Source of the DNA: Knoellia sp. S7-12
GTDB lineage: Bacteria > Actinomycetota > Actinomycetes > Actinomycetales > Dermatophilaceae
Direction: 5' to 3'
NCBI RefSeq assembly: GCF_040518285.1
Contig: NZ_CP155449.1
Coordinates: 248,001-312,000, forward strand
DNA: 64,000 nt
Every line of letters starts with the position of its first letter. Within the stretch, counting starts at the first letter, position 1. A program made the position numbers and the translations under genes. Below, in pieces: positions 1 to 64,000 of this stretch. Below the pieces are notes generated by a model. The model ran no database searches. It was not told the DNA's origin and was given only the letters and a program-made list of their open reading frames with translations.

Positions 1-100
1 GGACGGGTGCTGGGCATGACGCCCGGCGTCGAGGACGTGACGATGACCGTCCGGACGCGGGTGGCGCCCGCGGTCCTGCTGGCGGTGTGGATCTGGGTCG

Positions 101-2302
101 TCAGGAGCGCCTGGCGCGCCGGGTCCCGGCGACTGCCCGCAGGTCGTCCTCCAGAGTCCTGACGACGACGCTGACGATGAGGGGCACGGCGACCGTTGCA
201 CCGACGGCGGGGATGGCCGTGCCGGAGTCGTTGATGAGGAAGCCGATGGTCAAGGTGATGACGAGGGCGATGAGCCCGGCGCGCAACGTCGGCGCCTTCT
301 CGGCGGCCTTGCCCAGGCCGCGCGAACCCCACGACGTCGGCCGCGCCAGCACATAGATGACAAAGAGGAGTGCAGCGGGCACGAGCAGCGTGAGCGGCGC
401 GTTGCCGAGCAGGATGCTCCAGTTCTGCTGACCCTTGCGGATCACGATGTCGAGGGCGTTGCCGTCGATGATCGCCTGGATGAAGCGGCCCAGGTGGCTG
501 CGGTCATCGGGGGAGCGCAGCCAGTCGAGGAACGCGACACCAAAGAACAGGCCGACCGAGCCGAGACCGATGAGCGCGACGCGCTGCCACGTCATCCGCA
601 GGCCGAGGATCGACAGGATGAGATAGGCGATGCCGGGGATGTAGGCAGGCGGGCCGCCCCCGTCGGCGCCCCAGAACGGTGCGCCGTCGATGATGACCGT
701 GCCCACGGCGATGGCGAAGACGACAGCGGCCGCCACGCGCGGCCGACGGTGGCTCACGAGATAGCTCGACACCGCCGTCGCGAGGAGGATCGAGGACGTG
801 GCGAAGAGCGCAAAAGTCACATTGCCCATGCCATAGAACCGACCCGCGACCACCGGTTGCAAACCCATCAGCGAGGACTGCTGGAGTCGTGACCCGGTGA
901 TGATGTCGCCGGCGAGCACCGCCACCGTGACGGCCGCAACGAAGGCCAGCGGTCCGAGAGCTGCGCGTCCCCACGGACCGCGCAGGGCGGCATACGCGAT
1001 GAGGGCGACGAAGAGACCGACCGCACCAACGATGGAGATCATCGGGATCGGGAAGCGCCACCAGGGCAGGAGGTTCGCGAGGAATGTCGAGGCCGGCACC
1101 GACGCTGCGAGGACCGCGATGACGCGCACGATGCCGAGCACGCGACGGCGGGTGTCAGGGCCGCCGATCTTGCCCTTCCAGACGAGGAAGACGAGCAGAT
1201 AGATGACGAGCTGACCGTAGGCGAAGGTGTTGAAGAACGGCGGGACGAGGCTGTGCACCTCATGGCTCGCGAGGTCGTAGTCGACGAGCTTCTGGAGTCG
1301 GTCGGCGGCACGCCTCTCGGAGTTGTCGGGTGCCGGGTCGCTCGTCATCGCGGTGCCACCGAGGCCGGGGGGGAGGGTGATCCCCGTGATCGACATGAGC
1401 GTGGCCGGGACGTCCTGGGCCTGGACGAGGCCGGGCTGGCGGGTGGACTGGGCGTTGAGCTGGCCCGGTCCGTAGTTCGGCCCACGGGCGACGGCGAGGC
1501 GCAGACGCTCGGTCACGCCGGCGTCGGAGAGACTCGCGACGATGAAGTCGGCACCGCCGGGCGCGGCGTTCATGACGTCACCGATGCGCTTGTCGATGGC
1601 CGCGATCTGAGTGGTCCGGGTGCCTTCGGCGGGCTGCTCGCCGGCGGCGATGTCGGACGGATCTCGCACGCTGCCCACATCGACGATCGTCACCGGGCAC
1701 GTGTTCATGTCGACGAGCAGAGTGTCGTCGGCGTAGGGGGTGTAGCGGTCGGCCGTGCCATCGGGCAGCGCCGCAGCGATGGCGGCACCCGGACCGACGG
1801 GCTTGATGCAGACGTTGGACTTCTCCGCGGCCTCGCCGAGGAGTCCCAGCTTGCTGTCGAACTTGAGGTCAGCAGCCGCCTTGGTGAACGTGTCCCAGTC
1901 CGGGATGACGCCGCCCGTGGGTTCACCGATGGGGCTGCACGGACGCTCCTGGGCCGAGCCGGTGCCGACGCGCGGTGCGGCGGCGCGGTTGGCGGCCGAC
2001 AGTCCGAGCCAGCCATCGATGGGGCAGGTGTTGGTCTCGACCGAACGGATCGACATCGCGGCGCTCGAGCCGTCCCGCAGGAGCATCCAGAGGTTGGGCG
2101 TCGCCTTCTCCGAGACGTCGGTCCAGGTGATGCCGCCGGTGCCGATGAGGACGGTGGCGCCAAAGGGGTCGCCCGGTGCGGTCGGGGTGGTCGCCTGGGT
2201 GGTCGCGTGAGTCGCCTGGGCGGACGGGGAGAGGGTGCCGACGCTGAGGCCGAGCACTGTCGCGAGAGTGGCGAACAGGGCGGCGAGCGATCGTTTGGAC
2301 AC
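101..2302 (-). CDS. large membrane protein with extracytoplasmic phosphatase-like domain
   Basis: The product has about 733 residues. It starts with a signal-like hydrophobic stretch, then has a region of about 330 residues resembling the alkaline-phosphatase/sulfatase fold (early GATVLIGTGGITW, later DTLLVDMNTC and DFIVASLSDAG). The C-terminal half holds roughly ten membrane spans. I chose the GTG at 2302 because a TAGGAT -10 element (2315-2310 on this strand) ends 7 nt before it, the leaderless pattern seen elsewhere in the window, and the signal sequence then begins at the N-terminus. An in-frame ATG at 2413 would add a basic, non-signal extension. It is divergent from the GT87 gene across 98 bp. 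Actinobacterial relatives sit among envelope genes, but no substrate can be named. Confidence 0.75.
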   Translation of the reverse strand: MSKRSLAALFATLATVLGLSVGTLSPSAQATHATTQATTPTAPGDPFGATVLIGTGGITWTDVSEKATPNLWMLLRDGSSAAMSIRSVETNTCPIDGWLGLSAANRAAAPRVGTGSAQERPCSPIGEPTGGVIPDWDTFTKAAADLKFDSKLGLLGEAAEKSNVCIKPVGPGAAIAAALPDGTADRYTPYADDTLLVDMNTCPVTIVDVGSVRDPSDIAAGEQPAEGTRTTQIAAIDKRIGDVMNAAPGGADFIVASLSDAGVTERLRLAVARGPNYGPGQLNAQSTRQPGLVQAQDVPATLMSITGITLPPGLGGTAMTSDPAPDNSERRAADRLQKLVDYDLASHEVHSLVPPFFNTFAYGQLVIYLLVFLVWKGKIGGPDTRRRVLGIVRVIAVLAASVPASTFLANLLPWWRFPIPMISIVGAVGLFVALIAYAALRGPWGRAALGPLAFVAAVTVAVLAGDIITGSRLQQSSLMGLQPVVAGRFYGMGNVTFALFATSSILLATAVSSYLVSHRRPRVAAAVVFAIAVGTVIIDGAPFWGADGGGPPAYIPGIAYLILSILGLRMTWQRVALIGLGSVGLFFGVAFLDWLRSPDDRSHLGRFIQAIIDGNALDIVIRKGQQNWSILLGNAPLTLLVPAALLFVIYVLARPTSWGSRGLGKAAEKAPTLRAGLIALVITLTIGFLINDSGTAIPAVGATVAVPLIVSVVVRTLEDDLRAVAGTRRARRS

Positions 2303-2309
2303 CTCACGG

Positions 2310-2315
2310 ATCCTA
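2310..2315 (-). promoter_or_regulatory. TANNNT -10 element, leaderless
   Basis: TAGGAT on the minus strand, followed by 7 nt and GTG. There is no Shine-Dalgarno sequence, so the transcript probably begins at or next to the start codon. Confidence 0.45.
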
Positions 2316-2400
2316 CGGGGGCTCCCGATCGGTGACCTGCGGAGGAGGTGGAGGACGGGTGGAGATCGTGTGCCCACCGGCATACGGTCACAATGGCCCG

Positions 2401-3708
2401 GTGACCACGACACAGCCGCACCCGAGACGCCCGCCGCGTCTGCGTTGGCAGTGGCTCCTCGCCGTCCTGATCATTGCGCTCGCTGCCGTGCCGGTCGTCC
2501 TGCGCTACCTCGTGTTCTGGCCGATGGACCAGTGGCAGGTCGATGTCGAGGTCTATCGCGACGCGGGTGTCTCGATCCTCACCGGTCGGCCGATCTATGC
2601 CGCGATGACCGAGGCGCCCCAGCTGCTGCCGTTCACCTACCCTCCGTTCGCCGCGATCCTTGCGCTCCCGCTGGCGTGGGTGCCTTTCGGCGTGGCCGGT
2701 TGGCTCTGGACCGCCGCTCAGGTCGCGGCCACGACAGCCATCGTCTGGTATGCCGGGTGGCGGCTCATCCATCGCGCCGGCGGTTGGGTGCCCCTTGCGT
2801 TGGCGGCGCTGGTCGCACCGATGCTGTGGCTGCACCCGGTGTCCGACGGCATCAGGTTCGGACAGGTCAACGCGTTCATGGTGCTGGCCTGCCTCATGGA
2901 CCTGCGGCGGCCGCGGCCGGGGCTGTTGAAGCACGTGCCCGCCGGGGTGCTGGTCGGGCTGGCGATGTCGATCAAGCTGACGCCCGGAGTGTTCGTCATC
3001 CACTACCTGATCAACCGGCGCTGGCGTGAGGCCGCGACGGCCCTGGGGACGGCGGTCGGGGTGACGCTGGGCTCGTGGGTGTTGTTGCCCGAGGCGTCGT
3101 TCGCGTTCTGGGGTGGGGCGCTGCAGGATCCGGCTCGGCTCGGCCCCAACTTCGGCACCTCCAACCAGTCGATGCGCGGGTTCCTGCTGCGCGTCGGGCC
3201 GGAAGGACTTGTCGGGACGGCGATCTGGCTCGTGCTGGTGATCGTCGTCGGGGTCCTGGGCTTCCGGCTGGCCCGGCAGATGTGGTTGCGGGGAGACTCG
3301 ATCGGTGAGGTCGCCGTCGTGGGGCTGCTGGCCTGCCTGCTGTCACCGGTGGCGTGGATCCACCACTTCCACTGGATCGTCGTCGTGATCTTTGCGCTGC
3401 TCGGTGCTCAGCCGTGGACGCGCGATCGGGCTGGGGCCGGGGTTGGGGCTTGGTGGCGCTCGCGTCGGCTCCTCGCGGGGCTCGTCGTCGCGGTGTGGTT
3501 CCTCATGCGGATGCCGTGGTGGGGCATCACCTATCTCAACCACCCCGAGTGGCCCGACCTCCCCGGCCGCCTCCTCCAGAACGCCGACGTCGCCGGTGGC
3601 CTGGTCGCTCTGGGTCTCCTCTGGTGGGTCAACCGCGACCCCGAGCCGCGTGCCAACCCGGCGCTTCTCGCCGAGCCGACCACATATTCGCGAGCCGACC
3701 ACCTGTAG
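2401..3708 (+). CDS. GT87-family polyprenyl-phosphomannose-dependent mannosyltransferase
   Basis: An integral membrane glycosyltransferase of 435 residues with about ten helices. It has the family hallmarks: an acidic first loop (VDVEVYRDAG), FTYPPFA, IRFGQVNAFM, SIKLTPGVFVIHY and SPVAWIHHFHW. GT87 enzymes of actinobacteria add alpha-mannose from polyprenyl-phosphomannose to lipoglycans such as PIM or lipomannan outside the membrane; the exact acceptor is not visible here. The GTG at 2401 places the basic, proline-rich N-tail just before the first helix; CACAAT, a possible -10 variant, lies 6 nt upstream. The last twelve codons, including the stop, fall in a short palindromic repeat cluster, so the C-terminal tail is probably repeat-derived. 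Confidence 0.85.
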   Translation: MTTTQPHPRRPPRLRWQWLLAVLIIALAAVPVVLRYLVFWPMDQWQVDVEVYRDAGVSILTGRPIYAAMTEAPQLLPFTYPPFAAILALPLAWVPFGVAGWLWTAAQVAATTAIVWYAGWRLIHRAGGWVPLALAALVAPMLWLHPVSDGIRFGQVNAFMVLACLMDLRRPRPGLLKHVPAGVLVGLAMSIKLTPGVFVIHYLINRRWREAATALGTAVGVTLGSWVLLPEASFAFWGGALQDPARLGPNFGTSNQSMRGFLLRVGPEGLVGTAIWLVLVIVVGVLGFRLARQMWLRGDSIGEVAVVGLLACLLSPVAWIHHFHWIVVVIFALLGAQPWTRDRAGAGVGAWWRSRRLLAGLVVAVWFLMRMPWWGITYLNHPEWPDLPGRLLQNADVAGGLVALGLLWWVNRDPEPRANPALLAEPTTYSRADHL

Positions 3709-3738
3709 CTGGTCGGGTCGTCAAGAACTGGTCGGCTC
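3673..3738. repeat. palindromic repeat cluster overlapping a stop codon
   Basis: Two forward copies of GAGCCGACCAC (3673-3683, 3692-3702) are followed by two inverted copies (CTGGTCGG 3709-3716, TGGTCGGCTC 3729-3738), able to fold into a hairpin. It supplies the final codons and stop of the GT87 gene and part of the 40-bp gap to the convergent gene, so it may also act as a terminator. Confidence 0.6.
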
Positions 3739-3748
3739 ATGCCGCCGC

Positions 3749-4366
3749 TCAGAGGGCGCCGGTGATCTGAAGGACGCTGACCGCGGCCAAGCTGAGGCAG
3801 ACGGTGCCGCCGATGCGACGAATCGTCGAGAGCTTGATGCGCTGCAGGAGCGTGCGGCCGAGCACCGCCGCCAGACCTGACACGGCGGCGAGCGCGAGGA
3901 AGGCGCCGATGAACACCGACACCGGGTCGTCGAAGCGCAGCACCATCGACGCGGTGAGGATCTGGGACAGGTCGCCCCATTCGGCGAGGAAGAGCACCGT
4001 GAAGCAGAACGTCACGACCTTCCACCCGGCGAGCTGTTTGGCCGCGGACTTCGCGCCGAACTCCTCCTCGGCCTCCGCCTCCTCCTCGTCTGCCTTGCCC
4101 GCACCTCGCAGCAACAGGACGCCACCGATGAGGAACATCAGCGCCGCGAAGATCTCGATCGGCCGCTTCGGCAGCTGTGACAGCACCCCGCCAATGGCGA
4201 CAGCCACGAGCGTTTGCACGAAGAACGCGGCAACGACCCCGACCCACACGAGCAGCGGCCGGAACTTCGTCGACATGACGAGCGTCGCGATGAAGGTCTT
4301 GTCAGGGAGCTCGACGACAAAGATCGTCGCGAACACGATGGCGATGGTGGTGAAGTCGATGCCCAT
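3749..4366 (-). CDS. GDT1/TMEM165 (UPF0016) family cation transporter
   Basis: The 205-residue membrane protein carries both family signature motifs, one per repeat: ELPDKT near residue 19 and EWGDLSQ near residue 125. A long acidic cytoplasmic loop rich in Glu (around residues 92-105) separates the two three-helix halves. UPF0016 proteins move Mn2+ or Ca2+ against protons; bacterial members often export manganese. The start at 4366 gives MGIDFTTIAIVFA, which begins directly at the first helix. TAGGCT lies 10 nt upstream. The gene is convergent with the GT87 gene. Confidence 0.85.
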   Translation of the reverse strand: MGIDFTTIAIVFATIFVVELPDKTFIATLVMSTKFRPLLVWVGVVAAFFVQTLVAVAIGGVLSQLPKRPIEIFAALMFLIGGVLLLRGAGKADEEEAEAEEEFGAKSAAKQLAGWKVVTFCFTVLFLAEWGDLSQILTASMVLRFDDPVSVFIGAFLALAAVSGLAAVLGRTLLQRIKLSTIRRIGGTVCLSLAAVSVLQITGAL

Positions 4367-4465
4367 GATGGCGACGAGCCTACGAGCCTGACTCCGCGAG
4401 GCGTCACCCGCCACGAGGGGTGGACCGGCCCGCAGAGCGGGACCACACGGCATACGCTGGCCGTC

Positions 4466-4879
4466 ATGTTCGCACCCACCCCAGCCGAGGTGCTCGTCCT
4501 CCTCATCGTCGTGCTGGTGCCGATCCTGGTGGGCGCAGTCTTCGCGGTCATCACGATGCGACTGCGCGCCAGACTGGACCACCTCGAACGCCAACGCCCG
4601 GTCGGCGCCGGTGACCTCGAAGCGCTGCGGGCCGACATCGGCCAGGCGCTGCGGCATGTCGCGGTCGTGCGCTACGACGCGTTCGGTGACATGGGCGGCC
4701 GGCTGAGCTTCAGCGCCGCCATCGTCGATGACCTCGGGGATGGCGTGGTGCTCAGCTCGATCCACGCGCGCGGAGAGTCCCGGACCTATGCCAAGGGCAT
4801 CACCGGGGGTGGCTCCGACGCGACGCTCACCCCCGAGGAGCAGCAGGCGCTCAGTGCAGCGCGGACAGGAAAGAAGTGA
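4466..4879 (+). CDS. DUF4446 family membrane-anchored protein
   Basis: The product has 137 residues: one N-terminal transmembrane helix (about residues 8-31), a short coiled segment, then the soluble DUF4446 core with RYDAFGDMGGRLSFSAA and LSSIHARGESRTYAK. These strings are strongly conserved in the family, whose function is unknown. TACGCT (4453-4458) ends 7 nt before the ATG with no Shine-Dalgarno, so the mRNA is probably leaderless. The stop overlaps the pheA start (TGATG), indicating cotranscription and translational coupling. Confidence 0.85.
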   Translation: MFAPTPAEVLVLLIVVLVPILVGAVFAVITMRLRARLDHLERQRPVGAGDLEALRADIGQALRHVAVVRYDAFGDMGGRLSFSAAIVDDLGDGVVLSSIHARGESRTYAKGITGGGSDATLTPEEQQALSAARTGKK

Positions 4880-5811
4880 TGAGCAGGGCCATGAAATACG
4901 GCTATCTCGGACCTGAGGGCACCTTCACCCAGATGGCGTTGCTGTCCTGGTCGGCGTCGCACGAGGGTGATCAGGTGCCGTTCGGTTCGGTCGACTCCGC
5001 GCTGGATGCCCTGCGGCGCAGTGAGATTGACGCCGCGATGGTGCCGATCGAGAACTCTGTCGAGGGAGGCGTGTCGGCGACGCTCGACGCGCTGGCCTCC
5101 GGTGATCCGCTCGTCGTCATCGGCGAGGTCAATGTGCCGATCACCTTCGTCCTGGCCGCCAAGCCGGGTATGCCGCTCGCTGGCATCGCAGCTGTCGGAA
5201 CCCATTCGCATGCCTGGGCCCAGGTCCGCGGCTGGATGGGCACGAACCTGCCGTCAGCGGCATACGTCCCGACGTTGTCGACGGCTGCCGCTGCAGCGGG
5301 GTTGGCCGGGGACGTCGAGCAGGCCTACGACGCGGCGGTGTGTGCGCCGGTCGCTGCCTCGAACCACGGGCTCGACGTGCTCGCCGAGGACATCGGCGAC
5401 CGCGCTGGTGCCGTGACGCGGTTCGTCCTCGTCGCCCGCCCCGGTGCGTTGCCCGAGCGCACGGGCGCCGACAAGACGACGGTCATGCTCTTCCAACGCG
5501 ACGACCGTGCGGGTGGGTTGCTCGAGTTGTTGGAGCAGTTCGCGGTGCGGGGCATCAACATGACACGGCTCGAGTCCCGCCCGACGAAGTCCACGCTCGG
5601 GTCCTACTGCTTCTCCATCGACTTCGAGGGGCATGTCCTCGACGAGCGGGTCGGCGAGGCGTTGATGGGGCTCAAGCGGGTGTGCGCGGAGGTGCGCTTC
5701 CTCGGGTCCTACCCGCGCGAGGACGGCGCCCAGACGGAGGTCGCACCACTCACCGGCGACGAGGACTTCAGCATCGCTCGCGAGTGGCTCCACTCACTGC
5801 GCCGTCCCTGA
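4879..5811 (+). CDS. pheA: prephenate dehydratase
   Basis: Converts prephenate to phenylpyruvate in phenylalanine synthesis. The monofunctional 310-residue form starts with a PDT domain (GYLGPEGTFT near the start, PIENSVEGGV, and the catalytic TRF motif in AVTRFVLVAR near residue 185). An ACT domain follows (about 205-285) with GLLELLEQFAVRGINMT and the ESRP motif that binds phenylalanine, so feedback inhibition is expected. A GTG at 4876 is also in frame, but the ATG at 4879 is better placed after the AGGAAAG ribosome site and gives the overlapping TGATG with the DUF4446 stop. An internal ATG at 4894 (MKYGYLG) is another possible start. Confidence 0.93.
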   Translation: MSRAMKYGYLGPEGTFTQMALLSWSASHEGDQVPFGSVDSALDALRRSEIDAAMVPIENSVEGGVSATLDALASGDPLVVIGEVNVPITFVLAAKPGMPLAGIAAVGTHSHAWAQVRGWMGTNLPSAAYVPTLSTAAAAAGLAGDVEQAYDAAVCAPVAASNHGLDVLAEDIGDRAGAVTRFVLVARPGALPERTGADKTTVMLFQRDDRAGGLLELLEQFAVRGINMTRLESRPTKSTLGSYCFSIDFEGHVLDERVGEALMGLKRVCAEVRFLGSYPREDGAQTEVAPLTGDEDFSIAREWLHSLRRP

Positions 5812-5859
5812 GTCACCCAATTCCCGGCTGGGGACATGACCCTGGCCTACTGTCTGGTC

Positions 5860-6114
5860 ATGGAGCCCATGCCGCCGCTCGAGGGTGCCGTGTACCCGCC
5901 GAGGGTGGAACCACCGACGTGGGCCGACACGCATCCGCAGATGGTGATTGTGCTTCGGCTCATACCAGCGGTGGCGATGACGATCCTGTCGGTCCTCTTC
6001 TTGAAGAGAGACGGCTTCAGTTGGTTGTGGACGATCTCGCTGGCCGCGTGGGCCAGCAACATCGGCTACTACCTCGCCAAGCTCGAGGGACCTGACGAAG
6101 ATGAGCCGTCCTAG
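5860..6114 (+). CDS. small hypothetical membrane protein
   Basis: The product has 84 residues: a proline-rich N-terminus, two hydrophobic segments (about 30-47 and 52-69) and an acidic tail. I recognise no family. The ATG at 5860 is chosen over 5836 because TACTGT (5848-5853) ends 6 nt before it. It follows pheA by 48 bp on the same strand. Confidence 0.5.
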   Translation: MEPMPPLEGAVYPPRVEPPTWADTHPQMVIVLRLIPAVAMTILSVLFLKRDGFSWLWTISLAAWASNIGYYLAKLEGPDEDEPS

Positions 6115-6158
6115 GGGGTCTGCGCCGTTGGCGCCAGTGCCCCGTGATCTGACCACCG

Positions 6159-7181
6159 TCAGGCTTGTCCGCCGCCGCCCTCATGGGCCTCAACCCAGTC
6201 ATCGATGACCGACCACTCGTCGTCGATCCACTGCTCGATGGCCGCAGGTTCGTCGGGAACGCTCGCGGCGGCATACGTCCGCGTTTGGACGAGGAACGGT
6301 CGGTCCGTAAAGGGGATGGCTGCCCAGATCTCGCCCACTGTGCTGAGCCGCCCGAACCCCGCGTGCCCGACGATCATGACGTCCGCGTCGGGCCGCGCCT
6401 CCAGCGAGGCAATGACCCCACGAGTCTTGGGCGGCAGTGTGTTCCACAGCGAGATCGCCCGACGAGCGCGCAGTTCATGACCGGCCTCGCGCAGGCGCGA
6501 GATGAGGGCGCTTCGGCGGTCGGGCGAGAAGTTCTGACCCTCCGGGAAGAGCAGCAACACATCGTCGGAGTCGAGCCCCGCCGCGAGCGAACGCACCCCC
6601 TCAATACGGTCATCTCCCGCTCCACTGCGTGACGGGACAAAGTAGGAACGCATCCGGGTCAGCAGCGTGTCGACCGTCGGATCCCACCGAAGTGCTTCTG
6701 CGAGAACGATTTTGGGCATCCGACCTGCCGTGTGCCCAAGCAGCCACGCGAGTGCCAACGAGTCGCCGGGACCTGCATGCCGCGCGAACGCGATCAGCGG
6801 CGCCCCCTCGGATCCGAAGTGCATGCGTCCCTCGAGGACGACCTCGAAGCCGGCCCACTTCTTCGCGAGGATCATCGCGCGGTTGAGCCCGGCGAGGAAG
6901 ACGGCTTCGTGGTCCTGCTCCCAGGTGGGGCTGTCGCGGTCGGGGTGCTTGAGCGACAGCCGCCAGCACTCCATGAGCATCCGGACGTCGACCCAGATGA
7001 GTCCGACGCCGAGGCAGCTCACCCGGAACAGCCGTGCCCGCTTGTCGACGAACGAGTGGAACGCCCCGGCGACAATGACCGGCGCTGCCAACCCCGTGAG
7101 CGCAGCAGCCCCGACCGGCCACACGACGGCGAGTGCGCGTCGAGCGAACAGCGGTGGCTTCGGGATTCCCGCGAGACCCAT
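6159..7181 (-). CDS. PlsC-like 1-acylglycerol-3-phosphate acyltransferase
   Basis: The product has 340 residues. The acyltransferase HX4D motif is visible as HAGPGD near residue 133 and the glycerophosphate-binding FPEG motif as LLLFPEGQNFSPDRR near residue 214. Two N-terminal hydrophobic segments anchor it in the membrane. The expected activity is acyl transfer to lysophosphatidate or another glycerolipid; the substrate cannot be fixed. TAAGGT (7093 side, + strand 7088-7093 read 7188-7193 region) is not relied on numerically here beyond this: a TAAGGT box ends 6 nt upstream of the ATG, supporting the start. A patatin-like gene lies just upstream on the same strand (22-bp gap), so the pair may remodel phospholipids together. 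Confidence 0.8.
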   Translation of the reverse strand: MGLAGIPKPPLFARRALAVVWPVGAAALTGLAAPVIVAGAFHSFVDKRARLFRVSCLGVGLIWVDVRMLMECWRLSLKHPDRDSPTWEQDHEAVFLAGLNRAMILAKKWAGFEVVLEGRMHFGSEGAPLIAFARHAGPGDSLALAWLLGHTAGRMPKIVLAEALRWDPTVDTLLTRMRSYFVPSRSGAGDDRIEGVRSLAAGLDSDDVLLLFPEGQNFSPDRRSALISRLREAGHELRARRAISLWNTLPPKTRGVIASLEARPDADVMIVGHAGFGRLSTVGEIWAAIPFTDRPFLVQTRTYAAASVPDEPAAIEQWIDDEWSVIDDWVEAHEGGGGQA

Positions 7182-7203
7182 GGGGCGACCTTATGCCGCG
7201 CGG

Positions 7204-8016
7204 TCAGGGAGGGGAGAGGTATGCCGTGCTCGCGGCATACGCCTGCTCGGCTCGCTCCCGCAGGCGCGAGGTGCGCCCGTAGCGCAACGAGACCGATGGC
7301 GTCTCGGGTGCGCCGCTGGGAAGGACGTGCACCTCGACCTCGTCGGGGATGCTTGCCATCTCGTGGACGTAGCGGTGGCGGCGGGCGATCTCGAAGGCGA
7401 CGACGCCGACTTCCCACGGCCGACGCGGCGGGGCCAAGGGCTGCTCAACCCGACCGACCTGCAGGACGAAGACGCGCGTCGCTCCGAGTTGGAGGGCGCG
7501 ACCGACGGGAATTGAGTGGACCAGCCCACCGTCGAGGTAGTGCAACCCGTCGATCTCCACCGCGGGAAACAGTCCTGGCACCGTGCACGAAGCGACGACC
7601 GGATCGACGAGCTCACCCGACGAGAACCATTGCGCGTCAGCGGTTTCGATGCAGGCAGCCACACACTGGAAGTCGACCTCGAGCTCTTCGAAGGTGTCGA
7701 CCGGCAGGTGCTCGTCGACGATTGCCCGCAGGGGTGCGCTCGACAGGACGTGGGTGCGGAAGCGGGCGATGCGCGCAGCCGAGCGCATCGGGTTGTCGAG
7801 GAAGATCCCACTCGCACTGACGGCCTCCCATGCCTTGCCCAGGGCGCGAATCCCCTCGACCGAGGGATCGGCCGCGACGAAGGCGCCGTTGAGGGCGCCG
7901 ATGCTCGTGCCGACGACGAGGTCGGGACGGACGCCCTGCTCGGCGAGGGCGCGCAGCATCCCGACCTGGGTGGTGCCGAGAACGCCCCCACCCCCGAGAA
8001 CGAATGCCGTCGTCAT
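7204..8016 (-). CDS. patatin-like phospholipase (RssA type)
   Basis: A bacterial patatin of 270 residues. The glycine-rich oxyanion loop GGGGVLG is at residues 8-14, the nucleophile Ser38 lies in GTSIG, and the catalytic Asp lies in DGGLVHS. It should act as a serine acyl-hydrolase on phospholipids or lysophospholipids; no signal peptide is seen, so it is cytoplasmic or membrane-peripheral. The ATG at 8016 is preferred to 8028 because TATGGT ends 7 nt before it and MTTAFVLGGGG fits the family N-terminus. It is followed closely by the acyltransferase gene. Confidence 0.88.
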   Translation of the reverse strand: MTTAFVLGGGGVLGTTQVGMLRALAEQGVRPDLVVGTSIGALNGAFVAADPSVEGIRALGKAWEAVSASGIFLDNPMRSAARIARFRTHVLSSAPLRAIVDEHLPVDTFEELEVDFQCVAACIETADAQWFSSGELVDPVVASCTVPGLFPAVEIDGLHYLDGGLVHSIPVGRALQLGATRVFVLQVGRVEQPLAPPRRPWEVGVVAFEIARRHRYVHEMASIPDEVEVHVLPSGAPETPSVSLRYGRTSRLRERAEQAYAASTAYLSPP

Positions 8017-8098
8017 GACGCCCACCATAGGTGCGGGTCGTTCGAGTCAGAATGGGGATGCTCGCGGTGCCGTCGCAGTTCGCCGTAGCCGAGATGTG

Positions 8099-9064
8099 TT
8101 ACTCGGACGTGGTGAACCGGTGTCGGTATGACGATGGGGTGGTTCGATACGCGCCGTTGAAGCGTTGGCGGAAGGTCACTGCGCTTCCGAATCCGCAGGC
8201 TCGGGCGACATGCTCCACCGACAGGTCGGTTCGCTCCAGGAGTCGCCGTGACTCGTCGAGGCGGCGGCTCATGATCCAACGACCCGGACTGGATCCCGTG
8301 GCCTCGATGAACCGTCTGGTGAAGTTCCGTCGACTCATCCCGGCATGGGCGGACAGGGTCTCGATGCTCAGGGACTGGTCCAGGTGTGCGAGGGCCCAGT
8401 CGATGGTCGCGCCGAGCTGGCCGACTCCGCCTGTGTCGGGCACGGGCCGGCTGACGTACTGCGCCTGGCCGCCGTCACGATGGGGTGCGACGACCAGCTG
8501 ACGGGCCACCATCGAGGCTGCATCCGCCCCAAGCCTCGTGCGAACGATGTGCAGGCAGGCGTCGATCGATGAAGCGGTTCCGGCCGAGGTCAGGATGTCG
8601 CCGTGGTCGACATAAATGGCATCCGCGTTGACGGAAACCGATGGGCGTCGAGCTGCGAGGTCCGCTGCCGCAGCCCAGTGGGTGACTGCATCGCGGCCGT
8701 CGAGGAGCCCGCTGTCCACGACCGGGAACGCCCCGAGGCAGAGGCCAGCGAGCTGCACACCCTTGTGGTGGGCGCGCTGCACCGACTCGCAGAGCCTGTC
8801 GTCGGCTGGGCGCAGGTCGTCGTGCCAGGAGGGGAAGACGAGCAGGTCGGCGTCCATCACGTCGGCTGGTCCAGCGAGGTCGTCAAGGACGACGCCATCC
8901 ATCGTGGTGACCCGTCGATCCTCACTCCACAGTCGGGTCTGCCAGGTCTCGTCCACGGCAAGACGCTTCACCTCTCCGAAGACGAGTGACGGGGTGGCGA
9001 GGTGAAACAGGCTGATGCCCTCGAAGGCGTGGATGGCGATCTTCACTTTTTGTCCCAATCTCAT
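8099..9064 (-). CDS. GlxA-type AraC family transcriptional regulator
   Basis: The product has 321 residues. The N-terminal DJ-1/PfpI-like domain (about 1-190) includes the elbow LAGLCLGAFPVVDSGLLDG and the following THW typical of GlxA regulators. The C-terminal AraC domain (about 215-320) has two helix-turn-helix units (LSAHAGMSRRNFTRRFIEATG and VEHVARACGFGSAVTFRQRF). It is divergent from the cysteine hydrolase gene with 93 bp between starts and probably regulates it. The ATG at 9064 is chosen; a GTG at 9046 is an alternative. Confidence 0.87.
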   Translation of the reverse strand: MRLGQKVKIAIHAFEGISLFHLATPSLVFGEVKRLAVDETWQTRLWSEDRRVTTMDGVVLDDLAGPADVMDADLLVFPSWHDDLRPADDRLCESVQRAHHKGVQLAGLCLGAFPVVDSGLLDGRDAVTHWAAAADLAARRPSVSVNADAIYVDHGDILTSAGTASSIDACLHIVRTRLGADAASMVARQLVVAPHRDGGQAQYVSRPVPDTGGVGQLGATIDWALAHLDQSLSIETLSAHAGMSRRNFTRRFIEATGSSPGRWIMSRRLDESRRLLERTDLSVEHVARACGFGSAVTFRQRFNGAYRTTPSSYRHRFTTSE

Positions 9065-9157
9065 CGAAGGTCGGCATTCGTGCCGCTCACGATTGTCGCA
9101 CCGGCGGCGCAGGATGGCAGGAGCACGTTCCCCCGTCGCAGCAACAAGGAGAAGCAC

Positions 9158-9793
9158 ATGACCGCACCTCGCAGAGCCCTGATCGTGGTGGACATCCAGC
9201 AGGAGTACTTCGACGGGATGCTCCAGGTGCAGTACCCGCCACGCGAAGAGACGCTCTCGAATGCGGTTCGCGCCCTCGAGGCTGCTGTCGAGCACGACAT
9301 CCCTGTCGTCGTCGTGCAGCACGAGTTGCCAGAAGGTGCTCCGGTCTTCGCAGTCGGGTCGCCGAGCTGGATGCTCCACCCCGAGATCGAGCGACGCCTG
9401 CAGCCGACGTGGAAGCGCGCCTCGAAGGTCGGGGGCAGTGTCTTCGCCGGAACGGACGTCGCAGCGTGGCTCGCAGATCATCAGGTCGACACGATCACCA
9501 TCGTCGGCTACATGACGAACAACTGCGACCTTGCGAGCGCCGTGGAAGCGGAGGGCCTGGGCCTCGCCGCGGAGGTCCTGTCCGATGCCAGCGGAGCCAT
9601 CCACCTCTCCAACGATGCGGGGAGTGTTGCGGCAGACCAGCTCCACCAGACCCTGATGGTCCTGCTTCATTCCAACTTCGCCGCTGTGGCCACGACCGAC
9701 TCGTGGATCGAGGCGGTTCGCGATGGGCAGGCTCTCCCCAAGAGCGATCTCGGCACCTCGGCCACGCAGGGCCGCGCGCACTTCGGAGGCTGA
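9158..9793 (+). CDS. isochorismatase-like cysteine hydrolase
   Basis: The product has 211 residues with the family catalytic triad: Asp12 in VVDIQQEYF, a Lys around residue 86-90 in TWKRASK, and Cys123 in GYMTNNCDLA. Family members hydrolyse isochorismate, nicotinamide or N-carbamoyl compounds; the sequence does not decide which. AAGGAG (9147-9152) lies 5-6 nt before the ATG, ruling out the upstream in-frame ATG at 9002. The divergent GlxA-type activator probably controls it. Confidence 0.82.
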   Translation: MTAPRRALIVVDIQQEYFDGMLQVQYPPREETLSNAVRALEAAVEHDIPVVVVQHELPEGAPVFAVGSPSWMLHPEIERRLQPTWKRASKVGGSVFAGTDVAAWLADHQVDTITIVGYMTNNCDLASAVEAEGLGLAAEVLSDASGAIHLSNDAGSVAADQLHQTLMVLLHSNFAAVATTDSWIEAVRDGQALPKSDLGTSATQGRAHFGG

Positions 9794-9876
9794 CTGGCGT
9801 CGCACAAACGCGGTCGCTTCCTGGGCGTCAGTCCATGCGTGGGGTTGGTGCTTGCCCGGCGCCATAGGGTGTGGCC

Positions 9877-11271
9877 ATGCCAGGCGCAGCCTTCTTCGAC
9901 CTCGACCGCACGCTGCTGCAGGGCGGCACCGGCCCGCACCTGTCCCGGGCGATGGTGGAACTCGGTCTCGTGCCGCGGTCACTGCCCGGTCAGGGGATGC
10001 TCTTCAAGGCGTTCGACCTCTTCGGCGAGAACCTGCCGTCGATCTTCCTGGCGCGTCAGGCCACCCTCGTCGCCCGCGGCAAGGACTCCAAGAGCTTCGA
10101 CGAAGCCGCCTCCCAAGCCGCCACAGTCATCGCCGAGCTCGTCCACCCGTTCGCGTTGGCGCTCATCGAGCAGCACAAGGCCGAGGGTCGGCGGGTCGTC
10201 ATGGCGACGACGACCCCGACTCACCTCATCAAGCCGCTCGCTGATCAGCTGGGCTTCGACGACGTGATCGCCACCCGCTACAGCACCAAGGAGGACGGCA
10301 CGTTCGACGGTTCGATCCGCGGCCCGTTCGTCTGGTCGACCGGCAAGCTCGCTGCGGTCAAGCACTACGCGGCCCAGCACGACATCGACCTCGTCGAGAG
10401 CTACGCCTACTCGGACTCGATCTTCGACCTACCTCTCCTCGAGGCGGTCGGCCAACCGGCCGCCGTCAATCCCGATCCCAGACTGACCATGTATGCCGTG
10501 GCTCGCCGTTGGCCGATCGTGCACTTCGACGTGTCGCCGGGTGTTCTCAAGATTCCCGTACTCGGGATCGAGTTGCAGCGCATCCTCTTTGAGGGTCTGC
10601 GCTCGACGTTCTTCCCGTGTGCCAGGTTCGACATCGCGGGCATCGAGAACATCCCGCGCCACGGGCCGGTCATCCTCGTGGGCAACCACCGCAGCTATTT
10701 CGATGCCGTGGCCATGGCCAACGTGGTGCGTCGGTCGGGGCGGTCAGCCCGCTTCCTGGGCAAGAAGGAGATGTTCGACATCCCTGTGCTCGGACCCTTC
10801 CTGAAGGCGGCTGGGGGCATCCGCGTCGACCGTGGAGAGGGTGGTGCCGAGTCCTATGACATGGCGGTGCTCGCGCTTGAGGGCGGCGAGATGGTCGGGC
10901 TGCTGCCCGAGGCGACGATCCCGCGCGGCGCGGCCTTCTTCGACTCCGTGCTCAAGGGCAAGTTGGGCGCCGCGCGCCTGGCGTCGGTGAGTCGGGCGCC
11001 GGTCATCCCCGTCGGGATGTGGGGCACCGAGAAGGTCTGGCCCCGCTCGTCCTCGATGCCCAACCTGCTCAACCTCACGAACCCTCCCAAGGTCACCATC
11101 CGTGTGGGCAAGCCGGTCGAGCTCAAGTACCGCTCGCCCGTCGCCGACACCAAGCGCATCATGGCGGCGATCGCCGACCTCCTGCCGCCCGAATCACGTG
11201 ACGGCCGTGACCCCACCGACGACGAGCTGCGTGCCACCTATCCGAACGGACGGCTCCCGACCGACGAGTGA
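9877..11271 (+). CDS. HAD-IB hydrolase fused to 1-acylglycerol-3-phosphate acyltransferase
   Basis: A two-domain protein of 464 residues. Residues 1 to about 210 form a SerB-like HAD-IB phosphatase (FFDLDRTLL with the DxDxT motif, later YSDSIFDLPLL). Residues from about 235 form a PlsC acyltransferase with GNHRSYFD (HX4D) and LLPEATIPRG. This fusion is known in actinobacteria and is thought to act in phospholipid or triacylglycerol synthesis, joining a phosphatase step to an acylation step. TAGGGT (9865-9870) is 6 nt before the ATG; a GTG at 9871 is also in frame. Confidence 0.88.
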   Translation: MPGAAFFDLDRTLLQGGTGPHLSRAMVELGLVPRSLPGQGMLFKAFDLFGENLPSIFLARQATLVARGKDSKSFDEAASQAATVIAELVHPFALALIEQHKAEGRRVVMATTTPTHLIKPLADQLGFDDVIATRYSTKEDGTFDGSIRGPFVWSTGKLAAVKHYAAQHDIDLVESYAYSDSIFDLPLLEAVGQPAAVNPDPRLTMYAVARRWPIVHFDVSPGVLKIPVLGIELQRILFEGLRSTFFPCARFDIAGIENIPRHGPVILVGNHRSYFDAVAMANVVRRSGRSARFLGKKEMFDIPVLGPFLKAAGGIRVDRGEGGAESYDMAVLALEGGEMVGLLPEATIPRGAAFFDSVLKGKLGAARLASVSRAPVIPVGMWGTEKVWPRSSSMPNLLNLTNPPKVTIRVGKPVELKYRSPVADTKRIMAAIADLLPPESRDGRDPTDDELRATYPNGRLPTDE

Positions 11272-11373
11272 CGCATCCACAGACGCAGGCGGGGGTGTGG
11301 ATGACGGGTCGGGAATGTCTGCGGGACGGCATACCGTTGTCGTCCTGCGCGGACGAAGGAGGTGGGCAAGGCG

Positions 11374-14300
11374 ATGGAGCGAGAAGCAGTGACTCTCGAC
11401 GAGTTGTCGGATCGTGAGCTCACGAGGGCCTTCGACCGGCTGACGCTGGCTCGCGCCGGCGACTACGCCCGGGCCGGCCGGGTGACGAGCATCATCGTCG
11501 GCGACGAGGGCACGCGAGCCGCCGCGCGCGTCATCGGCAACGGGACCGGCATCTATCGCACCGAGGTCTCGCTCGCCCCCGACCCGCACGGCGAACCGCT
11601 CCTCGAGAGCGACTGCACCTGCCCCGTCGGCTTTGCCTGCAAGCACGCTGCCGCCCTCGTGATCGCCCTGCGCACCCAACGACCGTGGCGCACCGACACA
11701 CCGTCGGGGTCGCAGCGCTCGACCTCCTGGCGCGACGCCCTCGGCGATCTCCTCGACGCACCCGAGCCCGAGCCGCGCACCGGTGTCGTGGGGCTGCTCC
11801 TCGACATCGAGTCATCGCGAGGGCGACCCGATCCGTGGCAGCGCCAGCCACAGGCCCCGCGGATCCAGCTGCGCCCGATGATCCCCGGGGCGGCTCCGGG
11901 TCGATGGATCAAGACGGGCATCTCGTGGGAGGCGGTGTCGGGCGGCTACTACTCGTCCTACGCCTTCCGGCTCGATGGGCCACCTCTCGACGCCCTCACC
12001 GCCATCGCCGATGCCCACCGGCGGGGCAGTCGGATGTCCGGCTACGGCCGCGCACCGGCCTCGATCCCCCTGGACCTGCTCGGCCGGGGCTGGGTCGACC
12101 TCCTCATGCGGGCCCGTGAAGCCGGCGTCGTCCTGCTCACCCACGCCAACAACGGCGGCGAGGTCCAGCTCGAGCCCGACGAGGGCCACTTCGTCCTCGA
12201 CCTGTCCCCGGCCGACGACGGTGGCGTGCTCGCCAAACCGAGCCTCGACCTCCCGGAGGGGGCCGGCGGCGTCGTCGTCGTGGGCGACCCTCCGACCGGG
12301 TGGTTCCGTCAGGAGGATCGCGACCTGCGGCTCGGCGGGTTCGGCGCCGACGTCGACGTGGCCGCGGCCCGCGTCGTCGAGCGGGGCCCGTTCACCATCC
12401 CGCACGACGACTGGTCGAGCTTCGCCATCGACAAGCTGCCGGTCCTGCAGCGCCGGGCCACGGTGCGCACCCACGGCGGGCTCACCCTGCCCGAGGTGGC
12501 GCCACCCCGCCTCCACCTCTCCGTGCGGTTCGACAAGAAACACACGGCCCGCGTCACGTGGTCGTTCCGCTACGGCCCTCTCGACACTCCTCTCACCGTG
12601 CCGCTCACCCGCGAGCCGCCCACCTATCGCGACCCCAATGCCTTCCGTGACGCCGCTGTCGAGAGCAATCTGCTCGAAGCCGTGCCCACCCGCGATGAGC
12701 TGCCTGCCCTCTGGGATCTCACTCGCCAGGGGTGGATGCCGCGAGATGCGGTGTCCCTCAGCGGTTTTGACACGGTGACCTTCGCCGAGCTCCTGCCTGA
12801 GATTGAGGCACACGATCAGGTGGAGGTCGACGTCGTCGGCGAGCCGGCGGCATACGCCGAAGTGACGGACGCCCCGCGGATCGCGGTCGGGACGTCCGAG
12901 TCCGGCGAGGGCAACGACTGGTTCGACCTCAAGATCACCGTCACCGTCGGCCGCCACGAGGTCCCACTCGCCGACCTCGTCACCGCGCTCGCCCGCAACG
13001 AAGAGCGGATGCTTCTGCCCGACGGCGCCTGGTTCACCCTCGACCACCCCGAGCTGCACCGCCTTCGCGCGCTCGTCGAGGAGGCCCGGGCGTTGCAGGA
13101 CAAGCAGTCCGACCCGCTGCGCCTGTCCGTCCTCCACGCGGGCCTGTGGAACGACCTCATTGAGATCGGTGTCGTCGACGAGCAGTCCAGTCGCTGGCAG
13201 CGCTCGGTCGACGCGCTGCTGGGCGTCGACGCCGCACACACGCCCCCTCCGGCCGAGGTGCCCAGTGCCCTCAAGGCCACGCTGCGGCCCTATCAGGAAG
13301 AGGGCTTCCGCTGGCTGTCGCTCCTCTGGGATCTCGGGCTCGGTGGGGTGCTCGCCGACGACATGGGGCTCGGCAAGACTCTCCAGGTCATCGCGATGGC
13401 ATTGCGGGCCAAGGAGCGCGGCGAGCTGAATGACCCGATGCTGATCGTCGCGCCGACCTCGGTGCTCGGCACGTGGGTCGACGAGGTCGCGAAGTTCGCA
13501 CCCGACCTCACCATTGCCGTGCTCGACCGCACGCGCGGCAAGGCGCGCGTCGCCATGGGGGAGGCGATTGCCGGTGCCGACCTCGTCGTGACGACCTATG
13601 CCGTGGGTCGCATCGATGCCGAGGAGTTCCGCTCGGTCCCGTGGTCCGCGGCGATCCTCGACGAGGCCCAGTTCGTGAAGAACCACCAGGCCAAGACGTA
13701 TGCCGCGATGCGCCGGCTGCCGGCGCGCGTCACCTTTGCCCTCACCGGCACGCCCCTCGAGAACTCGCTCATGGACCTGTGGTCGCTGCTGTCGCTCGTC
13801 GCCCCGGGCCTGCACCCACGGCCGCTTGCCTTCCGGGAGCAGTGGGCCAAGCCGATCGAGAACGGCACTTCGCCCGAGCTGCTCGCCACGCTGCGCAAGC
13901 GGATCCGGCCGCTGATGCTGCGGCGCACCAAAGAGGCAGTCGCGTCCGACCTGCCGCCCAAGCAGGAGCAGATCCTCCACGTCGCTCTCCACCCCAAGCA
14001 CCGCGCCATCTATGACCGCCACCTCGCCCGGGAGCGGCAGCGCCTCCTGGGACTCATCGATGACCTCGACGGCAACCGGATCGCGATCCTGCGCGCCCTC
14101 ACGGTGCTGCGGCAGATGGCTCTCGACCCCTCGCTCGTCGACGCCGAGGCCTATGGCGGCGCTGCGCCGAGTGCCAAGGTCGAGGCGCTCGTCGAGCAGG
14201 TTGTCGAGCTCGCTTCGGAGGGTCACCGCGCGCTTGTCTTCAGCCAGTTCACCAGCTTCCTGGCGATTGTTCGGGCCCGGCTCGAGGAGGAGGGCATTGC

Positions 14301-14676
14301 CTACGCTTACCTCGACGGGTCGACCCGGAACCGCGCTGACGTCGTCCAGGACTTCCGCAGAGGCGACGCGCCGGCGTTCCTCATCTCGCTCAAGGCCGGT
14401 GGCTTCGGGCTCACTCTCACCGAGGCCGACTACGTCTTCGTGCTCGACCCGTGGTGGAACCCGGCCGCCGAGAACCAGGCGATCGACCGGGCCCACCGCA
14501 TCGGGCAGACGCGCTCGGTCAACGTCTATCGCCTCGTCTCCACGGACACCATCGAGGAGAAGGTCGTCGCCCTGCAGGACAAGAAGCGCGATCTCTTTGC
14601 CCGGGTCGTTGACGACGGCAACCTCTTGTCGAGCGCCCTCACAGCCGACGATCTGCGCGGCCTGCTCGACCGCTGA
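11374..14676 (+). CDS. SWIM zinc-finger SNF2-family DNA-dependent ATPase
   Basis: The product has 1100 residues. An N-terminal SWIM zinc finger (CTCPVGFACKH, residues about 77-87) is followed by a long family-specific region. The SNF2 motor begins near residue 635: DDMGLGKTLQV (Walker A), LIVAPTSV, AILDEAQFVKN (DEAQ box), ALTGTPLENSLMDLWSLLS, RRTKEAV. The C-terminal helicase lobe has VFSQFTSFL, YLDGSTRNR, LKAGGFGLTLTEAD and DRAHRIGQTRSVNVYRL. It is expected to translocate on DNA or remodel protein-DNA complexes in repair or transcription. AAGGAGG lies upstream of the ATG at 11374; the GTG at 11362 falls inside that ribosome site and is rejected. Confidence 0.93.
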   Translation: MEREAVTLDELSDRELTRAFDRLTLARAGDYARAGRVTSIIVGDEGTRAAARVIGNGTGIYRTEVSLAPDPHGEPLLESDCTCPVGFACKHAAALVIALRTQRPWRTDTPSGSQRSTSWRDALGDLLDAPEPEPRTGVVGLLLDIESSRGRPDPWQRQPQAPRIQLRPMIPGAAPGRWIKTGISWEAVSGGYYSSYAFRLDGPPLDALTAIADAHRRGSRMSGYGRAPASIPLDLLGRGWVDLLMRAREAGVVLLTHANNGGEVQLEPDEGHFVLDLSPADDGGVLAKPSLDLPEGAGGVVVVGDPPTGWFRQEDRDLRLGGFGADVDVAAARVVERGPFTIPHDDWSSFAIDKLPVLQRRATVRTHGGLTLPEVAPPRLHLSVRFDKKHTARVTWSFRYGPLDTPLTVPLTREPPTYRDPNAFRDAAVESNLLEAVPTRDELPALWDLTRQGWMPRDAVSLSGFDTVTFAELLPEIEAHDQVEVDVVGEPAAYAEVTDAPRIAVGTSESGEGNDWFDLKITVTVGRHEVPLADLVTALARNEERMLLPDGAWFTLDHPELHRLRALVEEARALQDKQSDPLRLSVLHAGLWNDLIEIGVVDEQSSRWQRSVDALLGVDAAHTPPPAEVPSALKATLRPYQEEGFRWLSLLWDLGLGGVLADDMGLGKTLQVIAMALRAKERGELNDPMLIVAPTSVLGTWVDEVAKFAPDLTIAVLDRTRGKARVAMGEAIAGADLVVTTYAVGRIDAEEFRSVPWSAAILDEAQFVKNHQAKTYAAMRRLPARVTFALTGTPLENSLMDLWSLLSLVAPGLHPRPLAFREQWAKPIENGTSPELLATLRKRIRPLMLRRTKEAVASDLPPKQEQILHVALHPKHRAIYDRHLARERQRLLGLIDDLDGNRIAILRALTVLRQMALDPSLVDAEAYGGAAPSAKVEALVEQVVELASEGHRALVFSQFTSFLAIVRARLEEEGIAYAYLDGSTRNRADVVQDFRRGDAPAFLISLKAGGFGLTLTEADYVFVLDPWWNPAAENQAIDRAHRIGQTRSVNVYRLVSTDTIEEKVVALQDKKRDLFARVVDDGNLLSSALTADDLRGLLDR

Positions 14677-14686
14677 CGACCGGCTG

Positions 14687-14700
14687 GTGTTCGCGAACAC
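14687..14700. promoter_or_regulatory. 14-bp perfect palindrome
   Basis: GTGTTCGCGAACAC, 11 nt after the helicase stop codon and about 165 bp before the lipoprotein start. It has the form of a dimeric-repressor operator, but no cognate regulator is identifiable. The rest of the 190-bp gap shows a ribosome site for the lipoprotein and nothing else recognisable. Confidence 0.3.
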
Positions 14701-14866
14701 AACCTTCGGCCCGCCCCGGCAGGCACATCGAAAGTGATTTCGCCCCCTTCGGCCCCGGTGGCGTCAGGAAAATGAAAGCTCTCTCATGTTGGCCTCACCG
14801 GTCGTTCACGGTGGCAGCCAAAGGTGGTTCTCGACCGCAACACCTTGTCGAACACCGGAGGACTTC

Positions 14867-15397
14867 ATGCACGCCCGCGCACCCCGAACCGCCCTGCTCA
14901 TCGGAGCATGCTCGCTTGCGCTTGTCGCCTGCGGAAGCGGCGACGACTCCGCGGACGGTGCGTCCGGCGTCTCACCCGCCACCAAGAGCACGCAGCCGAC
15001 CGCGGACGCCAGCACCCAGTCGGCTCCCGCCACTCAGTCGGCTCCCGCCACCCAGCCGCCGACCCCGGTAGCCAGCACCTCGAGCGGCGGCGCATCAGGC
15101 GGCGACGCGTCTGGGCTGCCTCCGCGCCCTAAGCGCGACAACTGCGTCGACATACCGGTTCCGGCCGACGGCGTCTACACGATCTACGAGGCCGGCACTG
15201 CTGTCGTGCCCTTCAAGGACGGCCGGCTCACCCTGGGGGAGGTGCGCGCGGCCGAGGGCTGGAGCACGCGCGTCGACGAGCGAGAGGCCGATGAGGTGGA
15301 GATCGACTTCCGACGCGGGGGCGACGACGTCCTCGACCTCGAAGTCGACCTGGACGACGGCCGGGTCAAGGCCGAGATCTGCCACGACGACGACTGA
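14867..15397 (+). CDS. secreted lipoprotein, unknown function
   Basis: The product has 176 residues with a signal peptide and lipobox (ALVAC; lipidated Cys near residue 22). A low-complexity Ser/Thr/Ala/Pro linker (about 25-75) contains a tandem TQSAPA duplication. The folded domain is about 95 residues and very acidic, ending DICHDDD-like (VKAEICHDDD), with two Cys that could pair (CVDIPVP and EICH). I recognise no family. GGAGGA precedes the ATG by 4-5 nt. It is the last intact gene before the accessory island. Confidence 0.75.
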   Translation: MHARAPRTALLIGACSLALVACGSGDDSADGASGVSPATKSTQPTADASTQSAPATQSAPATQPPTPVASTSSGGASGGDASGLPPRPKRDNCVDIPVPADGVYTIYEAGTAVVPFKDGRLTLGEVRAAEGWSTRVDEREADEVEIDFRRGGDDVLDLEVDLDDGRVKAEICHDDD

Positions 15398-15425
15398 TGG
15401 GATCGGAACGCGCTTGCAGCGCCTC

Positions 15426-15840
15426 ATGTTGATCGGCTACGCACGAGTGAGCACCGAACGACAAGACCTCGCTTCACAACGAGCAGAGTTGCGCCGCCTG
15501 GGGGTAGACGACGAGCGGGATTACACCGACAAGCGCACTGGCAAGAACAAGGACCGCCCAGGACTGCGCGAGGCGCTGGCAGCGGCCCGAGAGGGCGACG
15601 CCCTCGTCGTCGCCAAGATCGACCGCTTGGCTCGGTCAGTGCCGGACGCGCGCGACATGGTTCAGGACCTCTACGAGGCCAACGGCCGCCTCTTGGGCAC
15701 CAAGCCCAAGCGAGCGTCGAGCCAAGAAACTCAAGGACGACTTCGAAGGTGGCGACTTCACCCTCGCGGAGTTGGCCGCGGACTATCGAGTGTCCCGGGC
15801 CACGATCTACAGGACCCCAAAGCGGGCACAGGCGGACTAA
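15426..15840 (+). pseudogene. serine resolvase/invertase, deleted and frameshifted
   Basis: The N-terminal catalytic part is intact in frame (MLIGYARVSTERQDLASQ with the catalytic Ser, later AKIDRLARSVPDARDMVQDL). After DLYEAN the reading jumps directly to GRLLGTKPK, omitting the 45-60 residues that normally hold the helix E region. A frameshift near 15715-15721 then moves the C-terminal helix-turn-helix to another frame, where FTLAELAADYRVSRATIY can be read up to TAA at 15840. The gene is therefore inactive. It sits 64 bp from the IS30 element and marks a former mobile element. Confidence 0.8.
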
Positions 15841-15903
15841 CTGCTGGCGACCGTCGTTCTGGCGGCGCGGCCATTGACCGATCCGCGGTGCGGGTTCAGG
15901 CGG

Positions 15904-17058
15904 TCAGCGCAACGCCTCCGCTAGTGATTCTGATGGTGTCTTGAAGCCCAGGGTTTGTCGAGGTCGGTTGTTCAGCTCTTCGGCGATGGCGTCGAAGTCG
16001 GTTTGGGTGAGGGTGCGGAAGTCGAGCCGGCGGGGCAGGTACTGACGCAGCAGCCCGTTGGTGTTCTCGTTGCTGCCACGCTGCCAGGGCGACTTGGGGT
16101 CGCAGAAGTAGACCTGCACGCCGGTGGCGATGGTGAACTGCTGGTGCTGGGCCATCTCGTGTCCCAGGTCCCAGGTCAGGGTCTTGGCCAGCTGCTTGGG
16201 CAGCGTGGTGACCGCGTCGGCCAAGGCCTGCGCAACGGCATCGGCTCGGTGGTCGCCACGCGGCAGAGCGACCAGCATCAGGTAGCGCGTCTTGCGTTCG
16301 ACCAAGGTCGCGACCGGGCTCATCCCCTTGCCGAAGACCAAGTCACCTTCCCAATGTCCAGGCACCGCACGATCGGCGACCTCGTGTGGGCGCTGGGAGA
16401 TGTTGACCGTGTTCGGCCTCGAGCCGCGACCATCGGGGGTACGAACTCCTTTGGGGCGACGCAGAACCCGGCCAGTGCGCAGGTACCGGGTGAGCTCCTT
16501 GTTCAGGGCGCCGCGAGACTGTACGTACAAGCTGCGGTAGATGCTCTCGTGCGACACCTGCATCCGTGGGTCCTGGGGGTAGGTCCGTTTCAGCCAGCCA
16601 GCGATCTGCTGCGGTGACCAACGTTGGGACAACTTCTCCTCCACGATCGCACGCAGCCGCGGATCCTTCGCAAGCTTGCACACCTTGGGCCTGCCCGCCC
16701 GCGACCAGGCCCGCTGGTCAGCCCGCACCGCCCGGTACCCACGCCGGCCACCGTTGGCGTTGACCTCCCTGCTGACCGTCGACGGCGCCCGACCGATTCT
16801 GGTCGCGATCGACCGGATCGACTCGCCCGCGGCCAGACCGCGTGAGATTTCCTCGCGATCGGCCACGCTCAACCTGTCCGCAGCACGCCGCCTCGGTTCA
16901 GGTCGGATCCCGCCGCAGCGGATCAGATACGCCCGCACAGTCCCGGTGCACAACCCAAGGGCACGAGCGGTCGGCTTGGCTGCCTCACCAGCTTTCAGCC
17001 GAACCCACACCTGGTCGATCGCCTGCGGCGTCAACCTCTCGTAGTCGCCATGACCCAC
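15904..17058 (-). CDS. IS30-family transposase
   Basis: The product has 384 residues. N-terminal helix-turn-helix segments (about 10-45 and 62-100, including IRSIATRIGRAPSTVSREV) precede an integrase-like DDE domain. The catalytic residues appear intact: Asp239 in HWEGDL, Asp297 in TWDLGHEM and Glu331 in RGSNENTNGLLRQ, followed by the family's NNRPRQTLGFKTPSE ending. The GTG at 17058 follows a GAGGAGG ribosome site. Length and motifs are complete, so the element may still be active. Confidence 0.93.
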   Translation of the reverse strand: MGHGDYERLTPQAIDQVWVRLKAGEAAKPTARALGLCTGTVRAYLIRCGGIRPEPRRRAADRLSVADREEISRGLAAGESIRSIATRIGRAPSTVSREVNANGGRRGYRAVRADQRAWSRAGRPKVCKLAKDPRLRAIVEEKLSQRWSPQQIAGWLKRTYPQDPRMQVSHESIYRSLYVQSRGALNKELTRYLRTGRVLRRPKGVRTPDGRGSRPNTVNISQRPHEVADRAVPGHWEGDLVFGKGMSPVATLVERKTRYLMLVALPRGDHRADAVAQALADAVTTLPKQLAKTLTWDLGHEMAQHQQFTIATGVQVYFCDPKSPWQRGSNENTNGLLRQYLPRRLDFRTLTQTDFDAIAEELNNRPRQTLGFKTPSESLAEALR

Positions 17059-17102
17059 GACAACCTCCTCGACACAGCCGAATCAAGGAAGTGTTGCGCT
17101 GA
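15904..17102 (-). mobile_element. IS30-family insertion sequence
   Basis: About 1.2 kb holding one transposase gene. The termini carry a perfect 10-bp inverted repeat, TCAGCGCAAC at 15904-15913 and its complement at 17093-17102, with weaker matching inward (TCC and TGATTC blocks). The left repeat includes the transposase stop codon. The flanking bases (CGG on the left, TCC on the right) do not form a direct repeat, so either the ends are slightly misplaced or the locus has rearranged. Confidence 0.75.
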
Positions 17103-17148
17103 TCCATTGAGACCGCCGGTATGTGAGTGTGATACCCGCAGATCTTGG

Positions 17149-17643
17149 TCAGCGGGGTGGCAGGCCGTAGGTGTAGCCCTTCGAGACAATATCTTCAGCC
17201 ACGAGGTGCAACTTGCGGTTGCTGTGCATGCTCTCCTTCCTCAGGAGCCTGAAGGCCACGTCCTCACTCACCTTGCAGATGGTCATGATGGTTCCCACGG
17301 CGGCACCAATCGTGGTCGCGGTTTCCAGGGCGACTTTAAGCTCCGCCGCTTGCTCACTGCTCAATAGGCCCTCGGCTTGCAGTTCGGCGATCATCTCCTC
17401 ATGCACGTCGAGACGCCCCTCAACGTCAGCGAGCCTGCGGCGGTCGTCGTGCGCACGCGCGTCCCCCGCGTTCGTTCGGTCATCTGCCGTATCTGCTCGG
17501 GTTGCGCTGTCATCAGCCCGCAACTCAGCCTTGTCGGCGCGGGACTCACTCGCATCAGCTCGCTGGTCGGCCTCGTCGACGCGCGCACGCAGATCGTTGA
17601 TCTGTCCCTGCACGTCGGTGTCCTCCGGCTGATCCGCGCTCAT
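17149..17643 (-). CDS. coiled-coil ANTAR-domain protein
   Basis: The product has 164 residues. Residues about 10-95 are a charged heptad coiled coil with degenerate RAD/ADxA repeats. Residues about 105-160 match the ANTAR fold: LKVALETATTIGAAVGTIM, then VSEDVAFRLLRKESMHSNRKLHLVAEDIV. ANTAR domains bind dual-hexaloop RNA and act as antiterminators; they are usually controlled by a receiver, GAF or PAS domain, none of which is present. The coiled coil may provide dimerisation or partner binding instead. It lies between the IS30 element and a degraded gene, so it may have been carried in with the island. Confidence 0.75.
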   Translation of the reverse strand: MSADQPEDTDVQGQINDLRARVDEADQRADASESRADKAELRADDSATRADTADDRTNAGDARAHDDRRRLADVEGRLDVHEEMIAELQAEGLLSSEQAAELKVALETATTIGAAVGTIMTICKVSEDVAFRLLRKESMHSNRKLHLVAEDIVSKGYTYGLPPR

Positions 17644-17669
17644 GCGAACAACTTAAGGCATCAAGAATG

Positions 17670-18042
17670 CCAACCGCACAGATTTGGGGAGTGGATCAAG
17701 CCGTCGACCTACGGCGCTACGCGCACGGTGGAGCGCTTGCTGACCCATGAGGGCATCTCGCGACGAGACCGGATGGAGGTTTCCGCGCGGCCTCGAAGCG
17801 AATCAAGGAGTGGCGCGAAGCGGATCCCTCCATGCTCCAGTCGCGGACCTTCTTGACGCCGTTCGGTGGCTCGGGAATGCCAGTACGCACGAGGATGCCG
17901 ACCTCACCCACATCGAGTTCTGGACGGAGCGATCGCACTCGATGAGGCGTTCCACCGCCGATACACCGGCACAGACACCCACGCTAGTGCTCAGCGAATC
18001 AACGCCGCGATGGGTCCAGACCGATCCACCGGAACGGTGTGA
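17670..18042 (+). pseudogene. DUF4145-like remnant with several frameshifts
   Basis: This 588-bp interval before efeU has no intact gene. Fragments of one ancestral frame can be followed across three frames: WIKPSTYGATRTVERLLTHE (from about 17696), RIKEWREADP (around 17800), then LLDAVRWLGNASTHEDADLT (from about 17850), and RINAAMG just before TGA at 18042. The LLDAVRWLGNASTHED string and the RINA ending resemble the C-terminus of DUF4145 proteins. The assignment is from memory of the family pattern and is tentative. Confidence 0.4.
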
Positions 18043-18181
18043 GTCGTCGTCTCAGTGACGACGGTCCTGCAACACTTGCGGTGCCAGCAGAACGCAAGTG
18101 CGCAGCGGGATGCGAACGGTGTGACGCGGTCAAGGGCCGGGCGAATTGACGCCACCGGGTGAGTGAGGCATACCTTCTGGG

Positions 18182-18200
18182 TAAGGTAACCCTCACCTAA
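18182..18200 (+). promoter_or_regulatory. DtxR/IdeR iron box upstream of efeUOB
   Basis: TAAGGTAACCCTCACCTAA matches 15 of 19 positions of the IdeR/DtxR consensus (TTAGGTTAGSCTAACCTAA). It overlaps a possible -10 (TAACTT, 18198-18203), 31 bp before the efeU ATG, so iron-loaded repressor should block transcription. Confidence 0.75.
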
Positions 18201-18231
18201 CTTCCGGTCGTCTCCACGAATCGCAGGCCCC

Positions 18232-19098
18232 ATGCTCGTCAGCAACGCCCTCATCGGTCTTCGTGAAGGGCTCGAAGCCGCTCTCGTCGTCGTCATTCTT
18301 GTCGCGTTCCTCGTCAAGACCGACCGACGGTGGGCCCTGCGCTACGCCTGGCTCGGTGTCCTCACCGCCATCGTCCTCAGCGCCGGGCTCGCGGCCGCGC
18401 TGACCTTTGGCACCCAGCAGCTCTCGTTCGAGACGCAGGAACTCATCGGCGGCATCGCCAGCATCCTGGCCGTCGGCTTCGTCACGGCGATGGTCTTCTG
18501 GATGAAGTCGGCCGCGCGCACCATCTCCGGCGAGCTCAAGGGGCGGCTCGACAAGGCCCTCGACCTCGGCCCGCTCGCCGTCGCCCTGGTGGGCTTCCTG
18601 GGTGTCGGGCGTGAGGGCCTCGAGACGGCGATCTTCTTCTATGCCACCACCGAGGCGGCGGGCGCGGGCAACAACACCCCGCTCCTCGGGTGGCTCATCG
18701 GCCTGGGCTCCGCGATCGCGCTGGGCTGGTTCATCTATCGCGGAGCCGTCCAGATCAACCTCGGGTCGTTCTTCAAGTGGACCGGGATCGCGCTCATCCT
18801 CGTCGCGGCCGGCATCCTCGCCTACGGCATCCACGACCTCCAGGAGGCGCAGTTCCTCCCCGGCCTGCAGACCCTCGCCTTCGACGTCTCCGGTGTCATC
18901 CGACCCGACAGCTGGTATGCCGCCCTGCTCAAGGGGATCTTCAACTTCACTCCCGCGACGACCGTTCTTCAGGCCATCGCCTGGACGGCATACGTCGTGG
19001 TCGTCCTCACGCTCTTCCTGCGCCCGGTCAAGGCACCCGCGCCCGCGCCGTCGTCGTCCAGCCCGCTCGCCGCATCTCACTCAGGAGAATCCGCATGA
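18232..19098 (+). CDS. efeU: EfeU, FTR1-family iron permease
   Basis: A seven-helix membrane permease of 288 residues for iron. Both REXXE iron-ligand motifs are present: GLREGLEAALVV near residue 9 and GVGREGLETAIFF near residue 126. In EfeUOB systems it imports iron after periplasmic or extracytoplasmic handling by EfeO and EfeB. Its stop overlaps the efeO ATG (ATGA). It is preceded by a DtxR-type iron box, so expression is expected under iron limitation. Confidence 0.93.
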   Translation: MLVSNALIGLREGLEAALVVVILVAFLVKTDRRWALRYAWLGVLTAIVLSAGLAAALTFGTQQLSFETQELIGGIASILAVGFVTAMVFWMKSAARTISGELKGRLDKALDLGPLAVALVGFLGVGREGLETAIFFYATTEAAGAGNNTPLLGWLIGLGSAIALGWFIYRGAVQINLGSFFKWTGIALILVAAGILAYGIHDLQEAQFLPGLQTLAFDVSGVIRPDSWYAALLKGIFNFTPATTVLQAIAWTAYVVVVLTLFLRPVKAPAPAPSSSSPLAASHSGESA

Positions 19099-20228
19099 CC
19101 CGCCGCGTCCTCGCGCTCACCCTCATCCCCGCCACCTTCGCACTCGCGGCGTGCGGCGGCTCCAAGGACACCAAGAGTGCCGACGGCAAGGGCCCGATCA
19201 CCGTCACCGCGAACGACACCGAGTGCGCAGTGACGCGCACCGAGGCGCCCGCCGGTCAGATCGAGTTCTCCGTGTCCAACAAGGGCACCAAGATCAATGA
19301 GTTCTATGTCTACGCCGAGGGCGACCGCATCATGGGCGAGGTCGAGAACATCGCGCCCGGCCTGACCCGCAAGTTCCTCGTCGAGGTCGCCGAGCCCGGC
19401 AAGTACGAGACCGCGTGCAAGCCCGGCATGGTCGGCAAGGGCATCCGCTCGCCCTTCACGGTCACCGGCGCGAGTGCCGCCGCGCAGACCGATGACGCCA
19501 AGATCAACGCCGCGACCGCGTCCTACGCCCGCTACGTCGCGAGCCAGTCCGACGCCCTCCTGACCCGCACGACCGAGTTCGTCGGGCTCGTGAAGGCCGG
19601 CAAGGTCGACGAGGCCAAGACGCTCTACCCGGTCGCGCGTTCCTACTGGGAGCGCATCGAGCCCGTGGCCGAGTCGTTCGGTGACCTCGACCCCAAGATC
19701 GACGGTCGCGAGGACGTCGTCGCCGAGGGCATGAAGTTCACCGGCTACCACCGCCTCGAGCAGGACCTCTGGGTCAAGGGCCTCCAGGCCGACAGCAACG
19801 CCATCGCCGACCAGCTGCTCGCCGACGTCACGACCATCGTCGCGCAGGCCAAGGAGGTCAAGTTCAACGGGCTCCAGCTCGCCAACGGCTCCAAGGCCCT
19901 GCTCGACGAGATGGCCACCGGCAAGATCACCGGCGAGGAAGAGCGCTACAGCCACACCGACCTCTGGGACTTCGCCGCCAACTGGGAAGGGTCCAAGGGC
20001 GCGATCGCCGCGCTCCGCCCGGTCCTCGAGGAGCGCGACGCGGCGCTGGTCGCGTCCTACGACAAGCGCGCCGCCGCGCTCGATGCCCTCGTGGCCAAGC
20101 ACCAGAAGGGCGATGGCTACCAGCTCTACACCGAGCTCAGCCCCATCGAGATCCGCGCTCTGAGCGACGCTCTCGACGCCGTGGCCGAGGACGTCTCCAA
20201 GGTCGCCGGGGTCGTTGCGGCGAAATGA
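19095..20228 (+). CDS. efeO: EfeO, iron-binding lipoprotein (cupredoxin plus M75 imelysin domain)
   Basis: The product has 377 residues. A lipobox (LAAC, Cys near residue 18) follows the signal peptide, so it is membrane-tethered. Residues about 35-130 form the EfeO-type cupredoxin domain (ITVTANDTECAV, later YETACKPGM). Residues about 140-375 form the M75 peptidase-like domain with the HXXE metal motif in GYHRLEQDLW. It probably binds ferric iron and delivers it to EfeU. The start overlaps efeU by 4 bp, and its stop overlaps efeB by 4 bp. Confidence 0.93.
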   Translation: MTRRVLALTLIPATFALAACGGSKDTKSADGKGPITVTANDTECAVTRTEAPAGQIEFSVSNKGTKINEFYVYAEGDRIMGEVENIAPGLTRKFLVEVAEPGKYETACKPGMVGKGIRSPFTVTGASAAAQTDDAKINAATASYARYVASQSDALLTRTTEFVGLVKAGKVDEAKTLYPVARSYWERIEPVAESFGDLDPKIDGREDVVAEGMKFTGYHRLEQDLWVKGLQADSNAIADQLLADVTTIVAQAKEVKFNGLQLANGSKALLDEMATGKITGEEERYSHTDLWDFAANWEGSKGAIAALRPVLEERDAALVASYDKRAAALDALVAKHQKGDGYQLYTELSPIEIRALSDALDAVAEDVSKVAGVVAAK

Positions 20229-21544
20229 GCACGTCACCTGAGCGCGACGACCGTGGTGCCACCCGACGCAACATCCTTGCGTCGGGTGCCGGGGTCGCCG
20301 TTGCCGGCGCTGCCGCGGGCCTGTCGTATGCCGGCCGCCCCAGTGCCGCTGCGGCACAACAGTCCTCGTCCGCAACCGACCCAACCGGCGCGGCAGGGCC
20401 CGAGCCAGTGCCGTTCCGTGGCGAGCACCAGGCCGGCATCGTCACGCCCGCCCAGGACCGCATGCATTTCGTTGCTCTCGACGTCACCACCAAGGACACC
20501 GCGGAACTCAAGCTGCTGCTCAAGGAGTGGACGCGCGCCGCCGAGCGGATGACCTACGGCGCCGAGGCATCGCCGGGCGGCGTCGTCGGAGGAGGCCCCT
20601 ACCGGCCGCCGGCCGACACCGGCGAGGCCCTCGATCTCTCGTCGTCCAACCTCACGATCACCATCGGCTACGGCCCGTCCCTGTTCGACGGTCGCTTCGG
20701 GCTGGCGGGCCGCAAGCCCGAGGCCCTGCGCGAGCTGCCGGGCTTCGTGGGCGACGACCTCGACCCGGCGCGCAGCGGCGGTGACCTCTGCATCCAGGCG
20801 TGCGCCGACGACCCGCAGGTCGCGGTCCACGCGATCCGCAACCTCATCCGGATCGGCTTCGGCGTCATCTCGGTCCGCTGGAGCCAGCTCGGTTTTGGGC
20901 GCACGTCCTCGACGTCCACGAGTCAGGCGACCCCGCGCAACCTCTTTGGGTTCAAGGACGGCACGGCCAACGTCAAGGCCGAGGACGATGACGCGCTGCG
21001 CGAGCACGTGTGGGTCGACCCGGCCGACGTCCCCGGCGAGGCGGCCTGGATGAGCGGCGGTTCCTACCTCGTGTCGCGTCGCATCCGGATGCACGTCGAG
21101 GTCTGGGATCGCACCCCGCTCCAGGAGCAGGAGGACATCTTCGGCCGCGACAAGGCTGTCGGCGCCTCGCTCCACCTGCCCGTCGACAAGCGCGACGAGT
21201 TCGCCCCGCTCGACTTCGAAGCCAAGGGTGCCGACAACCAGCCCCGCATCCCGATCACGAGCCACGTCCGGCTCGCGCACGAGAGCCAGCTGGGCGGCAT
21301 ACGCATCCTGCGTCGTGGCTACAACTTCACCGACGGCAGTGACGGCAGCGGCCACCTCGACGCCGGTCTGTTCTTCATCGCGTTCGTGCGCGACGCGCAC
21401 CAGCAGTTCGTGCCGATGCAGCAGGCGCTGGCCAGGGCCGACATCCTCAACGAATACATCGAGCACACCGGTTCGGCGCTCTTCGCCTGCCCACCGGGAC
21501 TGGGTGACGGCGACGACTGGGCTGTGCAACTGTTCGGTTCATGA
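20225..21544 (+). CDS. efeB: EfeB, Tat-exported Dyp-type heme peroxidase
   Basis: The product has 439 residues with a twin-arginine signal (RRNILASGAG, then a hydrophobic stretch to about residue 45). The Dyp-peroxidase signature GFKDGT places the distal Asp at residue 245, and the heme-pocket region follows with SYLVSRRIRMHVEVWDR. EfeB oxidises ferrous iron, or extracts it from heme, outside the membrane for EfeO/EfeU. It is the third gene of the coupled operon; its stop overlaps the next gene's ATG (ATGA). Confidence 0.93.
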   Translation: MSTSPERDDRGATRRNILASGAGVAVAGAAAGLSYAGRPSAAAAQQSSSATDPTGAAGPEPVPFRGEHQAGIVTPAQDRMHFVALDVTTKDTAELKLLLKEWTRAAERMTYGAEASPGGVVGGGPYRPPADTGEALDLSSSNLTITIGYGPSLFDGRFGLAGRKPEALRELPGFVGDDLDPARSGGDLCIQACADDPQVAVHAIRNLIRIGFGVISVRWSQLGFGRTSSTSTSQATPRNLFGFKDGTANVKAEDDDALREHVWVDPADVPGEAAWMSGGSYLVSRRIRMHVEVWDRTPLQEQEDIFGRDKAVGASLHLPVDKRDEFAPLDFEAKGADNQPRIPITSHVRLAHESQLGGIRILRRGYNFTDGSDGSGHLDAGLFFIAFVRDAHQQFVPMQQALARADILNEYIEHTGSALFACPPGLGDGDDWAVQLFGS

Positions 21545-22599
21545 CCGAGCATCAAGGCCCGTCCGAGCCCACGGAGACGGCTGTCGAGGCGACCCTCATG
21601 CGGGGCGTGCGGCGGGTCGCCGGCGTCGCTGACGACCTCGTGCACCACCCCGTGCCCAGCAGCGCCCGCGCGTTTGTCAATGCCTTCTTCGGGGACCGCC
21701 TCGACACCTCCGGCTCGGCCCTGTCGCACGCCATGGGCGTCCGCGTGCGCGGACGGGTGGTGGACCTCACGCAGGACGGTCTGGCGCAGGCCTACCCGGA
21801 TGCGGGCGGCACGGTGGTCGTGCTCGTCCACGGGCTCCTGCTCACCGAGACCGCCTGGGACGCAGGCCGCTTCGGCGAACGGCTCAAGGACGACCTCGGC
21901 CTCACGCCGGTCTTCGTCCGCTACAACACCGGGCTGCGGATCTCGCGCAACGGTCACGAGCTCGAGCGCATCCTCAGCGCGCTCGTCGCCCACTGGCCGG
22001 TCCCGGTCACGCGGCTCGTGCTCATCGGCCACTCCATGGGTGGGCTCGTCGTCCACAGCGCTCTCGCTCAGGCCGATGTCGAGGCCACCGGAGTGCAGGA
22101 CTGGGTGAGCCGGGTGAGTGACACGGTGACGCTCGGGGCACCGCACCTCGGTGCGTCACTCGAGCGGGGCGTGAACCAGGCCGCGAGAGCGGCCGGCGCG
22201 CTCCGCCACGTGCGCCCGCTGGCTCGGGCCCTCGGCATCCGAAGCGTCGGCATCCAGGACCTGAGGCACGGCAACATCCTCGACGAGGAGTGGGACGGTC
22301 TGGACCCGACCGACCACCGAGGGCGACGGGTCGACGTCCCGTTGCACCCCGGCATACGCCATCTGGCCGTTGCCGGCCTGCTCGGCAAGAAGATCGACGG
22401 CAGGGTCGCCCAGCTCTTCGGCGACGGCATGGTCACCCCCGCCAGCGCCCGCGGGTCGGGTCGGCGCGGCCCACAGGGCAGGCGGTTCGCGCGCGAAGAC
22501 GTCGTCGTCCTCCCCGGCGTGAGCCACGTCGCGCTCGTCCACCACGAGTCGGTCTATGCCGCCCTCAGGGATCGTCTGGATGCCACAGTGGACTCATGA
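21541..22599 (+). CDS. alpha/beta hydrolase, PGAP1/lipase-like
   Basis: The product has 352 residues. VVVLVHGLLLTETAW (oxyanion region, about 85-100) and the nucleophile elbow GHSMG (Ser165) identify an alpha/beta-hydrolase, closest in pattern to PGAP1-like or triacylglycerol lipases. A His in GVSHVALVHH near residue 330 is a good candidate for the catalytic histidine. No signal peptide is seen. It overlaps efeB by 4 bp at its start and zwf by 4 bp at its end, placing it inside the iron-uptake operon; the reason is not evident. Confidence 0.8.
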   Translation: MTEHQGPSEPTETAVEATLMRGVRRVAGVADDLVHHPVPSSARAFVNAFFGDRLDTSGSALSHAMGVRVRGRVVDLTQDGLAQAYPDAGGTVVVLVHGLLLTETAWDAGRFGERLKDDLGLTPVFVRYNTGLRISRNGHELERILSALVAHWPVPVTRLVLIGHSMGGLVVHSALAQADVEATGVQDWVSRVSDTVTLGAPHLGASLERGVNQAARAAGALRHVRPLARALGIRSVGIQDLRHGNILDEEWDGLDPTDHRGRRVDVPLHPGIRHLAVAGLLGKKIDGRVAQLFGDGMVTPASARGSGRRGPQGRRFAREDVVVLPGVSHVALVHHESVYAALRDRLDATVDS

Positions 22600-24080
22600 G
22601 TGAGCCGACCACTGCGCCGACGACTGTCATCCTCTTCGGCGCGACGGGAGACCTGGCCAAACGCAAGCTCATCCCCGGGATGCTGCACCTCTTCCAGTCC
22701 GGACTGCTCGACGACCTGCGGGTCGTCGGCACCTCACTCGACGAGATGTCGACCGACGAGTTCAGGGATCTCGCCCATGAGGCGATCAAGGAGTTCTCAA
22801 CACGCGACCTCAACGAAGAGGAGTGGCACGAGTTCGCGCAACGGCTCGACTACGTGCCGCTGTCGGCGGGACCGCAGGCGCTCGGCGACGCGGTGCGCGC
22901 CGCCGAGAAGCTGTTTCCGGGTGAGACCGAGCTGCGGCTGCACTACCTGTCGGTCCCGCCCAAGGCCGCGCTGTCCGCGATCCAGATGATCGCCGAGGCC
23001 GACCTCGTCGACCGCAGTCGCATCGTCATGGAGAAGCCGTTCGGCACCGACTACGCCTCCGCGGTCGAGCTCAACCGCCGCGTGCACGAGGTCTTCCGTG
23101 AGGAGCAGGTCTTCCGGATCGACCACTTCCTCGGCAAGGAGCCGGCCCAGAACATCCTCGCGTTCCGCTTCGCCAACGGGCTGTTCGAGCCGATCTGGCA
23201 CCGCAACTCGATCGCTCATGTGCAGATCGATGTGCCCGAGACGCTGGGCCTGTCGACGCGTGGCGACTTCTATGAGAACACCGGCGCCTACCGCGACATG
23301 GTCGTCACACACCTGTTCCAGATCCTCGCGTTCACCGCGATGGAGCCACCGACCTCGCTCGAGCCCGAGGCGATCAGCCGCGAAAAGAACAAGGTCTTCG
23401 AGTCGATGCAGCCGATCCACCCGAACGACGTGGTGCGCGGGCAATACGCCGGCTACCTCGACGAGCCGGGGGTGGCACACGACTCCGACACCGAGACCTA
23501 CATCGCGCTCAAGTGCTACATCGACAACTGGCGCTGGGCCGGAGTGCCGTTCTTCCTGCGCACCGGCAAGCGGATGGCCGAGGGCGCTCGGATCATCTCG
23601 ATCGCCTTCAACGAGCCACCGCAGTCGATGTTCCCGCCCGGGTCCGGCGTCGGCGACCACGGCCCCGACCACCTGACCTTCGACCTCGCCGACAAGGCCC
23701 GCATGTCGCTGTCGTTCTATGGCAAGCGACCCGGGCCGGGGATGAAGCTCGACAAGCTCTCGATGCAGTTCGCCATGCAGGAGACGACGTGGGCCGGTGC
23801 TGTGCTCGAGGCCTATGAGCGGCTCATCTATGACGCGGTCCGTGGCGACCACACGCTCTTCACGTCGGCCGAGGGCATCGAGCGGCTCTGGGAGATCAGC
23901 CAGCCGCTGCTCGACAACCCGCCGGTCGTGCGCCCTTATGCGCCCGGCACCTGGGGACCGAATCAGATCCACCAACTCGTGTCCCCGCATACGTGGCGCC
24001 TGCCGTTCGAGCGCAAGTGGCGCGAGAAGAACCCCGACCCGGGACCACAGTCACCCGCCGAGGGTGGAGCACGGGGCTAG
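22596..24080 (+). CDS. zwf: glucose-6-phosphate 1-dehydrogenase
   Basis: Oxidises glucose-6-phosphate with NADP+ to 6-phosphogluconolactone. The 494-residue protein has the Rossmann motif GATGDLAKRKL at residues 10-20, IVMEKPFGTD, and the active-site RIDHFLGKEP near residue 175. It starts with ATG overlapping the hydrolase stop, so it is the fifth cistron coupled to efeUOB rather than part of an opcA/tal/tkt cluster. It may be a second zwf copy; the rest of the genome would decide this. Confidence 0.93.
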   Translation: MSEPTTAPTTVILFGATGDLAKRKLIPGMLHLFQSGLLDDLRVVGTSLDEMSTDEFRDLAHEAIKEFSTRDLNEEEWHEFAQRLDYVPLSAGPQALGDAVRAAEKLFPGETELRLHYLSVPPKAALSAIQMIAEADLVDRSRIVMEKPFGTDYASAVELNRRVHEVFREEQVFRIDHFLGKEPAQNILAFRFANGLFEPIWHRNSIAHVQIDVPETLGLSTRGDFYENTGAYRDMVVTHLFQILAFTAMEPPTSLEPEAISREKNKVFESMQPIHPNDVVRGQYAGYLDEPGVAHDSDTETYIALKCYIDNWRWAGVPFFLRTGKRMAEGARIISIAFNEPPQSMFPPGSGVGDHGPDHLTFDLADKARMSLSFYGKRPGPGMKLDKLSMQFAMQETTWAGAVLEAYERLIYDAVRGDHTLFTSAEGIERLWEISQPLLDNPPVVRPYAPGTWGPNQIHQLVSPHTWRLPFERKWREKNPDPGPQSPAEGGARG

Positions 24081-24156
24081 AGACCCTCGGGGCTAGACAC
24101 CAACGGCCCGTTCGGGCTCTGGTCGTCCCGGCGCGCTGGACCCTAGAGTCCGCTCC

Positions 24157-25827
24157 ATGGGGGCCGACGGGAGCCCGGGCAGGCTCGGGATGGCGGCTGC
24201 GGCCTTCACGAGCAACGCCCGCAACCCCAATCTGCGGCAGGCCCAGCTGAGCTTCCTCGGTGCGTGGACCGCGGAGTGGGCGTTCACCGTGGCGCTCGGA
24301 ATTGTGGCCTACCGCGACGGCGGCGCGGTTGCCCTCGGTCTGGTGGGACTGCTCCGGATGGTGCCCGCCGCCCTCCTCGCCCCCTTGTTGTCGCCCATCG
24401 CCGACCGGGGCCGCCGCGAGCGGGTTCTCGTCCTCGTCTCGCTCGTGCGTGGTGCCGCGACCGGTGGGGCCGCGTTGGTGGCAGCGCTGGGCGGGTCAGC
24501 GTTCGTGATCTATGTGCTCGCCGTGCTCTCGACCATCGCCGCGACGCTCTATCGGCCGGCGCACTCCGCGCTCCTGCCGTCCCTGTGCCACACCGGATTT
24601 GAACTCGCCAGCGCCAATGTCGTGCGCGGGCTGCTCGACTCGGCAGCAACACTTGTGGGTCCCCTGTTGGCGGCGGTGCTGCTCCAGTTCACCGGCGTCG
24701 ACGTCGTGTTTGCCGTGGCCGCGGCGGCCTCGTTCGTGGCCGCCGCCCTGCTGGCGGGTCTGCGTTATGAGGCGCCCCCGCGCCCTTCCGCGCCGAGCCG
24801 ACCCAACCTGGTGAGGGAAGGTGTCGAAGGCCTTCGGGCGGTGAGGGGGAGTCGCGACCTGACGCTCATCCTCGGTCTCGCGGCGGCACAGTCCTTCACT
24901 CGCGGGGCCCTCACCGTGCTCTCCGTCGTCGTCGCCATCGAGCTCTTGGGCACCGGAGAACCCGGTGTCGGTGCCCTCATGACCGCCGTCGGCGTAGGTG
25001 CGGTTCTCGGTTCGCTCGCGGCCTCCTTGCTCGTCGGGACCGGCCGACTCGGCGCCTGGTTCGCCCTCGGGGTCGCTCTGTGGGGTGCACCCCTGGCCCT
25101 CGTCGGCGCCGTGCCCCAGGAGTCGGTGGCCCTCGTCCTCCTGGCCTTCGTCGGGGTCGGCAACGCCCTCATCGACGTCGCCGGGTTCACCCTCATCGGC
25201 AGGCTCGCACCCGATGAGGTTCTGGCCCGGGTCTTCGGCGTGCTGGAGAGCATCGTCGCGGTGTCCATCGGAGTCGGCGCACTGGCCGCCTCTCTGATCG
25301 GTGAGTGGCTCGGCATCCGCACAGCCCTCATCGTGGTCGGACTGCTGTGCCCCGTGTTGGCGGCAGCATCGTGGCGTCGATTGCGGGTGCTCGATCGGTC
25401 CGTGGGTGCCCTCGACAGTGACGTCGAGCGGCTCCGGAAGGTGCCGATGTTCGCGACCCTGCCGCTCCCGTCGGTCGAGCAGCTCGTGCGTGGACTGGAG
25501 CGGGTGACGACACGAGGCGACGACGTGGTCTTTCGTCAGGGAGATGTCGGCGAGCACTACTTCTTCATCGAGTCGGGCGAGGTCGACGTGGTGGGAGACG
25601 GGCGTGTGGTGGCAACCCTCGGGCCGGGTGAGGGCTTCGGTGAGATCGCCCTGCTCCGGAGCACCCGGCGCACCGCGACAGTCGTGGCCAGGAGCGAGGT
25701 CAACCTTCGGTCGCTGACCGCGGACCGATTCCTCTGCGCTGTCCTGGGATACCAGCCGAGCGCCAAAGAGGCGACCGTAGCCGTGGACAGCATGCTGGAG
25801 CGCTACGAACCGAAGGACCCGCTCTGA
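24157..25827 (+). CDS. MFS transporter fused to a cyclic-nucleotide-binding domain
   Basis: The product has 556 residues. Residues about 20-410 form a twelve-helix major facilitator core (typical loop SPIADRGRRERVLVLVSL after the second/third helix). Residues about 430-545 form a CRP-like cNMP-binding domain: GDDVVFRQGDVGEHYFFIESGEV and FGEIALLRSTRRTATV, the phosphate-binding cassette with the key Arg. Transport may be gated by cAMP or another nucleotide. TAGAGT (24144-24149) ends 7 nt before the ATG. It is convergent with the next gene, with only 1 bp between the stops. Substrate unknown. Confidence 0.83.
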   Translation: MGADGSPGRLGMAAAAFTSNARNPNLRQAQLSFLGAWTAEWAFTVALGIVAYRDGGAVALGLVGLLRMVPAALLAPLLSPIADRGRRERVLVLVSLVRGAATGGAALVAALGGSAFVIYVLAVLSTIAATLYRPAHSALLPSLCHTGFELASANVVRGLLDSAATLVGPLLAAVLLQFTGVDVVFAVAAAASFVAAALLAGLRYEAPPRPSAPSRPNLVREGVEGLRAVRGSRDLTLILGLAAAQSFTRGALTVLSVVVAIELLGTGEPGVGALMTAVGVGAVLGSLAASLLVGTGRLGAWFALGVALWGAPLALVGAVPQESVALVLLAFVGVGNALIDVAGFTLIGRLAPDEVLARVFGVLESIVAVSIGVGALAASLIGEWLGIRTALIVVGLLCPVLAAASWRRLRVLDRSVGALDSDVERLRKVPMFATLPLPSVEQLVRGLERVTTRGDDVVFRQGDVGEHYFFIESGEVDVVGDGRVVATLGPGEGFGEIALLRSTRRTATVVARSEVNLRSLTADRFLCAVLGYQPSAKEATVAVDSMLERYEPKDPL

Positions 25828-25828
25828 G

Positions 25829-27028
25829 TCAGGGCGCGGACGGCTCGGGTAGCACCGGGGCGTTGGTGCGGATGATGAGCGCCTTGGGACGCACCTCGAA
25901 GCGGACCCGCTTGGCCTCTCCGATGACGTCGCCGTCGATCTCGACCATCTGCGGCTCGTCGAGCGAGACGAGGATCGACTGGCAGCGGTAGCGGTCGAGC
26001 TTGGGGTGGTTCTGCCCGCGCTTCGCGAGGACATGCACCGCGACCCCGGCCCAACCGACGATGCCCTTGGGCGTGATCGCGACGACGTCGAGGATGCCGT
26101 CATCGATCTCGGCGTCCGGCATGAGGGTGATGCCGCCGGTGAGTCGACCGCAGTTGCCGACGACGATGGTGCGCGCCGTGTGCGCGATCGGGTCGCCGCC
26201 GTCGATCCTCAGCCGCGTGGCGAACCGCGCGCCGAGGAGGTTCTTGGCGCCGCTGGCGACGTAGGCGCCCCACCCCATGCGGGCCTTCGCCTCCTCTGAG
26301 GTTGCGTGCATGATGCTCGCATCGAGGCCCAGGCCAGCCATGACGAGAAAGGCGTGCTGGTTGGCGGCAGGATCGGAGCCATGAGCGTCGTCGGCGCCGA
26401 CGTCGGGCTCGGTCGGGCCGTCGTGCTCGGGGTCCAGCTCCTTGGTCGACCTCTGCTCGAGCGTCGGGTCGAGCGTGACCCAGCCGACGTCGATGTGTCG
26501 GTTGCGACCCGTCAGCGCGACATCGAGCCCACCGACGATGTCGAGAGGCAGGCCCAGGTTGCGACCCATGAGGTTGCCCGTCCCCGCCGGGATGAGCCCC
26601 ATCGGCGTGGAGGTTCCGGTCAGGACGTGCGCCACGGACCTCACCGTGCCGTCGCCGCCGATGGCGCAGATCAGGTCGACGTCGGCCGCCAGGGAGTCGC
26701 GGGTCTGACCGAAGCCCGGGTCCTCGAGGGTGGTCTCGCGGATGATCGGCTCGTCCCAGTCATCGTGGGCGAGGACCGTGCGAGTCACGAGGGCATGCGC
26801 TGCCCCGACGTCGTCGAACTTCGTCGGGTTGAGGATGACGGCCACGCGCTTCTTGGGTGGGAGCGGGGTGTCCTCGTCCTGCGCCGGACGGAAGGACGAC
26901 CGGGTCGGGCGCTTCGGCGAAGCGTGGCGCCCCTCGGACCGACTGACCCGCGTCGCGAGAGCCATCCCCAGCCCAATGATCAACAAGAGAGCGAGGATCG
27001 CGAGGATCACTGGCCAGGAGTCGTTCAC
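25829..27028 (-). CDS. diacylglycerol/lipid kinase family protein
   Basis: The product has 399 residues. One N-terminal membrane helix (about 6-28) precedes a DAGK catalytic domain: VAVILNPTKFDD, the nucleotide motif AIGGDGTVRSVAHVL, and GLIPAGTGNLMGRNLGLP. The C-terminal YegS-like beta domain follows (NCGRLTGGITLMPDAEIDDGILDV). It should phosphorylate a lipid hydroxyl such as diacylglycerol. The GTG start is supported by TACGGT (27041-27036 on this strand) 7 nt upstream and no Shine-Dalgarno. Confidence 0.88.
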   Translation of the reverse strand: MNDSWPVILAILALLLIIGLGMALATRVSRSEGRHASPKRPTRSSFRPAQDEDTPLPPKKRVAVILNPTKFDDVGAAHALVTRTVLAHDDWDEPIIRETTLEDPGFGQTRDSLAADVDLICAIGGDGTVRSVAHVLTGTSTPMGLIPAGTGNLMGRNLGLPLDIVGGLDVALTGRNRHIDVGWVTLDPTLEQRSTKELDPEHDGPTEPDVGADDAHGSDPAANQHAFLVMAGLGLDASIMHATSEEAKARMGWGAYVASGAKNLLGARFATRLRIDGGDPIAHTARTIVVGNCGRLTGGITLMPDAEIDDGILDVVAITPKGIVGWAGVAVHVLAKRGQNHPKLDRYRCQSILVSLDEPQMVEIDGDVIGEAKRVRFEVRPKALIIRTNAPVLPEPSAP

Positions 27029-27094
27029 GTCAGGGACCGTACCCCAAGGTCAGAGCCCTGCCACCCACGTCTCGCATCCACCTAGTCTGTGGAC

Positions 27095-27616
27095 ATGAGC
27101 GAGATCGCGTCTGACGACAAGGACTGGACCTGGACCCTGGAGCGGGAGTGTCCCGACTGTGGGTTCGATGCGGGAGCGGTCGGCGGAGCCGAGATCGCGA
27201 GTCTTGTCATGGCATACACGACGCCGTGGAAGGACGTTCTCGCCCGGCCCGACGCGGCGATCCGACCGGAACCGACGACGTGGTCGCCGCTCGAGTACGC
27301 CTGTCACGTTCGCGACGTCTGCGACCTCTTTGCCGCGCGCGTGCAACTCATGCGTGACGAGGACGGTGCTCGCTTCGCGAACTGGGACCAGGACGTCACG
27401 GCGGTGCAGAGCCGGTATGCCGAGCAGTCGCCTGCCGTCGTTGCCGTCGAGATCCCGGTCGCTGCGGCCCGTCTCAGTGAGGCGTATGCCGGCCTGTCCG
27501 GTTCCGAGTGGGAGCGGCGGGGTCTGCGATCCAATGGTTCGGAGTTCACTGTGCTCACGCTTGGTCGCTATGGCCTGCACGACCTGGCGCACCACCTCTG
27601 GGACGTCCGCGCGTGA
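27095..27616 (+). CDS. DinB-like / maleylpyruvate isomerase N-domain-like protein
   Basis: The product has 173 residues, probably a four-helix bundle. WSPLEYACHVRDV and the C-terminal HDLAHHLWDV supply the histidines of the DinB metal site. DinB-like thiol-dependent enzymes use mycothiol or bacillithiol in detoxification; the exact reaction here is unknown. TAGTCT (27083-27088) ends 6 nt before the ATG. Its stop overlaps the GTG of the downstream antiporter gene (GTGA). Confidence 0.75.
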   Translation: MSEIASDDKDWTWTLERECPDCGFDAGAVGGAEIASLVMAYTTPWKDVLARPDAAIRPEPTTWSPLEYACHVRDVCDLFAARVQLMRDEDGARFANWDQDVTAVQSRYAEQSPAVVAVEIPVAAARLSEAYAGLSGSEWERRGLRSNGSEFTVLTLGRYGLHDLAHHLWDVRA

Positions 27617-28938
27617 AGGCAGCCTGGATCTACGTCGCTCTCGGGCTCGCGCTCTTCCTCGCCGTCATCCTCCCGCCGCTCCTTGACCGGTGGCGGGTCA
27701 ATGCCCCGATCGTCCTCGTGACCCTTGGCCTGATCGTCGGCGTGCTGCCCGGGTTCCGTGACCTCGACCTCGACCCGGTCACCCACGGATCGGCCATCAC
27801 CCACATCACCGAGTTCACCGTGCTCGTGTCGCTCATGGGTGTGGGGCTCGCGCTCGACCGACCGTTGAGCTTCCGGGACCGCGGCTCCTGGCGCAACTGG
27901 TCGCCGACGTGGCGCCTCCTCGGGATCGCCATGCCGCTGACCATCGTCGGAGTGGGCCTGCTCGCGTGGGGACCGTTCGGTGTGGCCGCGCCCGCTGCCC
28001 TGTTGCTGGGTGCTGCGCTGGCACCGACTGACCCTGTCCTCGCCTCCGACGTGCAGGTCGGTGGCCCCAACGCGGCAGAGACCGCTGAAGGCAACGCGGA
28101 GGAGGTGGACGAGGAGGACGAGGTTCGCTTCGCCCTCACGAGCGAGGCCGGGCTCAACGACGGACTGGCCTTCCCGTTCGTCCACGCCGCCATCTTCCTC
28201 GCGACCGTGGGTGCGTTCTCGGAGTGGGGTGCTCGCTGGGTGGCCTGGGAGGGCGTCGGCAAGATCGTCCTCGGCGTCGCGGTCGGTGTTGGTCTTGGCT
28301 GGGCCGTCTCCCGGCTGGCCTTCACGTCACGCTCCGAGGACGTGCGCTTCGCCACGGCAGGTGAGCCGCTGGTCGCCATCGCTGCTCTGCTCGCGGCCTA
28401 CGGCATCGCCGAGGTAGTGGGCGGTTATGGCTTCCTCTCGGTCTTCACGTGCGCGATGGCGATCCGCAGCTTCGAGCGCTCGCACTCCTATCACCACGAC
28501 ATGCACGAGGTCATCGAGCGGCTCGAGCGGCTGCTGACTCTTGTTGTGCTGCTCTTCCTCGGCATGGCGCTCACCAACGGACTGCTCGCCCATCTCGACT
28601 GGATGGGCGTCACGTTGTCGCTGGCCCTGCTGCTGGTCATCCGGCCGCTCGCCGGGATGGCGTCGTTCCTCGGGCACCGGCGGTCGCGTGGCCTGCAGGG
28701 GTTCGACAAGCGCGAACGGGTCGTGGCGGCGCTCTACGGAGTGCGCGGCATCGGTTCGCTCTTCTATCTTGCGTATGCCGCGACGCACGCCGACTTCCCG
28801 GAGATCCGGTGGATGTGGTCGGTCGTCGCGTTCACGGTCGTCGTGTCGGTCTACCTCCACGGCTTCACCGCACCGTTCGCGATGGCCTGGCAGGAGCGCG
28901 GCGAGCAGTCTCAGCGTCGCGCCGATGCCCGCTCGTAG
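27613..28938 (+). CDS. CPA1-family cation:proton antiporter
   Basis: The product has 441 residues and about twelve helices. The transport core is clear: ALAPTDPVLASDVQVGGP near residue 140 and LTSEAGLNDGLAFPFV near residue 180, with the conserved Asp pair (TDP and ND). A short acidic loop rich in Glu (EGNAEEVDEEDEV) lies between them. It should exchange Na+ or K+ for protons. The GTG start overlaps the DinB-like gene's stop. The 173-bp interval after the stop contains the promoter of the HNH gene and nothing else recognisable. Confidence 0.88.
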   Translation: MKAAWIYVALGLALFLAVILPPLLDRWRVNAPIVLVTLGLIVGVLPGFRDLDLDPVTHGSAITHITEFTVLVSLMGVGLALDRPLSFRDRGSWRNWSPTWRLLGIAMPLTIVGVGLLAWGPFGVAAPAALLLGAALAPTDPVLASDVQVGGPNAAETAEGNAEEVDEEDEVRFALTSEAGLNDGLAFPFVHAAIFLATVGAFSEWGARWVAWEGVGKIVLGVAVGVGLGWAVSRLAFTSRSEDVRFATAGEPLVAIAALLAAYGIAEVVGGYGFLSVFTCAMAIRSFERSHSYHHDMHEVIERLERLLTLVVLLFLGMALTNGLLAHLDWMGVTLSLALLLVIRPLAGMASFLGHRRSRGLQGFDKRERVVAALYGVRGIGSLFYLAYAATHADFPEIRWMWSVVAFTVVVSVYLHGFTAPFAMAWQERGEQSQRRADARS

Positions 28939-29087
28939 ACCTGCAAGAACCTCGGTCTCACAGAACACGGTTCCCGGTACGTACGTGATGCCCGGGTGGC
29001 CAATGTTGGTATGTCTTCAGGTCTGCTTGCGAGCCAAAAGACCTGCGCTGCAACACAATTGGCTGTGGAAAAGCATCTGCCCTGTCA

Positions 29088-29103
29088 CCGAACAGGTGTA
29101 CGA
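29088..29103 (+). promoter_or_regulatory. LexA/SOS-type box
   Basis: CCGAACAGGTGTACGA matches the actinobacterial SOS box (TCGAAC-N4-GTTCGA) at 10 of 12 specified positions. It overlaps the presumed -10 TACGAT (29099-29104), which ends 7 nt before the ATG at 29112. LexA bound here would block transcription until DNA damage. Confidence 0.6.
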
Positions 29104-29111
29104 TGAGATGT

Positions 29112-30599
29112 ATGGAGGGGACGCCAACACTTGCAGGGCCTGAGGTTCAGGTCCGCTCTGTCGTGTCCTCGCTCGGGGACGTGAGCCCGGAGGGTTTGAC
29201 CGAATCCGAACGGGTTGCGGTGGTGTCTGCGCTGGAGGCGTTGAAGGGTGCGGCTGCTGCGGCGCAGGCTCGGTTGACTGCTGCGGCGGTGGTGGATCGT
29301 GAGGCGTTGGGTGAGGACTCGCGCAGTGTGCGCGCGGACCTGGCGTTGGCTCGTCGGTGTTCCCCGACACTCGCGGATCAGCACGTCGGGGTGGCCAAGG
29401 CCCTTGTGGGCGAGATGCCGTTGACGATGGGCGCTCTGGAGCGCGGTGAGATCAGCGAGCGGCGGGCGATGATCGTGGTGCGGGAGACCGCGTGCCTGAG
29501 CGTTGAGCACCGGGCCGAGGTCGACCGCCGGCTGGCACCGACGATTGCCAATCTTGGGGACAAGGCGTTGGCTGGGGCGGCGCGGCGTGCCGGTGCGGCT
29601 TTGGATGCGGAGTCGTTGGCTGAACGGAACCGTCGCGCGGTCGCGTCCCGTCGGATGTCGGTGCGTGCGGCCGCGGACGGAATGGCGTGGCTGTCGATCC
29701 TGGGACCGATGAAGGACATCATCGGAGCGCACGTCGCGCTGCTGGGTGAGGAAGGTCGACGCAATGTCATCGACCCGGATCTGCCCGCCGGTGAGTGGGA
29801 AGCTGCGGCAGCCGCGGCTCGTGCCGACACCCGCGGCAAGGGTGCATGGCTTGCCGACCGGGCGCTCGAGTTGTTGTCCGGTCGTGCGAAGGGTCAGCCG
29901 CAACAGGTTGAGGTCAGTCTCGTCATGACCGACCAGGTCCTGCTCCCTGCGGCCTTCGGTGGTCAGGCCCCGGCTGATGACGTTGCGACCATCCCGGGGT
30001 GGGGTCCCATTCCCGGGTCCGAGGCACGCGACCACATCGCCGCCCTGCTCGACCACGCCGACGACAGCGACCCCAAGAGCGGCCTCTGGCTCCGGCGTCT
30101 GTTCACCGACCCCACAGGTCGTGACCTGGTCGCCCTCGACTCGAAACGTCGCCTGTTCCAAGGCGGCCTCCGCCGCTTCCTCGAGCTGCGCGACCCGACC
30201 TGCCGCGTCCCATGGTGTGACGCCCCGGTGGTCCAGGCCGACCACGTGCAGGCCGTCCACGACGGGGGCGCCACGACTGGCGCCAATGGTGGCGGGATGT
30301 GCAAACGCCACAACCTCGTCAAGGAAGAACCCGGGTGGCACATGAACGTCGAATCCACCGGGCTCGACGGCACCGGATCACACCGACTACGCATCCACAC
30401 CCCAACAGGTCGCGTCCACGACGCCACCGCAACACCACTCCTTGGCGAAGGCTGGCTCACGCCCGAACCCGTGGCTGACGAATGGTGGAGTGACGCCGAG
30501 ATCCACGAGATGCCCCTGCCCGAGGACCCCTGGGGTGGCTGGATCCCGGACCCACCCGATGACTGGTTCCCTCAGGACGACGAGATGCGGGTCGCCTAG
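29112..30599 (+). CDS. DUF222/HNH endonuclease family protein (13E12-like)
   Basis: The product has 495 residues. The DUF222 region (about 10-330) is helical; the C-terminal HNH nuclease motif lies near residues 360-405: RDPTCRVPWCDAPVVQADHVQAVHDGG, then ANGGGMCKRHNLVKEEPGW. An acidic, Trp/Pro-rich tail ends the protein. It belongs to the repetitive 13E12-type family common in actinobacteria, several mycobacterial members of which are LexA-regulated. The ATG at 29112 is chosen over 29103 because the latter lies in the LexA-like box and TACGAT sits 7 nt before 29112. Its stop codon overlaps that of the convergent toxin gene. Confidence 0.85.
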   Translation: MEGTPTLAGPEVQVRSVVSSLGDVSPEGLTESERVAVVSALEALKGAAAAAQARLTAAAVVDREALGEDSRSVRADLALARRCSPTLADQHVGVAKALVGEMPLTMGALERGEISERRAMIVVRETACLSVEHRAEVDRRLAPTIANLGDKALAGAARRAGAALDAESLAERNRRAVASRRMSVRAAADGMAWLSILGPMKDIIGAHVALLGEEGRRNVIDPDLPAGEWEAAAAAARADTRGKGAWLADRALELLSGRAKGQPQQVEVSLVMTDQVLLPAAFGGQAPADDVATIPGWGPIPGSEARDHIAALLDHADDSDPKSGLWLRRLFTDPTGRDLVALDSKRRLFQGGLRRFLELRDPTCRVPWCDAPVVQADHVQAVHDGGATTGANGGGMCKRHNLVKEEPGWHMNVESTGLDGTGSHRLRIHTPTGRVHDATATPLLGEGWLTPEPVADEWWSDAEIHEMPLPEDPWGGWIPDPPDDWFPQDDEMRVA

Positions 30600-30922
30600 A
30601 TCGGTTCGGTGCGCAGGCGTGCGGCGATGTCGACGACGTCTTCAAGTTCGCCCGTGGCAACGGCGATGATGAGGTCGTAGGCCTCGTCATTGGTGAGGGT
30701 GAGTCGCCGGCCGTTGAGGCCGAATGTGGCAATGACCGAGGCGAGGGCCAACCGCTTGTTGCCGTCAACGAGAGCGTGATTGCGCGCGACGGTCTGGACC
30801 AGCGCGCACACCTTGAGCTCGAGTGAGGGATAGGTGTCCTCACCGAACGCTCTCGCCCGGGGTCTGGAGGCAGCAGCCTCCAAAAGGCCGATGTCACGCA
30901 CCTCAAACTCGCCCAGAGTCAT
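30596..30922 (-). CDS. Doc-like (Fic fold) toxin, N-terminally short
   Basis: The product has 108 residues. The Fic/Doc active site is visible as HALVDGNKRLAL near residues 49-60, preceded by VRDIGLLEAAASRPRARAFG. Doc proteins phosphorylate EF-Tu. The usual N-terminal 15-25 residues are missing: an in-frame TGA lies eight codons upstream of this ATG, so no longer start exists. The start is 1 bp after the stop of an antitoxin-like reading frame. The toxin may be inactive or weakened. Confidence 0.7.
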   Translation of the reverse strand: MTLGEFEVRDIGLLEAAASRPRARAFGEDTYPSLELKVCALVQTVARNHALVDGNKRLALASVIATFGLNGRRLTLTNDEAYDLIIAVATGELEDVVDIAARLRTEPI

Positions 30923-30923
30923 C

Positions 30924-31068
30924 TCAGCGCGGGAGTTCAGTTGTCAGGACCTGGTCCAACCGGGCTCGACGGTCCTCGCGCTCGACGTAATCACGGACAG
31001 CCTGGCGTGCGACCTCTTGCATCGATCGACCTTCGCTCTTTGCGCAGGCGCGCAAGAGTCATCGCCAT
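30924..31068 (-). pseudogene. truncated ribbon-helix-helix antitoxin partner of Doc
   Basis: Below normal gene-calling size. Reading the minus strand toward the TGA at 30926-30924 gives RACAKSEGRSMQEVARQAV, DYVEREDRRARLDQVL and a short end, the typical C-terminal half of Phd/CopG-like antitoxins paired with Doc. The expected N-terminal half is missing. ATG codons at 31068 and 31062 begin MAMTL in another frame, as if an internal deletion removed the strand-forming segment and shifted the frame. A TTG at 31055 could start only a 43-residue product. Confidence 0.55.
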
Positions 31069-31072
31069 CCCC

Positions 31073-31795
31073 TCAAGACACCGTTGGTGATACCACCGAG
31101 CCATCGATTTCGCGGACGATGACGCGAATGACTCCGGCGAGCAGTGCGGCCATGACGGCGTTGGCTGCCAGGATCCCGGCCATCAGGGTCGCCAGCTCGA
31201 CGCCGACGAACCACAGCACGAGTAGGCCTCCAGTGGACAGCGCCCACGCCCAGGCCCAGGCATGGATGATCCACGGTCGGGGTGTGTCCAGCGATGCCGG
31301 AGAGCCGTTGCGCCCGGTCCGGACGCGACGGGCGCTCGCCCAGGTCTGGCTCAAGAGCTGGAACGGAAAGACGACGTGGATGATCGGGATGAACCACGCC
31401 ACAAGGAGCCACACGGGGTCATGGGTGAGGGACGTGAGGTCAACATGCGCAGAGTTGGCGAGGGTGAAGGCCCAGGCGCCGACCAGGAGCACGAGCACCA
31501 TGACCGCCGTCGCTGCCAGGCTCGCCAGTCCATCGATGATCCCGGTAGGGGCCGAGTTCGTGGTGTCCGCCACGCACAACGCGAGCAGCGCAGCACTCAT
31601 GAGGCCACACACGGCATAGAGGCAGTTCGTCGCGCTGCGGAACCAGGTCGGCAGCTCGGGTCGAGTGGCGGTCAGGGCGTCGACGGTGTGCGCGGTCCAC
31701 TGGGCTCCGTCCCAGTATCGGTACTTGCCGCGCACTTCCGGGTCGGGAGCCCAGCGGGCCGAGTTGTTGCCGGTTGTGGGTTGGCTTGTCGTCAT
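31073..31795 (-). CDS. DUF2510-DUF4328 membrane protein
   Basis: The product has 240 residues. The N-terminal DUF2510 motif reads WAPDPEVRGKYRYWDGAQWTAHT (about 15-37), a short surface-protein module of actinobacteria. Several membrane helices follow with the DUF4328 pattern (HDPVWLLVAWFIPIIHVVFP and FQLLSQTWASA). Function unknown. The ATG at 31795 brings the DUF2510 motif close to the N-terminus; 31843 would add a 16-residue extension. It is divergent from serS. Confidence 0.78.
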   Translation of the reverse strand: MTTSQPTTGNNSARWAPDPEVRGKYRYWDGAQWTAHTVDALTATRPELPTWFRSATNCLYAVCGLMSAALLALCVADTTNSAPTGIIDGLASLAATAVMVLVLLVGAWAFTLANSAHVDLTSLTHDPVWLLVAWFIPIIHVVFPFQLLSQTWASARRVRTGRNGSPASLDTPRPWIIHAWAWAWALSTGGLLVLWFVGVELATLMAGILAANAVMAALLAGVIRVIVREIDGSVVSPTVS

Positions 31796-31869
31796 GGCTG
31801 TGAGTGTTGCCGGATCGGCGAAATCGGCCGTGCGGTTTTCCACAGGTAGGCATCGATAGGCTGAGGCGC

Positions 31870-33138
31870 GTGATTGATCTCAAGCTGCTCCGCGAGAACC
31901 CCGACCGAGTGCGCGCCTCGCAGCGCGCGAGGGGTGAGGACGAGAGTGTCGTTGACGCCGTCCTGGCCGCGGAGGAGAAGCGCCGCTCCAGCCTCACGGC
32001 GTTCGAGCAGCTGCGCGCCGAGCAGAAGGCCATGGGCAAGCAGGTCTCCCAGGCCCAGGGTGACGAGAAGCAGGCCCTCCTCGCGCGCACCAAGGAGATC
32101 TCCACCCAGGTCAAGCTCAACCAGACGACCGCCGACGAGGCCGCGGAGGAGCTCGCGACCCTCCAGCGCAGCATCGGCAACGTCATCGAGGACGGCGTCC
32201 CGGTCGGCGGCGAGGACGACTACGTCGTGCTCGAAACCGTGGGCGCTCCTCGTGACTTTGAAGCCGAGGGCTTCGAGCCCAAGGACCACCTCACCCTCTT
32301 CGAGGGCCTGAACGCCCTCGACATGGAGCGCGGCGCCAAGGTGTCGGGTTCGCGCTTCTACTTCCTCAAGGGTGTCGGCGCGCGCCTCGAGATGGCGATG
32401 CTCCAGCTCGCGATGCAGCGCGCCATCGAGGCCGGCTTCGTCCCGATGATCACGCCGACCCTCGTCAAGGCCGAGGTCATGGCCGGCGCCGGCTTCATCG
32501 ACCACCACGCCGACGAGGTCTATCGCCTCGAGGCCGACGACCTCTATCTCACCGGCACGAGCGAGGTGGCGCTCGCGGGCTACCACGCCGACGAGATCAT
32601 CGATCTCGCCGACGGCCCGATCCGGTTCGCCGGGCAGTCGACCTGCTACCGCCGCGAGGCGGGGAGCTATGGCAAGGACACCCGCGGCATCATCCGGGTC
32701 CACCAGTTCAACAAGATCGAGATGTTCGTCTACTGCCGTCCCGAGGACGCGAACGACGAGCACCAGAAGCTCCTTGCCTTCGAGAAGGAGATGCTCGACC
32801 TCATGGAGCTGCCCTACCGCGTCATCGACACTGCTGCCGGTGACCTCGGTGGCCCGGCCGCGCGCAAGTTCGACTGTGAGGCGTGGGTCCCGACCCAGGG
32901 CAAGCACCGCGAGCTCACATCGACGAGCAACTGCACGACCTTCCAGGCCCGTCGCCTCAAGACCCGCTACCGCGTCGAGGGCGGCGGCACCGACATCGCC
33001 GCAACGCTCAACGGCACGCTCGCCACGACGCGCTGGATGGTCGCGATCCTCGAGAACCACCAGCAGGCCGACGGCTCGATCTCCGTGCCTGCAGCGCTCC
33101 GCCCCTTCATCGGGCTCGACGTCCTCACCCCCGCCTGA
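31870..33138 (+). CDS. serS: seryl-tRNA synthetase
   Basis: Charges tRNA-Ser. The 422-residue protein has the N-terminal tRNA-binding coiled-coil arm (about 30-105) and a class II core: [10 protein letters not shown], motif 2 ([17 protein letters not shown]), the serine pocket, and motif 3 ([18 protein letters not shown], the actinobacterial variant). The GTG at 31870 follows TAGGCT (31857-31862) by 7 nt, supporting leaderless translation; there is no Shine-Dalgarno. Confidence 0.95.
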
Positions 33139-33140
33139 TC

Positions 33141-33566
33141 GTGGATGGTCGACCGGGCTATCGCCTCATTCCGACCGCACCCTCCCCGGAGGCCTACTGC
33201 GAACTGCGTCGAGCGTCGGGACTCTCGCCCAAGACGCTGGCACAGGCCTCAGCAGCGATCCCCGGCTCTTGGGCGGCGTGCCATGTCGTGGAGGAGTCGA
33301 CAGGCGAAGCGGTTGCCATGGGCAGGGTGATCGGTGACGGCGGCTGGTACTTCCACATCGCCGACATGGCCACCCATCCCGACCATCAGCGGCTCGGCCT
33401 GGGTGCGCGGGTGATGGAGTGGCTGCTGGACTCCATCAGGGCGGCGGCGGAGGACGAGCCCTACGTGACCCTCATGGCCGACGAGCCCGGTCGCCCGCTT
33501 TACAGGCGCTTCGGGTTCCAGGAGACGGGGCCGACCTCGATCGGCATGAAGCTCATGACGCTCTGA
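33141..33566 (+). CDS. GNAT-family N-acetyltransferase
   Basis: The product has 141 residues. The acetyl-CoA-binding motif A is clear (YFHIADMATHPDHQRLGLGARVMEWLL, with the Q/RxxGxG/A loop), and the end YRRFGFQETGPTSIGMKL fits motif B. Substrate unknown. The GTG start is 2 bp after the serS stop, so the two are probably cotranscribed. Confidence 0.85.
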   Translation: MDGRPGYRLIPTAPSPEAYCELRRASGLSPKTLAQASAAIPGSWAACHVVEESTGEAVAMGRVIGDGGWYFHIADMATHPDHQRLGLGARVMEWLLDSIRAAAEDEPYVTLMADEPGRPLYRRFGFQETGPTSIGMKLMTL

Positions 33567-33610
33567 CGGTGTCTCGCGGGCAAGCGCAGGGGCCCTTCCG
33601 TCTTGCGATG

Positions 33611-33641
33611 GATCCGTTCGTCGCCTCTCCTTCCTTAGGCT
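33611..33641 (+). promoter_or_regulatory. promoter/operator of the two-component operon, twin of 35751
   Basis: GATCCGTTCGTCG (33611-33623) is followed by a TAGGCT -10 (33636-33641) 7 nt before the ATG. The same 13-mer with the same spacing precedes the ABC exporter gene, which suggests binding by the cognate response regulator. Confidence 0.55.
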
Positions 33642-33648
33642 GAGGGGT

Positions 33649-35025
33649 ATGCCGTCCGCCCGCCGATCGCTGTCGACCTCCGTCGGCGATTTCTTTGCGA
33701 TCGACGACGACTGGGAGCGGCCGACTGCGCCCATCAGCCGCCGGGACTGGGTGGTGGGCGTCGGGCTCTCGCTCGTGGCGGTCCTCCTCCTCGAATTGGG
33801 CCGCAGCGTCACCGAGATCCAGGCCGGTGGTCAGCCGCACTGGGTGCAGTGGGCAGCGACCGTCTCCGGCGCCATGCTCATGGTCTGGCGGCGTCAGCAC
33901 CCGATCCTCGTCGGGTGCCTCGCGGCCGCCCACATGTTCATCGTGGGCGTCACCATGCCGATGATCATGGGGCAGCTGGCCCTACAGGCCGTCTACTTCG
34001 TCGCCATCTATGCCGCGGTCGCGTACGCACGCCACCGTCGCTCCGCCTTGCTCGTCGTCGCCGGCATCACTGTCTTCATGTTGCTCTGGGTGGGCTGGCA
34101 GCTGGCACTCGGCGGCGGGATCGCGGAGATCACCGAGGACGCCCGCGCCGACGGAGCCGATGGGTGGTTCAGCCCGACGGTCGGTGCCGTCGCCACCATG
34201 CTGGCCATCAACCTTGTGTACTTCGTGGGAGCAATCCTCGTCGGCCAGATCGCCTGGCGTGGGGCTCGTCAACGCGCTCGCCTCGAGGACCAGGCGTCGA
34301 CCATCACGGCGCAGGCCGAGGACCTCAAGCGCCGCGCGGTCGTCGACGAACGCCTGCGCATCGCCCGCGAGCTCCATGACGTGGTCGGGCACCACGTGGC
34401 CGTCATCGGCATCCAGGCCGGTGCCGCGCGACGGGTCCTCGACAAGCGTCCTGCCGAGGCAGCCAAGGCGCTCGGTCAGATCGAGGAGAGCTCGCGCGAT
34501 GCCGTCAGCCAGATGCGGAGCCTGCTCGGCACCCTGCGTGACATCGAGGCGACCGCCGAGCTGGACGGGTTGACCGACGACGCTGCGGCCACCTCGCGCA
34601 GCCCCGAGCCGACGCTCGCGGACCTGGCCGACCTCGTCGCCGAGCGGGACGCGGCAGGCATGCACACGGCATACCACGTCGTCGAGAATCGCCAAGGTGC
34701 GCACACCTCGGTGGCACCGTCGATCGGTCTCACTCTCTATCGCATCGCCCAGGAAGCCCTGGCCAACATCACCCGACACTCGACGGCGACGACCACGGAC
34801 GTCTTCACGCGGGTCATCGACGCCAACGGATCGGGCCAGGCCTACGCCGAGATCGAGGTCCTCGACAACGGTCGGCCGCGCTCCGGCACCTCCGGGTCGG
34901 GGCTCGGGCAGCTGGGCATGCGTGAGCGGGCGGCCTCACACAAGGGAACCGTCGACATCGGGCCGCGACCGATGGGCGGCTACCGTGTGCGAGTGCGCAT
35001 TCCGTTGGGAGAGAACGATGTCTGA
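33649..35025 (+). CDS. NarL-type sensor histidine kinase (HisKA_3)
   Basis: The product has 458 residues. Five or six membrane helices span about residues 40-205. The dimerisation/phosphoacceptor segment is RIARELHDVVGHHVAVIG with His243, and the HATPase_c domain follows (LTLYRIAQEALANITRHS; G-box GSGLGQLGMRERAASHKG). The sensed signal probably concerns the membrane, as there is no large extracytoplasmic domain. It overlaps the response regulator gene by 8 bp. Confidence 0.9.
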   Translation: MPSARRSLSTSVGDFFAIDDDWERPTAPISRRDWVVGVGLSLVAVLLLELGRSVTEIQAGGQPHWVQWAATVSGAMLMVWRRQHPILVGCLAAAHMFIVGVTMPMIMGQLALQAVYFVAIYAAVAYARHRRSALLVVAGITVFMLLWVGWQLALGGGIAEITEDARADGADGWFSPTVGAVATMLAINLVYFVGAILVGQIAWRGARQRARLEDQASTITAQAEDLKRRAVVDERLRIARELHDVVGHHVAVIGIQAGAARRVLDKRPAEAAKALGQIEESSRDAVSQMRSLLGTLRDIEATAELDGLTDDAAATSRSPEPTLADLADLVAERDAAGMHTAYHVVENRQGAHTSVAPSIGLTLYRIAQEALANITRHSTATTTDVFTRVIDANGSGQAYAEIEVLDNGRPRSGTSGSGLGQLGMRERAASHKGTVDIGPRPMGGYRVRVRIPLGENDV

Positions 35026-35752
35026 CCTGCCTGACAGCGCAGCCCGGATCCGGGTGCTCATCGTCGACGACCAGCACCTGGTGCGTTCCGGCTTCCGGAT
35101 GATGCTGTCCGTCGACGACGACATCGAGATCGTGGGTGACGTCGCCAACGGTGAGCTCGCACTCGCCGCCGCCCGCGAGCTCTCACCCGACGTCATCCTC
35201 ATGGACGTGCAGATGCCCGTCATGGACGGCATCGAGGCGACCCGCATCGTCGTTGCCGAGGACCTCGGCCGGGTCATCATCCTCACGACCTTCGATCGCG
35301 ACGACTACCTCTTCGACGCGCTCCGGGCCGGAGCCAGCGGGTTCCTCCTCAAGAACTCCGAGCCCGAGCAGCTCACTGACGCGATCCGGGCCGTGTCCGG
35401 TGGACATGCCCTCCTCGCACCCGAGGTGACGACCCGGGTCATCGCCGAGATGGTGGCGCCGACCGGGCTCAACGCGGGCACGAGGGTGCCCATGGGCGCG
35501 TCGAGCGTGGGTTCGGCCGAACAGCTCGAGCGGCTCACCGAGCGCGAGCTCGAGGTCCTCACCCTCATGGCCCGAGGAAGGTCCAACGCGGAGATCGCCG
35601 CCGACCTCTTCCTCGGTGAGGCCACCATCAAGACCCACGTCTCCAACTGCCTCGCCAAGCTCCACCTGCGCGACCGGGTGCAGGCAGTCGTCTTCGCCTA
35701 CGAGGTCGGGCTCATCCGCCCGGCGGAGAACCGCGCTCACCCTCAGGACTGA
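35018..35752 (+). CDS. NarL/LuxR-family response regulator
   Basis: The product has 244 residues. The receiver domain (about 12-130) has the acidic pair in IVDDQH, phosphoacceptor Asp63 in ILMDVQMP, the Thr in ILTTFDRDD and Lys in FLLKN. The C-terminal LuxR helix-turn-helix (about 175-235) reads LTERELEVLTLMARGRSNAEIA and ATIKTHVSNCLAKL. GGGAGAG is its ribosome site inside the kinase gene. Probable targets are the two copies of GATCCGTTCGTCG before its own operon and before the ABC exporter. Confidence 0.92.
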   Translation: MSDLPDSAARIRVLIVDDQHLVRSGFRMMLSVDDDIEIVGDVANGELALAAARELSPDVILMDVQMPVMDGIEATRIVVAEDLGRVIILTTFDRDDYLFDALRAGASGFLLKNSEPEQLTDAIRAVSGGHALLAPEVTTRVIAEMVAPTGLNAGTRVPMGASSVGSAEQLERLTERELEVLTLMARGRSNAEIAADLFLGEATIKTHVSNCLAKLHLRDRVQAVVFAYEVGLIRPAENRAHPQD

Positions 35753-35780
35753 TCCGTTCGTCGTTCCCTCCGCCTAGCGT
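35751..35780 (+). promoter_or_regulatory. promoter/operator of the ABC exporter operon
   Basis: GATCCGTTCGTCG (35751-35763) and TAGCGT -10 (35775-35780), 7 nt before the ATG. It begins at the stop codon of the response regulator gene and duplicates the arrangement at 33611. Confidence 0.55.
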
Positions 35781-35787
35781 TGAGGTC

Positions 35788-36693
35788 ATGACGCAGAGAG
35801 CACACGGATCACTCATCGAGGTCGACGGACTGAGCCGATCGTTCGGCGACCTCAAGGCCGTCGACGATGTGAGCTTCACCGTGCCGGGTGGGCTGATGAC
35901 CGGCTTCGTCGGCGGCAACGGTGCGGGCAAGACCACGACCATGCGCATGATCATGGGCCTGCTCGCGACCCACGGGGGAGGGGTGCGTTGGAACGGCGCC
36001 CCGATCACCGCCGACATCCGGCGCAGGGTCGGCTACATGCCCGAGGAGAGGGGCCTCTACCCCAAGCAGAAGGTCCTCGACCAGCTCGTCTATCTCGGTG
36101 AGCTGTCGGGCATGAGCGCCGCGGCCGCCAAGGCCTCGGTGATGGAGCACCTGGAGCGCTTCGGCTTGGGGGACCGCTCGGGCGAACGAGTCGAGAAGCT
36201 GTCCCTCGGCAACCAGCAGCGCGTGCAGATCATCGCCGCGCTCATGACCACCCCGGACGCGCTCATCCTCGATGAGCCCTTCTCGGGCCTTGACCCGCAG
36301 GCGGTCGACTCCATGGTCGACCTCCTGCGCGAGCATGCGGCCAGGGGAGTGCCGGTTCTGTTCAGCTCGCACCAGCTCGACCTCGTCGAGCGCCTCTGCG
36401 ACCGCCTCGTCGTCCTCGCCAAGGGCCGGGTCGTCGCGGCCGGCGCCGTCGACGAGCTCCGCAGGGTTGGCCCCGAGCGCTACCGGATCACCGTCGCAGG
36501 TGACGCGGGATGGGTCCGCGACGAGTCCGGCATACACGTCCATGACGTCGACGGGACCACAGCGCTCGTCGAGTTCACTGACCCTGCCGCGCGACAACGG
36601 TTGTTGCGCAACGCAGTTGAGCGCGGAGACGTCGTCGACTTCGCGCGCCAGGTCCCTGCACTGTCCGAGATCTACCGTGAGGTGACGGCATGA
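35788..36693 (+). CDS. ABC exporter ATP-binding subunit (NatA-like)
   Basis: The product has 301 residues. Walker A is GGNGAGKTTTMRM near residue 46, the signature is LSLGNQQRVQ, and Walker B is ALILDEPFSGLDPQ. A C-terminal extension of about 90 residues follows the ATPase core, as in the ABC-2/NatA class. It pairs with the ABC-2 permease that overlaps its stop (ATGA). The shared upstream box suggests control by the adjacent two-component system. Substrate unknown (sodium, drugs or lipids are possible). Confidence 0.9.
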   Translation: MTQRAHGSLIEVDGLSRSFGDLKAVDDVSFTVPGGLMTGFVGGNGAGKTTTMRMIMGLLATHGGGVRWNGAPITADIRRRVGYMPEERGLYPKQKVLDQLVYLGELSGMSAAAAKASVMEHLERFGLGDRSGERVEKLSLGNQQRVQIIAALMTTPDALILDEPFSGLDPQAVDSMVDLLREHAARGVPVLFSSHQLDLVERLCDRLVVLAKGRVVAAGAVDELRRVGPERYRITVAGDAGWVRDESGIHVHDVDGTTALVEFTDPAARQRLLRNAVERGDVVDFARQVPALSEIYREVTA

Positions 36694-37859
36694 AGAACAC
36701 CGCCTGGCTGACCGTGGCACGCCGCGAGATCATCACCAAGCTCACCGACCGTGCCTTCATCATCGGCACCCTCAGTCTGATCGGCATCCTCGCCGCAGTC
36801 CTCGGGATCCAGGCGTTCATGGCCAACAAGGCGACCGAGTATGCCGTGGTCACGAGTTCCAGTGCGGCACACCAGATGGCCGAGCAGGTCAAGACCGTCA
36901 CCGAGGCCGACGACGACAAGACCAAGGTGGCCCTCAGCGAGGTCCCGGACGACGGGGGTGCGACCAAGGCGGTTCGCGACGGTGACGCCGACGTGTGGCT
37001 CCACGAGGTCGACGGAGGGTGGGTGCTCACCGGCGACAGTGAGGTCTCGGGCGACCTGACGACCGCCGCGACCACGGCGATCCGGGACGCCACCCTGAAG
37101 ACCAATGCTGCCGAAGCCGGAACCTCGGCCGAGGCGCTCCAGCGTGGGTCGGACGTCAGCACAGCCCTGCTCGACGGCGACGCGGACCGGGCTGGCGTGG
37201 CCCAGGTCGTCGGGTTCGCGCTCGCGATGCTCTTCTATCTGGCGTCGTTCACGTTCGGTCTCGCCCTCGCCAACAGCGTCGTCGAGGAGAAGGCCAGCCG
37301 GATCGTCGAGATCATCACGACGAAGATCTCGGTGCGGGAACTGCTCGCCGGCAAGGTCATGGGCAACCTCGCCCTCGCCCTGGCCCAGATGGCGCTCTTC
37401 GTCGCAGTGGGGCTGATCGGTCTGACGTTGACCGACTACGACCGCTTCGTGCCCGCCATCTCGGGCGCCGTCGGGTGGTTCACTGTCTTCTTCGTCGTCG
37501 GGTTCGGGTTGCTCGCGTGCCTCTGGGCAGTGGCAGGCGCCCTGGCGAGCCGGACCGAGGACGTCCAGTCGACCTCGGCGCCGCTCACCATGCTCACGAT
37601 GGCTGTCTTCTTTGCGGCCCTGCTCGTGGACGGCACGGCCAAGAGCGTGCTGTCCTTCGTGCCGCCGTTCTCGGCGGTCCTCATGCCCATCCGGGTGCTG
37701 GAGGGGTCGGCGCCGTGGTGGCAGGCGCTCGTCGCCCTCGCGATCCTGCTCGTGGCGGCCGGGCTCACCGTGGTCGTGGCAGCGCGGCTCTATCAGCGTT
37801 CGCTGCTGCAGACCCAGGGCCGACTCAGCTTGCGTCAGGCGTGGTCGACCCCGACCTGA
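36690..37859 (+). CDS. ABC-2 type permease (NatB-like)
   Basis: The product has 389 residues. The first helix (about 20-42) is followed by an extracytoplasmic domain of roughly 130 residues, then five helices (from about 172). ANSVVEEKASRIVEIITTKISVRELLAGKVMG matches the conserved cytoplasmic loop of NatB/YhaP-type permeases. It forms the exporter with the upstream ATPase. Confidence 0.88.
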   Translation: MKNTAWLTVARREIITKLTDRAFIIGTLSLIGILAAVLGIQAFMANKATEYAVVTSSSAAHQMAEQVKTVTEADDDKTKVALSEVPDDGGATKAVRDGDADVWLHEVDGGWVLTGDSEVSGDLTTAATTAIRDATLKTNAAEAGTSAEALQRGSDVSTALLDGDADRAGVAQVVGFALAMLFYLASFTFGLALANSVVEEKASRIVEIITTKISVRELLAGKVMGNLALALAQMALFVAVGLIGLTLTDYDRFVPAISGAVGWFTVFFVVGFGLLACLWAVAGALASRTEDVQSTSAPLTMLTMAVFFAALLVDGTAKSVLSFVPPFSAVLMPIRVLEGSAPWWQALVALAILLVAAGLTVVVAARLYQRSLLQTQGRLSLRQAWSTPT

Positions 37860-37867
37860 TCCGCGCC

Positions 37868-37901
37868 GTTCCGACCACCCCTAGCCCGGGGTGGTCGGAA
37901 C
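37868..37901. terminator. bidirectional terminator hairpin
   Basis: A perfect 14-bp stem (GTTCCGACCACCCC at 37868-37881 with its complement at 37888-37901) and a 6-nt loop. It lies between convergent genes; the stop codon of the minus-strand gene is in the loop region. There is no U-tract, as is usual in actinobacteria. Confidence 0.8.
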
Positions 37902-39245
37902 CCAGCGGCCCATGACGAGCAGTTGGCCCGGACGGTGATCGACGGCGGCAGTCACGGGTGCCGTCACCTGGGTGCCCGGTCGAAGGATGGTCACGGGAGT
38001 CGGTGCAAAGGGCGGGATGCCGTCGAGGTCCTGGAAGGCCGGCAGGTCGCCCCGCCCGAAGCTGCAGGTGGCGACGCCGAGGTTGGTGACGTCGACAGAG
38101 GGTGCAGGGGGCCTGCTGTCGCCACTGCCCCCGGTGGGTGGGGAGGTCTGTGCCGCGAGGTTGTCGGCTTCGCAGGGGGCGGCGATGTCCACGGCCGGCG
38201 AGTGGTCGCCCAGCTGCGACCCATACCCCGACACCTGCCACGGACCGAGCACCAGAGGCTGGTCCACGCCAGCGGTGACGGGGGCCAGCGGCATACCGGC
38301 CCCGAGTCGGACCGGCAGATCGTCGGACGTCAAGGACACCGTGACGCGTTGCGGGTCCACTGACACCTTCTGGCCCGGGCGCCACGACACCGCCGCGGTG
38401 ACGGATTCACGGGGCGCCAGAGCCACCTCGGTCTGCTCGGCCGTGCCGGTGATTCGCCTGTCCTCGCGCCCCTGCTGCACCAGCAGGCGCACAGGTCCGC
38501 GCACGACGCACGCAAGGGTCGACGTGTTGACGATGCGCAACGTTGCCTCGTCAGTGTTGCCAGCAGTGGTCAACTGCTCGAGGGTGGCTGCCAGTGCGTC
38601 CTCGAGACACGGGAAGGATGCCGTGCTGCGCGTGATCGGTTCGCGGGGTCCGGCGGGAGCCCCGCTGGGCGCGGGCTGGCCGACGAGCAGCATCCCGTCG
38701 TCAGGTGCCTCGCGATCGAGAGCGGGCGCCGCCTGCAGCTCGTCCGACCGGTCGTCTGGCACCTCGGGTGTGTCGCGGGGACAGCCCACCGGGCTTGCCC
38801 GGAGCGCCGCCTGGCTCCGATCGACGCTCAACTGGGCGCACTGGAGGTGCCACCGAGGGACGTCATCGGTGAAGGGGTCGGCCCCGGTCCTGCGCTCCCA
38901 CACGGCGAGCGCGACGGGCACGTCATCGGGCAGTCGCTGGTCCTTCGCCTCGAGAGTCGCGTAGCGCAGGTTGGCGCCCTGCTCGCTCTGCACAACCTGC
39001 GGGTATGCCGCCCGCACGAGTGTCGTCAGCGCTGTCCGATCGGCGATCTTCGCTCCCGAGAGTGCCGTGTCGAGTGTGTACGCGAGCCGGGCCATCGCCG
39101 ACTCCGCCTCACGGTCGCGCGGTGGGAACCCGGGGGTGCACCCTGCTGCGGCTGAGGCGAGGGCGACAGCGATGGCGACCGCCTTCGCGCCGCGTCGGGC
39201 GCCGCGTGAGCGCGGACCTGGTGAGAAGGACCGAGCCAGCGTCAT
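37881..39245 (-). CDS. large secreted lipoprotein, unknown function
   Basis: The product has 454 residues. Basic N-terminus, hydrophobic core and lipobox SAAAGC (Cys near residue 35) mark a lipoprotein. The mature part is mostly beta-predicted, with a middle segment (ATLRIVNTSTLACVVRGPVRLLV) and a C-terminal one (VTNLGVATCSFG) resembling two DUF4232-like immunoglobulin modules with Cys pairs. The ATG at 39245 puts the signal peptide near the start; 39302 and 39254 are alternatives. It is divergent from the siderophore operon. Confidence 0.65.
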   Translation of the reverse strand: MTLARSFSPGPRSRGARRGAKAVAIAVALASAAAGCTPGFPPRDREAESAMARLAYTLDTALSGAKIADRTALTTLVRAAYPQVVQSEQGANLRYATLEAKDQRLPDDVPVALAVWERRTGADPFTDDVPRWHLQCAQLSVDRSQAALRASPVGCPRDTPEVPDDRSDELQAAPALDREAPDDGMLLVGQPAPSGAPAGPREPITRSTASFPCLEDALAATLEQLTTAGNTDEATLRIVNTSTLACVVRGPVRLLVQQGREDRRITGTAEQTEVALAPRESVTAAVSWRPGQKVSVDPQRVTVSLTSDDLPVRLGAGMPLAPVTAGVDQPLVLGPWQVSGYGSQLGDHSPAVDIAAPCEADNLAAQTSPPTGGSGDSRPPAPSVDVTNLGVATCSFGRGDLPAFQDLDGIPPFAPTPVTILRPGTQVTAPVTAAVDHRPGQLLVMGRWVPTTPG

Positions 39246-39331
39246 GCGGACCATCGTGCCAACGGCTGCGCCGCCGTTCATCCGGACCCGCGGCACCTTC
39301 ACAGTTCTTCCACACGTTGGTCGGGATTTGA

Positions 39332-39350
39332 CAAGGTGAGGCTATCCTAA
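39332..39350 (+). promoter_or_regulatory. DtxR/IdeR iron box upstream of the siderophore operon
   Basis: CAAGGTGAGGCTATCCTAA agrees with the IdeR/DtxR consensus at 15 of 19 positions. A weaker overlapping copy starts at 39352 (TTAGGTTGTCC, about 13 of 19), as in tandem DtxR sites. The operon start codon is at 39417. Confidence 0.8.
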
Positions 39351-39416
39351 ATTAGGTTGTCCTTACTGACCCCGTCGCTGTGTTGCCCTGCGCAGCCCTG
39401 AACCCCAGAAGGCCTG

Positions 39417-40472
39417 ATGTTCACACGTCGCTCCCTCGTTGTCGTCGCCACCACCGGCGCCGTCGCGCTCGCCCTCACCGCCTGCTCCACGGGCCCGACC
39501 TCGCAGGCCTCGGCCGACCCCGCGACCGCGACTGCCGTCGCCGTCGACAAGGACGCGTTCCCGACGACGATCAAGCACGCCTTCGGCGAGACCACCATCA
39601 CCTCGGAGCCCAAGCGCGTCGCGACCGTGGGTTGGAACGACCAGGACATAGTCGTCTCCCTCGGTGTCCTCCCCGTCGGCGCCACCAAGATCACCTGGGG
39701 CGGCAACGCCAAGGGCTCGACCGACTGGTTCGACGCCGGTGTCGCCAAGCTCGACCCCAAGGCCGAGATCACCCGCTACGACGACACGGCCGGTGTCCCG
39801 CTCGACCAGGTTGCGGCCACCAAGCCCGACCTCATCCTCGGCGCCAACTCGGGCATCACCAAGGAGGACTACGACAAGCTCTCCAAGATCGCCCCGACGG
39901 TCGCCTACCCGGGCGAGGCCTGGGGCACCTCCTGGGAGGACAGCCTCAAGGTCGTCGGGCAGGCCCTCGGCCGTTCGACGCAGGCCACCAAGATCGCTGC
40001 CGAGACCAACAAGCAGATCGACGACGCCGTCGCGAAGTACCCCCAGATCAAGGGCAAGTCCGCCGCGTGGGCCTGGTTCACGCCGACCGACCTCTCCGTC
40101 GTCAGCCTCTACACGAGCCATGACCTGCGTCCGCAGATCCTGCGTCGCTTCGGCATGGTCGACGCCCCGACCGTCACCACTTTGAGCAAGGGCAACAAGC
40201 AGTTCAGCGCCAACCTGTCCGCTGAGAAGTCCTCGACGCTTGCCGCCGACGCCCTGATCTTCTATGTGGAGGACCCGAAGCAGGTCGACCAGCTCAAGAC
40301 GCACCCGCTCCTCGGCCAGATCCCGGCGCTCAAGACCAACCACTACGTCGCCAGCGCCGACAACGCCACCGCACTGACGATGTCGTCGCCTTCGCCCCTC
40401 TCGATGCCGGTCGCGCTCGCGAAGTTCCTGCCCAAGATCGCCTCGGCCGTGGACGGAACTCCGGCCCAGTGA
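39417..40472 (+). CDS. ferric siderophore-binding lipoprotein (FecB/FepB type)
   Basis: The product has 351 residues. Signal peptide with lipobox LTAC (Cys23), then a class III periplasmic-binding fold: RVATVGWNDQDIVVSLGVLPVGAT, KPDLILGANSGITKEDYDKLSKIAPTV. It should capture ferric siderophores outside the membrane and pass them to the FecCD-type permeases. It opens a five-gene operon with 4-bp overlaps, downstream of two DtxR-like boxes. Confidence 0.9.
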   Translation: MFTRRSLVVVATTGAVALALTACSTGPTSQASADPATATAVAVDKDAFPTTIKHAFGETTITSEPKRVATVGWNDQDIVVSLGVLPVGATKITWGGNAKGSTDWFDAGVAKLDPKAEITRYDDTAGVPLDQVAATKPDLILGANSGITKEDYDKLSKIAPTVAYPGEAWGTSWEDSLKVVGQALGRSTQATKIAAETNKQIDDAVAKYPQIKGKSAAWAWFTPTDLSVVSLYTSHDLRPQILRRFGMVDAPTVTTLSKGNKQFSANLSAEKSSTLAADALIFYVEDPKQVDQLKTHPLLGQIPALKTNHYVASADNATALTMSSPSPLSMPVALAKFLPKIASAVDGTPAQ

Positions 40473-41545
40473 CGGTCCGGGCCACTGAAGCGCCCGGTAT
40501 GCCGCACCTCAAGCCGGCTGCCCCGGCCCACCTTTCAGGGAAGGTGGGCCGGGGCGGTCGTCTGCCCGTCGCCGTGATCATCGTCGGCGGCGCTGTTGCG
40601 GTGGCCGTCGCCGCGATGCTCTCGCTCCTGATCGGCACACAGTCGGTCGCGCCGTCCGACATCACGGCGTCCCTGCTCGGCAACCCGGTCACCGCGCAGG
40701 TCAGTGGCATCGTCGACTCCCGCATCGACCGCACCCTCATCGGGCTCGTCGTCGGTGCGGCGGTGGCCATCTGCGGCGTCGTCCTGCAGGGGCTCACCCG
40801 CAACCCCTTGGCCGAGCCGGGGATTCTCGGCATCAATGCGGGCGCGGCCCTCGCCGTGGTCATCGGCATCAAGGCCTTCTCGCTCTCGAGCGTCGGCGGA
40901 TATGTCTGGTTCGCCCTCATCGGTGCCGTCATCACCGCCGTCGTCGTCCAGCTCCTCGCGCTCCTGGCTCCGGTGCGGGCCCAGCCGGTGACGATGGCCC
41001 TTGCGGGTGCGGCCGTCATGGCTACCTCGACGAGCATCGTCGGCGCCATCCTCGTGTCGGACCAGGGTGCGCTCGACGTCTTCCGCTTCTGGCAGGTCGG
41101 ATCGGTTGCCGGCCGCGACGCCGGGATCATCCTCGACGTCGCGCCCTTCCTCCTCGTCGGCTTCGCGTTGTCCCTCGCCTCCGGTTCGCTGCTCAACACC
41201 GTGGCCCTCGGTGACGACCTCGCCCGCGGTCTGGGCCAGCGGGTCCTGCTCCACCGACTCCTCGCTGCCGCAGGCGCGGTCCTGTTGGCCGCCTCGGCCA
41301 CGGCGTTGGCTGGCCCGATCGCCTTCGTCGGCCTCGTCGTCCCCCACACCGTCCGGGCCGTCGTCGGCCCCGACCACCGGCGCATCCTGCTCGGGTCGCT
41401 CTTTGCCGGGCCGGTGCTCGTCATCGTCGCCGACACCCTCGGCCGCATCATCGCCGCGCCGAGCGAGGTCCAGGCCGGCATCGTCTGCGCCGTCATCGGT
41501 GCACCCTTCCTCGTCGGACTCGTCCGGAGGATGAACGTCGCATGA
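40469..41545 (+). CDS. iron-siderophore ABC permease (FecCD family), first subunit
   Basis: The product has 358 residues and about nine to ten helices. The family motif is seen in GVVLQGLTRNPLAEPGILGINAGAALAVV and the ATPase-coupling region in GDDLARGLGQRV, followed by GPIAFVGLVVPHTVRAVVGPDHR. It forms a heterodimer with the next gene product. Starts with GTG/ATG overlap of 4 bp with the binding protein. Confidence 0.92.
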   Translation: MTVRATEAPGMPHLKPAAPAHLSGKVGRGGRLPVAVIIVGGAVAVAVAAMLSLLIGTQSVAPSDITASLLGNPVTAQVSGIVDSRIDRTLIGLVVGAAVAICGVVLQGLTRNPLAEPGILGINAGAALAVVIGIKAFSLSSVGGYVWFALIGAVITAVVVQLLALLAPVRAQPVTMALAGAAVMATSTSIVGAILVSDQGALDVFRFWQVGSVAGRDAGIILDVAPFLLVGFALSLASGSLLNTVALGDDLARGLGQRVLLHRLLAAAGAVLLAASATALAGPIAFVGLVVPHTVRAVVGPDHRRILLGSLFAGPVLVIVADTLGRIIAAPSEVQAGIVCAVIGAPFLVGLVRRMNVA

Positions 41546-42597
41546 GCGCCATCTCCCTCGCCGAGTCCGAGTCGACAGTCGCCACGTTGCGCGCCGTCCG
41601 TCGTGGAGTGCGCCGTCGTCAGGTGCTGCTCCTCATCGCGCTGGGCGCGCTCGTCATCGCGCTGTTCCTGGCCCGTGCGCTCCTCGGCGACTACCGCGTG
41701 TCGTTCGTGGACGGCATACGCATGATCAGCGGGACCACCATCCCCGGTGCGTCGTTCATCTTCATGGAGTCGACGCTTCCCCGCGCCTGCATGTCGGTCC
41801 TCGCCGGTGCGGCGTTCGCGTCTGCGGGCGCGGCGTTCCAGTCCATGCTGCGCAACCCGCTCGCGAGCCCCGACGTCCTCGGGATCAACCTGGGTGCCAG
41901 TGCGGCGGCGGTCTTCGCGGTTGTCCTGCTCGGCTGGACGGGTATGCCGGTGGCGCTCGTCGCGTTCGCCGGTGCCATTGCCGTTGCGGTCACCATCCAC
42001 GGGTTCGCTGGCCGCGGAGGAGCGGCCACCGGACGGATGATCCTCGTCGGTGTCGGCCTCGCCGCGGTCCTCAGCTCGGTCGTCCACTGGGTGCTGCTGC
42101 GCGCCGACATCTATCGTGCGCAGGACGCCCTCGTCTGGCTCACCGGCAGCCTCGGCTCGGTGTCGTGGGGCGAGGTCGCGCGGCTGGGTTCTGTTGTCGT
42201 CATTGGTCTTCCGCTCCTCACCGTCGTCACCCGACAGCTCGGTGTCCTCGGTCTCGGCGACGACCTCGCGGCCGGTCTGGGGGTCCGCGCCCACCGGCTG
42301 CGTGTCCTCATCACGGCCCTCGTCGTGCTGCTCACCGCCTCCGCCACGGCCGTCTGCGGACCCATCGCGTTCGTCGGATTCCTCAGCGGACCGATCGCGC
42401 GTCGCCTCACCCGCGGTCGCACCTCCATCCCCGCTGCCGCTCTCGTCGGTTCGGCGATGGTGCTCGCGGCCGACTACGTGAGCGCCTATGCCATCCCCGG
42501 CACCGCCTTTCCCGTCGGCGTCATCACCGGCCTTGCCGGTGCCCCCGTCCTCGTCTGGCTGCTCATCGCCGGCCGCCGCACGATCGTCCAGAAATGA
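41542..42597 (+). CDS. iron-siderophore ABC permease (FecCD family), second subunit
   Basis: The product has 351 residues. The same family motifs appear (AAFQSMLRNPLASPDVLGINLGAS, GDDLAAGLGVRAHRLRVL, GPIAFVGFLSGPIARRL). It overlaps the first permease and the ATPase genes by 4 bp each, supporting stoichiometric synthesis of the importer. Confidence 0.92.
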   Translation: MSAISLAESESTVATLRAVRRGVRRRQVLLLIALGALVIALFLARALLGDYRVSFVDGIRMISGTTIPGASFIFMESTLPRACMSVLAGAAFASAGAAFQSMLRNPLASPDVLGINLGASAAAVFAVVLLGWTGMPVALVAFAGAIAVAVTIHGFAGRGGAATGRMILVGVGLAAVLSSVVHWVLLRADIYRAQDALVWLTGSLGSVSWGEVARLGSVVVIGLPLLTVVTRQLGVLGLGDDLAAGLGVRAHRLRVLITALVVLLTASATAVCGPIAFVGFLSGPIARRLTRGRTSIPAAALVGSAMVLAADYVSAYAIPGTAFPVGVITGLAGAPVLVWLLIAGRRTIVQK

Positions 42598-43436
42598 GTG
42601 AACTCTTGTCTTCAGCGTTGATCGCCACCCTCACCGCAGAGTCGGCAACGTTGACCGCGCAGGCCCTGACCCTCGCCTATGACAAGCGCGTCATCATCGA
42701 GGGTCTCGACCTCGATGTGCCCTCGGGTCAGGTGACCGCGATCGTCGGTCCCAACGGCTGCGGCAAGTCGACCCTGCTGCGCGGCCTGTCGCGGCTGCTG
42801 GCGCCGACCGGTGGTCGCGTCCTGCTCGACGGCAGTGTCATCAGCGAGCTCCCCACCAAGGAGGTCGCCAAGCGACTCGGTCTGCTCCCGCAGCAGCCGA
42901 TCGTGCCCGAGGGCATCACTGTCGCCGAGCTCGTCGAACGCGGGCGTCACCCGCACCACGGTCTCTTCAAGCAGTGGTCCCGCGAGGACGAGTCGATCGT
43001 CGCCCGCGCCCTCGAGGTGACCGAGCTCGTCCACCTGGCCGGCGTCCCCGTCGACAGCCTCTCCGGCGGGCAGCGGCAGCGCGCCTGGATCGCCATGGCC
43101 CTCGCCCAGCGGACCCCGGTGCTGCTCCTCGACGAACCGACGTCGTTCCTCGACATCGCCCACCAGATCGACGTCCTCGAGCTCGTCCGCGACCTCAACG
43201 CCACCGAGGGCACGACCATCGTCATGGTCATGCACGACCTCGCTATGGCCGCCCGCTACTCCGATCACCTCGTCGCCATGTGCGACGGCGCGATCGTCGC
43301 CCAGGGCACGCCCGCCCAGATCGTCACTCCAGAGGTCATCGAATCGGTCTTCGGGATCGCGGCATCCGTCGTCGCTGACCCCACCACCGGTGACCCCGTC
43401 GTCATCCCCCACCGCAGGAAGCGAGAGAAGTCATGA
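42594..43436 (+). CDS. iron-siderophore ABC ATPase (FecE/FepC type)
   Basis: The product has 280 residues. Walker A GPNGCGKSTLLRGLS near residue 51, signature LSGGQRQRAWIAMALAQ, Walker B VLLLDEPTSFLDIAHQ, and a switch His in VMHDLAMAARY. It powers the FecCD-type pair. The ATG at 42594 overlaps the upstream stop (ATGA). Confidence 0.93.
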   Translation: MSELLSSALIATLTAESATLTAQALTLAYDKRVIIEGLDLDVPSGQVTAIVGPNGCGKSTLLRGLSRLLAPTGGRVLLDGSVISELPTKEVAKRLGLLPQQPIVPEGITVAELVERGRHPHHGLFKQWSREDESIVARALEVTELVHLAGVPVDSLSGGQRQRAWIAMALAQRTPVLLLDEPTSFLDIAHQIDVLELVRDLNATEGTTIVMVMHDLAMAARYSDHLVAMCDGAIVAQGTPAQIVTPEVIESVFGIAASVVADPTTGDPVVIPHRRKREKS

Positions 43437-44275
43437 CCGTTCTCGACCGGGTCGCCATGAAGGCGGCCACCGCCTACGCCCGCCTCACGATGGCATCACC
43501 CATCTATCGCGACGGCGACTCGCAGTTCGAGATGACCGTCGCCGCGGTGAGTGACCTCGGTGGCGGGATGCGCCGAATCACGTTCTCCGCAGAGGACTTC
43601 GGCGACTTCCGACTCGTCGGCTGTGACGAGTACTTCGGGCTCCTCATGCCGCGCCCGGGCGCCGCGCTCGTCCTCCCCGACGGCTCGCGCGAGAACGTCC
43701 GCGCCGCCATCGCCGACATGCCGGAGGCCGAGCGCCCCGACCTGCGCTGGTACACGATCCGCGCCCATCGCGCGGTCGAGCGCACCATCGACGTCGATAT
43801 CGTCACGCACGGCGACTCGGGCCCCGGCTCCGCGTGGGCCTGTGCGGCCCAGCCCGGAGACACGGTCGGCTTCCGCTCCGGCGGCGCGCTCTTCCGCGGC
43901 CACGAGTGCGATGGACCGATGGTCCTTGTCGCTGATGAGACTGCCCTCCCCGCCCTGGCGGCCATCGTCGATGCCCACCCAAGCGTCCTGGAGCGGGCCA
44001 CGATCCACGTGGAAGTGGCCGACGAAGGCGTGCTCACGGCATACGCCCTCGGCGGAGCCGACGTCACGGTGCACGTGCGCACGGACGGTGTTCCCGGATC
44101 GGTCGTCCTGCCGGCACTGCGCGACGCAGAGCTGCGTGACCTGGCCTACGCCTGGATCTGTGGTGAGTCCGGCATGGTCACCGAGGGGCGTCGACACCTC
44201 GTCAAGGTTGCGGGGGTGGACCGCCGCCAGGTCCTGTTCTCCGGCTACTGGAAGCTCGGGCAGGAGCGCGGCTGA
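43433..44275 (+). CDS. siderophore-interacting FAD/NAD(P)H reductase (SIP family)
   Basis: The product has 280 residues. The FAD-binding signature is RWYTIRAHR near residue 105, the NAD(P)H-binding half begins around MVLVADETALPALAAI, and the C-terminal YWKLG is typical for the family. It should reduce cytoplasmic ferric siderophore to release iron. It is the last cistron of the operon and overlaps the ATPase gene by 4 bp. Confidence 0.92.
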   Translation: MTVLDRVAMKAATAYARLTMASPIYRDGDSQFEMTVAAVSDLGGGMRRITFSAEDFGDFRLVGCDEYFGLLMPRPGAALVLPDGSRENVRAAIADMPEAERPDLRWYTIRAHRAVERTIDVDIVTHGDSGPGSAWACAAQPGDTVGFRSGGALFRGHECDGPMVLVADETALPALAAIVDAHPSVLERATIHVEVADEGVLTAYALGGADVTVHVRTDGVPGSVVLPALRDAELRDLAYAWICGESGMVTEGRRHLVKVAGVDRRQVLFSGYWKLGQERG

Positions 44276-44310
44276 CTCGGCTGTCCTTTGGCATCGATAG
44301 GTTTGACCGC

Positions 44311-45108
44311 ATGACGGTCACCCCACACCTCGTCGCGCTCGACATCGACGGCACGACGATCAACCATGCCGGCGAGATGTCACCGGTGGTGCGGGACACC
44401 GTGCGTGCCGTGGCCCGCGCCGGTCACCACGTGACCATCGCGACTGGCCGCTCGATCATCGCGACGATGCCGATCCTGCACGAGCTGGGCATCGAGACCG
44501 GCTATGCCGTGTGCTCCAACGGCGCGGTCACCCTACGACTCGACCCTGCTCTCGAGCGCGGCTACGAAGTGATCGAGGCCGTGACGTTCGACGCGGCACC
44601 GGCACTCAACCTCCTGCGCGCGGAATGGCCTGACGCGGTCGTGGCCGTCGAGGAGCTCGGCATCGGCTTCAAGGTCAACGCGCCCTTCCCCGACGGCGAG
44701 CTCCAGGGCGACATCACCGTCGTTCCCTGGGACGAGCTCCTCGCCCACCCGGTGACCCGCGTGACCTTCCGAGACCCCACCGGCACGGCCGAGGACTTCA
44801 TGGACCTCGCCGAGCGGATCGGTCTGCACGGCGTGAACTACTCCGTCGGCTTCACCGCGTGGCTCGACGTCAATCCCGAGGGCGTCAGCAAGGGTTCGGC
44901 GCTGGAACTGGTGCGGCGTCAGCTCGGCGTCGAGCCGGCATACACGCTCGCAGTGGGCGACCAGCGCAACGACCTCGAGATGCTCCACTGGGCCGCCCGC
45001 GGCGTCGCGATGGGCAACGCACCCGACGAGGTCAAGGCCGTCGCCGACGAGACGACGCTCGATGTCGATGACGACGGGCTCGTTCCTGTGCTCCAATCAC
45101 TGTTGTGA
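44311..45108 (+). CDS. Cof-type HAD-IIB phosphatase
   Basis: The product has 265 residues. HAD motif I is ALDIDGTTI (residues 9-17), motif II lies around TIATGRS, and motif IV is VGDQRNDLEML; the C2B cap lies between. Family members dephosphorylate sugar phosphates, nucleotides or flavins; the substrate is open. TAGGTT (44298-44303) ends 7 nt before the ATG. The stop overlaps the GTG of the next gene. Confidence 0.9.
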   Translation: MTVTPHLVALDIDGTTINHAGEMSPVVRDTVRAVARAGHHVTIATGRSIIATMPILHELGIETGYAVCSNGAVTLRLDPALERGYEVIEAVTFDAAPALNLLRAEWPDAVVAVEELGIGFKVNAPFPDGELQGDITVVPWDELLAHPVTRVTFRDPTGTAEDFMDLAERIGLHGVNYSVGFTAWLDVNPEGVSKGSALELVRRQLGVEPAYTLAVGDQRNDLEMLHWAARGVAMGNAPDEVKAVADETTLDVDDDGLVPVLQSLL

Positions 45109-45887
45109 GTGAAACTGCGCGCAAGGTCGGCGACCACGACATCATCGAGAAGGGTGCCCGTCTGGGGATGGTGATGAGCGGGATCCTCCACCTGGTCATC
45201 GCCTGGATCGCCCTCAAGGTCGCGTGGGGCTTCGGCGGCGGCTCCGACAGCGCCGACAAGTCGGGTGCCCTCGACACCGTCGCGGGTGGTGCGACCGGGC
45301 CGGTGCTGTTGTGGCTGACCGTGGTCGGCTTCGTCCTCCTCGCGATCTGGCAGGCGAGCGAGGCGGTCGTCGGCCGTCACGGTGGTGAGGCGAGCGACCG
45401 GGCCAAGGCAGCGGGCAAGGCGGCGATGTATGTCTTCTTCGCCTACTCCGCGTACGCCGTCACCAAGGGTGCCACCTCCTCGGACGAGCAGAAGACCGAT
45501 GAGGCCACGGCCGGCCTGATGTCGAGCCCGGGCGGGCGGGTCCTCGTCGGGCTCGTCGCCCTCGCCATCCTCGCGGCGGCGGCCTATCACGTGTGGAAGG
45601 GCTGGACCAAGGGCTTCCTCGAGGAGCTGCGGACGCATCCTGCACCGTGGGCCGTGAACGCGGGACGAGCGGGCTATCTCGCCAAGGGTGTTGCCCTCGG
45701 CGTGGTCGGGATCCTCTTCGGGTCGGCGGCGCTCTCGTCCAGGGCGGCGGATGCCGGTGGGATCGATGCGGCACTCAAGGAGCTGCGTGATCAGCCCTTC
45801 GGCCCCTACCTGCTCACCGTGGTCGCACTCGGCATCGCCGCCTACGGCGTCTACTCCTTCGTCAAGGCGCGCCTCGCCAAGCTCTGA
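45105..45887 (+). CDS. DUF1206 membrane protein
   Basis: The product has 260 residues with six membrane helices arranged as three DUF1206 repeats (GARLGMVMSGILHLVIAWIALKVAWG, then the second near residue 100 and the third with AGYLAKGVALGVVGILFG). Function unknown. The GTG start overlaps the HAD gene's stop (GTGA). Confidence 0.85.
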   Translation: MSETARKVGDHDIIEKGARLGMVMSGILHLVIAWIALKVAWGFGGGSDSADKSGALDTVAGGATGPVLLWLTVVGFVLLAIWQASEAVVGRHGGEASDRAKAAGKAAMYVFFAYSAYAVTKGATSSDEQKTDEATAGLMSSPGGRVLVGLVALAILAAAAYHVWKGWTKGFLEELRTHPAPWAVNAGRAGYLAKGVALGVVGILFGSAALSSRAADAGGIDAALKELRDQPFGPYLLTVVALGIAAYGVYSFVKARLAKL

Positions 45888-45929
45888 GCTCCGTTCGCGC
45901 CTTCGCAGGCGCAAGGGAGAATGACGCGT

Positions 45930-46745
45930 ATGCCGTCCCGTCCCGATCTCGAGATCACCTCACCTGCCAACCCGCGCCTCAAGCAGCTCGTCGGGCTGCG
46001 TCGTCGACGGGTCCGTGACGAGGCCGGAGTGACCGTGGTCGAGGGTTTTGAGGAGCTGGGGCTGGCCCTTGACGCGGGAGTGCGGCCACGGACGCTCTTC
46101 TATTCGCCCGAGCTCATGCTCGACGCGCAGGTGCAGCTGCGAGTCGTCGACGACGTCCGGGCGTCCGGGGTCGAGACGGTCCGGGTGTCGCGGGGTGCGT
46201 TCGAGAAGGTGGCCTATCGCGAGGGCCCGGACGGGTTCATCGCCCTGGTCCCGGCTGTCCGTGCGGGCTTGGCCGATCTCGAACTACCTTCTGCTCCGCT
46301 GCTGCTCGTCTGTGAGGGCCTCGAGAAGCCCGGCAATCTCGGGGCCATGCTGCGCACCGCTGATGCCGCCGGTGTGGATGCGGTCATCGCCGTCGACCCT
46401 GTCACCGACTGGGGCAACCCCAACGTCGTGCGTGGGTCCAAGGGGACCGTCTTCTCGGTCCCGGTGGCGAGTGCCACGCTCGACGAGACGCTCGCCTGGC
46501 TGCGGGAGGGCGGCATACGTCTCGTGGCGACCACCCCGGACACCGAGACGCTTCACACCGACGCCGACCTCACGGGAGGCGTGGCCATCGCGGTCGGCAC
46601 CGAGAAGTTTGGGCTCACCGACGAGGCACTGCGGTCGGCTGAGATGCGCGTGCGCATCCCCATGCGCGGACAGGTGAACTCGCTCAACGCCTCGGCCGCC
46701 GCGGCGATCGTCGTCTATGAGGCAGTGCGCCAGCGCTCCCAGTGA
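45930..46745 (+). CDS. SpoU/TrmH-family RNA 2'-O-ribose methyltransferase
   Basis: The product has 271 residues. The N-terminal substrate-binding domain (SPANPRLKQLVGLRRRRVRDEAGVTVVEG) is followed by the SPOUT knot: EGLEKPGNLGAMLRTADAAGVDAV, VAIAVGTEKFGLTDEAL, and IPMRGQVNSLNASAAAAIVVYEA. It should methylate a ribose in rRNA or tRNA. The ATG at 45930 is preferred over 45921, which is only 2 nt from the AGGGAG ribosome site. Confidence 0.9.
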   Translation: MPSRPDLEITSPANPRLKQLVGLRRRRVRDEAGVTVVEGFEELGLALDAGVRPRTLFYSPELMLDAQVQLRVVDDVRASGVETVRVSRGAFEKVAYREGPDGFIALVPAVRAGLADLELPSAPLLLVCEGLEKPGNLGAMLRTADAAGVDAVIAVDPVTDWGNPNVVRGSKGTVFSVPVASATLDETLAWLREGGIRLVATTPDTETLHTDADLTGGVAIAVGTEKFGLTDEALRSAEMRVRIPMRGQVNSLNASAAAAIVVYEAVRQRSQ

Positions 46746-46829
46746 CTCACGAGGCGACTGAGAGTCACGGACGCCTCACCAGCACCACCCGTGTCAAGAG
46801 CACCCTCTGAGGTGTGTCACGATATCGGC

Positions 46830-47465
46830 ATGCGAGTCGACCATGTTGTCTATGCCGCAGAGAACGACGGGGCGCGAGCCACGGCCGCACGTCTGGCCGA
46901 GCAGCTCGGAGTAGCAGCCGTCGACGGGGGTGTGCATCCGCGCTTCGGGACGCGCAACGTCATCCTGCCTCTGCTCGGTGATCGTTATCTCGAAGTTGTC
47001 GAGGTGCTTGACCACCCCGCGTCCGACAAGGCCCCTTTCGGGCAGGTCGTGCGTGCGCGCTCCGAGGCTGGCGGTGGCTGGCTCGGTTGGGTCGTGAGCG
47101 TCGACGACATCACCAAGCAGGAGCAGCGCCTGGGCCGTGAGTCGGTCACGGGCAACCGCCACCGACCCGATGGTGTCGAGCTGCGCTGGCAGCAGCTGGG
47201 GGTCAAGGGTCTGCAGTCCGACCCGCAGCTGCCGTTCTTCGTCCAGTGGGCCGAGGGCACGCAGCACCCGTCGGGTGTCGGCGCCACGCAGGTGGCCCTG
47301 CGTTCGGTTGAGATCGCTGGCGACCCCGACCGTGTGCGTGACTGGGTCGGTGTCGATGAGGACTACGTCCCCGCCGACGTCGAGTTCAACTTCATCGCCC
47401 CCCGTGGCAACCCGGGCATCCTGTCGGTGACGTTCGAGACTCCTGACGGCCCCGTCACCGTCTGA
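46830..47465 (+). CDS. glyoxalase-like (VOC) domain protein
   Basis: The product has 211 residues. MRVDHVVYAAENDG opens a vicinal-oxygen-chelate-like fold, with NVILPLLGDRYLEVVEVLDHP and a second half around TQVALRSVEIAGDPDRVRDW. It matches the Glyoxalase_3 type of large VOC proteins; no reaction can be assigned. The ATG at 46830 is chosen because the fold starts there. Confidence 0.78.
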   Translation: MRVDHVVYAAENDGARATAARLAEQLGVAAVDGGVHPRFGTRNVILPLLGDRYLEVVEVLDHPASDKAPFGQVVRARSEAGGGWLGWVVSVDDITKQEQRLGRESVTGNRHRPDGVELRWQQLGVKGLQSDPQLPFFVQWAEGTQHPSGVGATQVALRSVEIAGDPDRVRDWVGVDEDYVPADVEFNFIAPRGNPGILSVTFETPDGPVTV

Positions 47466-47488
47466 CCCAAGCCACCCGGCATACCCGA

Positions 47489-47526
47489 AAGTGCCCCGCC
47501 TGCGACCACGGTCCGGCGGGGCACTT
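47489..47526. terminator. bidirectional terminator hairpin
   Basis: A 12-bp perfect stem (AAGTGCCCCGCC at 47489-47500, complement at 47515-47526) with a 14-nt loop, between the convergent VOC and purB genes. Confidence 0.8.
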
Positions 47527-47540
47527 CGCTGTTCAAGGGG

Positions 47541-48950
47541 TCAGTCCAGGTGGTCGACGAGCTCCGGAGCGATCCCGACATAGCTCTGGGGAGTCATCGC
47601 GGCGAGGCGATCCTCGACATCCTTGGGCAGGCCCAGGCCGCGGACGAACTCGACAAGCTCGGGCTGACCGATCCGACGCCCACGGGTGAGTTCCTTGAGT
47701 CGCTCGTAGGGCTCTTCCATGCCGGGCACTCCTTGGGCGCCGAGCGCGCGCATCGCCGACTGGATGGGCTCGCCGAGCACCTCCCAGTTGCCGTCGAGGT
47801 CGCGTTCCATCGCGGCAGGCACGGCGTCGAGACCGGCGAGGCCACGCGTCGCGTTGTCGAGGGCGAGGAGCGAGTGGCCCAGCGCGACACCGATGTTGCG
47901 CTGCATCGACGAGTCGGTGAGGTCGCGCTGGAGGCGGGACTGCACGAGCGTGGAGGCGAGGACGTCGAGGAGGGCGTTGCTGACCTCGAGGTTGGCCTCG
48001 GCGTTCTCGAAGCGGATGGGGTTGACCTTGTGCGGCATCGTCGAGCTGCCGACGGTGCCCTGACCGCGGACCTGGGCGAAGTAGCCCATTGAGATGTAGG
48101 TCCAGACGTCGGTGCACATGTTGTGGAGCACGCGGTTGAAGCGAGCGACGTCGGCATAGAGCTCGGCCTGCCAGTCGTGGCTCTCGATCTGGGTGGTGAG
48201 CGGGTTCCAGGTGAGGCCGAGGCCCTCGACGAAGGACTCGCTGATGTCCTCCCAATCGGCCTCGGGCACAGCGGCGAGGTGCGCGCCATAGGTGCCGGTC
48301 GCACCGTTGAGCTTGCCCAGGAACTCGCCGTCCTCGACCCGACGAAGCTGACGCTGCAGGCGCCAGGCCAGCACGGCCAGCTCCTTGCCCAGCGTCGAGG
48401 GAGTCGCGGGCTGACCGTGGGTGTGGGAGAGCAGCGGGACCGCACGCAGGTCCGAGGCCATCGTCGACAGGGCCTCGACGAGGGCACTCGCCCGCGGCAG
48501 CCACACATCCTCGATGGCGCCCTGCACCATGAGGGCGTAGGACAGGTTGTTGATGTCCTCGCTCGTGCAGCAGAAGTGGATGAGCTCGGCGAGGCCCTTG
48601 TCGTCGTCAGCGGGCGCGATCTCGGCGAGGCGCTTCTTGAGGAAGTACTCGACCGCCTTGACGTCGTGCTGGGTGACCTTCTCGGTCTGCGCCATCTCGG
48701 CGATCTCGTCCGGGCCGAAGTCCTCGACGATCTGGCGGAGCCGTGACTTCTCGTCGTCGGTGAGCGTGCGGACGCCGGGCACGACCTCACGGTCGGTCAG
48801 GTGGATGAGCCACTCGATCTCGACGTGGATCCGCTGCCGGTTGAGCGCCGGCTCGGACAGGTGGTCGACGAGAGGAGCCACCGCACCGCGATAGCGACCG
48901 TCGAGGGCGCCGAGCGCGATGGAGGGAGTGACGTCAGCAAGAGAACCCAT
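47541..48950 (-). CDS. purB: adenylosuccinate lyase
   Basis: The product has 469 residues. Cleaves SAICAR and adenylosuccinate in purine synthesis. The fumarase/aspartase superfamily signature SSTMPHKVNPIRFENAEANL lies near residue 283, with SEDINNLSYA and SHTHGQPATPSTLGKE supplying further active-site residues. It stands alone here rather than in a pur cluster. Confidence 0.95.
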   Translation of the reverse strand: MGSLADVTPSIALGALDGRYRGAVAPLVDHLSEPALNRQRIHVEIEWLIHLTDREVVPGVRTLTDDEKSRLRQIVEDFGPDEIAEMAQTEKVTQHDVKAVEYFLKKRLAEIAPADDDKGLAELIHFCCTSEDINNLSYALMVQGAIEDVWLPRASALVEALSTMASDLRAVPLLSHTHGQPATPSTLGKELAVLAWRLQRQLRRVEDGEFLGKLNGATGTYGAHLAAVPEADWEDISESFVEGLGLTWNPLTTQIESHDWQAELYADVARFNRVLHNMCTDVWTYISMGYFAQVRGQGTVGSSTMPHKVNPIRFENAEANLEVSNALLDVLASTLVQSRLQRDLTDSSMQRNIGVALGHSLLALDNATRGLAGLDAVPAAMERDLDGNWEVLGEPIQSAMRALGAQGVPGMEEPYERLKELTRGRRIGQPELVEFVRGLGLPKDVEDRLAAMTPQSYVGIAPELVDHLD

Positions 48951-49010
48951 GGGCGCATTCTCCCATTGGCTCCACCGGGGCCTGATGCCACATCGATCTA
49001 GACTCCGGGG

Positions 49011-49430
49011 GTGTTCATCCCCACCAGCACGCCCGGTGAGTCCTCACCCGTGCATCCCGAGGTCGTGCGGCGGCTGCTGCACTCGGAGCCGTTTGCCAGG
49101 AGCCGGCTTCTCGCGGAGCGGCTAGACACCGACCCCATGATGCTCGAGGAGCTGCTCGACCTCGTGCGGTTGCGCCGCGTGGAGAACAATCCCCGCCTTG
49201 CACCGCTCGCCGGGCTCATCGCGCAGGCCGTGGACTGGTTGAGCGCGTCGGCCTTCGACGCGGATGGCTCAGCGGCACTCGTCGCCAGGCGCCGCATGAC
49301 GATGGCTGCTCTCATCTATCTCGTCGACTTCGATGACGTCATCCCCGACGACGTGGTGCGTGGAACCGTCGATGACTTCGTGGTGCTGGACTTCGTCCTC
49401 AACCGCGCCCTGGATCCTTCTGGGCGCTGA
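49011..49430 (+). CDS. DUF1232-like hypothetical protein
   Basis: The product has 139 residues. The C-terminal segment ALIYLVDFDDVIPDDVVRGTVDDFVVLDFVLN follows the DUF1232 pattern (P-D-IPD, then DD). The rest is helical and unrecognised. The GTG start follows TAGACT (48999-49004) by 6 nt. Divergent from purB, function unknown. Confidence 0.6.
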   Translation: MFIPTSTPGESSPVHPEVVRRLLHSEPFARSRLLAERLDTDPMMLEELLDLVRLRRVENNPRLAPLAGLIAQAVDWLSASAFDADGSAALVARRRMTMAALIYLVDFDDVIPDDVVRGTVDDFVVLDFVLNRALDPSGR

Positions 49431-49443
49431 TGGGCGGCGTGCC

Positions 49444-49956
49444 TCAGTTGAGGATCCACACCGTGACCGTCCACAGCCCGACGCCCAAGAGGGCCACGAG
49501 CGAGAGTGCAAGCACGATCCAGAAGGTGGGCATGACGATGTCCCCGAGGCGCTCCATGGCACTGGACTCGTGGGGTGGCAGGCCGCGCTGCTTGCGTTGG
49601 TAGCGCCGGATCCTGGCGCGCTCGGCCTCCTGTGCCTCCGCCTCGAGGTGGATCAGATGACGCTCGGACGCAAAAGCCGCGCGCAACGGTGCCGGAATCG
49701 CGCGCCATTGGGCGTCGGCATCACCGTGCTGCTCGCGCCACGCGGCGACAGATTCCTGGGCGACTACGCCGTCGCGTCCGGTGACGAACCACAGCGCACC
49801 CGCAGCCGGCAGGTCCTGCATGGAGTGGTGAACCCGAGCCAGCTCATCCGCAACGACTGCGTCCGGCCGATGCGCCAGGAGCCCGGTCAAACGGGCGCGC
49901 GCCTTCCACGCACGGCCATCGGCCGCGTCGCGTCGAGCCCGCTCCAGTGCATCCAT
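49444..49956 (-). CDS. DUF6584-like membrane-anchored protein
   Basis: The product has 170 residues. An N-terminal helical repeat-like region (ARRDAADGRAWKARARLTGLLAHRPD, then DLPAAGALWFVTGRD) resembles the DUF6584 family, and a single C-terminal helix (about 145-168) anchors it. The ATG at 49956 gives MDALERARRD, the usual family start. It is convergent with the DUF1232-like gene. Function unknown. Confidence 0.6.
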   Translation of the reverse strand: MDALERARRDAADGRAWKARARLTGLLAHRPDAVVADELARVHHSMQDLPAAGALWFVTGRDGVVAQESVAAWREQHGDADAQWRAIPAPLRAAFASERHLIHLEAEAQEAERARIRRYQRKQRGLPPHESSAMERLGDIVMPTFWIVLALSLVALLGVGLWTVTVWILN

Positions 49957-50120
49957 GGTGAGAATCGTGGGGCTGCACCACTGTCGGCGCAAGCGCATAT
50001 TCGGCAGAGGACGGGTGCTTTCAGTTGTGCCGGCGGCTCGCGATCCTGGTTGTGAAGGCGAGTCGCTGTGCAACACTGGCGCTCCGGTTTGCGGGGAGCT
50101 GCAGAGGTCGAGGGGCCCAG

Positions 50121-51506
50121 ATGACGGATCGGCCAGCTGTGCCGCTTGCTGAGAAGCGCAGTCAGGTGCTCGTGTCCGTGGCGCTCTGCGTCGCGGCTGC
50201 CCTCGTGCCCGTCACCTCGCTGGCGGTGGTCCCCCACGATTCTCCGATTCCTTTCGTTGTGGCGGTGATCCTGCAGGCGTTCGCCCTGACGTGGCTCGCC
50301 CGCATTGCATGGTCGTGGCGGCGTCCACGGCGAAGCCCCCGCGCAACCGACTTCGTGCTGGTGGCGGTGGCGCTCGTGACCGGAACGATCGCCCTCGTGC
50401 TGTTCAGGGAGATCGCCCAGAGTTTCGGCATCCGAGGCAGTGCGCTGCCACGTGTCCGGAGCGGTGCTGCTGACGCTGTGGACTACGCCTACCTCAGCGC
50501 GACGGTGGTGGTCGTCGCCGTGATGGCGGTGGCGGTTGGCCTCTTCGTGCTTTTGACACGGAGCATGGCCACGGTGCGTGCGCTGTCGCAGAGGGCAGGG
50601 GTCACCTCGGGCGAGGCCGTCGACGCGGTTGAGGCTATGTTTGCCGTCCCGGATGAACCTCGCCAGACCGTGGCTGTCACTTCTGCGAGTGATTCGTTCT
50701 GGCGACGGTTGATGGGTCGCTCGGCCTGGGTGCTGTTCGCGATCTGCGCCGTGCTGAGCCTGCCCGGGTTGTGGCTGGTGGCCGCCGACTACCTGGGCAA
50801 TCTGGGGGTGGTGGGTGGCGCCATCCTCTACATCAGTGCGCCGGTGACGGCGTGGGCCGTCCTGCAGTCGGTGTGGCGCCGCGACAAGGAGCTCGGCGTC
50901 CTGATACCCGCTGTGTACCGCTGTATCGTCGTTCCATTTGTCACCGCGCCGCCGATCGGGTTGCTGCAGCTGCTCGTCGTCCACCTGCCCGCATTCTCCG
51001 AGCGGGTGCGCTCGTTCCAGCGCCCCGAGGAGATGTACGAGGGCCACTACTGGTTCCCGCTTGAGGACACCTCCCTGTTCACCTTCTTCGCGGTCGATGT
51101 GGTGCTCGGTGGAGTGGCGTTCGCGATGGCGGCAGGCCTCTTCGTGGCAGTGTTTCTCGTCCTGCCGATCACGGCCTTCCGTGATCCTGACCAGTTCGTC
51201 AGGGAACAGGGTTTGAGTGGGCGCCCCGAGCACCGTTCCCGCAATGTCGTCGTGGTGCGTGTTCTGGCGCTGGGTCTGCCCCTTGCCTTCGTCGTCCCGG
51301 CGTTGTTCGTTGGCTCCAATTCCGGCGACTTCAGGCGGTGGATCGGCATTCTGCTCGCAGTGGTGGGGGTCGGAGCCATGTACTTCACCTGGCGAAACCA
51401 ACGCATCGATGTTGCAGCACGTGTCGAGTCAGGAATGCCCTTGGGCATCCTCAACCCGGACGACCGCAAGCGACTGAGCAACAGCGACGGGCAGTCCGAC
51501 CTCTGA
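50121..51506 (+). CDS. polytopic membrane protein, unknown function
   Basis: The product has 461 residues and about nine or ten predicted helices, without a recognised transport motif. A soluble segment rich in aromatic and acidic residues (FQRPEEMYEGHYWFPLEDTS, about 310-330) lies between helices. GAGGGG lies 6 nt before the ATG. It is convergent with the phosphatase gene. No family assigned. Confidence 0.65.
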   Translation: MTDRPAVPLAEKRSQVLVSVALCVAAALVPVTSLAVVPHDSPIPFVVAVILQAFALTWLARIAWSWRRPRRSPRATDFVLVAVALVTGTIALVLFREIAQSFGIRGSALPRVRSGAADAVDYAYLSATVVVVAVMAVAVGLFVLLTRSMATVRALSQRAGVTSGEAVDAVEAMFAVPDEPRQTVAVTSASDSFWRRLMGRSAWVLFAICAVLSLPGLWLVAADYLGNLGVVGGAILYISAPVTAWAVLQSVWRRDKELGVLIPAVYRCIVVPFVTAPPIGLLQLLVVHLPAFSERVRSFQRPEEMYEGHYWFPLEDTSLFTFFAVDVVLGGVAFAMAAGLFVAVFLVLPITAFRDPDQFVREQGLSGRPEHRSRNVVVVRVLALGLPLAFVVPALFVGSNSGDFRRWIGILLAVVGVGAMYFTWRNQRIDVAARVESGMPLGILNPDDRKRLSNSDGQSDL

Positions 51507-51512
51507 AGAGGT

Positions 51513-52004
51513 TCAGCGATCGCTGCCGAGGTGGTCGACGATCGCGGGCAACGCCGCCTGCACCTCGGCGTAGGTCTGGTCGAACGAGGCGTCATCGCCC
51601 CACCACGGGTCGTCCATGTCGAGATCCTCGGCCTGTGCGGAGGTGGGGTCAAAGGACCGGAACAGACGCACCTTGGCCCGGTCCTCCTCAGTCGGCGCAA
51701 GCCGCAGCAGCGTCCGCTCGTGTCCGCGATCGGCAGCCAGCACGGGGTGAAGATCGGCGAAGTCTTCGGCGGTGAACCGCTGCGCCCGGTGCTGGTCCCA
51801 CCCGCCGTCGACGTGCCCATTGCGACGGAGCACTGCGACCGTGCGCGGGTCCATCGGGTTGCCACTCTCCTCGGCCGATGTGCCGGCCGAGGTCACCTCG
51901 ACGTCGCTGATCCCGGCGCCCTCGAACGCTTCCCGCAGCAGCCACTCGCCCATCGGTGAGCGGCAGATGTTGCCGGTGCAGACCACGCAGATCCGATACG
52001 TCAT
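51513..52004 (-). CDS. low-molecular-weight protein tyrosine phosphatase
   Basis: The product has 163 residues. The P-loop CX5RS is visible as VCTGNICRSP with nucleophile Cys9 and Arg15, and the general acid Asp is in DDPWWG near residue 131. Actinobacterial relatives dephosphorylate protein tyrosines (PtpA-like) or mycothiol-related substrates. The gene starts 12 bp after the stop of the next minus-strand gene... its own stop lies 7 bp from the convergent membrane protein's stop. Confidence 0.88.
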   Translation of the reverse strand: MTYRICVVCTGNICRSPMGEWLLREAFEGAGISDVEVTSAGTSAEESGNPMDPRTVAVLRRNGHVDGGWDQHRAQRFTAEDFADLHPVLAADRGHERTLLRLAPTEEDRAKVRLFRSFDPTSAQAEDLDMDDPWWGDDASFDQTYAEVQAALPAIVDHLGSDR

Positions 52005-52016
52005 GGATCCAGCCTC

Positions 52017-52937
52017 TCACCGCCAGGCGAGCCAGAGCAGGGCGAGGGGAAGGACGAGGACGACCGCGGCATACGCGTACATGACCGCGACCGTCACCGC
52101 TGGCAGGGGTTCGTCGGCGAGGAGCCGCATCCGGGCGGCCGTCGTGCCGTGACCGCCAGCAGCGAGTCCGGCCTCCGGCGCCCGACCCTGCGCGAGGGTC
52201 ATCAGTGCCCGGGCCGTGGTGACCGGACCGGACTGGCGCACGGCAGCGCGATCCGCGAGCGCTTCGACGAGGAGCTGGACCTCGCGCAGCGCCTCGGGTG
52301 AACGGACCGGGTCGGGCACGGAGTGGTGCAGCACGGTGAAGTATTCGATGAGCAAGTCGTGGCGCCCGCGCAGGTGAGCCCGCTCGTGGACCAGGACCGC
52401 GTCGAGTTCGTCGGCCGGCAGGGCAGCCAGGGCGCCCTGGGTGAGCACGACCCGCGACCGTCGGCCCGGGAGGCAATACGCCGTGGGTGTCGCGTGATCA
52501 AGGACGCGTATGCCGTCCGCTCGCCTGCCGCTCTGGCTGGAGAACGAGATCGGCTCGGCGAGCACGTCGACGAGTTCGCGGTGGCGGGCCCGGGCCGCGC
52601 GCAGGCGGGTGCCGATGCGGTGACCGGACAGCATCAGTCGGCCGAGGACGAACAGCGTCACTGCTGCGGCCACGCCGAACACGAGCCAGCGACGGGTCTG
52701 GATCCACGTGATCGTCGCCGCACAGTCGCCGGAGCAGGCGAACCATTCGGTGCGGGTGAGATAGGGGATGGCGGCCGGGGCCGCGCACAGGGCGGCGATC
52801 ACGGCAGCGAGCGAAACCGCCTGCCACGCAACCAGAGCCGCTCGGGGGGAACGTCGGAAGAGCGTCAGACGCGCCATGAGCCGGGGAGCCAGGGCCGCGA
52901 ACACGACGGCCACGAGGACCAGTGCGAGGGCGTACAC
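52017..52937 (-). CDS. M56-family (BlaR1/MecR1-like) membrane metalloprotease
   Basis: The product has 306 residues. Four or so helices surround a gluzincin-like motif, LVHERAHLRGRHDLL (HEXXH near residue 183). It lacks the penicillin-binding sensor domain of BlaR1, so the signal is not read by acylation. M56 proteins cleave their partner BlaI-type repressor. The GTG at 52937 lies 7 bp after the blaI-like stop, making the two genes cotranscribed, downstream of cydABDC. Confidence 0.83.
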   Translation of the reverse strand: MYALALVLVAVVFAALAPRLMARLTLFRRSPRAALVAWQAVSLAAVIAALCAAPAAIPYLTRTEWFACSGDCAATITWIQTRRWLVFGVAAAVTLFVLGRLMLSGHRIGTRLRAARARHRELVDVLAEPISFSSQSGRRADGIRVLDHATPTAYCLPGRRSRVVLTQGALAALPADELDAVLVHERAHLRGRHDLLIEYFTVLHHSVPDPVRSPEALREVQLLVEALADRAAVRQSGPVTTARALMTLAQGRAPEAGLAAGGHGTTAARMRLLADEPLPAVTVAVMYAYAAVVLVLPLALLWLAWR

Positions 52938-52944
52938 GTGGGCC

Positions 52945-53337
52945 TCAGCCGCGCCGCTGCTCGACCTCGGAGAGCGCCGCGCGCAGGTCGTCGAGCTCCT
53001 CGGGAGTGGCACCGTCGAGGAAGTGCAGCAGGGTCGCCCGACGATCACTCGCATCCCCGAGCGACGCGCGCATCGTCTCGGCGGTGAGCGACTCGCGCGT
53101 GCCAGCTGGGGTGTAGCGCCAGGCCCGACCATCGCGCTCGCGGGTGACAAGGCCCTTCTTGGACAGGCGGTCGAGCACGGTCATCACCGTCGTGTAGGCG
53201 AGGTTGCGATCAGCGGGCAGTGCCTCGAGCACGTCACGCACGCTCGCACCGTCGGGTCGCCGGGCCGTGGAGTCCCAGAGCTGCTCCATGACGACGCGCT
53301 CGAGATCGCCGAGGCGGGGGGCGGGCGTGGAGGGCAC
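52945..53337 (-). CDS. BlaI/MecI-family winged-helix repressor
   Basis: The product has 130 residues. The winged helix-turn-helix reads LGDLERVVMEQLWDS, RDVLEALPADRNLAYTTVMTVLDRLSKKGLVTRERDGRAWRYTPAG; the C-terminal helices form the dimerisation and cleavage region. It starts 5 bp after the cydC stop, so it is very likely the fifth gene of the cyd operon and may control it. Confidence 0.9.
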   Translation of the reverse strand: MPSTPAPRLGDLERVVMEQLWDSTARRPDGASVRDVLEALPADRNLAYTTVMTVLDRLSKKGLVTRERDGRAWRYTPAGTRESLTAETMRASLGDASDRRATLLHFLDGATPEELDDLRAALSEVEQRRG

Positions 53338-53342
53338 GGGAA

Positions 53343-54959
53343 TCAGTCCTTGCGGGTGAGCGTGAGGTCGAGGAGTTCGTCGACGGCGTCGAGGCCCTCG
53401 TGGCGGTGGCTGACGACGACCACGGTACGCCCCGACGTGGCCGCCCAGACGTCGCGCATGACGCTTGTCGCGGTCGCGTGGTCGAGGTGGGCCACGGGCT
53501 CGTCGAGGAGAACGACAGGTCGTCGCGAGAGGACCGCGCGGGCGAGTGCGAGGCGGGCCCGCTCACCTCCGGAGACGCCACGTCCACCGGAGCCGAGTCG
53601 GGTGTCCAGACCGTGGGGCAACCGGTCGAACCAACTGCCCAGCCCAGAGACCCGCAGGGCCGCAACGAGGTTGCTGTCGCTCGCATCCGGCTGTGCGAGA
53701 ACGAGGTTGGCGCGGACGTCGGCGGCAAACAGATGCGGCTCGTCATCGACGACGGCGAGGAGGTCGCGCACGGCGGCGGCGTCCAGCTCCGTGACGTCGT
53801 GCCCGTCGACGAGGTAGCGCCCCGAGGCGGGGTCGAGGGCCCGTGCGAGGACGGCGAGCAACGTGGACTTGCCCGAACCGTTGGCGCCGACCACGCCGAC
53901 TCGGTGCCCGGGCGGGAGGTCGAGATCGACCGGTCCGACGTCGACCCGACCCTCGACCCAACCTGCCGTGACGCCCTTGAGCCGGAGGTGGGGTGCAGCC
54001 GAGGATGGTTGTCCTGAACCCGTATCGGCAACCGCCGCGGTCTGGTCGAGAAGCGAGTCGACCCGTGAGCGGCTCTGCTCCGCCCGGGCCTGGGCCCGCC
54101 CGGCATCGGCGAGCGGCAGGACGGCGTCAGCCAGAGCCGCAGGCACCACGACGAGGAGTGCGGTCACGGCAGGGGTCAGGTCCGAGCCCGTGGCGACAGC
54201 AGCCATGACGACCGTTGCGGCGCCGGTCAGCGTGAGGACACCGCCCGTGACGAGTGCTCGTCCGCGGCTCTGCCGCCGCAGGGCCCGGGCGAGGTCGGCG
54301 TGCGCCACGTGGAGTCGGTCGAGCACGTCACCGGTTGCACCGATCGCCTGCAATTCCGGGGTATGCCGTGCCACCAGCTCCGCTGCCCGGCTCACCTCTG
54401 CGCGGGCCGCTCCCAGGAGCGGCTGCGCGTCGCGTTCGAGGGCCAGCCCGGCGCGGGAAAGCAGTGCCACGAGCAGCATCCAGACCGCGACGACCAACCC
54501 GGCCATCGGCTCGAGCGCCCCGGTCAGGAGGACGGCGAAGAGCGCCGCGACAGCGGCCGACAGCAACGGAACACGGACGCGCACCTGGGCTTCGACGACG
54601 TCGGTGAGGTCGTCAACCACCCCGCTGAGGACGGCGCTTCGCGAGCGGCGCCCCAGGCGAGCGGGAGTCAGAGGGATGAGGGCGGCATACACCGCAGTGC
54701 GTGCGGACGCGAGGTCCGCGAGCGCGGAGTCGTGAGAACGGAGCCGTTCGAGGTGGCGGAAGAAGGGCCGCGCCATGCCGAAGGCGCGCACTCCGACGAT
54801 CGCGGTGAGCAGGGTGAGGATGACGGGTCGTTCGGCTGCGCGCACGATGAGCCACCCGGAGGTCGCCGTGAGCGCCACGCCGGACGTCAGCGCGAGGCCT
54901 CCCCACACGCCTGCGAGAGCGTTCTGCCGCCTTGCAGTTGAGTGCTCCAGGACAGTCAT
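53343..54959 (-). CDS. cydC: CydC, thiol-reductant ABC exporter subunit
   Basis: The product has 538 residues. Six membrane helices (about 15-300) precede an ATPase: Walker A GANGSGKSTLLAVLARALD, signature VSGGERARLALARAVL, Walker B VVLLDEP. With CydD it exports glutathione-like thiols or cysteine (mycothiol-related in actinobacteria), which assembly of cytochrome bd requires. Overlaps the cydD gene by 4 bp. Confidence 0.9.
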   Translation of the reverse strand: MTVLEHSTARRQNALAGVWGGLALTSGVALTATSGWLIVRAAERPVILTLLTAIVGVRAFGMARPFFRHLERLRSHDSALADLASARTAVYAALIPLTPARLGRRSRSAVLSGVVDDLTDVVEAQVRVRVPLLSAAVAALFAVLLTGALEPMAGLVVAVWMLLVALLSRAGLALERDAQPLLGAARAEVSRAAELVARHTPELQAIGATGDVLDRLHVAHADLARALRRQSRGRALVTGGVLTLTGAATVVMAAVATGSDLTPAVTALLVVVPAALADAVLPLADAGRAQARAEQSRSRVDSLLDQTAAVADTGSGQPSSAAPHLRLKGVTAGWVEGRVDVGPVDLDLPPGHRVGVVGANGSGKSTLLAVLARALDPASGRYLVDGHDVTELDAAAVRDLLAVVDDEPHLFAADVRANLVLAQPDASDSNLVAALRVSGLGSWFDRLPHGLDTRLGSGGRGVSGGERARLALARAVLSRRPVVLLDEPVAHLDHATATSVMRDVWAATSGRTVVVVSHRHEGLDAVDELLDLTLTRKD

Positions 54960-56584
54960 GACCTCACCTCCGCCATCGCGTGACCGAGATGCACGTGCTC
55001 GCCAGCGACCGCGACCAGCGCGGGCGAGTGAGTTGCGACGATGACGCAGCGATCGGCGGCGAGTTCACGGACGAGGTCGATGATCAGCTCGGTGCCCGGC
55101 CGATCGAGGTGGGCAGTCGGCTCGTCGAGCAGGACGACGGGTGCGTTCGAGAGGGCGGCTCTGGCCAACCCGAGGCGCAGCCGCTGGCCGGCCGAGAGGC
55201 CGAAGCCGTCGTCCCCGAGTGGTGTCTCCAGCCCGTCGGGCAACTGGGCGACGAAGGCGTCGAGCCCGACCCGGCGCAACGCTGACCACTGCTGCTGGTC
55301 GGTGAGTTGGGTGTCACTGCCAAGAGTGAGTGCCTCACCTATCGCCCCGTCGGGGAGGAACGGTCGTTGGGTCACGTAGTGCACTCGCCCCGTTGTCACG
55401 CTGCCTGCATTGGGCGTGCGCACCCCAGCGATGAGATCGAGCAAGGTCGACTTCCCGGCGCCCGATTCCCCCGTGACGACAGTCAGCCCGGCTCCTACCG
55501 TGAGCGTCACGCCGACAAGCACCCTCACGTCCGACCCCGGATATTCGTAGCCCACCCCCGCCAGAACGGCCGACCTATTGCGCAATCCGTCGGATCTGCT
55601 CACTGATTGCGCATTTCGTCGGGCCGACGGATTGCGCAACAAGTCCGGGGTTCCGACGGATTGCGCAATAAGTCGGTCGATGGCGGCGGCGCCGTCGGCG
55701 GCCGCGTGGAACTCGGCCCCGACCTTCCGGATCGGCCAATAGGCCTCTGGCGCAAGCAGGATCGCGAGCAGACCGGCATACAGGGTCATGGACCCGTGGG
55801 TGAGGCGAAGGCCCACCGAGACCGCAACGATGGCCACCGAGATCGTCGCGAGCAGCTCGAGCGCCGCCGAGCTGAGGAACGCCAGCCGCAGGGTGCGCAT
55901 CGTGGCCACGCGGTGCTGCTCCGACACGGCCCGCACCACGTCCACCTGCCGTCGGGCCCGACCGAACGCGACGAGCGTCGGCAGGCCACGCATGACGTCA
56001 CCGAAGTGACCGGCGAGCTGCTCGAGGGCTCGCCAGCGGCTCATCGTGTCGTCCTGGGTCGTCCGCCCGATGAGCGCGGCGAAGAGGGGGAGCAGGGGGA
56101 GCGTCACCACGACGATGACGGCACTCAGCGGGTCGACGACGACGAGTGCCACCACGGCGAGGAACGGCACGACGGCACCGGCGACGAGGGCCGGCAGGAA
56201 GCGCGCGGCATACGGCTCAACCGCATTGGCTCCCTGCACGGCGAGGGTCGACGCCTGCTCCGCCTCGGGACGTCCTTCGGCGGGTGCCGCGAGCCAGCGT
56301 TCGAGCAACCGCCGCCGCAGGGCCGAGCTCACTGCGATCGCCGTGGTCGCGCCCAGGCGCTCGACAAGCATCCCCAGCCCAGCCCGCACGAGAAACGCGA
56401 TCACGACCCAACCCGCACTGCGCTGCCAGCTGCCCTGTGCGACAACGTCGGTCACGAGTCGCGCGAGTGCCACGGCGAGGCCGATCGCGGCCGCACCCTG
56501 CAGGGCGGCGACGACGGCCAAGGTGGCCACCGGCGCTCGCGCGGCCGGTACCGCCTGCAGCAGGCGAGGGTCAAAAGGCTTCAT
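54956..56584 (-). CDS. cydD: CydD, thiol-reductant ABC exporter subunit
   Basis: The product has 542 residues. Six helices (about 1-300) precede an ATPase with Walker A TGESGAGKSTLLDLIAGV, signature LSAGQRLRLGLARAAL and Walker B VVLLDEPTAHLD. Between the two domains, residues about 303-338 come from a palindromic DNA repeat cluster rather than the usual linker; the frame is preserved. Partner of CydC. Confidence 0.9.
   Translation of the reverse strand: MKPFDPRLLQAVPAARAPVATLAVVAALQGAAAIGLAVALARLVTDVVAQGSWQRSAGWVVIAFLVRAGLGMLVERLGATTAIAVSSALRRRLLERWLAAPAEGRPEAEQASTLAVQGANAVEPYAARFLPALVAGAVVPFLAVVALVVVDPLSAVIVVVTLPLLPLFAALIGRTTQDDTMSRWRALEQLAGHFGDVMRGLPTLVAFGRARRQVDVVRAVSEQHRVATMRTLRLAFLSSAALELLATISVAIVAVSVGLRLTHGSMTLYAGLLAILLAPEAYWPIRKVGAEFHAAADGAAAIDRLIAQSVGTPDLLRNPSARRNAQSVSRSDGLRNRSAVLAGVGYEYPGSDVRVLVGVTLTVGAGLTVVTGESGAGKSTLLDLIAGVRTPNAGSVTTGRVHYVTQRPFLPDGAIGEALTLGSDTQLTDQQQWSALRRVGLDAFVAQLPDGLETPLGDDGFGLSAGQRLRLGLARAALSNAPVVLLDEPTAHLDRPGTELIIDLVRELAADRCVIVATHSPALVAVAGEHVHLGHAMAEVRS
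55570..55676. repeat. palindromic repeat cluster embedded in cydD
   Basis: Four copies of a roughly 22-bp unit with a TTGCGCAA-type core. The outer two are a 25-bp inverted pair (55570-55594 and 55652-55676, 24 of 25 positions matching); the inner two lie around 55604-55620 and 55623-55646. It encodes the linker between the membrane and ATPase domains of CydD. Confidence 0.85.
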
Positions 56585-56599
56585 CGGTATGCCGTCCGC

Positions 56600-57640
56600 T
56601 CACTTCACGAGCGCGGGTGCGCCCATGTGGTGGGTCGAGAGTCGCCGACGGAAGACCCAGTAGGTGTAGGCCGTGTAGAGCAGGACGATCGGCACGAAGA
56701 CGAGCGCGGCGATCGACATGATCTGCAAGGTCATGGGGGTGCTCGCGGCGTTCTCGATGGTGAGTGAGGTGCCGCCGGAGAGGGTGGTCGGCATGACCGC
56801 CGGGTGGAGGGCGACGAAATAGGCCGCAGCCGTGCCGGCCCACGTCAGTGCCGTGGCGGCGAACGCGAGCAGTTCGCGACCGGCGCGGCTGGCGACGAGA
56901 CCGCCGACGAGTCCTGTGGCCGCGATCACGGTCAGGGCGACGACAGGTGCAGAGCCCTGGGTGCCGACGAGCCACCCGAGCAGTCCGACCGCGAGCACCG
57001 CTGTCGCCAGGCCCGATCGCCAGGCGACCTGGCGGGCCTCGGCTCGCAGGGTCCCATCGGCCTTGAGTGCGAGGAACAACGCGCCGTGGGTCACCGACAG
57101 CGCGACGAAGGTGGCACCTCCCCACAGGCTCGGGACGTTGAGCAGAGTCCCGAGCGACCCGACGAACTCGAAGTCCGCATCGAGAGGCACGCCGCGCACG
57201 ATGTTGGTGAGCGAGAGCCCGACGAGGAAGGGTGCGGCCACGGAGCCGCCAATGATCGCCGCGTCCCAGCGCTGGCGCCAGGTGTCGTCGTCGCGCTTGT
57301 GGCGGTACTCAAGGCCCATGTTGCGCACGATGAGGGCGACGAGGAGGGCCAGCAGTGGCAGATAGAAGGCGGAGAACATCGATGCGTACCAGTGGGGGAA
57401 CGCCGCGAACATCGCTCCGGCTGCCGTGATGAGCCAGACCTCGTTGCCATCCCAGTGCGGGCCGATCGTCGTGAGCATGACGCGGCGTCGCTTGTCGGCC
57501 TCGGCTGCACCGGTGCCGACGTGGGGGCGGCGGCCAAGGACGGGCAACAGGGTGCCGACCCCGAAGTCGAAACCCTCGAGGACGAGGTATCCGGTCCAGA
57601 GCACGCCGATGAGGATGAACCAGATGAAGGGATAGTCCAT
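56600..57640 (-). CDS. cydB: cytochrome bd oxidase subunit II
   Basis: The product has 346 residues and about eight or nine helices. The family start WFILIGVLWTGYLVLEGFDFGVG is present. Subunit II supports heme insertion and quinol oxidation by CydA. It lies 48 bp after the cydA stop and 15 bp before the cydD start. Confidence 0.95.
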   Translation of the reverse strand: MDYPFIWFILIGVLWTGYLVLEGFDFGVGTLLPVLGRRPHVGTGAAEADKRRRVMLTTIGPHWDGNEVWLITAAGAMFAAFPHWYASMFSAFYLPLLALLVALIVRNMGLEYRHKRDDDTWRQRWDAAIIGGSVAAPFLVGLSLTNIVRGVPLDADFEFVGSLGTLLNVPSLWGGATFVALSVTHGALFLALKADGTLRAEARQVAWRSGLATAVLAVGLLGWLVGTQGSAPVVALTVIAATGLVGGLVASRAGRELLAFAATALTWAGTAAAYFVALHPAVMPTTLSGGTSLTIENAASTPMTLQIMSIAALVFVPIVLLYTAYTYWVFRRRLSTHHMGAPALVK

Positions 57641-57688
57641 GTCGAACTCGCCTCTCTCGCAGGGTTGGCGAAGGTTTGGGTCGGAAGG

Positions 57689-59161
57689 TCAGTAGGAGAA
57701 CTGGAGTGGAGCGTCCTCGGCGGGTTCGGACTCCGGTTCGTGGAAGGGCTCGGCACCGTGGGCGACATAGCGCAGGAAGAGACGTACCTCGACGACGGCG
57801 AGCACGGCATACAGGAGGGTGAAGACGGTCATCGACGTCCAGATCTCGGCCACGGACACCGATGGCGAGACGCCTAAGGCGGTCGTCATCAGGCCGTTCA
57901 CGAGCCAGGGTTGCCGGCCGGTCTCGGTGAAGATCCACCCAAAGCTGTTGGCAAAGAGCGGCAAGAGCGGGGCAGCGACCGCCGCCCATACCCACCAACG
58001 CGATGTCGGCGCCCGGCGCGACCCGCGGGTCACCCACAGCAGCAGCGCCGACAGACCCATCGACGCGAAGCCGAGGCCCATCATGAGGCGGAAGGTCCAG
58101 TAGGCGAGTGGCACGTTGGGCATGTAGTCGGCGTCACTGTCGGATGCGACGACTGCCACTTCAGGGCCGTAGGTGCGTTCGATGCCGGCGACCATCTCGG
58201 CATTGCGGGCCTTGATCTCGTTGATGCCCTCGACCGTGCCGTTGGGGTTGCCGGTCGCCATGAACGCGAGGACCTTGGGCACCTTGATGGCGAAGACCTC
58301 TTCGGTGCCGTCGAGCGACCCGATCGTGAGGATCGAGAAGCCGGCGCCGGTCTCGCTCTCGTAGAGCGCCTCGGCCGCAGCCATCTTCATCGGCTGCACC
58401 TCGGTCATGATCTTGCCCTGCACGTCGCCGGTGACAACGACGCCGAGGCTCGCGACGAGGGTGAGAACGGCGCCGAGGCGGGTGGCCTTGCGATACATGG
58501 GGACGTCGGCCGCGTCGCTTGCTCCCGGCTGGGCCGCGCGCCTCCAGAGCCAGACGCCCACACCCATGACGACCGCCCCACCGACCATGTAGGCCGACGT
58601 GATGATGTGCGGGAAGGCCACGAGCTGGACCTTGTTCAGGAGGATCGCGACGAAGTCAGTCATCTCGGCGCGGCCCGACTCGGGGTTGTAGCGGAAGCCG
58701 ACGGGGTTCTGCATGAACGAGTTGGCCGCGAGGATGAAGTAGGCCGAGAGCAACGTCCCCACGTGGACGACCCACATCGTCGCGGCGTGCAGCTTCTCGG
58801 GGATGCGGCCCCACCCGAAGATCCACAAGCCGAGGAAGGTCGACTCGACAAAGAAGGCGAGCAACGCCTCCAGGGCCAAGGGCGCTCCGAAGATGTCGCC
58901 GACGAAGCGCGAGTAGTCCGACCAGTTCATGCCGAACTGGAACTCCTGGACGATGCCGGTGACCAGCCCGAGTGCGAAGTTGATCGTGAAGAGCTTGCCG
59001 AGGAACTTCGTGAGCCGCAGCCACTCGGGCCGACGCGTGCGCACCCACGCGACGTGGGTGACGGCGACGACGAAGGACAGGCCGATCGTGATAGGGACGA
59101 AGAGGAAGTGGTAGACGGTGGTGATCGCGAACTGCCACCGCGCGAGGTCGACGGGGTCCAT
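57689..59161 (-). CDS. cydA: cytochrome bd ubiquinol/menaquinol oxidase subunit I
   Basis: The product has 490 residues. It carries the hemes of cytochrome bd and oxidises quinol with O2. The axial His near residue 18 (VYHFLFVPITIG), the GRQPW motif of the quinol region and the conserved helix-VII Met region are recognisable. The ATG at 59161 follows an AGGAG ribosome site; upstream in-frame codons to 59266 are not favoured. The promoter region contains TACTA/TAGTA half-sites. Confidence 0.95.
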   Translation of the reverse strand: MDPVDLARWQFAITTVYHFLFVPITIGLSFVVAVTHVAWVRTRRPEWLRLTKFLGKLFTINFALGLVTGIVQEFQFGMNWSDYSRFVGDIFGAPLALEALLAFFVESTFLGLWIFGWGRIPEKLHAATMWVVHVGTLLSAYFILAANSFMQNPVGFRYNPESGRAEMTDFVAILLNKVQLVAFPHIITSAYMVGGAVVMGVGVWLWRRAAQPGASDAADVPMYRKATRLGAVLTLVASLGVVVTGDVQGKIMTEVQPMKMAAAEALYESETGAGFSILTIGSLDGTEEVFAIKVPKVLAFMATGNPNGTVEGINEIKARNAEMVAGIERTYGPEVAVVASDSDADYMPNVPLAYWTFRLMMGLGFASMGLSALLLWVTRGSRRAPTSRWWVWAAVAAPLLPLFANSFGWIFTETGRQPWLVNGLMTTALGVSPSVSVAEIWTSMTVFTLLYAVLAVVEVRLFLRYVAHGAEPFHEPESEPAEDAPLQFSY

Positions 59162-59197
59162 GGCTCTCCTGCGGATCGGTTCCCGGATGCGCCGGGT

Positions 59198-59236
59198 TCT
59201 ACTACGACCGATAGTAATACGACGGTGTGTAGTAGA
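59198..59236. promoter_or_regulatory. candidate operator of the cyd operon
   Basis: TCTACTAC (59198-59205) and GTAGTAGA (59229-59236) form an 8-bp inverted repeat 23 bp apart, with a further TAGTA at 59212-59216. This half-site cluster lies 37-75 bp before the cydA ATG. TACnnn/GTAnnn dyads are typical of BlaI/MecI-family repressors, and such a gene is in this operon. Confidence 0.45.
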
Positions 59237-59383
59237 CCAACCGCGGTGAGGGGAGGGCTCCGTCACAAACGGCCCAGATGCTGATGGCCTGCTGAAGAGG
59301 AGGCGCTGAACGCAGCAGATCAGGTCGTTGGGTTCGATCCTCCCGATACGTCCCCTTCAGGCCGCGCGCTGGGATCATCAGTC

Positions 59384-59728
59384 ATGGCAACCCGATGGCG
59401 AGCCCTTGCGCTCAGTCTGACCGTAGCTCTCGCGGCAGTGACGACTGCTTGGTACTGGACGACGCACTCGGCGAGTGAGCGGCAATTTGGGTCGTGTCAT
59501 TTCGAGGGGAACGTCCTTGTCCTGAAGTGGACGGGTGGCGCGAACGAGAGGAACAGTGTTCAGCTCGACATGAGGAACAACGTTGTCGTCGCGTCATTGC
59601 GGACTGAGGTCGGTAGCGGCAGCAGCCTTGCCATTGGCCTCCCGGGCGAGGCACGTTTCACCGTTTACGGTGACACCAGACAAGTCAGGGACTCCAAGGG
59701 AGAGATACTCGCGTGTCCCTCGCAGTAG
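59384..59728 (+). CDS. small hypothetical protein with N-terminal anchor
   Basis: The product has 114 residues: a hydrophobic signal or anchor (about 8-24), then a small beta-rich domain with two Cys. I recognise no family. It opens the right-hand patch of accessory-looking genes. Confidence 0.55.
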   Translation: MATRWRALALSLTVALAAVTTAWYWTTHSASERQFGSCHFEGNVLVLKWTGGANERNSVQLDMRNNVVVASLRTEVGSGSSLAIGLPGEARFTVYGDTRQVRDSKGEILACPSQ

Positions 59729-59773
59729 GCGTCAGCGGCAGGCCATGGTCGGGACATCCCCGACTGCCGCATG

Positions 59774-60319
59774 TCAAGGCGTCGGTGCTTCGAGTGCGGC
59801 TCTCAAAATGCCAAGGGTCGAGGAAGTGGACCCCGTCGCATCCACCCACAAGGCGCCGGGGCGACGCTGTCGGAGTGCCTCGATAGTTTGGACCAGCGCT
59901 GGCGCGTCGGCCGGTCCAACCAGCCGGTTGTTGACCGCGTGCTCGAACCGGGTTGGGTTGCTGTCCCGTTCGGCCAGCCGCTCCGCGAGCGTGCCTGCGT
60001 CGAGCTCGAGCACGCACTCAAAGAACCGTGCGCCGTGCCGTGCGGATAGTCGCTCGAGGTCCTCAATGAACGAGGTTTGGGCGAGGTACTGTCCGATGAC
60101 GAGGTCGAATCCAGCGCGCAGCTGTTCGCTGGCCAGCGCGAGCGTCAGGCGCCTGGCGTGCAGTCCCGAAGCCGAAGGATCCTCGTCCCACCGCCCCAAG
60201 GAGTGCTTGAGCCCGTCGATGTCCAGAGCCAGCGTCGTTGACCTGTCCTGGGCAAGGGCGTGCGCGATAGTCGACTTGCCTGAGCCCGGAGCGCCGTTGA
60301 TCAAAACGAGTCGAGTCAT
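59774..60319 (-). CDS. P-loop kinase-like ATPase (AAA_33 type)
   Basis: The product has 181 residues. The P-loop GAPGSGKST sits at residues 9-17 and DIDGLKHSLGRWD supplies a Walker B/substrate region. Such short kinases phosphorylate small molecules or resemble zeta-toxin kinases; which is unclear. TACCGT ends 6 nt before the ATG. It is followed on the same strand, across 198 bp, by another small P-loop gene. Confidence 0.72.
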   Translation of the reverse strand: MTRLVLINGAPGSGKSTIAHALAQDRSTTLALDIDGLKHSLGRWDEDPSASGLHARRLTLALASEQLRAGFDLVIGQYLAQTSFIEDLERLSARHGARFFECVLELDAGTLAERLAERDSNPTRFEHAVNNRLVGPADAPALVQTIEALRQRRPGALWVDATGSTSSTLGILRAALEAPTP

Positions 60320-60517
60320 CCCGAGACGGTAGTGCCGCGCTGGCCCCCTGAACCTGCGGCACGAACTGAATGCGGCACCTGCGGACGTTTCGCGATCACC
60401 TAGTCACTCTGGGCGCGATGGTCCTTTTGCGCGAGCATCGCGCTCCTCAGCCGCTGACCCTCTCCGAGCGGCAACGGCCGAGTGGGAGATGGCAGCGGTT
60501 GGAGGCAGGGGCGGACG

Positions 60518-61021
60518 CTACGTTCGTACCGACCAAGTGTCATATCGAGCAAGCTCGGCATCGTTGGGCACTTCAAACAGTCCCCTCCACTCGTGGAGGT
60601 CCGTGCGCTGGATAGGCGGCACTTCGATAGCCCTTTGTTGAATCCGGCGCCACAATTCCTCGTCATCAACGTCGAGGTGGATCAGTTCGGTCGTGGCCCC
60701 GAGTGCGCTTGCTTGACGCCGGAGTGCATCGCGCTCCGATCGCGCCCACGTTCCCCACTCGATGATCACCGTCGCACAAGTGCGCAGGAGCTCTTGCGCC
60801 AAGGACCACTGAAGCGCCTCGACGCGCGCGCGCATGTCGGCGTCCCAGAGGTTGGTGCCGAGCGCGTCCAGCCACTCGTCCGGGGCTAGCCGAAGACCAC
60901 GTCGCTCACTCGCCAAAGCCCTTGCAAGGGTGGTCTTGCCGCTTGCGGGCAGCCCACAGACGATGACGAGTCGCCCGGCTGTGTGCGCCTGTCGGGCGGG
61001 CTCGGCACTATCGGTCGACAT
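60518..61021 (-). CDS. P-loop kinase-like ATPase (AAA_33 type), second copy
   Basis: The product has 167 residues. P-loop GLPASGKTTLA near residue 25 and VIIEWGTWARSERDAL in the second half. It is similar in plan to the neighbour at 59774 but diverged in sequence. CACAAT lies 7 nt before the ATG at 61021, which is preferred over 61048. The 198-bp gap to the neighbouring gene shows nothing further. Confidence 0.7.
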   Translation of the reverse strand: MSTDSAEPARQAHTAGRLVIVCGLPASGKTTLARALASERRGLRLAPDEWLDALGTNLWDADMRARVEALQWSLAQELLRTCATVIIEWGTWARSERDALRRQASALGATTELIHLDVDDEELWRRIQQRAIEVPPIQRTDLHEWRGLFEVPNDAELARYDTWSVRT

Positions 61022-61144
61022 GCTGCCAATTGTGACGTGCCGTCTCACTGCACGAGTTGGTCGGCGCTACTGCGCAGGTCCTCGATTCGGCACATCGGTG
61101 GCATCAGCGAGCGATCAGCTCAGTTGCGTCCTCGACCGCGCAAG

Positions 61145-61408
61145 TCAGCCCGCTTGGGAGGGCCGTTCGAGGCGCTCGACGCGCTCGCGGGCGGCGTCGT
61201 GCGCCTCGTCGAGCCCGTGGCGGAGCATGGCGATCAGGTCGGGCACCTCGTCGGCTGCGAGCCGGAAGGTGCTGACGCAGACGTTGTTGCGCCAGAGCGA
61301 GAGGACGACGACCTGCTGCTCTTGGTGCCAGGTCGCGCGAAGCGAGCGGCCATCACCACGGGGGTCGGGGAAGACCGTCCCGGTGCGGGGCGTGCGCTGC
61401 AGGGCCAT
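61145..61408 (-). CDS. conserved actinobacterial hypothetical protein
   Basis: The product has 87 residues. TGTVFPDPRGDGRSLRATWH and VVVLSLWRNNVCVSTFRL follow a pattern I recall for small uncharacterised actinobacterial proteins. No function known. The ATG at 61408 is chosen because the conserved part starts there. Confidence 0.65.
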   Translation of the reverse strand: MALQRTPRTGTVFPDPRGDGRSLRATWHQEQQVVVLSLWRNNVCVSTFRLAADEVPDLIAMLRHGLDEAHDAARERVERLERPSQAG

Positions 61409-61569
61409 ATGCCATTGTGACCCCGCCCACAAGGATCCACCAGACCCGTCCCTGCCCTGCCGAAGCTCCGGGGCGTGCCCGAACTGCCCGAGGTCGAAGT
61501 TCGGCCGACGATTCGTCACTGACACGCCCTGCCCGCTCGGCGGCAGATGAGCGCCCTTGCAGTCGCCGA

Positions 61570-62034
61570 TCACTCCGGCGCTATGACGTAGGTATCGATG
61601 TCCAGACCGCACCCCAGGCGCGTCAACCGGAGCAGCGTCCCCGGCGACAGATAGAGAGCCGGTGTGGCCACCACGGCACCCGTGGTGCCGTCAGGCTCGA
61701 TGTCGAGATGTCCGTACATCTCGATCACGACATCCATCTTGAACTCGAGCCCAAACCTCCCCCGGGCCTCGTCCACCTTGGCCATCGGCTCGAAATTGTC
61801 CAAGACCTCCCGGATGAGGACTTCGGTGTCCACTTCAACTTGATCCGCCGTGCTCCACATCCACGCGCTGAACGGACGAACGCGACCGCCTTTGAGCAAC
61901 TCGCCCTTTCGATGGACTGACGTCGGATCGATCCCGAGAAACTCGGTGAGGGCAACGGGGTCGAAGTCGTCGTCCTCATTGGCTGCATATGCCACGAGCT
62001 CTGCACGCTGCTGCACACGGGACGTCGAGGTCAC
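61570..62034 (-). CDS. DUF4279 domain protein
   Basis: The product has 154 residues. LTEFLGIDPTSVHRKGELLKGG, then a Trp-Ser region and the C-terminal LGCGLDIDTYVIAPE match the DUF4279 pattern. Function unknown; such proteins occur in accessory regions. The GTG at 62034 is used. The 259-bp interval to the next gene shows nothing recognisable. Confidence 0.68.
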   Translation of the reverse strand: MTSTSRVQQRAELVAYAANEDDDFDPVALTEFLGIDPTSVHRKGELLKGGRVRPFSAWMWSTADQVEVDTEVLIREVLDNFEPMAKVDEARGRFGLEFKMDVVIEMYGHLDIEPDGTTGAVVATPALYLSPGTLLRLTRLGCGLDIDTYVIAPE

Positions 62035-62293
62035 GGTGCAAGGTTCCCACGAGCTTGGTCAACGTAGCCACCCTTGTTGTGGCTCCTCGGGCGGCAGCCT
62101 CGGGCAGTGGACCATGCTCGGCTCCGTCCTTGGCGCGGCGAATCCGGGCGTTTGTCTGTTGTGCTGCGTGGGCTGGGGCTAGCGTGCACCAGCGCTCAGA
62201 CATGCTTCGGGGGCTTACCTACGGCGTCGTCTGGGGAACCTCATCAGTGGCGCCTGCGTCCTACCGACGAGTCCCTTTCAGACGGGAGTAGCG

Positions 62294-62806
62294 ATGAGCT
62301 CGAGAGTGGTGGCGATGTGCGTCCTGCTGGCGATGGCTGTGAGCTCGTGCGGGGCAGCGGGGCCCCTGCGTCCGGATCCGGCTGCCTCTTCCAGCGGTTC
62401 CGAGCTGCCGGACCCCACGGCAGGACGCACGGGAGCAATCGAAGGTAGTGCTGCTATGTCCTGCGTGGAGGAGTACACCCTCGCGGCAGTGACGAACCGC
62501 GCGTTCGCCTTCGATGGCGTGGTCATAGACATTGGCGACTCTGTCTCCGACCAAGGTGGTGAAGGCGACCTCGGGCTTCCCGGCGTCACCTTCCGGGTAT
62601 ATCAATGGTTCTCCGGCGGCGAAGGCCGCACGTTCAGGGTGGACCTTCAGGCGCCAAGTGGCTCATTCGGCGTCGGCTCCCGACTCCTGGTCAGCGGGGA
62701 ATCCCGTTGGGGCGAGCCCGACTTGGCCGCCGCCATTGCATGGGGATGCGGCTTCACTCGGTATTTCGACGCCAAGACGGCACACGCTTGGGAGCAGACG
62801 CTCTAG
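62294..62806 (+). CDS. lipoprotein, unknown function
   Basis: The product has 170 residues. Signal peptide and lipobox (VSSC, Cys near residue 19), a Ser/Pro-rich linker and a domain of about 110 residues with a conserved-looking VVIDIGDSVSDQ. I do not recognise a family. GACGGGAG precedes the ATG as a weak ribosome site. Confidence 0.65.
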   Translation: MSSRVVAMCVLLAMAVSSCGAAGPLRPDPAASSSGSELPDPTAGRTGAIEGSAAMSCVEEYTLAAVTNRAFAFDGVVIDIGDSVSDQGGEGDLGLPGVTFRVYQWFSGGEGRTFRVDLQAPSGSFGVGSRLLVSGESRWGEPDLAAAIAWGCGFTRYFDAKTAHAWEQTL

Positions 62807-62837
62807 GCAACCGCGCCGTCATCGGCACTAGTGCGGA

Positions 62838-63506
62838 ATGCGGCATGTGCAAACGTTCTCCGCGAGCCCATCGACAGAGTGGTGCAATGAACCGGTGAAT
62901 CGTGTTGACCCACCGCAAGAGCATCTTCGCTGGTTGCGGCAAGCGGATGGAAGCGGATGGGCAGGCTTTGACGTCCGCGGGTGGCCTGATGCCTTGTGGC
63001 TGCTGCACGGGATGTTCGTTGATGTTGAGCTTGGACAGAGGCGTCGCCTGACGTGGAGTGAACTTGCCGGCAGGGCCGGTGGTCTCGCCCCGGCGCAGAT
63101 GGACGACTTCCCGCACCCCCAGCAGTGGGGTTTCGACGCGTACAGCGATCACTTCAGCGAGCCTGTCCACGAGGGGTCGCTGGACGTTGAAAGCTGGGAT
63201 GGACTTCTTGGCGTTCTACAGGACGCCGCGTGCACCGAGTGCTACGTCTTCATCTGCGAGATGCACACCGACGATTGGGCCGGCGGCGGTGAGTTCTGGA
63301 CCGGTGACGTCTCGGAGCTCGCCACATGGGTGGGGCGCGGGGACGATGATTGCACGCCTATAAACATCTGGGCGGCGGACCGCTCATGGTTCGTCTACAC
63401 GGATGCTGATGGGCTGGCGACCTACGTAGGTGGCAGCGAACTTCTCATCCGGCGGCTTCGCCAAGATGACCGCATCGAGATCATTTCGGCTCGGCGATCG
63501 GCCTGA
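62838..63506 (+). CDS. hypothetical cytoplasmic protein
   Basis: The product has 222 residues, or 203 if the GTG at 62895 is the true start. It is acidic and rich in Trp, with an ending (WFVYTDADGLATYVGGSELLIRRL) like that of immunity-type or SMI1/KNR4-like proteins, but no firm family is recognised. Confidence 0.55.
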   Translation: MRHVQTFSASPSTEWCNEPVNRVDPPQEHLRWLRQADGSGWAGFDVRGWPDALWLLHGMFVDVELGQRRRLTWSELAGRAGGLAPAQMDDFPHPQQWGFDAYSDHFSEPVHEGSLDVESWDGLLGVLQDAACTECYVFICEMHTDDWAGGGEFWTGDVSELATWVGRGDDDCTPINIWAADRSWFVYTDADGLATYVGGSELLIRRLRQDDRIEIISARRSA

Positions 63507-63532
63507 TCGCGGCATGACCGGATGTCTGTTGG

Positions 63533-63808
63533 TCAGAAGAAGTCGAGGGCGAATCGGCCCAGACGCTTCAAGGACGCGCCCAGGCTTCGGATGTAGCCGA
63601 TTCCCGTGCGTTGGCCCTCACGCCATCCGCTCGCCGCAGCCGTGATCAGGGCGACGATTCCCACACCCCACGCCACGACAAGGACGGATGCCGGGTAGTC
63701 GGTGAGCCATGAAGATGCGAGGACGAGCCCTGAGGCCGCCAGAAGAACTAGCGCCAGCCCCGGGAGCACACTCACGACGAGTGGCGGCTCGCGGCTGGCG
63801 GACTCCAT
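63533..63808 (-). CDS. small two-helix membrane protein
   Basis: The product has 91 residues with two hydrophobic helices (about 10-33 and 40-62) and a basic tail. Unknown function. TATGCT ends 6 nt before the ATG. Confidence 0.5.
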   Translation of the reverse strand: MESASREPPLVVSVLPGLALVLLAASGLVLASSWLTDYPASVLVVAWGVGIVALITAAASGWREGQRTGIGYIRSLGASLKRLGRFALDFF

Positions 63809-63893
63809 GACGGGAGCATAAGGCGGGCGCCCAACTAACCGGTTCGCGGCAAATGAGTGCGTTCATAGCGGGGCGTCGTGGTCTGCCCTTCAG

Positions 63894-64000
63894 TCAGGAA
63901 GGCAGTCCCCCGTTCCGAGCGAATCCGAACGTCGTCAAGACTCGTTCGATTGCACCGTCTACAGCTCCGTATCCGCCGATGTGCCGGTTGAGGCCCGGTA
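63894..64000 (-). CDS. C-terminal end of a gene running off the window
   Basis: An open minus-strand frame reads IGGYGAVDGAIERVLTTFGF and ends with TGA at 63896-63894. The short length makes the frame choice uncertain. Confidence 0.3.
   Translation of the reverse strand, partial: PGLNRHIGGYGAVDGAIERVLTTFGFARNGGLPS

Follow-up and report, generated by a model that had tools for sequence, protein, structure and literature searches.

An in-frame composite palindrome in the cydD linker of Knoellia sp. S7-12, and different palindromes at the same linker in related species

We analyzed a 64,000-nt stretch of the genome of Knoellia sp. S7-12 (the window; positions below refer to it unless stated otherwise). 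It contains a cyd operon on the minus strand, in the order cydA-cydB-cydD-cydC. ORFs with profile matches identified cydA (57689 to 59266), cydB (56600 to 57640), and cydC, which encodes the partner exporter subunit (53343 to 54959). The cydD ORF (54956 to 56584) encodes 542 amino acids, and its product matched the NCBIfam CydD profile TIGR02857 with 457.9 bits (cut-off, 435). Named relatives of this CydD came from Knoellia species and from Janibacter sp. HTCC2649. In one Knoellia genome (G001), CydD-like matches were no stronger than 9.6e-27; cydDC may be absent from this genome or missing from its assembly.

Four copies of a 24-nt unit, CCGACGGATTGCGCAATAAGTCGG, lie in frame in cydD between positions 55570 and 55676. 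The first-pass annotation had described a 25-bp inverted pair with 24 matching positions and two more copies of the unit here, and all four could be located. The outer 25-nt arms (55570 to 55594 and 55652 to 55676), separated by 57 nt, agree at 24 of 25 positions. Unit A (55653 to 55676, + orientation), the first in the coding direction, is the exact consensus with no mismatches, and unit B (55624 to 55647, +, two mismatches) is a direct repeat of it at a 29-nt step. Unit D (55570 to 55593, -, one mismatch) is the inverted partner of A, and unit C (55599 to 55622, -, five mismatches) is an inverted and decayed copy. The 107-nt composite, A-B/C-D, consists of two direct pairs, each with the 29-nt step, that face each other as a long stem-loop. 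Allowing three mismatches or fewer, a 16-nt segment of the unit matched eight times in the window, six of them in this tract, against 1.31 matches expected. None of 100 shuffles attained eight matches, which rules out chance. The folded RNA of the element reached -76.9 kcal/mol, versus -43.9 for shuffled versions (z -8.4). As a control, a stretch of the cydC linker, which has no strong inverted repeat, gave a z of 0.2.

The cydD reading frame stays open across the entire element. Five of the six frames of the unit are open, and unit C, third in the coding direction, falls in the closed one. There it has TCA where the consensus would give the stop codon TAA in frame. The same variant is present in a few other copies, so it is no proof of selection. 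No known RNA family matched positions 53000 to 58000 at gathering score. Collections of plasmids and phages had no match to positions 55560 to 55690, and a plasmid or phage carrier of the element was dropped as a candidate for that reason.

The element encodes residues 303 to 338 of CydD, between the Pfam matches ABC_membrane (residues 23 to 268) and ABC_tran (residues 359 to 491). The match to the nearest solved CydD chain ends at residue 306 and restarts at residue 366. In an AlphaFold model of CydD (19 sequences; mean pLDDT, 81), pLDDT fell below 50 only at residues 311 to 334 and at the last three residues, counting segments of three or more residues. The open frame, the Pfam domains, the gap in the solved chain, and the low pLDDT agree with the earlier placement of the element, in frame, in the interdomain linker. 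The model predicts that this linker between the membrane and ATPase domains is disordered. Aligned CydD proteins of other species lack these linker residues. Relative to CydD of S7-12, the HTCC2649 protein (with another palindrome there) is 3 amino acids shorter and the Soil729 protein (with none) is 12 amino acids shorter. Judged by these lengths, the element (about 36 amino acids) is not a clean addition to the sister protein.

The unit is a Knoellia-specific dispersed hairpin repeat. A search of the S7-12 genome, with up to three mismatches, gave 42 strand-hits at 40 places, two of which matched on both strands, so the further copies that the first-pass annotation had proposed looking for do exist. 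The reversed pattern had no matches. We found the unit in three of nine Knoellia genomes (S7-12 included) and in none of 30 other genomes. An end motif, CGACTKATTGCSC, is present in all nine Knoellia genomes with 21 to 91 matches each (controls, 0). Among 149 genomes of the family it was found in 24, and the 15 of 140 outside Knoellia had one to five matches each, except for one with 30; the reversed motif matched once in each of two genomes. A typical copy of the repeat is 65 to 66 nt long and has two 24-nt arms in inverted order around a 17- to 18-nt loop. RAYT-type Y1 transposases were absent from all nine Knoellia genomes, in a search that was positive in 5 of 14 control genomes. Therefore, a REPIN with a RAYT was dropped as a candidate. 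Two Knoellia genomes have an AbiEi_4-type ORF between inverted arms (L085:1172-2440 in G001 and L084:1179-2431 in G003). The two ORFs are 52% alike, the AbiEi_4 match belongs to the G001 ORF, and an ORF in this position is possible cargo of the repeat. As a candidate mobilizer, it had no relative in the other fetched loci or in the window.

Eighteen inverted pairs of 65 to 66 nt were listed from two genomes. All are dispersed copies, none in cydD and three inside other genes. In this set, pairing holds in 95% of arm-to-arm cells. Changes on both sides were found for 9 of 23 pairs, a number that none of 500 shuffles reached and that compares with one to three in slid controls. A 16-copy version, from which L004 and L046 were left out by choice, had 97% of cells paired and the same nine double changes, and the result holds with all 18. 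Related copies may exceed shuffles without any structure, so these numbers establish that the arms are kept matched and leave the reason aside. Within single units (16 copies), 67% of cells pair without covariation. A hairpin within the unit was therefore dropped as the conserved fold.

To place the copies, we scored ORFs with a simple codon-bias script rather than a gene caller. This was done for 26 of 27 loci in S7-12, L008 being without a unit under that threshold. Twenty-four are intergenic. A predicted ORF edge is no more than 20 nt away in 22 of them and a predicted stop codon in 20, and the ORFs on either side converge in 13. Such positions are what would be expected of bidirectional transcription terminators that selection had spread at the ends of genes, with the cydD copy being a stray or an attenuator before the ATPase domain. 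However, a run of at least four T within 12 nt of either end was found at none of the 26 loci, and three T at only 7 of 52 sides. A working terminator inside cydD would also remove the ATPase domain and cydC, and copies sit inside several other genes. We consider terminators improbable.

The two intragenic loci in S7-12 are cydD and a gene for a protein with AMP-binding (residues 121 to 330) and PP-binding (residues 486 to 544) matches, in which the element occupies residues 454 to 476. HTCC2649 has 20 loci of this unit family, of which 14 were fetched and 12 scored. Two of the 12 are intragenic: one between AtuA and AtuA_ferredoxin matches and the other in a NIR_SIR protein, beyond its single Pfam match.

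We also compared eight intergenic sites of S7-12 for which orthologues were found in HTCC2649, and the repeats turn over between the species. HTCC2649 has the same family at two sites (L015, which contains an IS30, and L027, which is linked through a single flank), a hairpin of another sequence at four (L013, L017, L018, and L020), and no hairpin at two (L012 and L023). Soil729 has other hairpins at L012 and L027, none at L013, L018, and L023, and only weak ones at L015 and L017 (L020 was ambiguous). At the intragenic L001 copy, the Soil729 orthologue has no hairpin, and a search for an HTCC2649 orthologue found none. The HTCC2649 orthologues of L017, L018, and L020 (L203 to L205) have a third type of hairpin for that genome, located at gene ends, which mostly starts with CGACTTCGTGCCC and has an inner GGACA.

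HTCC2649 (G006) also has two 1,320-bp stretches at unrelated sites (C1:1573373-1574692 and C1:3402127-3403446; L038 and L039) that differ by one base. They are alike exactly out to the ends of the outer 24-nt arms, and each has an IS30-family transposase inside. The simplest reading is that a loaded hairpin moved as a unit, with conversion between two separately loaded hairpins as a possible alternative. We dropped the idea that these 1.3-kb copies are an autonomous parent insertion sequence (IS). Their inner gene is of the IS30 family, and at one of the two sites the S7-12 orthologue is a hairpin without any insert, which makes an IS inside a hairpin the simpler account. Inspection by eye revealed no target-site duplications at the two copies or in the orthologous-site alignments. 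The first-pass annotation had proposed that the cydD repeat is of mobile origin. Presence and absence between species, swapping at orthologous sites, and the arm-bounded 1,320-bp copies lend this indirect support; no transposition was seen and no mobilizer was found.

The first-pass annotation did not notice that this linker holds different palindromes in other species. We examined 90 cydD loci from 149 genomes searched, namely the best 30 and a further 60 taken from the remaining listed matches. One genome contributed two loci, and a K. remsis locus was included although its match is split over two rows. Defining a strong inverted repeat as one with a score of 16 or more, we found them in 16 of the 90 linkers, in 18.0 kb of linker sequence, and three more linkers scored 14 or 15. 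The rest of cydD, seven-fold longer at 128.7 kb, had two, the flanks (216 kb) had seven, and none of 3,600 shuffled linkers reached 16. By eye, the 16 palindromes fall into about 10 to 12 stem families. Related genomes share ancestry, so 16 linkers are not 16 events. The S7-12 linker and four other Knoellia linkers have end motifs in common, and the G024 family may be related to that of G042/G131. K. sinensis, K. locipacati, K. flava, and K. subterranea have related but different stems; the last three are probable assignments of G008, G003, and G005, respectively, by identity of the linker. In the sister species HTCC2649, the linker contains a different dispersed palindrome, the core of which matched 43 times in its genome (control, 1) and zero to two times in four other genomes tested, two of which had as many control matches.

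A joint query with nine linker palindromes from 12 other genomes (G146, G131, and G139 were queried with the G042 segment) showed, among the matches listed, that the linker's family has additional copies in 9 of the 12. There were tens in G015, many in G024 and G148, several in G042, G146, G131, G139, and G144, and one in G064. None were among the matches listed for the linker segments of G117, G127, and G118. A family around CGAACGCCGCGTTCGG is in the CydD linkers of two genera (L136, L146, L159, and L162; G042, G146, G131, and G139) and has other copies in each genome.

These dispersed copies bear on whether the linker palindromes might have been made in place by template switching, or descend from one ancient hairpin kept matched by it, with the dispersed copies being coincidental. 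Template switching can hold arms matched without selection, so arm matching alone is compatible with it, and four Knoellia species have the outer arm motif or a close variant in common in their linkers. However, S7-12, HTCC2649, and 9 of the 12 other genomes (among the matches listed) carry the linker's family elsewhere, and the S7-12 copy is at a different offset and frame from those in the other Knoellia linkers. The dispersed copies largely refute the explanation, and we regard it as very improbable.

The homologous cydC linker tells a different story from that of cydD, with a strong inverted repeat in 1 of 87 (Fisher P = 1.5e-4 versus cydD). That one (L158:2922-3045, G064) has 30-nt arms, and the cydD linker of G064 has one too. 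The strong cydD excess would fit an mRNA stem selected at the membrane/ATPase boundary. Such a stem would slow the ribosome and give the membrane half time to insert ahead of synthesis of the ATPase half, and any palindrome would serve. Very stable stems at this boundary in different species (five cydD linkers folded, z -7.0 to -11.1) and the compensatory changes that keep arms paired in dispersed copies are consistent with this. Against it, 74 of the 90 cydD linkers, including those of Soil729 and K. remsis, have no repeat scoring 16 or more, the homologous cydC boundary almost never has a hairpin, and the covariation was measured on dispersed copies, none in cydD. A selected stem is possible but unlikely.

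Another possibility is that hairpins are exchanged for hairpins. Putative machinery would recognize any stem-loop slot, here the places beside stop codons and the CydD linker, and swap in the lineage's current palindrome, so that the slot is inherited and the sequence replaced. The four of eight orthologous sites with a hairpin of another sequence in HTCC2649 point this way. So does the length of the Knoellia cydD linkers: six with a palindrome stay at 126 to 147 nt although their palindromes differ. The two linkers that lack a strong one, those of Soil729 and K. remsis, are shorter (81 nt in one and 111 nt in the other). The single dispersed copy read from K. sinensis has its inner stem in common with the cydD copy of that species. 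In K. locipacati (G008), the one dispersed copy that was read and the cydD copy have no inner stem in common, and nothing occupies two of the eight orthologous sites. We consider hairpin exchange possible, and doubtful overall.

In HTCC2649, none of 20 further copies of the linker family that were examined is inside an ORF, and four overlap an ORF edge. We placed 20 loci of other families from G015, G024, G148, and G042 on ORFs (two, in which the script could not pick out an inverted repeat clearly, were scored at a default position). Four are inside ORFs: in PrmC between two domain matches, in a NuoL-like protein past the last match, and in two C-terminal tails. In G024, one family is read in the same frame, as a like peptide, in CydD, PrmC, and the NuoL-like protein (L148, L232, and L234). 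All eight intragenic copies placed on Pfam matches, that in S7-12 cydD included, are outside matched domains, four of them between two domains, although short Pfam matches leave much of some proteins uncovered and "outside domains" is therefore weak for the NIR_SIR and NuoL-like proteins.

Our preferred explanation, and probably the correct one, is that these are mobile hairpins of the REP/RPE type, specific to each lineage, whose copies persist in coding sequence within flexible linkers or tails. The cydD tract would be a composite copy, two facing dimers with 29-nt spacing, of the dispersed hairpin of about 65 nt. Families would spread within each genome as nonautonomous palindromic DNA, mainly into short gaps beside stop codons, and a copy landing in coding DNA would be kept only if read through in frame inside a flexible interdomain linker or tail. 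If the CydD linker is exceptionally permissive, different families could have occupied it repeatedly in the Intrasporangiaceae. It has the appearance of a site at which spreading repeats can safely land time after time. We infer that copies transpose, that their insertions are nearly neutral, and that tolerance causes the recurrence. Tolerance accounts for survival in linkers. However, tolerance alone predicts that the cydC linker, which has a like architecture, should be occupied as often, so the excess in CydD is what it explains least.

Several known systems resemble these repeats. Di Nocera et al. (2013; PMC3733652) described GTAG and CGTC REPs beside gene ends and in facing dimers, and indicated that intragenic REPs are possible in flexible linkers. 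They also noted that RPE-4 and RPE-6 are CGTC REPs, that CGTC REPs have no transposase, and that two Xanthomonas species have different REPs at about the same site in recB. A search of that paper for the term "actinobacter" had no matches. Rickettsia RPEs are dispersed palindromes in frame in unrelated protein genes, with several families and composite copies (PMC3733652 and PMC10969869), and a conserved peptide is reported for them (PMC10969869). The first-pass annotation had likened the cydD repeat to RPEs. The likeness in behavior held up, with in-frame copies in unrelated genes (cydD and the AMP-binding/PP-binding gene in S7-12, the AtuA-type and NIR_SIR genes in HTCC2649). The likeness is one of behavior, and kinship with RPE families is no more than a possibility. 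Unlike RPEs, the Knoellia repeats are in another host, their scored copies are mostly intergenic, and different families recur at one protein site across genera.

REPs and REPINs of the GTAG, RAYT-associated type are likewise short palindromes that occur as facing pairs next to stop codons and where genes converge, in lineage-specific families with some intragenic copies, and the Knoellia unit also pairs in inverted order. However, its consensus lacks a GTAG end, and Knoellia lacks the Y1 transposase. CGTC REPs share with it the lack of a known dedicated transposase, the facing dimers, and the intragenic copies (PMC3733652), but the 8- to 9-bp stem, 4- to 5-nt loop, and unpaired CGTC that define them there are not features of the Knoellia unit, whose paired arms are two units rather than halves of one. 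IS elements that target REPs (PMC1525189) resemble the IS30-family gene inside two HTCC2649 hairpins, although the loaded hairpin there is two near-identical whole copies. The copies that bear IS30 end exactly at the arms, as a MITE parent with the same ends would, but the IS seems to have inserted into a pre-existing hairpin. Coding palindromes in Nematomorpha mitochondria are another case of stems kept within genes (PMC6649704).

No paper on palindromic repeats of Knoellia was evident from titles and the start of abstracts, and none was found on palindromes in the CydD linker. As far as the listed literature reaches, intragenic dispersed palindromes are a known kind, and different families recurring at one linker have not been described. 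Earlier examples of intragenic palindromes, from Rickettsia and several REP-rich bacteria, are mostly scattered. The present case, a single protein site with about 10 to 12 palindrome families in one actinobacterial family, amounts to a natural replicate experiment on how repeats enter proteins. It makes testable whether such linkers simply tolerate insertions, are targets for them, or benefit from an mRNA hairpin located where two domains meet, and it exposes dispersed hairpin families in Actinomycetota, in a genus without a RAYT-type (Y1) transposase.
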